A DNA stretch of 41,210 nucleotides from Sunxiuqinia sp. GTDB taxonomy: Bacteria > Bacteroidota > Bacteroidia > Bacteroidales > Prolixibacteraceae. Below, piece after piece: positions 1 to 41,210 of the stretch. The stretch covers positions 1 to 41,210 of the forward strand of contig QKCF01000159.1 in NCBI GenBank assembly GCA_003246935.1. The letters are read 5' to 3'. The translations under genes were made by a program, and so were the position numbers. The notes under the pieces were generated by a model, which saw nothing but the letters and a program-made list of their open reading frames with translations, was not told the origin of the DNA and did not search any database. Each line of letters begins with the position of its first letter. Position 1 is the first letter of the stretch.

Positions 1-970
1 TGAACCTAAAACTTCGATGTTTTTGTGCATGTACAATTTTTTCAACTCGTCGCGAGCTGGTCCCAAATATTTACGTGGGTCGAATTCGCCTGCTTTTGTA
101 GCCATTACTTTACGAACGGCAGCAGTCATTGCTAAACGGCCGTCAGAGTCGATGTTGATTTTACATACAGCTGATTTCGCAGCTTTACGCAATTGCTCTT
201 CAGGGATACCAACAGCTGCAGCGATCTCTCCGCCAAATTCGTTGATTTCGTTTACATATTCCATTGGTACAGAAGACGCACCGTGCAATACGATTGGGAA
301 GCCAGGAATACGTTTTTCAATTTCTTCCAGGATTTCGAATTTCAATGGTGGTGGAACCAATACGCCATCTGCGTTTTTAGTACACTGTGCAGGAGTGAAT
401 TTGTGCGCTCCGTGAGAAGTACCGATTGAGATTGCCAATGAATCTACACCAGTACGTTTTACGAAATCTTCTACTTCAGATGGTTTTGTATAAGTTGAGT
501 GTTCTGCAACTACATCGTCTTCAACACCAGCCAATACACCCAATTCACCTTCAACAGTTACACCGTGAGCGTGAGCGTATTCAACAACTTTTTTAGTTTT
601 CTTCGTATGGGTGATGAGAACCATCGATCATTACTGAAGAAAAACCGTTGTCGATACAATCTTTACACAATTCGAAAGTATCGCCGTGGTCTAAGTGGAG
701 AACTACTGGAATTTCGTAACCCAGTTCAGCGGCGTATTCAACAGCGCCACGAGCCATGTTGCGCAGTAAAGTACCGTTTGCATATTTACGTGCACCTGAA
801 GACACCTGAAGGATTACAGGAGATTTAGTATCAACGCATGCTTGGATGATTGCCTGAAGTTGCTCCAGGTTATTGAAGTTGTATGCAGGAATTGCATATC
901 CGCCGTCAACAGCTTTTTTGAAAAGTTCTTTAGTGTTAACGAGCCCTAAGTCTTTATAACTTACTGCCAT
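1..970 (-). pseudogene. fba: Class II fructose-bisphosphate aldolase, frameshifted and cut by the left window edge
   Basis: The minus-strand frame from 970 encodes the N-terminal 125 residues of a short-form class II aldolase, including the VVLHLDHGD zinc/substrate motif and SSVMIDGSH. It stops at 593-595 straight after PYEEN. The homologous sequence resumes one frame over at 594 (KKVVEYAHAHG, then VEGELGVLAG) and stays open to the window edge with no other stop and with normal codon use. In the related aldolases I recall, EEN is followed by VALTKKVVEYAH, so 11 nt appear to be missing at the 595/596 junction. Everything else looks intact, so this is either a very recent mutation or an assembly error. 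The intact gene would perform the reversible aldol cleavage of fructose-1,6-bisphosphate in glycolysis and gluconeogenesis. A second, intact class II aldolase lies divergently next to it. Confidence 0.85.
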
Positions 971-1065
971 TTTGATGATAATTAGTTGATTAAATTACTT
1001 TTTTCTTGGTTTTTTGAGATTCCGAAAATCCGCTATCTGGAAAGTCATACGCCTTGTCCGTTACT

Positions 1066-1081
1066 CGGTTTTCTAAAACCG
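1066..1081. other. Short perfect inverted repeat in the divergent aldolase spacer
   Basis: CGGTTTT-CT-AAAACCG lies about 100 nt upstream of the broken aldolase start. It could be a small leader hairpin or a protein-binding palindrome in the 257-nt divergent promoter region. No perfect TAnnTTTG promoter box was found in this spacer. Confidence 0.3.
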
Positions 1082-1227
1082 CAACAAGTTTAGTAAATAT
1101 TTGAGCATTTGGTGGGGGATTGTGAAACCCTGCTTTCTCATTTTAAACTAAGCTTAACACATTTCAATGAACTTTTCTTGAACTTGATAGTTTTTTGTGT
1201 AGTTGTTTATTAAAATTCACTTCAACA

Positions 1228-2307
1228 ATGGGAAAAATTTCAGATCACATTAAGCCAGGAGTTGTGACCGGCGCTGATTTACAGCTACTTTTCAAATTGG
1301 CAAAAGAAGGTCAGTTTGCAATGCCAGCTGTGAATGTTGTAAGCTCTAGTTCTGTGAACGCTGTATTGGAAGCTGCTAAAGTTGTCGATTCTCCGGTGAT
1401 GATTCAATTTTCTAACGGCGGTGCTCAGTTTTATGCCGGTAAAGGTATGAAACTTGACGGACAGCAAGCTCAAATAGCCGGTGCTATTGCCGGTGCAAAA
1501 TATGTACATCAGGTTGCCGAGTTGTACGGTGTTCGCGTGGTTTTACACACAGACCATGCCGCAAAAAAATTATTACCTTGGATTGACGGTCTGCTGGATG
1601 CGGGAGAAAAATTCTATGCAGAAACCGGAAAACCATTGTTCTCCTCTCACATGATTGACTTATCAGAAGAACCACTTGCAGAAAACATCGAGATCTGTAA
1701 GAAATATCTGGAGCGTATGGCGAAGATTGATATGACGCTTGAGATCGAACTTGGTGTAACCGGTGGGGAAGAAGATGGTGTTGACAACACAGACGTTGAC
1801 AATGCATTGTTGTACACTCAACCTGAAGAAGTTTCTTTTGCTTACGAAGAGTTGAAGAAAATCAGTCCGAATTTCACAATTGCTGCATCATTTGGTAACG
1901 TGCATGGTGTTTACAAACCAGGTAATGTGAAATTGACTCCGAAAATTCTGGATGCATCTCAAAAATACATCGCTGATAAGTTTGGCTTGGCTGAAGCTAA
2001 ACCTGTAAACTTTGTGTTCCACGGTGGTTCAGGTTCAACTCGTGACGAAATTCGTGAGGCTATTTCTTATGGTGTAATTAAAATGAATATCGATACGGAT
2101 ACACAGTGGTCGTATTGGGATGGTGTTCGTGCATATGAAGCTGCTAACCATGATTATTTGCAAGGCCAAATTGGTAACCCTGAAGGTGACGAAAAGCCGA
2201 ACAAGAAATATTACGATCCTCGTGTTTGGATTCGCAAGGGGGAGGAAGCAACTATTGCTCGTTTGAAAGTCGCATTTGAAGACTTGAACTGCATCGGTAA
2301 AAACTAA
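1228..2307 (+). CDS. fbaA: Class II fructose-bisphosphate aldolase (FbaA type)
   Basis: This 359-residue protein matches the length and sequence pattern of E. coli FbaA. It carries the LHTDHAAKK motif with Asp109 (proton transfer) and His110 (zinc), EIELGVTGGEEDGVDN, NVHGVYKPGN and FHGGSGS (zinc histidines and phosphate site), and NIDTDTQW near the C terminus. It is a zinc-dependent cytoplasmic enzyme that interconverts fructose-1,6-bisphosphate with glyceraldehyde-3-phosphate and dihydroxyacetone phosphate. The frame stays open upstream to 1195, but the ATG at 1228 is chosen because MGKISDHIKPGVVTG aligns with the E. coli N terminus and gives the family length. It is divergent from the broken short-form aldolase and may now be the only working class II aldolase here. 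A terminator follows 23 nt after the stop. Confidence 0.97.
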   Translation: MGKISDHIKPGVVTGADLQLLFKLAKEGQFAMPAVNVVSSSSVNAVLEAAKVVDSPVMIQFSNGGAQFYAGKGMKLDGQQAQIAGAIAGAKYVHQVAELYGVRVVLHTDHAAKKLLPWIDGLLDAGEKFYAETGKPLFSSHMIDLSEEPLAENIEICKKYLERMAKIDMTLEIELGVTGGEEDGVDNTDVDNALLYTQPEEVSFAYEELKKISPNFTIAASFGNVHGVYKPGNVKLTPKILDASQKYIADKFGLAEAKPVNFVFHGGSGSTRDEIREAISYGVIKMNIDTDTQWSYWDGVRAYEAANHDYLQGQIGNPEGDEKPNKKYYDPRVWIRKGEEATIARLKVAFEDLNCIGKN

Positions 2308-2330
2308 TCCGGTATAAAATATTTATTAAG

Positions 2331-2359
2331 AGCTCTCCGAGGTACGGAGGGCTTTTTTT
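2331..2359 (+). terminator. Intrinsic terminator after fbaA
   Basis: AGCTCTCCG-AGGTA-CGGAGGGCT forms a 9-bp stem with one G-U pair, followed directly by a run of T. Confidence 0.9.
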
Positions 2360-2439
2360 GTTTCTGGTGGATAATTTTGCATTTTAGCAGCAAATTGCAA
2401 CAAAATAACAAGAATAAATTTCAATTTAATTCCTGAAGA

Positions 2440-3804
2440 ATGGCAGAGCAACGAAAAGGCGGAAGAGCAGAGTTTTCGAGTAAGTTTGGTGTAATCGCAG
2501 CAGCGGCAGGTTCAGCTGTTGGGTTGGGGAATATTTGGAAGTTTCCCTATATCACCGGAGTGTATGGAGGAGCGGCTTTCCTGTTTGTTTATCTTGGCTT
2601 TATCGCAGCTATTGGCTTGCCGGTCATGTTATCTGAATTGATAATTGGTCGCAAATCGCGTCGTAATGCGTTTGGTGCATTTAAAAAGTTAGCCCCAAAC
2701 TCACTTTGGCGTTATGTCGGTATCATGGGGGTAGGTGCTGCTTTTATGATTCTGGCTTTCTATGGAGTTGTTGCTGGCTGGAGTGTTGAATATATGGTTG
2801 TGTCTGTATTAAATGGATTTAAGTCACAAACGCCCGACCAGCTGGGGACGATGTTCTCCGAGTTTATTGCTGCCCCTTTTAGACCGGTTGTTTATCAACT
2901 GGTTTTCATGTTTCTAACTGGGTTGATCGTAATGATTGGTATTAAAGACGGTATCGAAAAAAACGTGAAGATTATGATGCCCTTACTTGTTGTTATTATT
3001 TTGGTGCTGGATGTCCGGGCGATCACGTTACCTGGAGCAGGTGAAGGCTTGAAGTTTCTTTTTCATCCTGATTTCTCCAAGCTGACAGGCGAGGGGATTC
3101 TGAGTGCTTTAGGTCATGCTTTTTTCTCGCTAAGTTTGGGGATGGGAACCTTAATTACTTATGGTTCTTACATCGATAACAAGAATAACCTGATTAATAC
3201 GGCTATAAATGTTACTGTTGCTGATACAGTCATTGCTGTTTTGGCGGGGATCGCTATTTTTCCTGCAGTTTTTGCGTTTGGCATCGAGGCAAGCAGTGGG
3301 CCAGGTTTGGTGTTTATTACACTTCCCAATGTGTTTCAGCAGATGCCGGGGGGATATATCTTCTCGATCTTATTCTTTTTGTTGCTTACAGTTGCTGCAT
3401 TGACATCTTCAATTTCGATACTGGAAGTTGTTGTTGCCTATTTTCACGAAGAGTTGAAAATGAAGCGTAAGGTTGCAACCGTATTTGCGACTGTTATTAT
3501 TTCGTTGTTGGGTGTTATTTGCTCCTTGTCGATGGGGATTTTTGATCACTACACCTTTTTTAATCTCAACTTTTTCGATCTTCTTGATTGGATTTCTGCT
3601 AATTTATTGCTGCCGTTGGGAGGTCTCTTTATTTCATTGTTTGTTGGCTGGGTGCTTGGACGTAAGAAAGTGCGTTCTGAAATTGAAAAGGGAGGCAGTA
3701 TTTCCGAGATTATGCTTTCAATATTTTTATTCCTGGTTCGGTTTATTGCTCCAATTGCGATTGCAATTGTGTTCCTCAAGGGGATCGGCTTACTCAATAT
3801 TTAA
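2440..3804 (+). CDS. Sodium-dependent neurotransmitter-symporter (NSS/SNF) family transporter
   Basis: This is a 454-residue, very hydrophobic protein with about 11-12 membrane segments. The first helix carries the NSS signature around residues 19-37 (AAAGSAVGLGNIWKFPY), which in LeuT-type proteins forms the unwound part of TM1 that binds Na+ and substrate. LPVMLSELIIGRKSRRN after TM2 and SLGMGTLITYGSY in TM6 are also typical. Characterised bacterial members import amino acids such as leucine, tryptophan or tyrosine with Na+, but the substrate cannot be read from sequence alone. The length fits bacterial members. It is a single gene between the fbaA terminator and the helix-hairpin-helix gene and has no obvious link to either. 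Confidence 0.95.
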   Translation: MAEQRKGGRAEFSSKFGVIAAAAGSAVGLGNIWKFPYITGVYGGAAFLFVYLGFIAAIGLPVMLSELIIGRKSRRNAFGAFKKLAPNSLWRYVGIMGVGAAFMILAFYGVVAGWSVEYMVVSVLNGFKSQTPDQLGTMFSEFIAAPFRPVVYQLVFMFLTGLIVMIGIKDGIEKNVKIMMPLLVVIILVLDVRAITLPGAGEGLKFLFHPDFSKLTGEGILSALGHAFFSLSLGMGTLITYGSYIDNKNNLINTAINVTVADTVIAVLAGIAIFPAVFAFGIEASSGPGLVFITLPNVFQQMPGGYIFSILFFLLLTVAALTSSISILEVVVAYFHEELKMKRKVATVFATVIISLLGVICSLSMGIFDHYTFFNLNFFDLLDWISANLLLPLGGLFISLFVGWVLGRKKVRSEIEKGGSISEIMLSIFLFLVRFIAPIAIAIVFLKGIGLLNI

Positions 3805-3893
3805 GCACTGTCTGTTGACTTGGAATAATACTGCTTAGCGACATCTTTTTTATGTAAGGAATTGTCGTAACTTTTCAGGATATAATTTGAATC

Positions 3894-4799
3894 ATGAAGT
3901 TGCGACGGATCATAAAAGATTACTTCTCATTCAATCGGGGTGAGCGCTCGGGCGTAATTGTACTAATTATTCTCATTGTGATTGTTTTTGTTGCTAAGCA
4001 GCTTGTATTCTATTTCGAGAAACCAACGCTTGCCGATCGACAACAGTTTGAGAAGGCATTAGCAGAACGCAGCCTACATGGAAATCCTGAAAAGCTTGTA
4101 AAACATGAATTATTTCCTTTTGATCCGAATGAGGTTGACTCGATAACCTTATCAAAATTTGATCTACCTCAATTCGTGAAAAACAACCTGATTAAATATC
4201 GACAACATGGAGGTCGCTTTAAACGGGTGTCCGATTTTCGCAAGTTGTACGGTATGAGTGATTCTGTTTATGCTGTAATAGAGCCATACCTACTTATTGA
4301 CTCTTCTTTCGTGATGACTTTTTATGCCAACAAGGTTACTCCTAAAGTAAAGTCGACCAAGGCTGAAGAGGTCCCAGATAGGGAAGTGTTGTTTTCGCAA
4401 AAATCAATTTCAATTAACTTGAATAGCGCTTCTGCGTCGGAACTTGAAAAATTGAAGGGAATCGGGCCTGTATTATCGGAGCGGATAGTGAAATACAGGG
4501 AGCTGTTGGGCGGGTATATTTCCGTTCAGCAGTTAAAAGAAGTTTATGGTATAAAGCCAGAAGTCTTTGATGTAAACCGAACTTTCGTGTTTGTAGACTC
4601 AGTAGCGTTGCGTAAATTAGATCTTAATTTCTTGTCTGTCGATGAGTTGGCTGCACATCCCTATATTAATTATAAAGAAGCGCGAAGAATTGTTGATTTC
4701 AGAACAAAAAACGGTTATATTAGCGATAAGAATATCCTTCTTTCCGATTCAATTATCGGAGAGGAACGATTTCGAAAACTGAGTTACTATTTAAAGTAG
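3894..4799 (+). CDS. Membrane-anchored helix-hairpin-helix (ComEA-like) protein
   Basis: This 301-residue protein has a basic N terminus, one membrane segment at about residues 19-41 (VIVLIILIVIVFVAKQLVF), a charged linker and then repeated helix-hairpin-helix modules. The best one is at about 172-220 (INLNSASASELEKLKGIGPVLSERIVKYRE), with weaker copies at about 95-125 (LIKYRQHGGRFKRVSDFRKLYG) and 235-285. ComEA proteins use this fold to bind DNA at the outer face of the inner membrane during natural transformation. Many Bacteroidota carry this longer multi-HhH form, whose role is less certain. The module arrangement is clear from sequence; DNA binding and competence are inference. No competence gene lies nearby. 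Confidence 0.85.
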   Translation: MKLRRIIKDYFSFNRGERSGVIVLIILIVIVFVAKQLVFYFEKPTLADRQQFEKALAERSLHGNPEKLVKHELFPFDPNEVDSITLSKFDLPQFVKNNLIKYRQHGGRFKRVSDFRKLYGMSDSVYAVIEPYLLIDSSFVMTFYANKVTPKVKSTKAEEVPDREVLFSQKSISINLNSASASELEKLKGIGPVLSERIVKYRELLGGYISVQQLKEVYGIKPEVFDVNRTFVFVDSVALRKLDLNFLSVDELAAHPYINYKEARRIVDFRTKNGYISDKNILLSDSIIGEERFRKLSYYLK

Positions 4800-4992
4800 A
4801 ATGCATGACGAGAATATATTTATTTGCGCATGAGCGGTTGAAAAGTTAAGTCAGAGGTCTGTCGATCTTTTTAGGTGGAAGTTTCAGTAATAAGGTAATT
4901 GCGAGTTAATAATTAATGTAGGTACTTAAACGCATTCAATGCAGAACGCATCAGTCTAAATCAGCAATAATTTGTAAATTTTTCTGGATAAG
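4800..4992. other. Intergenic spacer before the rpsU promoter
   Basis: This AT-rich stretch lies between the HhH gene stop and the rpsU promoter. I see no ORF with coding character, no tRNA and no strong hairpin. Confidence 0.5.
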
Positions 4993-5023
4993 TTTGATAA
5001 GTATGTCAAAATTTCTAAATTTG
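4993..5023 (+). promoter_or_regulatory. Bacteroidota-type sigma promoter for rpsU-xerC-hpf
   Basis: TTTG (4993-4996) and TAAATTTG (5016-5023) are separated by exactly 19 nt. This is a perfect match to the Bacteroides -33/-7 consensus TTTG-N19-TAnnTTTG. Transcription should begin a few bases after 5023, giving a leader of about 30 nt before rpsU. Confidence 0.85.
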
Positions 5024-5060
5024 CGGCTCGAAAAAATTTAAAACATTAAAATTTTATAAT

Positions 5061-5252
5061 ATGATCGTTATTCCGGTGAAAGAAGGCGAAAATATCGAAA
5101 GAGCCCTGAAGAGATTCAAAAGAAAATTCGAAAAGACTGGTGTTGTTAAAGAATTGCGTGAGAGACAAGCTTTTACGAAGCCTTCAGTAGAGAGAAGAGC
5201 TGAAGTTAAAAAAGCGATCTACATTCAGCAAATGCAACGTCAGGACGACTAG
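5061..5252 (+). CDS. rpsU: 30S ribosomal protein bS21
   Basis: This 63-residue basic protein begins MIVIPVKEGENIERALKRFKRKFEKTG, which is the bS21 signature, and ends in a lysine/arginine-rich helix. It sits on the 30S platform near the 3' end of 16S rRNA. In Bacteroidia, bS21 together with bS6 and bS18 is known to help sequester the anti-Shine-Dalgarno tail. The upstream bases are AT-rich without any Shine-Dalgarno element. The gene heads a likely operon with xerC (38-nt gap) and hpf, driven by the promoter ending at 5023. Confidence 0.97.
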   Translation: MIVIPVKEGENIERALKRFKRKFEKTGVVKELRERQAFTKPSVERRAEVKKAIYIQQMQRQDD

Positions 5253-5290
5253 TATTAAGCTAGGTTCCTGGGTGCAGTAATTTAGATTGT

Positions 5291-6175
5291 ATGTCCCATC
5301 AGGAATCTTTTCTGAAATATTTGCGATTCGAAAAAAGATGTTCGAATCACACGGTTGTTGCCTATAAGAAAGACCTCGATCAGTTTGAAGAATTTTTGTT
5401 CAAAACGGTCGGGGATTTTGACGTTTTAACGGTTGATAGTAAGATGGTGCGCTCCTGGGTCGTTGAATTGATGCAGGACGGTATGACTCCCAAAACGGTG
5501 AATCGTAAAATTACATCGCTAAAGTCGTTTTATAAATATCTTTTAAGGCAAGAATTGATAGAGTTTAACCCAATGGTCTCGGTTATTACTCCCAAGGTTC
5601 CCAAAAAGTTGCCAACTTTTGTGGATGAGGAGAGTTTGCACCGATTGTTGGATAACGGCTATTTTAGAAATGATTTTGAAGGCGTGCGTGATAAGCTGAT
5701 TGTAAGCTTATTTTATGGCACAGGTATACGTTTGTCTGAGTTAGTTGGATTGAAGGATTCTGATATTTTTCAACATGAAACTTTGATTAGAGTTTTGGGT
5801 AAAAATAACAAAGAACGCATTGTTCCTTATCCAAAGAGTTTGAATAACCTGATTGGAGAATATTTGAATATGAGAAAGGCAGAATTTGGAGATCAAGCTC
5901 CTTGCTTATTTGTTACCGCAAAAGGAAAGCCAGCCTATCATAAACTGGTTTACCGGGTTGTAAATAACCACTTAGCGTTAGTTACCCCACTCGAAAAGAA
6001 AAGTCCGCATATCTTAAGACATAGCTATGCAACCCACTTGTTGAATCGTGGAGCAGACTTGAATGCAGTAAAAGAATTGTTGGGGCACAGCAATTTGGCA
6101 GCAACGCAAGTCTATACGCACACATCCACAGAAAAACTACAAAGCATTTATAAACAAGCTCACCCCAGGGCTTAA
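5291..6175 (+). CDS. xerC: Tyrosine recombinase XerC/XerD
   Basis: This 294-residue protein has the usual Xer layout. An N-terminal SAM-like core-binding domain (residues 1-90, with RCSNHTVVAYKKDLDQFEEF) is followed by the catalytic domain. The catalytic set is complete: Arg147 in TGIRLSEL, a Lys in the beta-hairpin near GKNNKERIVPYP, His240 and Arg243 in HILRHSYATHLL, His266 in LGHSNL, and nucleophile Tyr275. Xer proteins resolve chromosome dimers at dif. The position between rpsU and hpf is a chromosomal housekeeping context and argues against a phage or integron integrase. Whether it is the XerC or XerD partner is not certain from sequence alone. Confidence 0.94.
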   Translation: MSHQESFLKYLRFEKRCSNHTVVAYKKDLDQFEEFLFKTVGDFDVLTVDSKMVRSWVVELMQDGMTPKTVNRKITSLKSFYKYLLRQELIEFNPMVSVITPKVPKKLPTFVDEESLHRLLDNGYFRNDFEGVRDKLIVSLFYGTGIRLSELVGLKDSDIFQHETLIRVLGKNNKERIVPYPKSLNNLIGEYLNMRKAEFGDQAPCLFVTAKGKPAYHKLVYRVVNNHLALVTPLEKKSPHILRHSYATHLLNRGADLNAVKELLGHSNLAATQVYTHTSTEKLQSIYKQAHPRA

Positions 6176-6185
6176 TTTAAAAAAG

Positions 6186-6191
6186 AGGAGG
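6186..6191 (+). promoter_or_regulatory. Strong Shine-Dalgarno site of hpf
   Basis: AGGAGG lies 7 nt before the hpf ATG. Nearly all other genes in the window have no such element, so this site stands out. Confidence 0.85.
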
Positions 6192-6198
6192 AAAAGTT

Positions 6199-6501
6199 AT
6201 GAACGTAACAGTAAATGCCATTCATTTTACTGCCGATCAAAAGTTAGTTGATTTTGCAGTTAAGAAAACGAGTAAGTTGGATACTTTCTTTGATGGTATT
6301 ATAGCAGCTGAAGTCATTTTAAAAGTAGTGAAGCCCGAAATCGCCAATAATAAATTGGCCGAAATCAAAATTTCAATTCCTTCTACGGATTATTTGTTTG
6401 CAAAGAAACAAGGAGATTCTTTCGAGGAAGCTATCGATTTATCGCTTGATGCTCTTAAAAAACAGCTTACCAAATTCAAAGAAAAGCTCAAAGAAAAATA
6501 A
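6199..6501 (+). CDS. hpf: Ribosome hibernation promoting factor, short HPF/YfiA type
   Basis: This 100-residue protein starts MNVTVNAIHFTADQKLVDFAVKKTSKL and has the beta-alpha-beta-beta-beta-alpha pattern of the S30AE family, ending in a lysine-rich tail (LKKQLTKFKEKLKEK). It lacks the C-terminal dimerisation domain of long HPF. Family members bind the 30S decoding region and tRNA path and silence ribosomes in stationary phase. It follows xerC after 23 nt and is probably in the rpsU operon. Its start has a strong AGGAGG Shine-Dalgarno, which is rare in this window and may allow separate translational control. Confidence 0.94.
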   Translation: MNVTVNAIHFTADQKLVDFAVKKTSKLDTFFDGIIAAEVILKVVKPEIANNKLAEIKISIPSTDYLFAKKQGDSFEEAIDLSLDALKKQLTKFKEKLKEK

Positions 6502-6522
6502 TTCAAAAAAAAACACTCGAAC

Positions 6523-6554
6523 TTGTGTGTTGATTAAAAATATTTATACATTTG
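6523..6554 (+). promoter_or_regulatory. Candidate promoter of the tRNA-tuf operon
   Basis: TACATTTG at 6547-6554 matches the Bacteroidota -7 box TAnnTTTG. A TTG at 6523-6525 lies 21 nt upstream as a possible -33 element. The spacing is slightly longer than ideal. About 110 nt of leader follow before the first tRNA. Confidence 0.6.
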
Positions 6555-6662
6555 CAAACCCTTTTCGGAGAACATGCGCGTTGTCGGAAAAGGATGCCTA
6601 AAACAAGGTAGCTGGCTTAAATAATGTGGCATGTTTGCCGAAAAAGGTTAAGCAAATGTTAC

Positions 6663-6736
6663 GCCGGATTAGCTCAGTTGGCCAGAGCACGTGATTTGTA
6701 ATCTCGGGGTCCACAGTTCGAATCTGTGATCCGGCT
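6663..6736 (+). tRNA. tRNA-Thr (anticodon TGT)
   Basis: The acceptor stem GCCGGAT pairs with ATCCGGC. The D-arm is GCTC...GAGC, the anticodon loop TTTGTAA gives TGT, and the T-arm is CACAG-TTCGAAT-CTGTG. The anticodon stem CGTGA/TCTCG has a T-T mismatch in the middle. CCA is not encoded. It is the first of four tRNA genes leading into tuf. Confidence 0.95.
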
Positions 6737-6785
6737 CATATAATAAAAGAAAACGTTCTTTTAAGTATTGAAGAAAAAAAACGAT

Positions 6786-6871
6786 GGGGAGATACCAAAG
6801 TGGCCAACTGGGGCGGACTGTAACTCCGCTGGCTTACGCCTTCGTAGGTTCGAATCCTGCTCTCCCCACCA
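6786..6871 (+). tRNA. tRNA-Tyr (anticodon GTA)
   Basis: The acceptor GGGGAGA pairs with TCTCCCC. The anticodon stem-loop GGACTGTAACTCC gives GTA, and the long variable arm expected of a class II tRNA is present. The T-arm carries GGTTCGAATCC. The 3' CCA is encoded (6869-6871), unlike the three other tRNAs in the cluster. Confidence 0.96.
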
Positions 6872-6935
6872 AGAGTTTCAGATGTAATGGTTTGATTCTA
6901 ATGAATCTAAATCAATGAATTCGAAGCTTGATGTT

Positions 6936-7008
6936 GCGGGAGTAGCTCAGCTGATAGAGCATTAGCCTTCCAAGCTAAGGGTCGCGGGTTTGAATCCCGT
7001 CTCCCGCT
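6936..7008 (+). tRNA. tRNA-Gly (anticodon TCC)
   Basis: The acceptor GCGGGAG pairs with CTCCCGC. The anticodon stem TTAGC/GCTAA encloses the loop CTTCCAA, giving TCC, and the T-arm is GCGGG-TTTGAAT-CCCGT. CCA is not encoded. Confidence 0.96.
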
Positions 7009-7025
7009 CAATATTTGGACTAGTT

Positions 7026-7097
<72 letters not shown>

Positions 7098-7137
7098 CTG
7101 ATTGAAATTAAAATAAAATTTAAAATTCTTATTTGTT

Positions 7138-8325
7138 ATGGCTAAAGAACATTTTAATAGGGATAAGGACCATGTTAACATTGGTACCATCGGCCACGTT
7201 GACCACGGTAAAACTACCCTGACAGCTGCTATTACAACTGTATTGGCAAAAAAAGGTCTTTCTGAAGTGAAATCTTTCGATTCTATTGACAGTGCACCAG
7301 AAGAAAAAGAGCGTGGTATCACTATTAACACTGCTCACGTTGAATATCAAACAGCTACTCGTCACTATGCTCACGTTGACTGTCCGGGTCACGCCGACTA
7401 CGTGAAAAACATGGTAACTGGTGCTGCGCAGATGGACGGTGCTATCATCGTAGTTGCTGCTACTGATGGTCCTATGCCTCAAACTCGTGAACACATTCTG
7501 TTGGCTCGTCAGGTAAACGTACCTCGTTTGGTTGTTTTCATGAACAAAGTTGACATGGTTGAAGACGAAGAATTGTTGGAATTGGTTGAAATGGAAGTTC
7601 GTGAATTGCTTTCTTTCTACGATTTCGATGGCGATAACACTCCAGTAATCAAGGGTTCTGCTCTTGGTGCATTGAACGGTGAACCAGAATGGGAAGACAA
7701 AGTGATGGAATTGATGGATGCTTGTGATACTTGGATTCCACTTCCTCCACGTGATATCGACAAGCCATTCTTGATGCCTGTTGAAGATGTATTCTCAATC
7801 ACAGGTCGTGGTACTGTAGCAACTGGTCGTATCGAAACAGGTGTTATCCACACAGGTGATGAAATGCAAATCATTGGTTTGGGTGCTGAAGGTCGTAAGA
7901 CTGTATGTACTGGTGTTGAGATGTTCCGTAAGATTTTGGATGATGGTCAAGCTGGTGACAACGTAGGTTTGTTGTTGCGTGGTATCGACAAAAAAGAAAT
8001 CAAACGTGGTATGATCTTAGCTAAACCGGGATCAATCACTCCTCACACTAAATTCAAAGCTGAGGTTTACGTATTGAAAAAAGAAGAAGGTGGTCGTCAC
8101 ACTCCATTCCACAATAAATACCGTCCTCAATTCTACTTGCGTACATTGGACGTAACAGGCGAAATTACGTTGGAAGAAGGACGTGAAATGGTAATGCCTG
8201 GTGATAACGTAACTATCAACGTAGAGTTGATCTACCCAGTAGCATTGAACTTGGGTCTTCGTTTCGCTATCCGCGAAGGTGGACGTACAGTAGGTGCTGG
8301 TCAGGTTACAGAAATTGTTGCCTAA
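7138..8325 (+). CDS. tuf: Elongation factor Tu
   Basis: This 395-residue EF-Tu delivers aminoacyl-tRNA to the ribosomal A site as a GTP complex. The G-domain motifs are complete: GHVDHGKT (19-26), [17 protein letters not shown] starting at Asp81, NKVD (136-139) and GSALGAL. Domains 2 and 3 follow with [12 protein letters not shown] and the C-terminal [15 protein letters not shown]. The G4 motif reads NKVD instead of the commoner NKCD, which is a tolerated variation. It is co-transcribed with the four upstream tRNAs and ends at a strong terminator before secE. Confidence 0.98.
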
Positions 8326-8352
8326 TTCTAGGTAAAAGAAATAAATTGAGAG

Positions 8353-8384
8353 AAGTCCCGGATCCTCGGATTCGGGACTCTTTT
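8353..8384 (+). terminator. Terminator after tuf
   Basis: AGTCCCGGATC and GATTCGGGACT form a long stem with one G-T pair and a tight loop, followed by CTTTT. The T tract ends only 1 nt before the tRNA-like element. Confidence 0.85.
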
Positions 8385-8385
8385 C

Positions 8386-8448
8386 GGATGAAACTCGGCG
8401 GGAGTTTTTGCTGTTTAAAAAGTAAGTTCGACTCTTACTCATCCACCA
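8386..8448 (+). ncRNA. tRNA-like miniature cloverleaf between tuf and secE (degenerate tRNA-Trp?)
   Basis: These 63 nt fold as a small cloverleaf. The acceptor is GGATGA/TCATCC (6 bp). The D-like arm is ACTC-GGCGG-GAGT. The anticodon-like arm is TTTT(T)-GCTGTTT-AAAA(A) with a 7-nt loop. The T-arm is the canonical GTAAG-TTCGACT-CTTAC, and the 3' end is ACCA. There is almost no linker and no variable loop. The loop has C instead of the invariant U33, and no CCA (Trp) anticodon exists anywhere in it. In many Bacteroidota a tRNA-Trp gene lies at exactly this place, so a decayed or rebuilt tRNA-Trp is the simplest reading. A tRNA-mimicking leader of secE-nusG is the alternative. The pairing is seen directly; function is unknown. 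Confidence 0.5.
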
Positions 8449-8469
8449 CAACTTATAAAAGAAGTTAGA

Positions 8470-8661
8470 ATGAAACTTAAACTATATTTCGAAGAGGCTT
8501 ATAACGAGTTAGTACATAAGGTTAGTTGGCCTACTTGGAAAGAGTTGCAAAATAGTGCCTTCATTGTAATGGTTGCTTCCTTTATCATAGCACTTGTTGT
8601 ATTCGTAATGGATATCTCGTTTGAGAACATTATGAACTTAGTGTACAGTTTATTTTATTAA
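8470..8661 (+). CDS. secE: Preprotein translocase subunit SecE
   Basis: This 63-residue protein has the single-membrane-span SecE layout: an amphipathic helix with HKVSWPTWKELQNS followed by a membrane segment at about residues 30-50 (FIVMVASFIIALVVFVMDI). SecE clamps SecY in the inner-membrane channel. The short length is usual outside enterobacteria, where SecE has two more helices. It is 18 nt upstream of nusG, the standard arrangement, and 21 nt after the tRNA-like element. Confidence 0.96.
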   Translation: MKLKLYFEEAYNELVHKVSWPTWKELQNSAFIVMVASFIIALVVFVMDISFENIMNLVYSLFY

Positions 8662-8679
8662 TACGATTGGAGATCTAGA

Positions 8680-9228
8680 ATGAGCGAAAACGTAAAAAAA
8701 TGGTATGTTCTTAGAACCGTCGGAGGAAAAGAGAAGAAGGTTAAAGAGTATATCGAAAGCGAAATAGCAAATGCTGGACTTCAGGAGTATGTTTCACAAG
8801 TACTCATTCCAACGGAAAAGGTTTATCAAATTCGTAACGGAAAAAAGATCGCTAAAGAGCGAAATTTCTTCCCTGGTTACATTTTGATTGAAGCTGCCCT
8901 GGTAGGTGAGATCCCGCACATGTTGAAAAATATTACCAACGTGATCGGTTTCTTAGGTGACACCAAAGGGGGAGACCCGGTTCCCATGCGTTTGTCTGAG
9001 GTTAATCGCATCTTAGGACGTGTAGACCAAATGGCAGAAGCTGATGCAGAGGTAAACATACCATATGTTGTTGGTGAGACTGTGAAAGTGACTGACGGTC
9101 CTTTTAACGGGTTCAACGGAATCATTGAGGAGATCAATGAGGAGAAGAAGAAGTTGAAAGTGATGGTCAAAATTTTTGGACGAAAAACACCTTTGGAACT
9201 TAGCTTTATGCAAGTCGAAAAGGAGTAG
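8680..9228 (+). CDS. nusG: Transcription termination/antitermination factor NusG
   Basis: The protein has 182 residues. The N-terminal NGN domain begins KKWYVLRTVGGKEKKVKEYIE and includes RNFFPGYILIEA. The C-terminal KOW domain is at about 125-180 (VTDGPFNGFNGIIEEINEEK). NusG binds the RNA polymerase clamp to increase processivity and couples it to Rho or to ribosomal protein uS10. It lies in the usual place between secE and rplK. A moderate GGAG sits 8 nt before the start. Confidence 0.97.
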   Translation: MSENVKKWYVLRTVGGKEKKVKEYIESEIANAGLQEYVSQVLIPTEKVYQIRNGKKIAKERNFFPGYILIEAALVGEIPHMLKNITNVIGFLGDTKGGDPVPMRLSEVNRILGRVDQMAEADAEVNIPYVVGETVKVTDGPFNGFNGIIEEINEEKKKLKVMVKIFGRKTPLELSFMQVEKE

Positions 9229-9249
9229 TAAAATTTATTATTAATTATT

Positions 9250-9693
9250 ATGGCTAAAGAAGTTGCTGGATTAATCAAATTGCAAATTAAAGGTGGTGCG
9301 GCTAATCCTTCACCACCAGTTGGACCAGCATTGGGTAGCAAAGGGGTTAACATCATGCAGTTCTGCAAGCAGTTTAACGGCCGTACTCAGGAGTTAGCTG
9401 GTAAAGTACTCCCGGTTATTATTACTGTTTATGCAGACAAATCGTTTGATTTTGTAATTAAACAACCCCCAGTAGCCGTTCAATTGTTAGAAGTGGCAAA
9501 ATTGAAATCAGGCTCAGCTGAACCTCACGCTAAGAAAGTAGCGAAAGTTAGCTGGGATCAGGTTAAACAAATTGCTGAAACTAAAATGGCTGATTTAAAT
9601 TGTTTTACAATGGAATCTGCTATGAAAATGGTTGCTGGTACTGCCAGAAGTATGGGTATTACTGTAGAAGGTGAATTCCCAGCTAATAACTAA
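9250..9693 (+). CDS. rplK: 50S ribosomal protein uL11
   Basis: This 147-residue protein has the uL11 N-terminal signature with [24 protein letters not shown], and a C-terminal rRNA-binding domain with [22 protein letters not shown]. uL11 forms the base of the L7/L12 stalk with 23S rRNA helices 43/44. The length is close to the usual 141-147. It is 14 nt upstream of rplA, as in most bacteria. Confidence 0.98.
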
Positions 9694-9707
9694 TTAAATT
9701 TTTTAAG

Positions 9708-10400
9708 ATGGGCAGAATTACAAAAAATAAAAAGCTTGCTCTGGAAAAACTGGAAGATGGCAAGGTTTATAGCCTGTCAGAAGCAACACAGCTGGTTAAG
9801 GAAATTACCTTCACTAAGTTCGACGCTTCTGTGGACATAGACGTTCGTCTGGGAGTTGATCCGAGAAAAGCTAATCAAATGGTTAGAGGCGTTGTTTCTT
9901 TACCCCACGGTACTGGGAAAGAAGTTCGTGTATTAGCTCTGGTAACTCCGGACAAAGAAGCCGAAGCAAAAGAAGCTGGTGCAGACTACGTTGGTTTGGA
10001 CGATATGATCGACAAAATCAAAGGTGGTTGGACTGATTTCGACGTTGTGATTACACAACCCCCGGTGATGGGCAAAATTGGCCCACTGGGACGTGTACTT
10101 GGTCCTCGCGGTTTAATGCCAAACCCAAAGAGCGGAACCGTTACTATGGAAGTAGGCAAGGCGATCAAAGAAGTAAAGCAAGGTAAAATTGATTTCAAAG
10201 TTGATAAATTCGGTATTGTGCATACCTCAATCGGTAAAGTATCTTTCGATGCTCAAAAAATCGAGGAAAACGCACGTGAATTCATGAACACGATCATCAA
10301 ATTGAAACCTACTGCTGCAAAAGGTACCTATGTAAAGAGTATATATATCTCTAGTACAATGAGTCCTGGTATTCAAGTTGAACCAAAGTCAGTTGACTAG
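9708..10400 (+). CDS. rplA: 50S ribosomal protein uL1
   Basis: The protein has 230 residues, the family's typical length. It contains the uL1 signature [23 protein letters not shown] at about residues 121-143, interrupted domain I and the C-terminal motif [18 protein letters not shown]. uL1 forms the mobile stalk at the E site and in E. coli represses its own operon by binding mRNA. No clear L1-site mimic was seen in the rplK leader here. Confidence 0.98.
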
Positions 10401-10415
10401 TAAAGAATTGTTGAA

Positions 10416-10940
10416 ATGAAAAAATCAGAGAAATTAGATATCATCGATAATCTGACGCAGGAAATCAATTCTTACAGCCATTTTTACCTGGCGGACGTTG
10501 CCGAATTGAATGCCGAAGATACAAGCAATTTGCGACGCCAGTGTTTCAACAAAGAAATTAAACTGGTTGTTGTAAAGAATACACTCTTGCGTAAAGCTCT
10601 TGAAAACTCTGCAAAGAACGCAGAAGAGCTTTTCGACGTGCTGAAAGGCAATACATCTATCATGTTCTGTGAAGTTGGTAATGAACCAGCAAAACTGATC
10701 AAAGAATTCAGCAAAGCAAATAAATTGAAGAAGCCTGTTTTGAAAGCAGCTTTTGTTGAAGAATCAGTTTACGTTGGCGAAAACCAATTGGATGTATTAG
10801 TTTCACTCAAGTCTAAGAATGAACTTCTTGGAGATGTTATCGGATTGTTGCAATCACCAATCAAAACTGTATTGGGTCAATTGCAATCAAGCGGAAACAC
10901 TATCCACGGCATCCTTCAGACATTATCAGAAAAAGAATAA
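10416..10940 (+). CDS. rplJ: 50S ribosomal protein uL10
   Basis: This 174-residue protein has the uL10 N-terminal rRNA-binding domain (LRRQCFNKEIKLVVVKNTLLRKAL) and a C-terminal helix that anchors L7/L12 dimers (ending TIHGILQTLSEKE). It has 16 nt to rplA upstream and 38 nt to rplL downstream. It builds the stalk of the GTPase-associated centre. Confidence 0.97.
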   Translation: MKKSEKLDIIDNLTQEINSYSHFYLADVAELNAEDTSNLRRQCFNKEIKLVVVKNTLLRKALENSAKNAEELFDVLKGNTSIMFCEVGNEPAKLIKEFSKANKLKKPVLKAAFVEESVYVGENQLDVLVSLKSKNELLGDVIGLLQSPIKTVLGQLQSSGNTIHGILQTLSEKE

Positions 10941-10978
10941 TTTTAGTTACATTTTATCGCATAAAAAATTAAAGGAAA

Positions 10979-11356
10979 ATGGCAGATTTAAAAGTGCTAG
11001 CAGAAGAGTTAGTAAACTTGACTGTAAAAGAAGTTAATGAATTAGCTGACATTTTAAAATCAGAATATGGTATCGAACCTGCAGCTGCTGCTGTAGCTGT
11101 TGCTGCTCCGGCAGCTGGTGGCGAAGTAGCTGCTGCTGCTGAACAAACAGAATTCGATGTAATTTTGAAAGCAGCAGGTGCATCAAAATTAGCTGTTGTT
11201 AAGTTAGTTAAAGAATTGACTGGTTTAGGTCTTAAAGAAGCAAAAGAAGTAGTTGATGGCGCACCTAAAGCTATCAAAGAAAAAGTTTCAAAAGACGAAG
11301 CAGAAGCTCTGAAAGCTCAATTGACAGAAGCTGGAGCTGAAGTTGAACTTAAATAA
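10979..11356 (+). CDS. rplL: 50S ribosomal protein bL12 (L7/L12)
   Basis: The protein has 125 residues. An N-terminal dimerisation helix pair with [23 protein letters not shown] is followed by an Ala-rich hinge (about 37-57) and a C-terminal factor-binding domain with [39 protein letters not shown]. It recruits translational GTPases. A weak AAGGAAA precedes the start. The rplL-rpoB spacer holds a terminator-like hairpin. Confidence 0.98.
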
Positions 11357-11363
11357 GAGACTA

Positions 11364-11424
11364 GGGACCATAAAAGGTCTTGATGGTTTAGAGTCCCACG
11401 TGTTGTGGGATTCTAAGCCTTTTT
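11364..11424 (+). promoter_or_regulatory. rplL-rpoB attenuator with possible alternative pairing
   Basis: The hairpin TTAGAGTCCCAC-GTGTT-GTGGGATTCTAA (11388-11416, 12 bp with one G-T pair) is followed by GCCTTTTT. It resembles the partial terminator known between rplL and rpoB in other bacteria. Upstream GGGAC (11364-11368) can pair with GTCCC (11393-11397), which would break the terminator stem. It can instead take part in a local GGACC/GGTCT hairpin. The stem is seen; the switch is inference. Confidence 0.75.
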
Positions 11425-11463
11425 GCATATTTAGATTTTAAGTTCACTTAATTTAGTTGATAC

Positions 11464-14400
11464 ATGTCATTACACGTTGAAAACCAGAGGATTAGTTTCT
11501 CTTCAGCAAAAACAGTATTTGATTATCCAGATTTCCTCGAGGTACAGATTAAATCTTTCAAAGAATTTTTCCAATTAGGAACCACTCCTGAGAACCGGAA
11601 AGATGAAGGTTTATTCAAGGTATTCGAAGAAAATTTCCCGATCACAGATACACGCAATAATTTCGTTCTCGAATTTATCGATTATCAAGTTGATCCACCT
11701 CGTTATTCGATCGAAGAATGTATCGAGAGGGGATTGACCTATAGCGTTCCTGTGAAGGCAAAACTAAAACTGTATTGTACGGATCCTGAGCATGAAGATT
11801 TTGATACAGTCGTTCAGGATGTTTATCTGGGAACAGTGCCTTACATGACAGAAAAAGGTACCTATGTCATTAACGGTGCTGAACGTGTGGTCGTTTCTCA
11901 GCTGCACCGTTCTCCTGGGGTTTTCTTTGGTCAGAGTGTACATGCTAACGGTACAAAACTTTACTCTGCCCGTATTATTCCTTTTAAAGGATCTTGGATC
12001 GAATTTGCGACAGACATCAACAGTGTGATGTATGCGTATATCGACCGTAAAAAGAAATTACCTGTAACTACACTGTTACGGGCCATTGGTTATGAAGGTG
12101 ACAAAGATATCCTGGAGATCTTTGGACTTGCAGATGAAGTAAAAGTTTCAAAAACAGGTTTAGCCAAAGTTGTAGGTCGTAAACTTGCAGCTCGTGTGTT
12201 GAAAACATGGGTTGAAGACTTCGTGGATGAGGATACCGGTGAAGTGGTGTCAATCGAACGTAACGAAGTTCTGATTGATCGTGAAACTGTTATCGAGAAA
12301 GAACATATCGATGAGATTTTAGACTCAGGTGCTAAAACAATCCTTCTGCATAAAGAAGATCACAACTTGCAGGATTTCGCGATTATATACAATACGCTTC
12401 AAAAAGACCCGTGTAACTCGGAAAAAGAAGCCGTATTGCACATTTATCGTCAGTTGCGTAATGCAGAACCGCCGGATGAAGCGACTGCTCGTGACGTGAT
12501 CGATAAATTATTCTTCTCGGAGAAACGTTATGACCTTGGTGAAGTAGGACGTTATCGTATCAACAAAAAGTTAGGACTGGACATCGAGATGAATGTTACA
12601 GTTTTGACGAAAGAGGACATTATTGAAATCATCAAATACTTGATCAAGCTGGTTAACTCGAAAACTGATGTTGACGATATCGACCACTTGAGCAACCGTC
12701 GCGTACGTACAGTAGGCGAACAAATGTATCAACAATTTGGTGTCGGTTTAGCTCGTATGGCTCGTACTATTCGTGAGCGTATGAACGTACGCGACAACGA
12801 AGTATTTACGCCGATTGACTTGATCAACTCAAAAACATTATCATCGGTAATCAACTCGTTCTTCGGAACGAACGCATTGTCTCAGTTCATGGATCAAACC
12901 AACCCATTGGCTGAGATGACGCATAAACGTCGTATGTCGGCACTTGGACCTGGTGGTTTGTCTCGTGAGCGTGCAGGTTTCGAGGTTCGTGACGTACACT
13001 ATACGCACTACGGTCGTTTATGTCCGATTGAAACGCCTGAAGGACCAAACATCGGTTTGATTTCTTCATTGTGTGTGTTTGCAAAAGTGACAGATTTAGG
13101 TTTTATCGCTACACCTTACCGTAAGGTTGAAAACGGAACCGTTGATTTGTCAGAAGAGGGTGTACTTTATTTGACTGCTGAGGAAGAAGAAGGTAAAGTT
13201 ATTGCACAGGCAAATGCTCCGATCGATGAAAGCGGTACTTTCGTGAATCAACGTGTAAAAGCTCGTTTGGAAGGTGACTATCCGCTGGTTGAAAAAGAAG
13301 AGGTTCAGTTGATGGACGTAGGTCCTAACCAGATTGCTTCTGTAGCGGCTTCTTTAATTACCTTCCTGGAACACGATGATGCCAACCGTGCATTGATGGG
13401 ATCAAACATGATGCGCCAGGCTGTTCCATTGTTGCGTCCTGAGGCTCCTATCGTAGGAACCGGATTGGAAGGACCAACAGCACGCGATTCACGTGTGATG
13501 GTAGCAGCAGAAGACGATGGCGTTATTGAGTATGTTGATGCTGACGAAATCATCATCCGTTATGATATGACTGACGATGAGAAATACGTTAGCTTCGACA
13601 ATGAACTTAAAAGCTATAAAATTTTAAAATATCAGAAAACCAACCAAGGTACTGTTATCGACTTGAAACCGATCGTTGAAAAAGGTCAACGTGTGGTTAA
13701 AGGACAGATTTTGACAGAAGGTTATGCAACAGAAGGTGGCGAGTTAGCTTTAGGTCGCAACTTGAAAGTGGCGTTCATGCCTTGGCAGGGATATAACTAC
13801 GAGGATGCGATAGTGATCTCGGAACGTATCGTTCGTGAGGACATCTTTACTTCGGTTCATGTTGACGAATATGCATTGGAAGTTCGCGACACTAAGCGTG
13901 GTGTTGAAGAATTCACTTCGGATATTCCTAACGTAAGCGAAGAGGCGACTCGTAACCTGGACGAAAACGGTCTGATCCGTATCGGAGCCGTTGTGAAGCC
14001 AGGAGATATCTTGATCGGTAAAATCACACCGAAAGGGGAGTCTGATCCTTCACCTGAAGAAAAACTGTTGCGTGCGATCTTCGGAGACAAAGCCGGTGAT
14101 GTGAAAGACGCTTCATTGAAAGCTTCGCCTTCATTAAACGGTGTTGTAATCGACAAAAAATTATTCTCTCGCGTTGTAAAAGACAAGAAAGGCAAACAAG
14201 CGACTAAGCCGATGTTGGATCAAATCGATGAAGATTTCGATCGTCAGATTAGTGCTTTGCGCGCCCGTTTAGAAGATAAGCTTTTCAACTTGGTTAACGG
14301 TAAAACAAGCCAGGGGGTTAAAGATTACTACGGTGGCGACTTGATCGCAAAAGGTGTGAAGTTCACATTGAAACAGCTGCAAGAGATCGACTATTTGACT

Positions 14401-15276
14401 GTTAATCCGAACAAATGGACAACAGATACAGATAAGAATGAACTGATCCGACAGTCAGTTTTGAACTTCATTCAGAAATATAAAGAATACGAAGCTGTAG
14501 CACGTCGTAAGCGTTACAATGTAACAATTGGTGATGAGTTGCCAGCAGGTATTATTCAGCTAGCAAAAGTTTACATTGCGAAAAAACGTAAACTTCAAAT
14601 TGGGGATAAGATGGCAGGTCGCCACGGTAACAAGGGTATTGTTTCTCGTGTTGTGCGTGACGAAGATATGCCGTTCCTGGATGATGGTACACCAGTTGAT
14701 ATCGTATTGAATCCGCTGGGGGTACCTTCACGTATGAACCTTGGACAGATTTACGAAACTGTACTTGGATGGGCAGGTAAAGAATTAGGACTGAAGTTTG
14801 CTACACCGATTTTCGACGGTGCTAGTCTTGAAGAGGTAACTGCTTATACTGATAAAGCCGGTGTTCCAGCCTTTGGTAAAACTTACCTTCGTGATGGTGA
14901 AACTGGTGAGCGATTTGACCAACCTGCAACAGTTGGGGTGATCTATATGTTAAAATTGGGTCACATGGTTGAAGATAAGATGCACGCCCGTTCAATCGGA
15001 CCATACTCATTGATTACGCAACAGCCATTGGGTGGTAAAGCTCAATTTGGTGGTCAGCGTTTCGGGGAGATGGAAGTTTGGGCACTTGAAGCATTCGGTG
15101 CGTCACACATCTTGCAGGAAATTCTGACTGTGAAATCAGACGATGTTCTGGGCCGTGCTAAAGCATATGAAGCCATCGTGAAAGGTGAGCCAATGCCGCA
15201 ACCTGGAATTCCGGAATCACTCAACGTATTGCTGCACGAATTACGTGGTTTAGGTTTGAGTGTAACGCTGGATTGA
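11464..15276 (+). CDS. rpoB: DNA-directed RNA polymerase subunit beta
   Basis: This 1270-residue protein has the length usual in Bacteroidota. The rifampicin pocket at about 466-500 reads [20 protein letters not shown] then [14 protein letters not shown], with the key Asp, His and Ser positions unchanged, so no classical resistance change is seen. The [12 protein letters not shown] active-site motif is at about residue 1047, and the C-terminal clamp region ends [16 protein letters not shown]. It is transcribed with rpoC 56 nt downstream, and expression relative to rplL is probably set by the attenuator just upstream. Confidence 0.99.
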
Positions 15277-15332
15277 TGACAACGGGACACTCGGTGTTCC
15301 TCTTAGTTAATTTGTAAAAAAGACATCGATAT

Positions 15333-18300
15333 ATGGCTTTCAGAAAAGATAATAAAGTAAAAAGCAGTTTTTCCAAGATAGCAATCAGTCTTGCTTCTCC
15401 GGAAGAGGTTTTGGAACGCTCTCACGGTGAAGTTTTGAAGCCTGAAACTATCAACTACAGAACCTACAAACCAGAACGCGATGGTTTGTTCTGTGAACGT
15501 ATTTTCGGGCCGGTAAAAGACTACGAATGCCATTGTGGTAAGTATAAGCGTATTCGTTATAAAGGTATCGTTTGTGACCGTTGTGGTGTTGAAGTGACAG
15601 AAAAGAAAGTTCGTCGCGAGCGCATGGGACACATCTCTTTGGTTGTTCCTGTTGCACACATTTGGTACTTCAAATCGTTACCGAATAAAATTGGTTACTT
15701 GTTAGGTTTGCCTACCAAGAAACTGGATACCATCATTTATTACGAACGTTACGTTGTTATTCAGGCTGGTATCAAAGCTCAGGACGGAATTAAGAATAAT
15801 GATTTCCTGACTGAAGAAGAATACCTGGATATCCTGGATACACTACCAAAAGAAAACCAATATCTGGACGACGACGATCCAAACAAATTCATCGCCAAAA
15901 TGGGGGCTGAAGCATTATACCAATTGCTTGAGCGTATCGATTTAGATGATTTGTCATATAGCCTTCGTCACCAGGCAAGTACTGAAACTTCACAGCAACG
16001 TAAAAACGAAGCATTGAAGCGTTTGCAGGTTGTTGAAGCTTTCCGTGCCAGCAAAAATATCAACCGTCCTGAATGGATGATTGTGAAGGTTGTTCCTGTT
16101 ATTCCACCGGATTTGCGTCCGTTGGTGCCATTGGATGGTGGACGTTTCGCGACTTCAGACTTAAATGACCTGTATCGCCGTGTAATCATCCGTAACAACC
16201 GTTTGAAACGTTTGATAGAAATCAAAGCTCCTGAAGTTATCCTTCGTAACGAGAAGCGTATGTTGCAGGAAGCTGTAGATTCATTATTCGATAACTCACG
16301 TAAATCGAACGCAGTTAAGACTGAAAATAACCGTGCTTTGAAATCACTTTCTGACTCATTGAAAGGTAAGCAAGGTCGTTTCCGTCAGAACTTGTTGGGT
16401 AAGCGTGTTGACTATTCTGCTCGTTCTGTAATTGTTGTAGGACCTACTTTGTCATTGCACGAATGTGGTCTTCCTAAAAACATGGCAGCAGAGCTTTACA
16501 AACCGTTTATCATTCGTAAACTAATTGAACGCGGTATTGTAAAAACAGTAAAATCAGCTAAGAAAATCGTTGACCGTAAAGATCCTGTTGTTTGGGATAT
16601 TTTGGAAAACGTATTGAAAGGTCACCCGGTAATGTTGAACCGTGCGCCGACTTTGCACCGTTTGTCAATTCAGGCTTTCCAGCCGGTATTGATTGAAGGT
16701 AAAGCAATCCGTTTGCACCCGTTGGTTTGTACCGGTTTCAACGCCGACTTCGACGGTGACCAGATGGCGGTACACGTACCACTAGGTAACGCAGCAGTTC
16801 TGGAAGCTCAGATGTTGATGCTGGCTTCTCAAAACTTGTTGAACCCTGCTAACGGTGCGCCAATCACAGTACCTTCTCAGGACATGGTCTTGGGATTGTA
16901 CTACATGACTAAACATCGTGAAGGCGCTCGTGGTCAAGGTATGACTTTCTATTCACCAGACGAGGTGATTATCGCATACAACGAAGGTCAGTTGGAAAAG
17001 CACTCGATCATCAAAGTTAAAGTAGAAGACGTTGACGACAACGGCGAATACTTTAAACACATTGTTGAAACAACAGTTGGTCGTGTATTGGTAAACCAGG
17101 TTGTACCGCGTAAAGCTGGTTATATCAACGAGCTTATGACTAAAAAGTCATTGCGTAATATTATATCTGATATCTTCAAGAGAACAGGAAACGCGACTAC
17201 GGTTAAATTCCTGGATGATATCAAAGAAATCGGATATAAGGCGGCATACCGCGGAGGTCTGTCGTTCAACTTGAGTGACGTTGTTATTCCTGATGATAAA
17301 AAAGTGATCGTCGAAGACGGTTATAACGAAGTTGAAGAAGTAATGAATAACTATAACATGGGTTTCATTACCAACAACGAAAGATATAATCAGGTGATCG
17401 ATATTTGGACACATGCTAACGCGAAACTGACTAACTCGGTAATGAAAACACTGAGCACGGACCGTCAAGGTTTCAACTCTGTATACATGATGTTGGACTC
17501 AGGAGCCCGTGGTTCGAAAGAACAGATTCGTCAGTTGTGTGGTATGCGTGGTTTGATGGCGAAACCTCAAAAGTCAGGTTCAACAGGAGCTCAGATTATC
17601 GAGAACCCGATTCTGGCGAACTTTAAAGAAGGTCTGTCGGTATTGGAGTACTTTATCTCTACCCACGGTGCTCGTAAAGGTTTGGCGGATACCGCTCTGA
17701 AAACAGCCGATGCGGGTTATTTGACTCGTCGTTTGGTTGACGTAGCGCAGGACGTAATTATCTCAGAAGATGACTGTGGTACATTGCGTGGTTTGGTTGC
17801 AACAGCTGTTAAGAATAATGAAGAAGTTGTTTCTTCACTTTACGAACGTATCGTAGGCCGTACTTCAGTTCATGATATTTTCAACCCATTAACCGGTGAT
17901 TTGATTGTTGCAACCGGTGATTTGATTGACGAAGAAGTTGCCAAGAAAATCGAAGATTCGCCAATCGAAAGCGTTGAGATTCGCTCGGTATTGACTTGTG
18001 AATCAAAAATAGGTGTATGTAGTAAATGTTACGGACGTAACCTGGCAACGGCAAACTTGGCCCGTCGTGGTGAAGCAGTAGGTGTTATTGCTGCACAGTC
18101 AATCGGTGAACCGGGTACACAGTTGACACTTCGTACATTCCACGTAGGGGGTATCGCTGGTAACATTTCTTCTCAATCAATGGTTGAGTCTCGTTACGAT
18201 GGTATCGCAGAGATTGAAGAATTGCGTACTGTTGAGACAAAAGATGAAATGGGTAACAATGTTTACGTTGTTGTAGGTCGTTTGGCTGAACTTCGTATCA

Positions 18301-19610
18301 TAGATAAAAACACACGTATCCCATTGTCTAACCACACAATCCCTTACGGTTCTAAACTTTACATCGAAAACGGTGCAGAGGTAAGCAAAGGACAGAAGAT
18401 TTGTGAATGGGACCCATATAACGGTGTAATCATTTCTGAATACAATGGTAAGATTTCATTTGAGAACTTGATTGAAGGTATAACTTTCCGTGAAGAGTCG
18501 GACGAACAAACCGGATTCAAGGAAAAAGTTGTCATCGAAACCCGCGATAAAACCAAAAACCCATCATTGCAATTGTTGGATGAAAGAGGCGAAGTAATTC
18601 GTTCGTACAACTTGCCGGTAGGTGGTCACATTTCGGTCGATGAGGGTGAATTGGTTAAAGCAGGTAAAGTATTGGTGAAAATCCCTCGTGCTTCAGGTAA
18701 GGCGGGTGATATCACAGGGGGTCTTCCTCGTGTTACCGAATTGTTCGAGGCACGTAACCCGTCTAACCCTGCAGTGGTTGCTGAGATCGATGGTGAAATT
18801 TCTTTCGGTAAAATCAAACGTGGTAACCGCGAAATCACCGTTACATCAAAAACAGGAGAGATTAAGAAATACTTGGTACCACTGTCAAAACAGATCCTGG
18901 TACAAGAAAACGACTATATCAAAGCAGGTACATCATTATCAGATGGTGCTATAACACCTTCAGATATCCTTGGTATCAAAGGACCGACTGCCGTTCAAGA
19001 GTACATTTTGAATGAAGTTCAGGACGTTTACCGGATGCAGGGGGTAAAAATCAACGATAAGCACTTCGAGGTAATTATTCGCCAGATGATGCGTAAAGTC
19101 GAAATCGATGATGCTGGTGATACTCGCTTCCTGGAAAAACAAGTTGTTGACAAAAATGAGTTCCTGCACGAAAACGACTGGATTTACAACAAGAAAGTTG
19201 TTATTGAACCGGGAGATTCAGACTTACGTGCTGGTATGATTATTACTGCTCGCCGTTTGCGTGATGAAAACTCATCGTTGCGTCGTCGTGATAAGAAACT
19301 GATCGAAGCACGCGAAGCGATTCCTGCAACATCAGGCCAAATTTTGCAAGGTATCACACGTGCTGCCCTGCAAACACGGAGCTGGTTGTCTGCTGCATCG
19401 TTCCAAGAAACAACAAAAGTATTGAACGAAGCTGCAATCCAGGGTAAGGTAGACTACTTGGACGGTCTGAAGGAGAACGTGATCTGTGGTCACTTGATCC
19501 CTGCCGGTACCGGTCTGAAAGAATACAAGAACCTGGTTGTTGGTTCACGTGAAGAATACGACCGCATGGTTGATATTAAAGAAGCGGAACACGCAAATCG
19601 TGAAGACTAA
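15333..19610 (+). CDS. rpoC: DNA-directed RNA polymerase subunit beta-prime
   Basis: This 1425-residue protein has an N-terminal zinc site CHCGKY...CDRCG at about residues 67-84. The catalytic NADFDGDQM motif places the magnesium aspartates at 472, 474 and 476. A second zinc cluster is made of CGTLRG and [13 protein letters not shown], and the trigger-loop/bridge region includes [16 protein letters not shown]. It forms the other half of the RNA polymerase active-site cleft. The stop codon is followed after 2 nt by the next gene, which implies translational coupling. Confidence 0.99.
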
Positions 19611-19612
19611 TT

Positions 19613-19933
19613 ATGGAAGATCAAAAGAACAAAAATCAGTTGAACATTGAATTGAGTGAAGACGTGGCTCAAGGAACCTATTCGAACTTAGCTATTATCA
19701 CTCATTCAACTTCGGAGTTTGTCCTCGATTTTGTACGCATTATGCCGGGTATGCCTAAGGCAAATGTAAAATCGAGAATCATTCTAACTCCTGAACATGC
19801 CAAACGCCTTTTGATGGCGCTTGAGGATAATGTGAAGAAGTTTGAAAAGACAAACGGAACGATTAATGTCCCGGGCGGCCATAACCCAATGATACCGCCG
19901 ATGACTTTTGGAGGTCCGACAGCCGAAGCCTGA
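19613..19933 (+). CDS. DUF3467-type protein downstream of rpoC
   Basis: This 106-residue protein matches my memory of the DUF3467 family: an acidic start, then LSEDVAQGTYSNLAIITHSTSEFVLDFVRIMPGMP, KANVKSRIILTPEHAKRLLMAL, and a glycine/proline-rich tail. Its function is not established. It starts 2 nt after the rpoC stop, so it is almost certainly co-translated with RNA polymerase in this operon, which ends in the terminator 22 nt downstream. Membrane segments and signal peptide are absent. A role linked to transcription is only suggested by position. Confidence 0.85.
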   Translation: MEDQKNKNQLNIELSEDVAQGTYSNLAIITHSTSEFVLDFVRIMPGMPKANVKSRIILTPEHAKRLLMALEDNVKKFEKTNGTINVPGGHNPMIPPMTFGGPTAEA

Positions 19934-19955
19934 TTTTTTTTGAGCTGAAAATATT

Positions 19956-19989
19956 AAGAGCCGCTTTCTTTTTGAGAGCGGCTCTTTTT
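19956..19989. terminator. Bidirectional terminator between the rpo operon and citrate synthase
   Basis: AAGAGCCGCT and AGCGGCTCTT form a 10-bp stem followed by TTTT on the plus strand. The plus strand also has A-rich bases before the stem, so the minus strand can use it for the convergent citrate synthase gene. Confidence 0.9.
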
Positions 19990-19990
19990 G

Positions 19991-21310
19991 TTAGCTAACC
20001 GGATGTGGTTCCAGGTAATTTTTTAACCAGGAATTGGTTACGCTCTTTGGCCTAATGATAGGTTGATGTAATCCACGAGCAATTGTATTCTGAGCACAGA
20101 ATCCAAGTACCCGTGAGATACCAAACATGACGGTATAGAATTCATAGTGAGTCATACCATAGTGGTACAACAATGATCCAGATATTGCATCAACGTTTGG
20201 CCATGGGTTTGCGACTTTGCCTCCTTTATAGGTTTTCAGAATATCCGGAACTACCTCAAATAGCTTCTTGACCGTTTGTAGATACGGTGAGTCACTGCAG
20301 TGCTGGTCGCCAAACTTCATAAACGATGTAAATCGCGGGTCTGTAACTCGTAGTACAGCATGTCCATAGCCGGGGATTACTTTTCCTTCATCCAGCGTTC
20401 TCATTACAAATTCACGGACTTGATCAACGCTGGGCCTGTTGCCGTATTCGTCGTGTATATTGGTGATGAATTTCAGGCACACCTGATTTGCTAAGCCATG
20501 CAAAGGGCCAGCTAAGCCATTTAATCCGGCAGATGCGGCCAAGTATATGTTCGAAAGTGCCGAATTGACGACTCTTGATGTAAAAGCGCTGACATTTCCC
20601 CCTTCGTGATCGCAATGAAGTACCAAGTAGAGGCGATTCAGATCCGCGAATGAAGGATTGTGCCTGTTGAAGCCAAGGCGATAGGTTAGGGTACTAGCTA
20701 AGTCTAATTCTGATTCACTGGACTCGATTACTTCTCCGTTCATAAAAAGAATTCTGTAGATGCCTGCAGCCAAAGCCGGGAGTTTCGCAATTAGATTCAA
20801 GGAATCCTCAAGGGTATATTTCCAATAGTCATCTTTGGGAATTCCCTCGTCATATTTTTGTTTAAAGACAGAGTCACCTTCCATGGCCATAATCCCCATG
20901 CTGAACAGAGTCATTGGATGGATAGTTTTCGGTGCAGATTTTAACGTAGTCCATACGTACTCGGGGACTTGGCTTCGTTTACTCAACTCGGTTTTTAGTT
21001 CTGCAAGTTCTGCTTCGTCTGGAAGGCTTCCTGTTACCAAGAGGAAGAATATTTCTTCTGGCGTCTTGTCTTCAAAGTCGGGTATTTCGAGATTACTTAT
21101 GAAAAGTCCTTTATAAGGATCGACAAATGATGTGTTGCAGACGAGGCTTTTCATGCCTCGCATACCTCCTAAAATATTTTTGATTGTGATTTCGCCGATA
21201 ACAGCATCAGGATGGTCATTGTAAAGATGTTCGAGCTCAACGGCCAGCGACTCGATACGTTGTTTTACTTTTGCTAATAGTTTCTCCATAGTTTCTTTTT
21301 TACATTTCAT
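19991..21310 (-). CDS. gltA: Citrate synthase (eukaryotic-like si-type)
   Basis: The protein has 439 residues. The catalytic triad is His271 in GPLHGLANQ, His317 in GYGHAVLR and Asp374 in VDAISGSLL, with spacing close to pig citrate synthase (274/320/375). The DHEGGNVSAFTSRVV and IGEITIKNILGGMRGMKSL segments match the mitochondrial-like branch and not the hexameric GltA of E. coli. It condenses oxaloacetate and acetyl-CoA at entry to the TCA cycle. The start could be the first ATG (21310) or an in-frame ATG seven codons on; the first is given, with AAGG directly before it. It is convergent with the rpo operon and downstream of the dodecin gene. Confidence 0.96.
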   Translation of the reverse strand: MKCKKETMEKLLAKVKQRIESLAVELEHLYNDHPDAVIGEITIKNILGGMRGMKSLVCNTSFVDPYKGLFISNLEIPDFEDKTPEEIFFLLVTGSLPDEAELAELKTELSKRSQVPEYVWTTLKSAPKTIHPMTLFSMGIMAMEGDSVFKQKYDEGIPKDDYWKYTLEDSLNLIAKLPALAAGIYRILFMNGEVIESSESELDLASTLTYRLGFNRHNPSFADLNRLYLVLHCDHEGGNVSAFTSRVVNSALSNIYLAASAGLNGLAGPLHGLANQVCLKFITNIHDEYGNRPSVDQVREFVMRTLDEGKVIPGYGHAVLRVTDPRFTSFMKFGDQHCSDSPYLQTVKKLFEVVPDILKTYKGGKVANPWPNVDAISGSLLYHYGMTHYEFYTVMFGISRVLGFCAQNTIARGLHQPIIRPKSVTNSWLKNYLEPHPVS

Positions 21311-21402
21311 CCTTGTTGCCTATCCGAGATTTGTGGTATTTGCGAAACAAGGATTACTTCAGGTGGTTGTTTTCATCCTTTTATTTCAGTTAAATGAGAG
21401 GA

Positions 21403-21427
21403 GCCTTCCCGCTTGATGCGAGAAGGC
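21403..21427 (-). terminator. Hairpin after the dodecin-like gene
   Basis: GCCTTCTCGC and GCGGGAAGGC pair across a 5-nt loop just after the dodecin stop (minus strand). The following TCCTCTC is a poor T tract, so it may be a weak terminator or an RNA-stabilising hairpin before citrate synthase. Confidence 0.5.
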
Positions 21428-21435
21428 ACAGCTTG

Positions 21436-21648
21436 TTAATGGTGGCCTTCAAATTTGAAGGAAACTTTCAGTTTGGTCCGGAATTCCAATGTACCTTCGT
21501 TGATGTGTACATCCATATGGGTAACTTCGGCAATACGCAAATCGCGTAAGGTTTCAGATGCTTTTGAAATAGCTGATGTTGCCGCTTTCTCCCAAGATTC
21601 GGTACTAGTGCCGACCAGTTCGATAACTTTATAAACGCTTTCTGCCAT
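21436..21648 (-). CDS. Dodecin-family protein without the flavin-stacking Trp
   Basis: This 70-residue protein has the dodecin pattern: MAESVYKVIELVGTSTESWEKAA, one helix, then three strands ending TKLKVSFKFEGHH. Classical dodecins are hollow dodecamers that store flavins (riboflavin, FMN), stacking them on a Trp in an L-x-W-x-E-V motif. Here the equivalent position is Ile39 (LRDLRIAEV), and the usual Gln strand position appears to be Arg, so flavin binding in the known way is doubtful. A strong AAGGAG Shine-Dalgarno lies 6 nt before the start, unusual in this genome. It is upstream of citrate synthase on the same strand. Confidence 0.88.
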   Translation of the reverse strand: MAESVYKVIELVGTSTESWEKAATSAISKASETLRDLRIAEVTHMDVHINEGTLEFRTKLKVSFKFEGHH

Positions 21649-21654
21649 AGCTTA

Positions 21655-21660
21655 CTCCTT
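21655..21660 (-). promoter_or_regulatory. Strong Shine-Dalgarno site of the dodecin-like gene
   Basis: On the minus strand AAGGAG lies 6 nt before the ATG at 21648. Along with the hpf site it is one of only two strong Shine-Dalgarno elements found in the window. Confidence 0.8.
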
Positions 21661-22016
21661 TCTATTTGGTTTTATTTGTTTGTACCGATTTTTTGTTGAC
21701 TCTGTTTCGCAAATTTGCCTGCTTGACAATAGTTTAAGTTTGATTTTGGGTGAAAAAAGGTATAGTAAGAAGAAGTAGATAAAGAAACCCTGCAGGTAAA
21801 AATGCTTTTGATAGGTAAAGCTTTCTAAATGTTTTAATTTGAGAGATATGAAATTGCGTAATTCCTTTTATTCTGAACTTCTTTTTCTTATGTTTCGATT
21901 TTAGTACTTTCGACAATCAACTATCGACCTACAGTATTTGCTTTTGTTTTGTATGAAATGTGTAAAAGCGATGTTTCTGTATACAACTGAAAAGTTGGTT
22001 CCGAACGAACTGAACT
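21661..22016. other. Divergent promoter region between the dodecin-like gene and the hybrid sensor gene
   Basis: This AT-rich stretch has no convincing gene. A 60-codon minus-strand reading frame (21734-21916) has lysine-rich, low-complexity content and no family resemblance. No perfect TTTG-N19-TAnnTTTG promoter was found for either gene. Confidence 0.5.
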
Positions 22017-25000
22017 ATGAAAAAAGATATCAGAGCATATTTGTCCCTTGTCGTAATGCTTGTTTTGACCTCTTGGTCTTCAATTGCAGCACCCCATAGT
22101 CTGGATCATACGCGTTTTCAGTATTATACTTCCGATGAAGGTTTGGCGCAGAATACAGTCGATTGCATTTTGAAGGATAGGTGTGGATTTATGTGGTTTG
22201 GGACTTGGAATGGCTTATGTCGCTTTGATGGATATTCTTTTACCACTTATCGCCATGAGTCGGAACCAAAGGGTTTGCCCAACAATTTCATCTATACACT
22301 CTGTGAAGATAATGACGGTGATATCTGGGTTGGGACGCATCGCGGATTGACCAAATACAACGTTAGTAAAAATAAGTTTGACCTTCCGGATTCGTTGCAA
22401 GAGGTGTTTTCCACTTTTACTATCAATGATCTCAAATTTGACTCACGAGGTAACCTATGGGTAGCGACTGAGAATAATGGTTTATGGATTATTCAGTTTG
22501 GCGATGAAGTTTCAGTCAAGCAAATCAGTTCTTCATTGGTTGCCGAGAAGCGGATTAATTGTCTGAATTTTGCAAGCGACTTGCTTTATGTTGGGACTCG
22601 GTCAGGATTAGTAGTCATAGATTCAGCGAAGGAAGTTCCGATTAACGACTTCAGTCGTATGCAACAGACGGTACAAGGGTTGGAGGTTACTGCGATTTAT
22701 ACGGATACCAGAGGAGATCTTTGGGTTGGTACTGGCATGGGACTTTTTCAACAAGAACGCGAAACAGAAAAGGTGTTTGAATATTATCATAATCCGGATG
22801 ATCGCAATAGTATAAAACACCTTGCTATTACGTCAGTCATCGAGGATGCCAATCATACTGTGATTATCGGGACTTTAGGGGGATTGGATTTTTATGAACC
22901 GGAAATCAATGGCTTTGCTCACTTGGTGCCTGGGAATCTCGAGAATCAGGGCTTAAACAATCCGTTTGTGAATAGTCTGCTGACCGACGATGATGGAAAC
23001 GTTTGGATTGGAACAGACAAAGGAGGGGTTAATCATTACAATATTTTCCAAAAACCGTTTTATGCGTTTGTACACGATCCTGCAAACAACAATAGTATAA
23101 GCTATAATACAGTTAATTCAATTTTGAAAGAGGGTGATGTATTATGGGTTGGCACAGCCGGTGGAGGCTTAAATAGAATAACTGGAAACGGGACGCGAAT
23201 TGAACGTTTAAACCTAAGCCCCATGACCGCTACATCGTTTGGCGATAACTTTGTATCGTCAATCTTTCGTGATTCCAATAACAATCTTTGGATCGGAACA
23301 TGGGGAGGCGGATTGAAACAACTGGTATCAGTCAGAAAACAGCAAGTAAAGACATTCAGCCCAATACCCGGTGGTTCTCAAAGTATTGTTTCCGCTTTTA
23401 TTTCTTCGGTTGCGGAAATGTCACCGGGAGTCTTGTTGGTTGGTACTGAAAGTGGTCTCGATATTTTCGATACGAAAAAGGAAACGTTTAAGCATGTTGC
23501 CGATAAAATAGACAAATCCGAGCCGTTAGAGATAGGCTGTCTACTAATTGACCGACAAGGCAATGTTTGGTTGGGCACACGCAAGGGCTTGTTTCGTTTT
23601 TATATTGCCGATTTGAAAAACTTCGATAGCTTGGATCAGATTCCCTATGATGTGTATTGGAACATTCCGAATGATTCGACATCAATCCCCGGAAATTACA
23701 TCATTTCGTTGATGCAGGCCAAAGATGGTACCATTTGGTTAGGAACTTATGGTAACGGCATTTGTGCTTTAACCCAAGACGCTGGGGGAAATGTACAGTT
23801 TAAGAACTATACTGAGCAAGAAGGATTGTGTAATAATGTGACTTATGCACTGGAAGAGGATCTTAGTGGAAATATTTGGATCAGTACAGATAAAGGTTTG
23901 TCAAAATTTACGCCGCAGACAAAAAAATTCCAAAACTTCTTTGTGAAAGATGGTTTGTTGAGTGACCAGTTTTACTGGGGAGCATCTTGTGCTGATAAAG
24001 AAGGGAACCTTTATTTTGGTGGAATTGATGGTTTAAATTACTTTAAGGCATCTTCAATAGAGAAATATACCATCACATCGAGGCCTGTCTTTACTGCTTT
24101 CTCGGTATTTAATAAGCCCGTTCAAATTGATGAAGAATACCATTCTCGGGTAATACTGACAAAATCAATCTCGAAAACAAATGAAGTTCAGCTTTCCTAT
24201 AAGGATGCTGTTATGTCGATCGAATTTTCGGCTTTGGATTATTTCTTACCCGAAAAAGTTCGGTACGAGTATAAGATGGAAGGTGTTGACCAAAACTGGG
24301 TAGAAGTGCCATCAACCCGACGTTTTGCGAACTACACTAACTTGTCGGGGGGAGATTACATCTTCAAGGTGCGGGCATCAAACAGTGATGGTGTATGGTC
24401 CGACGACATGGCGGAGCTCAAGATCATCGTTCATCCTCCTTTCTACAATACAACCTGGTTTCGTTTTTTAGTGGTTTTGGTTATTAGTTTTTCAGTCATT
24501 GGATACATTCGTTATCGGACTCGCTTCCTAAAGGAACAAAAGAAGAAGTTAGAGGAGCAAGTAAAGGAACGAACTGTACAAATTGAACAGCAAAACGAGA
24601 CGTTGGAGCAACAGGCTTTTCGGTTACAGCGAACTAACCTACAGTTGGAGGAACGGCAGCGCTTGATTGAAGGACAAAAAGTGGAGCTGGAACAGCAGAA
24701 CTCAAAAATTGCACAGCAACGTGACGAATTAATAGAATTGAATGAGAAAGTAAACCTGATAAACCAACTTCGGCTAAGGTTTTTTACCAATATCTCGCAC
24801 GAGTTTAGAACGCCATTGACCTTGATTATCGATCCGATTGAGCATTTGATGAGAAAGCTTAAGGACGATAGAAACGCAGTTAACACGTTGAAAATTGTCA
24901 ACCGAAATGCTCAGCGGCTATTGCACTTGATTAATCAACTGATTTATTTCCGCCGTTTGGAAAATGGAAAGCTTAATCTGCGTGTTTGCAAGGGCGATCT

Positions 25001-26366
25001 CAACCACTTCCTTTACCAGGTGTTCGAATCGTTTATGGACTTGGCCCAGCATCAACACGTCGATTATCAGTTTGAAGTGACTGATTCGCCGGAGGAAACC
25101 TGGTTTGACAGTGAGAAGCTGGAAAACGTATTTTATAATTTGCTGTCCAATGCGTTTAAATATACTCCGGAGAATGGACGCATCTCAATGAAGGTTCGCT
25201 TTGTGAAAGAAAAGGATGATTCGGGAATGGATATACCTTTTGTGTGTGTTGAAATCAGCGATTCCGGAATAGGGATCAAAGAGGATGACATGCCATTCAT
25301 TTTTGAGCGTTTTTACCGGGTTAGTTCAGAAAAACATTCGAATCTGAAAAGCTCAGGAATCGGTTTGGCGTTGACGCTAGAACTGGTTCATGCATTACAT
25401 GGCCGTATTGATGTTGTGAGTGAAACAGGAAAAGGAAGCTGTTTTAAAGTATTGTTACCCTATACGGATGATCGTTTTGAGGAAAATGAACTGGATCAAA
25501 CAACGGTTCCTGTAGAAGTAAATTTGCAGGCGAGGGTTGATGTGTTGTTGGAAGATGTAGCTCATTTGAATGAGGAGGAGCAGGAAGATTATGTTGAAAG
25601 CGATTCAAAATCAAAACCATTGGTTTTAGTTGTTGAAGATAATTTCGATCTGCGCACGTTCCTGATTCAGACTTTGCGTACTGATTATCGGATGATTGGT
25701 GCAGAACATGGAAAAGAAGGCTTGGCATTAGCCAAAAAATATTCACCGGAGTTGATTATTAGCGATGTGATGATGCCGGTTATGGATGGAATAGAATTGT
25801 GTAGTCATCTGAAAAAGGATATTCAAACCAGTCATATCCCGGTTATCTTGCTTACAGCTCAGAACATGGTCGAAAACTGGATCGAAGGATTGGAGACGGG
25901 TGCTGATGATTATATTCCGAAACCATTTAACTTACAAGTTTTACAGGCAAGGATGCAAAACTTAATCGAAGGGCGACTTAAACTGAAAAAAATGTTTAGT
26001 AATCCTGCTGATGTTTCTTTGGCCGAAGTTACAACTAATGCTGTTGATGAGGAATTTATGACTCGTGTTTACGAAGTGTTGGAGAGATCATATCAAAATA
26101 CTGAATTCTCAGCAAGCCAATTTGCGTCGGAAATGTTTATGAGTAGAAGTTTGCTCTATAAGAAAATCAGAGCGATCACCGATTTGAATATCACCGATTT
26201 TATTAATTCTTATAAGCTGAAAAAGGCAATTCCTTTAATTAAAGAGAATAAGTTGCCGATAGCAGATATTGCATTTAAGGCTGGCTTTAACGATCCTAAA
26301 TACTTTAGCCGCATTTTCAAGAAGTTTTACGGTATGACGCCAACTGAATTTTCATCTGATGTGTAA
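22017..26366 (+). CDS. Hybrid two-component system sensor/regulator (HTCS) of the polysaccharide locus
   Basis: This 1449-residue one-protein signalling system has a signal peptide at 1-24. Periplasmic Reg_prop beta-propeller repeats follow to about 740 (recurrent GNVWIGT, GLFRF-type motifs), then a Y_Y_Y domain at about 745-810 (YEYKMEGVDQNWVEV). A membrane segment is at about 815-831, and a glutamine/glutamate-rich coiled coil runs to about 920. The histidine kinase has phospho-acceptor His928 in NISHEFRTPLTL, with an ATPase domain at about 1030-1145. The receiver domain has Asp1250 in ISDVMMPVMDG. The C-terminal AraC-type DNA-binding domain (about 1345-1449) ends KYFSRIFKKFYGMTPTEF. HTCS proteins bind oligosaccharides in the periplasm and switch on the adjacent PUL. 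Here the likely ligand is an arabino-oligosaccharide (inference from the enzymes). Confidence 0.97.
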   Translation: MKKDIRAYLSLVVMLVLTSWSSIAAPHSLDHTRFQYYTSDEGLAQNTVDCILKDRCGFMWFGTWNGLCRFDGYSFTTYRHESEPKGLPNNFIYTLCEDNDGDIWVGTHRGLTKYNVSKNKFDLPDSLQEVFSTFTINDLKFDSRGNLWVATENNGLWIIQFGDEVSVKQISSSLVAEKRINCLNFASDLLYVGTRSGLVVIDSAKEVPINDFSRMQQTVQGLEVTAIYTDTRGDLWVGTGMGLFQQERETEKVFEYYHNPDDRNSIKHLAITSVIEDANHTVIIGTLGGLDFYEPEINGFAHLVPGNLENQGLNNPFVNSLLTDDDGNVWIGTDKGGVNHYNIFQKPFYAFVHDPANNNSISYNTVNSILKEGDVLWVGTAGGGLNRITGNGTRIERLNLSPMTATSFGDNFVSSIFRDSNNNLWIGTWGGGLKQLVSVRKQQVKTFSPIPGGSQSIVSAFISSVAEMSPGVLLVGTESGLDIFDTKKETFKHVADKIDKSEPLEIGCLLIDRQGNVWLGTRKGLFRFYIADLKNFDSLDQIPYDVYWNIPNDSTSIPGNYIISLMQAKDGTIWLGTYGNGICALTQDAGGNVQFKNYTEQEGLCNNVTYALEEDLSGNIWISTDKGLSKFTPQTKKFQNFFVKDGLLSDQFYWGASCADKEGNLYFGGIDGLNYFKASSIEKYTITSRPVFTAFSVFNKPVQIDEEYHSRVILTKSISKTNEVQLSYKDAVMSIEFSALDYFLPEKVRYEYKMEGVDQNWVEVPSTRRFANYTNLSGGDYIFKVRASNSDGVWSDDMAELKIIVHPPFYNTTWFRFLVVLVISFSVIGYIRYRTRFLKEQKKKLEEQVKERTVQIEQQNETLEQQAFRLQRTNLQLEERQRLIEGQKVELEQQNSKIAQQRDELIELNEKVNLINQLRLRFFTNISHEFRTPLTLIIDPIEHLMRKLKDDRNAVNTLKIVNRNAQRLLHLINQLIYFRRLENGKLNLRVCKGDLNHFLYQVFESFMDLAQHQHVDYQFEVTDSPEETWFDSEKLENVFYNLLSNAFKYTPENGRISMKVRFVKEKDDSGMDIPFVCVEISDSGIGIKEDDMPFIFERFYRVSSEKHSNLKSSGIGLALTLELVHALHGRIDVVSETGKGSCFKVLLPYTDDRFEENELDQTTVPVEVNLQARVDVLLEDVAHLNEEEQEDYVESDSKSKPLVLVVEDNFDLRTFLIQTLRTDYRMIGAEHGKEGLALAKKYSPELIISDVMMPVMDGIELCSHLKKDIQTSHIPVILLTAQNMVENWIEGLETGADDYIPKPFNLQVLQARMQNLIEGRLKLKKMFSNPADVSLAEVTTNAVDEEFMTRVYEVLERSYQNTEFSASQFASEMFMSRSLLYKKIRAITDLNITDFINSYKLKKAIPLIKENKLPIADIAFKAGFNDPKYFSRIFKKFYGMTPTEFSSDV

Positions 26367-26518
26367 TTCATTGATTCATAGTTTGTTTTAATGGATGTCT
26401 TTGGTGGGTGATTTTTATATTCCTGTTTTGTCCACTTGAAATATCCTTTCGTCCTCCCTTTACAATCGTCCTGGATTTACTTTTATGGTAACCTTAATTG
26501 AACGATACAAACCAAACT

Positions 26519-26799
26519 ATGATGAAACTAAGAGCTCTTATCTCACATCTGCTTTTTTCTTCCGCAGATTTAGTCTTTTGTTATCAAGCAAGTCTGCTTG
26601 TAACACAAAAATACAGAGTTAAAAATAGACATAGACCCGAAGATCGGCGACTATTCCCCTAAAGGGCCGCCGGGAATAAAAGCTTGTTGATTTCGCATAC
26701 TTGAATGCCGGAGATCTAACCATCACCAATGATGGAATAAGTAACTACATCATTTCATCCATGCAAGTTGTGATTACAGGACTAACGAACCATATATAA
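26519..26799 (+). pseudogene. Probable decayed gene between the HTCS and the PUL lipoprotein
   Basis: The 468-nt gap 26367-26834 holds pieces that read like broken protein-coding sequence. ATG at 26519 begins MMKLRALISHLLF, a signal-peptide-like start. A stretch in another frame from 26631 reads IDPKIGDYSPKGPPGIK before a stop. A third frame, open from 26680 to a TAA at 26797, reads AYLNAGDLTITNDGISNYII, then SSMQVVITGLTNHI. The last part looks like the C-terminal strands of an extracellular beta-sandwich protein. No single frame spans the region. The simplest reading is a secreted PUL gene reduced by deletion and frameshift; the family is not recognised. Confidence 0.4.
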
Positions 26800-26834
26800 T
26801 TATAAAACAAATAAACTCAATCAAATTTAAACTT

Positions 26835-28325
26835 ATGAAAATAACTAAACTGATGAGGTGCGCTTTGGGCGCAGCAGTTTTGGTCGCATTTAGCCTAGTC
26901 GGGTGCGAGAAGACGGATATTTATTCAATCGATGCGCCCCTTGACCTGCAGGCCAGGATCGATTCTGTCGGTAATATTGCTACACGGCAACAGGAAATAG
27001 CTGATTCCATAGCAGCAGCCAAAGCCGCGGCAATGGAGGCTCGGCTTACTGATGATGTCTATCAGGTAGGTGCAACTGATAACTCGACTGGTTGGTGGGG
27101 CGGACACTCCAAGTATTATCGTTTGGCGACCAATGCAGACACAGTCTACGTGAAGTTTAAAAACTTTACCAGTGGCAACAATGTATGGTGCAACTGGGTA
27201 CAGGGGATAACCAACGATGTTGCACGTGGTGGTACTGGATATGTTGAATATGCCATTTGGCGTGCCGACAATTACAGCAACTTCGCTTGGGGTACTGAAA
27301 ATGGTACTGGATGGAACACTGCAAACGACGGTGACACTCACGGTACACAGCAAACCACAAATTATGGCGGTATGGCCACAGATAAAACGGATTTTACTGA
27401 TTATTCAAATTTAATGAACGGTGCTGATTGCGTTGCATCTATCACTCGTGGAGGAGATTCAATCTATGTAGATGTTACGATGACAGCATTGTCAGGCAAA
27501 AAGCTTACAAAATCGTTCTACATTGTCGAAAATGGTATTCAAGACCAACCTATTCGAGTATTCTGGACAATTGAGAACTGTCACCTTGTATTCTATAAAA
27601 CACTTACGGCTCCATTAGACGAGTTTACACCTGATTTCGAAGTGGATGCAAATTGGGATAGTGGTTCTGTTGAAGAGATTGTAGACGATGTACCTGCGGA
27701 AACATACAGAGCAGATATGACTGCAACAATCACAACAGCATCAAACGAAGTGTTCACATACACATTTTTTGCAGATGGATTGCCTTATACAGGCTATGGT
27801 TCATTCTTGCTTACAGAAGGTGGACACATGGTAATGAATCCTACCGAAACATATTATTGTGCGCTTGCAGACACTGCAAATAGTTCTGCATGGTATCATC
27901 CTTATGCTGTGGCAACAACAATTGGAAATGAAGACAATTCAACAGGTTGGTGGTCGGCATTTACTGATTATACAGCAGTAATTGGCGAAGGATATTTTCA
28001 TTACAAGTTTGTAAACTATACTAGTGGAATATTTAATTGGAACAACTGGGTGCTTGTTTTAACAGACGGACAGAGCCGTGCTAGCAAAAGCTACAAAGAA
28101 TGCTTTGTATTACGTGGCGATGCAGCTGGTTGGGGCGACTACTTTGCAGCTGAAAATATGACTAATGACTATGCTGACATTGATGGAGATGGAGATATTT
28201 GGAACGACTACCGGAGTTATATGAACGGTGCTACTGTTGAAATTTCCTTGAAAGTTTCTGCTGAGTCTACAACTAAGTCGGCGATACTTAGCAAAGCATT
28301 AAACCCTGGAGAGACTATAGAATAG
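26835..28325 (+). CDS. Lipoprotein with two DNSTGWW modules, probable surface glycan-binding protein
   Basis: This 496-residue protein has a lipobox ending LVGC at Cys24, then a charged helical stretch (about 36-70) and two related modules. Module 1 has DNSTGWW at 82-88, then FKNFTSGNNVWCNWV and GADCVASITRGGDSIYVDVT. Module 2 has DNSTGWW at 367-373, then FVNYTSGIFNWNNWV, YKECFVLRGDAAGWG and GATVEISLKVSAEST. The aromatic-rich repeated motif suggests sugar stacking, as in carbohydrate-binding modules. No catalytic signature is visible. It precedes susC by 45 nt and is probably the first gene of the susCD operon, in the role that SusE/SusF-like proteins play elsewhere. Its position before SusC and not after SusD is less common. 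The glycan-binding role is inference. Confidence 0.75.
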   Translation: MKITKLMRCALGAAVLVAFSLVGCEKTDIYSIDAPLDLQARIDSVGNIATRQQEIADSIAAAKAAAMEARLTDDVYQVGATDNSTGWWGGHSKYYRLATNADTVYVKFKNFTSGNNVWCNWVQGITNDVARGGTGYVEYAIWRADNYSNFAWGTENGTGWNTANDGDTHGTQQTTNYGGMATDKTDFTDYSNLMNGADCVASITRGGDSIYVDVTMTALSGKKLTKSFYIVENGIQDQPIRVFWTIENCHLVFYKTLTAPLDEFTPDFEVDANWDSGSVEEIVDDVPAETYRADMTATITTASNEVFTYTFFADGLPYTGYGSFLLTEGGHMVMNPTETYYCALADTANSSAWYHPYAVATTIGNEDNSTGWWSAFTDYTAVIGEGYFHYKFVNYTSGIFNWNNWVLVLTDGQSRASKSYKECFVLRGDAAGWGDYFAAENMTNDYADIDGDGDIWNDYRSYMNGATVEISLKVSAESTTKSAILSKALNPGETIE

Positions 28326-28370
28326 CACTTTAATGTTGGATTAATCAATAAGATAAAAAGTATTAAAACT

Positions 28371-31300
28371 ATGAAATATATATATTTAATCCTGTTGGGA
28401 TTGCTGGCGGTTACGCCTGCAGTGTATGCAGAAGGCAGCGGTAATGCCGATCAAATGTCGATGAACCAACCAGGCGACATAACGGTAAGTGGGAAAGTAT
28501 CCGGTGAAGACGGCAGCCCGCTTCCAGGAGTTACTGTGGCTGTTAAAGGAACGACCAACGGTACCATCACCGATTTTGACGGAAATTATAGTCTGAAGGG
28601 CTTACCCTCTAATGCGACACTGATTTTCTCGTTTGTAGGAATGGAAATGCAGGAAATCGCAGCAACCGGAGGAACCCTCAATGTCATCATGAAAGAACAA
28701 TCCATCGGCTTGGAGGAAGTGGTTGCCATTGGTTACGGTACACAACGCAAGGTTGACCTTACAGGTTCAGTTGCGATTGTTGATGCGGAAGATATGAAGA
28801 AAGTATCAAACTCAAACATCTCGACAATGCTTGAGGGAAAAGTTGCCGGTGTTCAAATTACATCCGACGGACAACCGGGCGCCGACCCTACAGTACGTAT
28901 TCGTGGTATCGGTTCGTTCGGTAGCACGTCACCTCTCTACGTTGTTGATGGTGTACCAATGGGAACAACAATACGCGATTTCTCTCCAAACGATATCGAA
29001 ACCCTACAGGTATTAAAGGATGCTTCTGCTGCCGCAATCTACGGTTCGCGTGCAGCCAACGGTGTGGTTATCATCACTACAAAGCAAGGTAAAAAGAACC
29101 AGGCTATGAAGATAGACTACAGCGGTTACGTGGGTGTCGATCAAGTGCAGGATGGAGTGTATGATGTTATGGATGCTACCCAATATGCCGAATACGTTAC
29201 GATGGCATATGGAAACAGTGGCATGGATGTTCCTGGTGGATACAATCCTGAAAGTGATAACTATTTGTATGCTGCTGACGGGACACCGTTGGTTGACACA
29301 AATTGGTTCGATGAGGCGTTCAAAACAGGTGTTCGTCAAAATCACAACATCAACTTCTCAGGAGGTGGCAATAACAATACTTACAACATCGCTCTCGACT
29401 ACTATGGCCAGAAAGGAACAATGGTAGGTGCCGGTCCGAACTTCGACCGTTACACTGCTCGTGTTAATAATACGATGGATGTTAAGTTTATCAAATTCAA
29501 AACTAACATCGTGTATAGTCACAGCAATCAGGACAATATGGCTCTTAGTAACGCTAACGAGTACGTACAGGGTCTGTATGGTGCACAATATCCGGTGATG
29601 GCTTCGGCTCTGCTTTTACCTCCAACCATTAAAGCTTACGACGAATCGACTTGGGTTCTCGACGATAAAATTTCCGCCGCATCAGAATACAACTACGACT
29701 CTTACGGTTATGGTACTTACTATGATGATGTTCATGGAGACTTGCGTGTGACGAACGTTCTTCTCACCAATAGTTTACTAAAGAGGAACTCGAAAGTTGA
29801 CCGCGTTGTAGCTTCAGGTTCTGCAAATGTAGACCTGATAGGCATGGTTGGTCGTGAGAGCAAGAATTACTCGTTAGCTTACAACCTTAACGTGTCGTAC
29901 AGCAAAACCTTAGCAAAAGACTTTACATTCGTGCCTGCATTTATACAGAGTACAACAAATTACTTGTCAAAGAGCAATGAGACGCTGTCTGAAGGCTACC
30001 GTAACTATAGCGATGCACTTATAGAAAACACGATAACCTACGATGGTAAATTTGGCCGCAGTCACATCAATGCGCTTGTTGGTCAAACATTCGAGCGTGA
30101 AGTTTTTCACACACTGACAGGTAAAGGTGTTAATATGCCCGAACCATACTATCTGCAAGTAGGCAACGCAGAGACGACATCATCAGCAAGCAGTGAAACC
30201 GAGCACGTATTGGCATCGTACATCGGTCGTGTTAACTACGATTTCGATCAAAAATACCTTCTTTCGGTAACAGCACGTCGTGATGGTTCTAGCCGTCTAT
30301 CGTCAGAAGACCGTTGGGGGTGGTTCCCATCTGTGTCCGGAGGTTGGCGTGTTGAACGTGAAAACTTCTTCCCTGTAGACAAATCGACTATCAACCTGCT
30401 TAAGGTTCGCGGTAGCTATGGTGAACTTGGTAATGAAAATATTGGTGAATACCAATACATGGATGTTATGTCGAGAGGTAACTATACCTATAGCTTTGCA
30501 AATAATAAGGTTACCGGCTCTGCAATATCAAACTATGTAAACACAGCCATCAAATGGGAAAAGAAGAAAACGCTTGACTTTGGTCTCGATCTGGGTATGT
30601 TCGACAACAAGTTGGAATTTACGTTCGATTGGTATAAGTCAACGTCAGAAGACCTTCTTTATGATGTAGCAGTTCCAGCCAATGCTGGTGTTACCAACTC
30701 AACAGTAACAATGAACGCAGCAACTATGGTTAACTCAGGTTTGGAGTTCCTGCTTGCCTATCACAATGGTCAACACGCTGTCAAGTATGACATCTCTGCA
30801 AACTTATCGACTCTTAAAAACGAAGTAACACAGTTGGGCGTTTCAAACGAACCTCGCACCGATGGCTATTGTCGTACAGAGGTAGGTCGTGAAGTTGGTT
30901 CATTTTATGGCTATGTTGCTGATGGTATCTTCCAGTCGCAATCTGAAATAGATAACAATTACAACGACGAAGGCGGGTTAGTGACTCAGAATGGCGCAGA
31001 AGCGGGTGATATAAGATACAAAGACCTCGACAATGACGGCGAAATTACCAACCTTGATCAAAAATTTCTAGGCAGTGGTATCGCGAAGATTCACTACGGT
31101 TTGAATGCACGTGTTGAATATAAAGGTTTTGATCTGAGCGTATCGACCTACGGTGCTGCAAATTTTAAAGCGGTAGATTTTGTTGATGTCACATTGCACA
31201 GCTCATATGGTGCACTTAACAAGAGTGTTGATCTTTTGAATGCGTGGACACCAGAGAACATCAACACCAATGTACCCCGCATTGCCTATAAATCGACGGG

Positions 31301-31577
31301 TTCAATCACTAACGATATGTTCAGTCAGCGTTTTATCCAGAATGCATCGTATCTGAAAATTGCTAACGTCGAACTGGGCTATAACTTCCCTAATAACTGG
31401 TTTGGTGGCAAGGTTAGCGGTGTTCGTGTCTATGCATCGGCTCAAAATTTGGCCACATTATCTAAATACAAAGGTTACAACGTAGACTTCGCCGGAGGTA
31501 CATTCACTCCTGGTTACAACTACTGTTCGTATCCAACACCACAAACCTTCATGTTTGGAGCACGCTTCTCATTCTAA
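28371..31577 (+). CDS. SusC-like TonB-dependent outer-membrane transporter
   Basis: This 1068-residue protein has a signal peptide at about 1-20 (ending AVYAE). A carboxypeptidase-regulatory-like domain at about 36-110 (VSGKVSGEDGSPLPGVTVAVKG, ITDFDGNYSLKGLP) is followed by a plug domain at about 120-235 (VAIGYGTQRKVDLTGSVAIV, VRIRGIGSFGSTSPLYVVDG) and a beta-barrel ending in aromatic FMFGARFSF. SusC proteins import oligosaccharides across the outer membrane using TonB energy with a SusD lid. It is 28 nt upstream of the SusD gene. The substrate is probably arabinan oligosaccharide, from the neighbouring enzymes. Confidence 0.97.
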   Translation: MKYIYLILLGLLAVTPAVYAEGSGNADQMSMNQPGDITVSGKVSGEDGSPLPGVTVAVKGTTNGTITDFDGNYSLKGLPSNATLIFSFVGMEMQEIAATGGTLNVIMKEQSIGLEEVVAIGYGTQRKVDLTGSVAIVDAEDMKKVSNSNISTMLEGKVAGVQITSDGQPGADPTVRIRGIGSFGSTSPLYVVDGVPMGTTIRDFSPNDIETLQVLKDASAAAIYGSRAANGVVIITTKQGKKNQAMKIDYSGYVGVDQVQDGVYDVMDATQYAEYVTMAYGNSGMDVPGGYNPESDNYLYAADGTPLVDTNWFDEAFKTGVRQNHNINFSGGGNNNTYNIALDYYGQKGTMVGAGPNFDRYTARVNNTMDVKFIKFKTNIVYSHSNQDNMALSNANEYVQGLYGAQYPVMASALLLPPTIKAYDESTWVLDDKISAASEYNYDSYGYGTYYDDVHGDLRVTNVLLTNSLLKRNSKVDRVVASGSANVDLIGMVGRESKNYSLAYNLNVSYSKTLAKDFTFVPAFIQSTTNYLSKSNETLSEGYRNYSDALIENTITYDGKFGRSHINALVGQTFEREVFHTLTGKGVNMPEPYYLQVGNAETTSSASSETEHVLASYIGRVNYDFDQKYLLSVTARRDGSSRLSSEDRWGWFPSVSGGWRVERENFFPVDKSTINLLKVRGSYGELGNENIGEYQYMDVMSRGNYTYSFANNKVTGSAISNYVNTAIKWEKKKTLDFGLDLGMFDNKLEFTFDWYKSTSEDLLYDVAVPANAGVTNSTVTMNAATMVNSGLEFLLAYHNGQHAVKYDISANLSTLKNEVTQLGVSNEPRTDGYCRTEVGREVGSFYGYVADGIFQSQSEIDNNYNDEGGLVTQNGAEAGDIRYKDLDNDGEITNLDQKFLGSGIAKIHYGLNARVEYKGFDLSVSTYGAANFKAVDFVDVTLHSSYGALNKSVDLLNAWTPENINTNVPRIAYKSTGSITNDMFSQRFIQNASYLKIANVELGYNFPNNWFGGKVSGVRVYASAQNLATLSKYKGYNVDFAGGTFTPGYNYCSYPTPQTFMFGARFSF

Positions 31578-31605
31578 AAAATAATCAAAAAAATAGGGTA
31601 TCAAT

Positions 31606-33360
31606 ATGAAAAGTTTAAATATAATTCTAACAATGTTGGCGCTTATTGGAGGCATGACAGCCTGTAATGACGCACTCGATGTTACGAACCCGAACAATCA
31701 GACAACCTACGATTTTGGCAATACAGAGTCTGATCTTCAGGAGGCTGTCATTGCATGCTATAACCGCATACGCCTTGAAGGTACATTTGCCCGCGTTGGC
31801 TACACGATGGATGCTGTACGTGGCGATGAAGTCTGGAACTCATCTCAACAATGGTATTTGGATTGTGACAATCTTAATGGTACGGCTGAGTATTTTATGT
31901 CGGAGTGGCCATGGCGTGATCTGTACCATGTTGTAAACCGTACAAATCTTGTATTGTCGAAAGTTGATGGTGTGGAGATGGCGGAAGATTCTTATAACCA
32001 GATAAAGGGACAGGCCCTTTTCCTCAGATCGCTGGCATACTATCAATTGGCAACTTATTACCAGACTGTTCCATTAATTACAGACTATGATTCTTATTCA
32101 GATATCAATACCATGTACGCATCTAACAATACGCAAGATGAGGTGTTTGACCAAATTGAGGCTGATCTCACATCGGCGATGCAAATGCTGCCATCGCGCG
32201 ATGAAGGTGGCGAGTGGGCTCAAGGTCGTGCAACAAGTGGTGCTGCTGCCGGATATTTGGCTCGTGCATTGATGTTCCGCCATAAATATTCAGAGGCTTA
32301 TGATGTACTGAAAGACATCATTGCCGGCGAAAAGTACGGACATTATCAACTTACAGCCGACTATGGTGACAACTTCAGAGAAGGTTCTGCATACGAAAAT
32401 AACTCAGAGAGTCTCTTTGAAGTTCAATTTATGGACTATGGCACAGGAGGTACCGACGAAGAGTGGACACCTGTAAATATAAGCTCAGAAGCAACTCAGG
32501 GGCACGCTGTAGAAAGTAACTATGCTTCTCAGGAATTGGGTAGCTGGGGAGACTTGGCTGGTTCTCCCTGGTTGTATAACTTATTCAAAAAAGAGAAATG
32601 TACAGATGGAAATCTCGATCCTCGGTTATACTGGACATTTGTTACATACGAATCTGAATATGATGACTATACAGACCTGAAAACTGCGGCATATCCTAAT
32701 GGAGATCCTCGTTGCAACACTGTTTATCAACAAGACATAACTGCAACTCCGTTATCGAATAATGCCCAGGGCGGTATATCAATAGCTAAGTTCACGAATG
32801 CACGCAACAACATCTATAGTTCTATTACAAACGGTTTGCACTGTGGTGTTAACTTGCGTCTGATGCGTTATAGTGATGTTTTACTGCGTGCTGCAGAATG
32901 CGAAAATGAAATCAATGGCCCAACTCAAACAGCTATCGATTACATTAACATCGTACGTGAGCGCGCTGCGCTTGCAGATCTTAAACTTGCTGACTTCCCG
33001 TCTGCTGATGCGTTATTCGAACAAATCGCAAACGTTGAACGTCCTAAAGAATTCGGTTGCGAAAACGGACGTGGTATTGACATACTTCGTTGGGGTTTCT
33101 TCTACAATTCAGATCGTCTGGATCAATTGAAGCAACATGGTTATTATAAGCTTGATGGCACAGCCAACACAGATGAGCTTACTGCCGAAACCGCTAGTGC
33201 TTCATCGTTCCAATACTTCTATAAAGGGCATGAATATTTTCCAATATATCAATCTACTCTTAATGCTAACCCTAACCTTGTTGGGAATTCGGCAAACTTA
33301 AATGAAGATAATGGACCTGCTTTCACAGCTAAATGGACTGTTCGTCCTGTTGTCGAGTAG
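31606..33360 (+). CDS. SusD/RagB-family surface glycan-binding lipoprotein
   Basis: This 584-residue lipoprotein has a lipobox ending MTAC at Cys20. The N-terminal SusD-like region with DLQEAVIACYNRIR and YHVVNRTNLVLSKVD has the TPR-like helices of the fold. IKGQALFLRSLAYYQLATYY is the conserved alpha-helical segment, and the C-terminal RagB/SusD part contains ALADLKLADFP and RPKEFGCENGRGIDILRWG. SusD forms the hinged lid of the SusC transporter on the cell surface and binds glycan. It is followed by an intercistronic hairpin and then the GH43 genes. Confidence 0.96.
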   Translation: MKSLNIILTMLALIGGMTACNDALDVTNPNNQTTYDFGNTESDLQEAVIACYNRIRLEGTFARVGYTMDAVRGDEVWNSSQQWYLDCDNLNGTAEYFMSEWPWRDLYHVVNRTNLVLSKVDGVEMAEDSYNQIKGQALFLRSLAYYQLATYYQTVPLITDYDSYSDINTMYASNNTQDEVFDQIEADLTSAMQMLPSRDEGGEWAQGRATSGAAAGYLARALMFRHKYSEAYDVLKDIIAGEKYGHYQLTADYGDNFREGSAYENNSESLFEVQFMDYGTGGTDEEWTPVNISSEATQGHAVESNYASQELGSWGDLAGSPWLYNLFKKEKCTDGNLDPRLYWTFVTYESEYDDYTDLKTAAYPNGDPRCNTVYQQDITATPLSNNAQGGISIAKFTNARNNIYSSITNGLHCGVNLRLMRYSDVLLRAAECENEINGPTQTAIDYINIVRERAALADLKLADFPSADALFEQIANVERPKEFGCENGRGIDILRWGFFYNSDRLDQLKQHGYYKLDGTANTDELTAETASASSFQYFYKGHEYFPIYQSTLNANPNLVGNSANLNEDNGPAFTAKWTVRPVVE

Positions 33361-33381
33361 AAATCATTCTCTAAAATTAGC

Positions 33382-33424
33382 GACTTCCTTATCGGCATTT
33401 TGTTTGAATGTTCATAAGGAAGTC
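33382..33424 (+). other. Intercistronic hairpin between susD and GH43
   Basis: GACTTCCTTAT and ATAAGGAAGTC form a perfect 11-bp stem with a loop of about 21 nt in the 87-nt spacer. Only TCTT follows, so it is not a strong terminator. It may be an mRNA processing or stability element that separates susCD levels from enzyme levels. Confidence 0.55.
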
Positions 33425-33447
33425 TCTTAAACTTTAAACTATTAGGC

Positions 33448-35118
33448 ATGAAACTTAAGTATTTACTGATTTTATCTATCAGCATAACTACTCTAACATT
33501 TGTAGGGTGTAAAGATGATAATAATGATGATCCTAGTGGGGGAGGCGATCCTGGCACCGATACAGATTTTACCATTCCAACATATGCCGACGACTATTCT
33601 GCGATAGCATCGTGGTCAAATCGAAACGACTGGAACCTCGCCAATGTTCACGACCCATCGGTTGCCTATTACGACGGCTATTACTACATGTACGGCACCG
33701 ACGCTTCTTATGGCAACGAGGCACAGGGGCATGGACATTTTCAGGGAAAGCGTTCAACAGATTTGGTGAATTGGAGTTGGGTAGGTGGACCTTTTTATGA
33801 TCCACCTTCTTGGGTAGCTGATTCGCTCAACGCTATTCGTTCGCGCATGGACTTGGATGCTATTGCCGCGGGTGATATATCTTACGGTTACTGGGCACCT
33901 GTAGTACGCAAAGTCAACGTTGGAGGGCAGGATATCTTGCGTATGTACTACAGCATAGTGATTGATAATTACATCAAAACTGGTGCAGTCAACACCTCTT
34001 CCAATTTTGATGGAAGCTGGACTGAACGCGCCTTTATCGGTATGTGTGAATCAACAGATCCTGCAGGGGCAGTATGGACTGACAAGGGATTTGTTACCTG
34101 TTCATCATCGGATCGCGGCCTTGACTATAATCGCTCGAGTTTAAATGACTGGAATGGATATTTCTACTATAACGCTATCGACCCTACATATAGCGTAACA
34201 CCTGAGGGCGAACATTATCTCATTCATGGGTCTTGGCATAGCGGTTTTGCCCTATTGCAACTCGATCCAACAACAGGTAAGCCGCTAAACACGCTTGGCA
34301 ATCCTTGGGCAAGCAGTGCAAGCGAACTGACAGCCAGATACGGAGAGCGGGTTGGTACACGTACAGCCGGGTCGCGTTGGCAAGGTAGCGAAGCTCCCGA
34401 AGTAATATATAAAGATGGTTACTACTATTTGTTTATGGCTTACGATGGCCTCGATGTCCCATACAATACCCGAGTGGTCAGAAGTACAAACATCGAAGGC
34501 CCATATTACGACATTACCGGGCGCAATTTCACCAATGGAGCCGGTGATTGTTATCCTATCGTAACCCATCCTTATAAATTCAATCTTAGCTACGGATGGG
34601 TCGGTATCTCGCACTGCTGTATCTTCCAAAAGGAAAATACCGACGAATGGTTCTACATGTCGCAAGGACGATTACCTGTAAACGTTGGTGGTAATGCTTA
34701 CTCCAATGCCATAATGATGGGGCATGTACGCCGCATTGTATGGTGTCCGGCCTCTACTAGCGACCCCGACGACCTGTGGCCAATAGCATTGCCCGAACGT
34801 TATGCGGCCGTGCCTGATTACGGTACGATAACCCAAGACTCGCTTGTAGGAACATGGGAGCACATAAATCTAGCATACAACTATGGCCAGCAAGATGGTG
34901 CTACTGCTCTAACTCTAAAATCTGACGGTACGATGTCGGGGGCATTGACTGGTAGTTGGAGTTACGATGCGACTAAAAAGCAACTAACCTTGGGCGATGT
35001 TATTGTTTGCGTTGAACGTGAAGTTGATTGGGAAGCGAGCCCACGCCGTGTAACGCTTGTCTATGCAGGAACTGAAAAGAATCTTAACGCAACATATTGG
35101 GGCAAGAAATCAAAGTAA
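33448..35118 (+). CDS. GH43 arabinanase lipoprotein with a C-terminal beta domain
   Basis: This 556-residue protein is exported and lipidated (lipobox VGC, Cys21). It continues with an Asp/Gly-rich linker, a GH43 five-blade propeller at about 60-455, and a C-terminal small beta-barrel domain at about 465-556 (LVGTWEHINLAYNYG...LTLKSDGTMSG) typical of bacterial extracellular endo-alpha-1,5-arabinanases. Candidate catalytic residues are Asp69 (VHDPS, base), Asp245 (AIDPT) and Glu315 (GSEAPE, acid). The lipid anchor and linker fit a cell-surface enzyme that cuts the arabinan chain before SusCD import. The sequence supports GH43 strongly; endo-arabinanase is family-based inference. The next gene starts 11 nt downstream. 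Confidence 0.93.
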   Translation: MKLKYLLILSISITTLTFVGCKDDNNDDPSGGGDPGTDTDFTIPTYADDYSAIASWSNRNDWNLANVHDPSVAYYDGYYYMYGTDASYGNEAQGHGHFQGKRSTDLVNWSWVGGPFYDPPSWVADSLNAIRSRMDLDAIAAGDISYGYWAPVVRKVNVGGQDILRMYYSIVIDNYIKTGAVNTSSNFDGSWTERAFIGMCESTDPAGAVWTDKGFVTCSSSDRGLDYNRSSLNDWNGYFYYNAIDPTYSVTPEGEHYLIHGSWHSGFALLQLDPTTGKPLNTLGNPWASSASELTARYGERVGTRTAGSRWQGSEAPEVIYKDGYYYLFMAYDGLDVPYNTRVVRSTNIEGPYYDITGRNFTNGAGDCYPIVTHPYKFNLSYGWVGISHCCIFQKENTDEWFYMSQGRLPVNVGGNAYSNAIMMGHVRRIVWCPASTSDPDDLWPIALPERYAAVPDYGTITQDSLVGTWEHINLAYNYGQQDGATALTLKSDGTMSGALTGSWSYDATKKQLTLGDVIVCVEREVDWEASPRRVTLVYAGTEKNLNATYWGKKSK

Positions 35119-35129
35119 ACACGAGAAGT

Positions 35130-36134
35130 ATGCAACGACAAATAAAAGCACTTAGTAGAATTGTATTCACCCTGATAGGTGTTGTGGTGGGGCTGCAACT
35201 TTACGCACAATCCATAATTGTGCACGACCCGGTGATGATTCGTGAGAACTCAACCTATTATATATTTGCAACAGGGATGGGGATTGACGTTTGGTCGTCG
35301 AAAGATATGAAAAACTGGACCAAAGAAAAGGCTGTATTCGATGTTGCACCTCAATGGGCTGTGGATGCTATTCCCACTTTTGAGGGACACATATGGGCAC
35401 CGGATATCTCCTATCATAATGGCTTATATTATTTGTACTATTCTGTTTCAGCCTTTGGTAAGAATACATCCTGTATCGGTGTGGCAACTAATAAGACACT
35501 CGATCCGGATGATCCTGAATTTAAATGGGTCGATCATGGTAAGGTGATTCAGTCTTACCCCGGTAAAACAGATTGGAATGCAATTGATCCCAATTTAATT
35601 CTAGATGAGGACGGAACCCCATATCTGTTTTTCGGCTCGTTTTGGAATGGTTTAAAACGTGTTCGCTTAACTCATGATTTGTTATCGGTTGATGAGGATG
35701 TTGCTGGTATTCCAACGGTAGCTTCACGTAAGGGAAAGAAAGTCGATCCAGATGAGCCATTGGAAGATGCAGGAGCTAATGCCATTGAAGGACCTTTTGT
35801 TTTTAAGAAGGGGGACTATTATTATCTTTTTGCTTCAATCGATTATTGCTGCCGTGGTGAGAAAAGTACCTACAAAATGATTGTTGGCCGCTCCGATAAA
35901 CTCACCGGCTCGTTTGCTGATAAGGATGGGAAGGATATGGCTCATGGAGGCGCTAAAATTGTTCTTAAAGGCGACAAGAACTGGCACGGCGTTGGACACA
36001 ATGCGGTCGTGAGTTTTGACGGTAAAGATTATCTGGTTTTCCACGGTTATGATGCGAAGGATGGAGGACGTCCTAAATTATTGATTCGCCGAATAACCTG
36101 GGATGAAAGTGGATGGCCAGTAGTTAGTTTATAG
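35130..36134 (+). CDS. GH43 endo-alpha-1,5-L-arabinanase, exported
   Basis: The protein has 334 residues. An open frame exists from 35097, inside the previous gene, but the ATG at 35130 is chosen because it gives a clean signal peptide (RQIKALSRIVFTLIGVVVGLQLYAQS). The GH43 triad is Asp33 (IVHDPV), Asp153 (NAIDPN) and Glu220 (NAIEGPF), plus His290 in GVGHNAV. GHIWAPDISYHNGLYYLYYS and YCCRGEKSTY are characteristic of endo-arabinanases. Length and motifs fit a single-domain AbnA-like enzyme. No lipobox is seen, so it is likely periplasmic and cuts imported arabino-oligosaccharides. It is 11 nt after the GH43 lipoprotein gene in one operon, ended by a strong terminator. Confidence 0.94.
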   Translation: MQRQIKALSRIVFTLIGVVVGLQLYAQSIIVHDPVMIRENSTYYIFATGMGIDVWSSKDMKNWTKEKAVFDVAPQWAVDAIPTFEGHIWAPDISYHNGLYYLYYSVSAFGKNTSCIGVATNKTLDPDDPEFKWVDHGKVIQSYPGKTDWNAIDPNLILDEDGTPYLFFGSFWNGLKRVRLTHDLLSVDEDVAGIPTVASRKGKKVDPDEPLEDAGANAIEGPFVFKKGDYYYLFASIDYCCRGEKSTYKMIVGRSDKLTGSFADKDGKDMAHGGAKIVLKGDKNWHGVGHNAVVSFDGKDYLVFHGYDAKDGGRPKLLIRRITWDESGWPVVSL

Positions 36135-36197
36135 CAGTGTTTAAATACGTTTTCAAGCTTAAAACGAAGTAAAAGGGTTTGGATGCTTGAAATGAAA

Positions 36198-36235
36198 AAT
36201 CCCTGACTGGAGTTTTCCTGGTCAGGGATTTTTTT
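36198..36235. terminator. Terminator of the PUL operon (possibly bidirectional)
   Basis: AATCCCTGAC and GTCAGGGATT form a stem of at least 10 bp followed by TTTTT. It separates the plus-strand GH43 operon from the convergent small gene ending at 36272. Confidence 0.9.
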
Positions 36236-36271
36236 ATCTACTAATTGTATAACTGATCTTTAAAAAATTTG

Positions 36272-36613
36272 CTAGTTCAGATGAAGAAGCGCCATCAATT
36301 CTTTTTCATGAAGTGGCTTCAGTTCGTTAACAATTCTTTCAGCTTTTTTGTCACCGTCCATCGATTCTTCTTTTTTTGTCATGTAGTATTGGAAAGAGAA
36401 AGCTAGCATTTCGTCAATGTGTTGATCTTTATAGGGGTGAATGTAGTGGAGAAACTCTGTAGCACGCTTCAGCCCGTTATAAAATAATTCAGTTTCTTGA
36501 TCATTTCGTACTTTCATAGCAGCTAATTGGTGTACGGTGCGATATAGTTTGCGGAATTCTTCCAAATTGATTTTGGTATCAGTAGCATTCCTTTTTATAT
36601 TAGCATTTCTCAT
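36272..36613 (-). CDS. Small cytoplasmic protein of unknown function, paralog A
   Basis: This 113-residue protein has no signal peptide or membrane segment, is highly charged and is predicted helical. I do not recognise the family. Typical segments are LYRTVHQLAAMKVRN, FSFQYYMTKKEE and DGDKKAERIVNELKPL. It is about 55% identical over about 98 residues to the protein at 36798-37142. The upstream ~98 bp of the two genes are also alike (about 85%, hand aligned), which indicates a duplication that included regulatory DNA. The location between GH43 and GH51 does not by itself suggest a carbohydrate role. Confidence 0.8.
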   Translation of the reverse strand: MRNANIKRNATDTKINLEEFRKLYRTVHQLAAMKVRNDQETELFYNGLKRATEFLHYIHPYKDQHIDEMLAFSFQYYMTKKEESMDGDKKAERIVNELKPLHEKELMALLHLN

Positions 36614-36711
36614 GACGTATAACTTTAAATTAACTCTTGGTAACGTTGTCTTAACAAATTTATGACAAAATGCTATTTCTACATCATGGTCACAGATGTT
36701 AAAGAATATAG
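36614..36711 (-). repeat. Conserved upstream region, copy A
   Basis: On the plus strand it contains taactttaaattaa, ggtaacgttgt, gacaaaatgctattt, atcatgg and acagatgttaaaga, all shared with copy B. On the minus strand it includes TAAATTTG, a match to the Bacteroidota -7 box, though copy B has CATATTTG there. Confidence 0.75.
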
Positions 36712-36731
36712 TTTGGAATATTTATCGCATA

Positions 36732-36767
36732 AGAAAGAGGCTATCCGGTGAAGGAAAGCCTCTTTTC
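36732..36767 (-). terminator. Terminator-like hairpin after paralog B
   Basis: GAGGCTATCC and GGAAAGCCTC pair with one mismatch, with T-rich flanks on both sides. It lies 30 nt downstream of the paralog B stop and upstream of paralog A's conserved leader. Confidence 0.7.
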
Positions 36768-36797
36768 GTTATAATTAAATGTGAACCCCCCGAAGGT

Positions 36798-37142
36798 CTA
36801 GTTTTTATAAACGAGTGACAAAAGCCCTTTATGGAAAAGTGGTTGCAATTCCCTTACGATTCTTTGAGCCTTTTTATCACCATCCAATGCTTCTTCTTGC
36901 TTTATCTTGTAATATTGAAAAGAGAAATTGATCATCTTGCTAATTTTAGGATCAATATCAGGATTTATATGATATAGAAGCTCTGCAGCTCTTTTTAGGT
37001 GTGCATGAAATAACTCGTTTTCTTTATGGTTACGAGTTCTCATTGCTACTAATTGGTGAACTGAACGGTATACATTTGTGAATTCGATTAAATCAACTGT
37101 TTTTTTTGTTGACTTCTTGCTAAGTGTATTTACATATCTCAT
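36798..37142 (-). CDS. Small cytoplasmic protein of unknown function, paralog B
   Basis: This 114-residue charged helical protein of unrecognised family includes the segments VYRSVHQLVAMRTRN, FSFQYYKIKQEE and DGDKKAQRIVRELQPL. The frame stays open upstream to 37217, but the ATG at 37142 (MRYVNTLSKK) is chosen because it matches the start of paralog A and places the conserved upstream block outside the coding region. The last ~98 residues share about 55% identity with paralog A. HQL-AM, FSFQYY and DGDKKA-RIV-EL are the strongest conserved blocks. Confidence 0.78.
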   Translation of the reverse strand: MRYVNTLSKKSTKKTVDLIEFTNVYRSVHQLVAMRTRNHKENELFHAHLKRAAELLYHINPDIDPKISKMINFSFQYYKIKQEEALDGDKKAQRIVRELQPLFHKGLLSLVYKN

Positions 37143-37241
37143 GATGGTTAACTTTAAATTAATATTAGGTAACGTTGTTTTAACAAATATGTGACAAAAT
37201 GCTATTTTATCCATCATGGGAACAGATGTTAAAGAGTATAC
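37143..37241 (-). repeat. Conserved upstream region, copy B
   Basis: The partner of copy A is aligned nearly end to end with one 1-nt length difference. Because it is more conserved than the coding sequence it precedes, it probably carries promoter, operator or leader-RNA function. Confidence 0.75.
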
Positions 37242-37261
37242 GCTGAGCTTTTTTAAAACAT

Positions 37262-37290
37262 AAAAAAGGCGTCCTTATTGGACGCCTTTT
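37262..37290 (-). terminator. Terminator of the GH51 gene
   Basis: On the minus strand AAAAGGCGTCC and GGACGCCTTTT pair, followed by further T. It is 20 nt after the GH51 stop. Confidence 0.9.
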
Positions 37291-37310
37291 GCTCTTAACT
37301 TTACTCGAAT

Positions 37311-38840
37311 TTACTTTAATTGGATCAAAGCAACAGATTTGGAGGGGAGCTCAAGACTTAATTTGCCATTCTTTGGTTTTTTAACCTCAAAGTTTTGCAG
37401 GTTTATTTTCTCGTCTTGGTCAAAATCGTTGTAGTCATTCATATTTTCCCCGGTGACGATTTGTCCGCTTGTTGCAGAAAAACTCATATCAGATAAGTCA
37501 ATATCGAGACTTTCAGCTTTATTCGGATTCAGATTACAGAGCGTAATAGATAGCACTCCATCCTTTTTTGAGGCAGATGCGCTAATTGCAGGAAGTTTCT
37601 TACCGTCAACAACGTAGTCGTTGCATTCTAAATTTATAGGGATTAACTCCGCATCTTGGTGTACTGCATACATTTTAAAAACAAAGTATGTCGGGGTTAG
37701 TACCATTTTGTTTCCTTTTGTCAGGATAACTGATTGAAGAACATTAACCATTTGTGCAATGTTGGCCATTTTTACACGGTCAGCATGGTTGTTGAAGATG
37801 TTCAGGTTGATGCCGGCCACTAAGGCGTCGCGCAATGTATTTTGCTGATAAAGGAATCCTGGATTTGTTCCTTCTTCTACATTAAACCAGTCTCCCCACT
37901 CGTCAACGATCAATCCAATTTTCTTTTCGGGATCGTATTTATCCATGATTGCTGAATGCTTATCGATCAATTCTTCCATTCTGAGTGTATTGTTCAGAAT
38001 TTTGAACCATTCTTTTTCGCCGAAATCAGTTGCCGATCCTTTGTCGGTCCAGCCTGTTGTAAACGTGTAATAGTGGAGAGATACACCTTGTGCCAGATGG
38101 TAACGGCTTGTTTTCTTCATGACTACTTCCATCCAGTTGTAGTCGTCGATATTCGGTCCTCCGGCGATACGATATAAATCACCGCGGCAAAAGGTTGCGA
38201 AACGATTATATAGATCGGAGTAATATTCAGGTGTCATATTACCACCGCAGCCCCAGTTTTCGTTACCTATTCCCCAGAATTTCACATCCCATGGTTTTTC
38301 GCGACCGTTTTGTTTACGTAAATCAGTCATGGGGCTAACATTTGAAGAGGTAACGTATTCGACCCACTCCGATGCTTCTTGAACAGTTCCCGAACCTACA
38401 TTTATGTTGATGTAGGGCTCTGCATCTATTAATTCACAGAAGTTAAGGAACTCGTGCGTTCCAAAGCTATTGTCTTCAGTAACGCCACCCCAGTTTACGT
38501 TTACAATTGAAGGGCGTTTTTGGCGCGGTCCAATCCCATCTTTCCAGTGGTAGGTATCAGCAAAACATCCTCCTGGCCAGCGAAGCAGTGGAATATGCAT
38601 ATCTTTCAATGCTCCCATAACGTCTTCGCGATACCCATGAATGTTCGGAATGTCCGAGTCTTCACCAACGAAAATACCACCGTAAATACAGTGTCCCAGG
38701 TGTTCTGCGAAGTGTCCGTAAATTTCTTTACTGATTTTTGTTTGTGCTGAATCGGGTTGAAGGGTGAGTTTACTTTGCGCGGATATGTTTAAACTTAAAA
38801 AGCAAAGTAAGATAAAAAGTAGCGTGCTATTATTTTTCAT
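37311..38840 (-). CDS. GH51 alpha-L-arabinofuranosidase, exported
   Basis: This 509-residue protein has a signal peptide at 1-21 ([17 protein letters not shown]). The (beta/alpha)8 catalytic domain has the acid/base Glu194 in WGIGNENWG and the nucleophile Glu314 in LIVDEWGDW, 120 residues apart as in characterised GH51 enzymes. [19 protein letters not shown] is another GH51 signature. A C-terminal beta-sandwich ends [14 protein letters not shown]. It removes terminal and branching L-arabinofuranose from arabinan or arabinoxylan oligosaccharides. No lipobox is seen, so a periplasmic location is likely. It is transcribed on its own against the PUL operon but fits the same substrate. Confidence 0.95.
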
Positions 38841-38942
38841 GAGTTTGATATTAGTATATAGACAAATTTAATAAAAGTATCTTGTACTTTTATGGAGATG
38901 TACTGTATAACATCTAAGCTTTTGCGTGCACGGCTATGCAAG

Positions 38943-38974
38943 AAGGCTGATCTTTTGATTTGGATCAGCCTTTT
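38943..38974. terminator. Terminator-like hairpin between pectate lyase and GH51
   Basis: AAGGCTGATC and GATCAGCCTT pair across about 11 nt. On the minus strand it is 23 nt after the pectate lyase stop, but the T tract (TTCTTG) is weak. Confidence 0.65.
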
Positions 38975-38996
38975 CCTTACGCGGGGCGTAGTTTTT

Positions 38997-40499
38997 TTAG
39001 TAGGAAGAAGTTCCTTGGGTCATCTGGTTCTCCGTAATTGTGGTTACTAAGCTGCTTAGATAGACCTCCAGGTTTGTAAAACCGCTGATTAAGTTTGCTT
39101 GATTTCCATCTGTTTTATCGTTCTTATCAAGTTTGTTAGATATTTCCCAGTTGTCAGGCATACCGTCACCATCGGAGTCTGTTGCTGCGGATGTAGCAGT
39201 TAAAACAGGCCAGGAGCCGACAGCAGTCTGTGTATCAATTAATCCGTTGATGCTACCATTACCTCCGTCCATGTAGGTTGGAGTTCCTGATGTTAGGTCG
39301 CTTATTATTCGTTGATCGATAGCATCGCGAACTAAACTAGCACCTGCATAGTGGAGTACTTTATCGTAGGCTACTTGAGCCGAATGTGTTGTGATTTCGG
39401 GAGCCTCGATTTCTGAACTAAGCATTAAATCTTCTTTGGTAATGCTCGGAGCACGATCGCCGAATGAGCTGTGCAAATGTAGTCCATCCCAATTGTTCGA
39501 TGTAACAGATGAACTGGCAGTCAGAATATTCCCCGAGAGATAAAATCTACCATATACACCTAACGGCTGGCTATTCGTTCCGTCGTCAGCATAAGCCTGT
39601 ATAATACGGCTTGTATTTTTGCTGGCCGGACCAGCTTTATAATAATTATTAATCATGTTGTAGCTGCCGCCTTCACCAGCATATGCCACATTTCCACCCC
39701 AGTTGAACAGAACATTGTTGCGGAAATCGACGATTTCTTCGTCCGGTTTATTAGAATATCGACTTCCGCAAAAGCGCGGATTACGGCTATCGTGGTCAGC
39801 TAATAAGTTGTGATGAAATGAGGCTTTTTTACCGCCCCAAATTCCACCGTAACCGTGTGTGCCTTTGTCGTGAACCGAATTTCGCAAGCTTTCTGATAGA
39901 ATACACCACTGCATGGTAAAGTTTGAATTATCGTAGAATGAAGCGCATTCATCAGTACTCCAACTCATGCTGCAATGGTCAATTATGATGTTGGCGTGAT
40001 TGCGTCCCCATATGGCGTCGTTTTCCGTTTGGGTCTCATCACCTAACCGAAAACGCATATAGCGAATGATTACATTGCTTGCATCAACAACGACCGAGTA
40101 GTCGCGGATACAAATGCCATCACCTGGGGCTGTTTGGCCAGCAACAGTCAGGTCGCCATTCTTAATTGTTAAATTCGATTTTAGTTGAATGTTGCCTGAA
40201 ACAGCAAACACAATGGTCCTTGCACCCGTTTGGTTAACTGCGTAGCGTAACGATCCTGATGTAGAATTATCCTCAAGTGTCGTGACGTAATAAACATCAC
40301 CTCCGCGGCCTCCGGTCGTGTAGCGGCCATATCCTTCAGCTCCGGCGAATGCCGAGCCGTCGGTTGGATAAGCATTTTTATCATCAGTGGCTTCATTCTC
40401 TTCCTTCGAACTTGTAATAACGTCATCGTGTTCATTTTTTGAACAGGATGAGGAAATTAGTAGCATTAAAGCTAAAAAAAATATGATTTCTGAATTCAT
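38997..40499 (-). CDS. PL1-type pectate lyase lipoprotein
   Basis: The protein has 500 residues. The lipobox LLISSSC places the lipidated residue at Cys19. A beta-helix lyase domain at about 48-430 starts FAGAEGYGRYTTGGRGGDVYYV, with NIIIDHCSMSWSTDE, a DSRNPRFCGSRY segment (candidate catalytic Arg) and repeated short strands. DSDGDGMPDNWE near the C terminus is a calcium-binding loop often found in these lyases. PL1 enzymes cleave de-esterified homogalacturonan by beta-elimination with Ca2+. Its place beside arabinanases suggests attack on the pectin backbone that carries arabinan side chains. The exact PL subfamily is not settled from sequence alone. Confidence 0.9.
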   Translation of the reverse strand: MNSEIIFFLALMLLISSSCSKNEHDDVITSSKEENEATDDKNAYPTDGSAFAGAEGYGRYTTGGRGGDVYYVTTLEDNSTSGSLRYAVNQTGARTIVFAVSGNIQLKSNLTIKNGDLTVAGQTAPGDGICIRDYSVVVDASNVIIRYMRFRLGDETQTENDAIWGRNHANIIIDHCSMSWSTDECASFYDNSNFTMQWCILSESLRNSVHDKGTHGYGGIWGGKKASFHHNLLADHDSRNPRFCGSRYSNKPDEEIVDFRNNVLFNWGGNVAYAGEGGSYNMINNYYKAGPASKNTSRIIQAYADDGTNSQPLGVYGRFYLSGNILTASSSVTSNNWDGLHLHSSFGDRAPSITKEDLMLSSEIEAPEITTHSAQVAYDKVLHYAGASLVRDAIDQRIISDLTSGTPTYMDGGNGSINGLIDTQTAVGSWPVLTATSAATDSDGDGMPDNWEISNKLDKNDKTDGNQANLISGFTNLEVYLSSLVTTITENQMTQGTSSY

Positions 40500-40895
40500 A
40501 GATGTTTTGTATTAAGTAAATCTCCGGCCATCGCATCTTTGGGAGATTGTATTTTATAAAGTGAGAATACACGTTACGTTTTAATTTAATTCACTCTGTC
40601 AACCAATGGTTTGCGGTTGGTTCCTTTTTTCAAAGTCGTCGTTTTTTCAGGTCAAAACTCAGGGCAATGTAAGCGTTAGTATTTTTGGGTGGGGAGTTCA
40701 ATTCGTTCGCGTTTGTACTAGTCACTTTGCCTTTACTACATCTCTCTTGCATGATTGACTATTTCAACATGTAACCGTTTTCTAGACTGGATTAAGAGCA
40801 ATGGGGTGTTATGTAATAGAAATTTAAAACATATAATCGTTTAATCCATTGCAATAGTGTAAACGCCGTAGAGATATCTGTTGAAGTTTTATTTG
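40500..40895. other. Promoter-bearing intergenic region upstream of pectate lyase
   Basis: No gene was seen in this AT-rich stretch. It holds the inverted repeat AACCAA-N10-TTGGTT at 40601-40622, followed on the plus strand by CCTTTTTTC. This could be an operator for the pectate lyase or a weak leftover terminator. No perfect -33/-7 promoter match was found. Confidence 0.45.
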
Positions 40896-40933
40896 AAAAA
40901 ATTGAAGCCCCTAAAAAGCGGTTTAGGGGCTTC
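40896..40933 (-). terminator. Terminator of the right-edge gene
   Basis: On the minus strand GAAGCCCCTAAA and TTTAGGGGCTTC pair perfectly (12 bp), followed by AATTTTTTC. It is 45 nt after the partial gene's stop. Confidence 0.9.
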
Positions 40934-40978
40934 ATGGAAACTAATCCATTGGTAATTTAGATTCTAAGTGTCTAAATA

Positions 40979-41210
40979 CTATCTTCTCCACCTTGGATCA
41001 CCGATTCCTTCCGTATAAATTGGATGGTTTCTGACCTCATCGGTATTTTTAAAGTACATACCATCCAAATTATAAAGGTTCATATCGGTGTCATCCAGCA
41101 TACCAATGGGATAAGGATCTACCAGTAAATCGCCCGGTGTAATCGGAGTTGCTCCGGTTTTTACAACGGCTGCTTCTGGTCCAGGGATATTCAAATCACC
41201 GGTTCCTCCG
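40979..41210 (-). CDS. C-terminal end of an unidentified PUL gene (runs off the right edge)
   Basis: The minus-strand frame is open from the window edge to a TAG at 40979-40981, giving about 76 residues. It reads GGTGDLNIPGPEAAVV, then DPYPIGMLDDTDMNLYNLDG, and ends EGIGDPRWRR. A GDPRW ending is one I associate with extracellular pectin-degradation lipoproteins of this phylum (DUF5123/DUF4957-like), but this is weak. The start is outside the window, so family and function stay open. A strong terminator follows. Confidence 0.6.
   Translation of the reverse strand, partial: GGTGDLNIPGPEAAVVKTGATPITPGDLLVDPYPIGMLDDTDMNLYNLDGMYFKNTDEVRNHPIYTEGIGDPRWRR

Follow-up and report, generated by a model that had tools for sequence, protein, structure and literature searches.

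The stretch of DNA analysed here, referred to as the window, comprises 41,210 nucleotides of contig QKCF01000159.1 from Sunxiuqinia sp. and carries, in the order also found in relatives, tRNA genes for Thr, Tyr, Gly and Thr, then tuf, a small tRNA-like element, secE and nusG. The open reading frames of tuf (encoding EF-Tu; positions 7138-8325) and secE (8470-8661) both lie on the forward strand with the tRNA-like structure between them; the open reading frame of nusG (8680-9228) follows on the same strand, and secE heads an operon with nusG, ribosomal protein genes and RNA polymerase genes. Just 5' of the element, also on the forward strand, folding reveals a GC-rich hairpin at 8354-8379 with an 11-pair core (AGTCCCGGATC / GATTCGGGACT) followed by CTTTT. 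The stretch around it (8350-8386) folds with a z-score of -4.0, and none of 200 shuffled versions folds as well. The initial annotation had called this hairpin the tuf terminator; it is indeed strong and has a short U-tract, but a terminator scan of the window makes no call at this hairpin.

The element, on the forward strand at 8386-8448 of the tuf-secE spacer, had been described as having all four tRNA arms. Three of them, the acceptor stem, the D-arm and the T-arm, are present at 8386-8444 and pair like the top half of a tRNA, after which ACCA follows. The 5' strand of the acceptor stem, CGGATGA (8385-8391), faces a 3' strand composed of TCATCC (8439-8444) plus A8445 (8439-8445); GGATGA (8386-8391) pairs with TCATCC, and C8385 stands opposite A8445, unpaired in the window and matched by a C-G pair in a congener (locus L011), leaving the window element with 6 of 7 acceptor pairs. 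The D-arm (8393-8405) consists of ACTC (8393-8396), the loop GGCGG and GAGT (8402-8405), and both its pairing and the covariation of its stem speak for it. The T-arm, GTAAG-TTCGACT-CTTAC at 8422-8438, is present as originally reported, and two-sided changes occur in the family at all five of its stem pairs (5/5). The anticodon arm, placed at 8405-8421, turned out to be peculiar to the window: it is a local hairpin, TTTTT-GCTGTTT-AAAAA, that takes T8405 from the D-stem and is not conserved, and the anticodon arm is replaced by a linker (8406-8421 in the window) that measures 3-30 nt in 89 fits of an arm-finder program, the few fits with long linkers or with starts inside the upstream hairpin being misfits. 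The C in place of U33 is indeed found at position 33 of this local hairpin, and a Trp anticodon is absent from the element, as had been noted. The templated CCA (8446-8448) also exists in the window as part of ACCA, but N-CCA in either register is found in only 6 of 85 family elements, and CCA was rejected as a hallmark; similarly, the 6-bp acceptor is real in the window but represents a local register shift from the 7 bp of most of the family. The fourth arm, the CCA and the 6-bp acceptor are thus traits of one member and not of the kind.

Standard searches pass over the element. ARAGORN makes no tRNA call at the element and no tmRNA call in the window, and a tmRNA identity was rejected since the program also seeks tmRNA. 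At the Rfam gathering threshold the element is not called in the window, nor are the elements of four further loci, which rejects membership in a known Rfam family; among weak tRNA-type matches the best is tRNA-Sec, whose 16.3 bits fall short of the cut-off of 47. The element alone folds at a z-score of -1.87 in the window, with 11 of 200 shuffles equally good; its minimum-energy fold differs from the cloverleaf, and alternative single-sequence folds exist. Thus, taken by itself the element stands out from chance only modestly, whereas comparison between sequences of relatives decisively supports its being real, far beyond chance.

This comparison was made in a family coded f1 in our genome set, which was taken as Prolixibacteraceae from the named relatives Sunxiuqinia, Draconibacterium and Puteibacter, all of which have the element; the NusG of the window is 95% identical to that of Sunxiuqinia elliptica. 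SecE was matched in 118 of 140 family genomes, and the spacers of 90 of them were read and 28 left out. The end of tuf lies upstream in 90/90 spacers (tblastn), and in 88/90 a tRNA-like element is located between the post-tuf hairpin and secE. A covariance model (R1), built from 28 elements that are all among the 88 later found, detects the element in these 88 at E-values up to 1.1e-4, and an arm-finder score of at least 45 is reached by 85 of 90 family spacers and by 2 of 450 dinucleotide shuffles; a chance origin was rejected on these two measures and on the covariation counts presented below. Fitted elements come from 22 of the 23 genera of the family. When R1 was applied to the family genomes, matches were obtained in 117 of 140, 7 of them only at tRNA-Trp, so that 110 of 140 remain. 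Among the named isolates, Sunxiuqinia elliptica, S. dokdonensis, Draconibacterium sediminis and Puteibacter caeruleilacunae carry the element, although some of these records are apparently the same genomes as members of the 90. An assembly error, against which the initial annotation had warned, is excluded because other genomes, including these isolates, carry the element; the other suggestion, a tRNA rebuilt by an integration event, finds no support: the neighbours stand in their usual order, on which an integration scar was rejected, and the element is old.

Counts out of 85 leave out five of the 90 spacers, those with a finder score below 46 or no fit: L016, L017 and L019, in which the element is present with an 8-nt T-loop, the degenerate L077, and L073, which has none. 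In L016, L017, L019 and L194 (genus g21, Sunxiuqinia elliptica) the T-loop has 8 instead of 7 bases (TTCGATTT) and pairing is otherwise intact. L077 (genome G051, genus g6; E-value 0.17) has lost the T-loop (TGCAAGG), with its acceptor and D-arm still recognisable, which is apparently a recent breakdown in an otherwise conserved genus. L073, from the sole genome of genus g14 (G102), yields no element even with filters off and over a longer stretch. Its spacer (L073 / L300) is 252 nt long, carries a strong hairpin other than the usual one (GATAGCCCC...GGGGCTATC) a short way behind tuf and is the only read spacer without an element; a single case, it is what might be expected if the two messages were uncoupled in another way. 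In genome G096 a 114-nt stretch (L301:2743-2856; also L064) replaces the usual hairpin between tuf and the element; its GAGGCTGTCCAAAA / TTGGACAGCTTC ends make it look like a small insert with inverted ends, and the tRNA-like element survives next to it. A record titled 'Odoribacter sp.' (L240, PNOH01000048.1) has a Prolixibacteraceae-type element and an 87% identical NusG and is probably misnamed.

The alignment of spacers across relatives, proposed in the initial annotation as a check, revealed two-sided compensatory base changes at every one of the 12 pairs in the acceptor and the T-stem. The alignment used (A1, plain MAFFT) has 79 rows, with duplicates taken out and one row, L038, corrected by hand; these counts, like those for the D-stem below, are independent of the finder's D-arm fit, though the rows were picked by the finder. 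Paired cells make up 90.9%, a share that drops to 32-46% if the partner is shifted by 1-3 columns, and on none of the five covariation measures is the observed value reached by any of 500 shuffles. The D-stem behaves in the same way: among 75 ungapped rows, 52 have ACTC as the 5' strand, 45 of these with a perfect partner, and of the 23 non-ACTC rows 9 have a perfect partner of their own, against a permutation mean of 0.96 and with 0 of 2000 permutations as high. The acceptor has 7 bp in most members, and its first pair (1:72) is AU, UA, GC or wobble in 49 of 72 two-letter rows. Of the 79 rows, 23 lack the acceptor pair at alignment columns 1-81, 15 lack the one at 5-77 and 23 the one at 6-76, partly through U-U pairs of genus g6 and partly through the shifted register of the genus of the window. 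The g6 elements (for example L051-L054 and L056) have CGGTTG opposite CTTCCG, which gives two adjacent U-U pairs, either tolerated or the beginning of decay. In single sequences, the predicted probability exceeds 0.5 for the acceptor in 76/85, for the T-stem in 39/85 and for the D-stem in 38/85, and RNAalifold on the plain alignment recovers the T-stem only. The T-loop reads TTC(R)A in 85/85 fitted elements and the D-loop has GG in 83/85; the arm-finder favours TTCRA loops, GG and perfect D-stems, and the T-loop count leans upward because of the first of these preferences. Judged by this covariation, the acceptor stem, the T-arm and the D-arm are demonstrably kept by selection.

It could be argued that the element is a relic of tRNA-Trp that is not under selection and looks intact by accident, and the genus without the element (L073), the genome with the broken T-loop (L077) and the U-U mismatches in the acceptors of several g6 elements would agree with such a fate. 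This explanation, already disfavoured, is very improbable in view of the two-sided changes at every acceptor and T-stem pair, which no shuffle reproduced, the covariation of the D-stem, the presence of fitted elements in all genera but one, and a T-loop kept in every fitted element next to a highly variable linker. The result that was to tell against the initial proposal, random drift with loss of pairing, is not what is seen; since pairing is kept and not lost by drift, neutral pseudogene decay does not describe the element. The suggestion of a decayed tRNA-Trp is therefore right as to the origin, considered below, but not as to free decay.

Of the features of a canonical tRNA, the element has the 7-bp acceptor, the 5-bp T-stem, the TTCRA T-loop and the D-loop GG, and it has neither the four-arm cloverleaf with an anticodon stem-loop nor U33. 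The features specific to tRNA-Trp, the CCA anticodon and G73, are gone as well, G73 being found in 8 of 85 elements, with the register uncertain in some rows. Across the family neither a shared sequence nor a shared pairing was seen in the linker. ARAGORN calls tRNA-Lys in 2 of 30 family loci and makes no such call in the other 28; these false tRNA-Lys(TTT) calls (L023:1412-1481 and L024:1412-1481) arise because bases of the linker mimic an anticodon loop. They might be taken to mean that the element is an odd tRNA that still functions in translation, whether armless, split or edited, the more so as certain mitochondrial tRNAs lack D- and T-arms (PMC3399842, in the part available). We consider this next to impossible: linkers down to 3-4 nt are too short to hold an anticodon stem-loop, the Lys calls rest on linker bases and are not made at the other 28 loci, and the genome has a normal tRNA-Trp.

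As to the origin of the element, the initial annotation stated that many Bacteroidota have tRNA-Trp at this locus, and this proved correct. ARAGORN finds tRNA-Trp(CCA) in the same interval at all 18 of the 18 loci given outside the family, at 29/29 loci of a set that was picked as model hits and is hence biased, and at 19/20 loci of another set, the other one being cut by a contig end and showing part of the tRNA. A tree built from EF-Tu, NusG and SecE comprises 153 rows. ARAGORN detects a tRNA-Trp between tuf and nusG in 103 of these and none in the remaining 50, of which 48 belong to f1 and 2 to a family coded f82. The 48 f1 tips group in a single clade (support 0.963) from which tRNA-Trp loci are absent, and all 103 tips beyond f1 and f82 have tRNA-Trp. 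The presence of a normal tRNA-Trp(CCA) in the same place at the loci read from other families (save f82) argues that the element is a descendant of tRNA-Trp, and, as far as genome comparison can establish it, the derivation from the tRNA-Trp gene of this very site is demonstrated. Position is the main argument here. The support from similarity is weaker and modest: by sequence score Trp is the top or tied-top tRNA type in 15 of 22 genera and not in 7, including that of the window, in a ranking made without the Lys class, some members of which are false calls on these very elements. Set side by side, the tRNA-Trp of L169, ACGGGTGTAGCTCAACTGGTAGAGC ... GGGAGTTCGATTCTTCCCACCCGTGCAAA, and the L023 element, ACGGATGTAACTCGGTCGGGAGT ... 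GTAAGTTCGAATCTTACCATCCGTACAAA, clearly resemble each other.

The decoding function is served from elsewhere. A search for the real tRNA-Trp, the other check proposed initially, located a working tRNA-Trp gene of the window genome on another contig (G000:C407); tRNA-Trp was found by pattern in 119 of 140 family genomes, and in the single-contig genome G001 it lies about 1.4 million bases from the element along the coordinates. Outside Prolixibacteraceae, a similar element is present in 2 of 3 genomes of family f82. FastTree places f82 apart from Prolixibacteraceae (0.88), but the best tree with the two as one clade has a log-likelihood 4.2 above that of the free quick tree, which missed it, and the test of the one-clade arrangement gives p-AU 0.60 (54 of 153 rows used). 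Among 345 genomes of the class every listed match except that of the window is 70-76 nt long, which is tRNA length, and among 247 genomes of the order the listed matches shorter than 70 nt are those of the window, of G136 (same family) and of G323 (family f82); both scans used stricter filters with 17-23 candidates scored per genome and may miss weak or unusual cases.

The number of copies bears on another possibility, that the element encodes a trans-acting small tRNA-like RNA, as mascRNA or tRNA-Other do, and that the place between tuf and secE merely supplies transcription. A fold kept family-wide in spite of the missing decoding arm would be in line with such a role, and tRNA-Other of Bacillus cereus is presented as a pseudo-tRNA with a role outside translation in the accessible text of PMC3399842. 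However, no second copy was seen: the window genome (G000) has one R1 match, and the second matches in the family scan, where weak ones may be lost, are 70-72 nt long and located at tRNA-Trp. The linker, which would be the likely target-pairing part, has no conserved sequence either, and we regard a trans-acting RNA as distinctly unlikely.

The setting of the element is also conserved. The hairpin is located within 14 nt upstream of the element in 83/85 cases with a median gap of 3 nt; at tRNA-Trp loci a hairpin lies within 14 nt in 76/109 cases, and the median gap is 11 nt (102 loci with a hairpin within 60 nt). The U-tract after the hairpin is short, with a mean of 4.2 T in the last 8 nt. 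Bacterial RNase P favours U before the acceptor, and U directly precedes the acceptor in 67/85 elements, compared with 54/109 tRNA-Trp loci. This U could reflect RNase P, to which the N-1 base matters according to PMC12710915 (as far as its accessible text goes), or simply the terminator U-tract. From the end of the element to the secE ATG the median distance is 22 nt (85 loci). A search for promoters between tuf and the element gave no clear candidate common to the family: TAnnTTTG occurs in 5/85 spacers, with a shuffled mean of 3.0, and a loose two-box pattern of the Bacteroidota promoter type occurs in 3/85 spacers, with a shuffled mean of 0.4 and a maximum of 3 in 200 shuffles. The lack of a clear shared promoter, together with the lack of a scanner-grade terminator in the window, fits read-through from tuf.

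The same setting might accommodate an uncut cis-acting leader of secE-nusG, i.e., a folded 5' structure setting translation, stability or attenuation, perhaps by binding a tRNA-handling protein, for instance EF-Tu. Such a leader would profit from the short distance to the secE start codon, the adjoining hairpin could be its attenuator, the EF-Tu gene is just upstream, and the two-box pattern, as frequent as in the best of the shuffles, could drive it. We nevertheless find it unlikely: a clear shared promoter after tuf is missing, no conserved alternative pairing was noticed on casual inspection, and what is conserved amounts to a generic tRNA top half.

The initial annotation had also suggested a new tRNA-mimicking regulator of secE-nusG that CCA-handling enzymes might recognise; the templated CCA put forward for it is not a conserved trait. 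The explanation that we favour over a regulator, and to which we assign a probability of about one half, is that the relic has been kept as a cutting signal for RNase P and RNase Z that would separate tuf from secE-nusG. It is preferred because the kept parts are those read by the processing enzymes and the lost parts are those needed for decoding, because truncation is tolerated, and because RNase Z is encoded. RNase P, RNase Z and the CCA enzyme read the tRNA elbow, according to the accessible part of PMC4810234, and the acceptor/T stack, the T-loop and the D-loop GG, which these enzymes read, are retained; the anticodon arm and G73, which TrpRS and the ribosome read, are lost, G73 being described as a major Trp identity base in the available text of PMC9976931. 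Bacterial RNase P copes with tRNAs that are heavily truncated and also cleaves certain mRNAs, as stated in the portion of a review that was accessible (PMC4919922), and the RNase Z gene of the window genome scores 306.3 bits against a cut-off of 292.95. Several observations count against a cutting signal, namely the non-cloverleaf minimum-energy fold, the small share of elements with a probable T-stem or D-stem in single-sequence prediction, the recovery of the T-stem only by RNAalifold, the acceptor mismatches, in part U-U pairs, the loss of the element in L073 and that of the T-loop in L077; in addition, the hairpin may end most transcripts before the element.

If the cutting signal is real, its history and operation could be envisioned as follows. 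In an ancestor of Prolixibacteraceae, perhaps shared with one further family, decoding would have passed to a tRNA-Trp gene elsewhere, and the tuf-secE site would have lost the anticodon arm, with the acceptor stem, the T-arm and the D-arm kept by selection. Transcription of the tuf operon would read through the hairpin into the element, the RNA of which would fold into the top half of a tRNA. RNase P would then cut on the 5' side, leaving the end of the tuf mRNA just behind a protective hairpin, and RNase Z would cut on the 3' side, giving a secE-nusG mRNA that begins some 20 nt ahead of the start codon. Between the cuts a piece of about 50-75 nt would be released, as a by-product or, possibly, a small RNA, and a tRNA gene would thus have been reduced to a punctuation function. 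Descent by position, loss of the anticodon arm and compensatory upkeep of the rest are demonstrated by the comparisons above; the cuts are what we infer from them. A more elaborate version, tentative and on the whole rather doubtful, would treat the hairpin and the anticodon-less tRNA as one 3'-end-forming cassette, a bacterial counterpart of MALAT1/mascRNA. RNase P would in that case provide the tuf mRNA with a hairpin-capped end that does not depend on termination, RNase Z would free secE-nusG, and the CCA-tailed tRNA top half would survive as a small RNA that might bind EF-Tu or some other protein that reads the elbow, thereby coupling the output of EF-Tu, SecE and NusG.

The ability of tRNA genes to double as punctuation in long transcripts is best known from mitochondria. 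The Prolixibacteraceae seem to have split the two jobs: decoding moved elsewhere, and the structural half stayed under compensatory selection. This makes the family a natural experiment on the requirements of tRNA-processing enzymes. It also offers a testable example of an ancient tRNA that has become a signal for gene expression, placed at the start of a central operon (SecE, NusG, ribosomal proteins and RNA polymerase). The element is also an annotation trap, as tRNA finders miss it or falsely call tRNA-Lys, and false tRNA-Lys genes may be present at this site in the public annotations of related genomes.

In the literature covered, which does not extend to most subscription papers or to any bioRxiv preprints, no description of such an element was found, and it can be compared with several partly similar systems. 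The tRNA-like domain of tmRNA has an acceptor and a T-arm without a normal anticodon arm, and so does the element; unlike tmRNA, the element has no long insert, and no tmRNA was called in the window. Pre-tmRNA is listed as an RNase P substrate in the accessible part of PMC4919922. In plant mitochondria, t-elements are tRNA-like structures that define the cutting site in a polycistronic transcript, according to the portions available of PMC8003010 and PMC4919922; the element resembles them in being a tRNA-like structure between genes, with the cleavage that we infer in place of an observed one, and differs in its location on a bacterial chromosome and in being clearly derived from a tRNA gene that occupied this site. 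The tRNA-like pieces at the 3' ends of MALAT1 (mascRNA) and MEN beta (NEAT1; menRNA) are a further parallel (PMC9976931 and PMC10869381, as far as accessible): mascRNA is cut off by RNase P just behind an end-protecting structure and, in the same sources, has no conserved anticodon loop. A potentially end-protecting hairpin likewise lies immediately 5' of the tRNA-like piece here, at the short distance found in 83 of 85 elements, but a vertebrate nuclear non-coding RNA and a triple helix are involved there, and a bacterial mRNA and a hairpin here.

The most direct comparison is with the tRNA-Trp(CCA) genes that lie between tuf and secE in other Bacteroidia. The element shares with them the interval, the strand, the order of the arms and the short way to secE; it differs in the absence of the anticodon arm, the loss of G73 in most members, the closer hairpin, and the letters of the acceptor and T-stem, which are rewritten with the pairing kept. 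A 2026 survey of bacterial tRNA-Trp mentions tufA, secE and nusG in the legend of a figure about tRNA-Trp loci and, according to its accessible text, left out pseudogenes and truncated tRNAs (PMC13092985). The nearest bacterial parallel that we found is tRNA-Other of Bacillus cereus, which is also a bacterial tRNA relic and, in the available part of PMC3399842, has a role outside translation; that relic has a Trp anticodon and flanks a genomic island in the same account, whereas the element described here has no anticodon arm and lies in the tuf-secE junction throughout a family.
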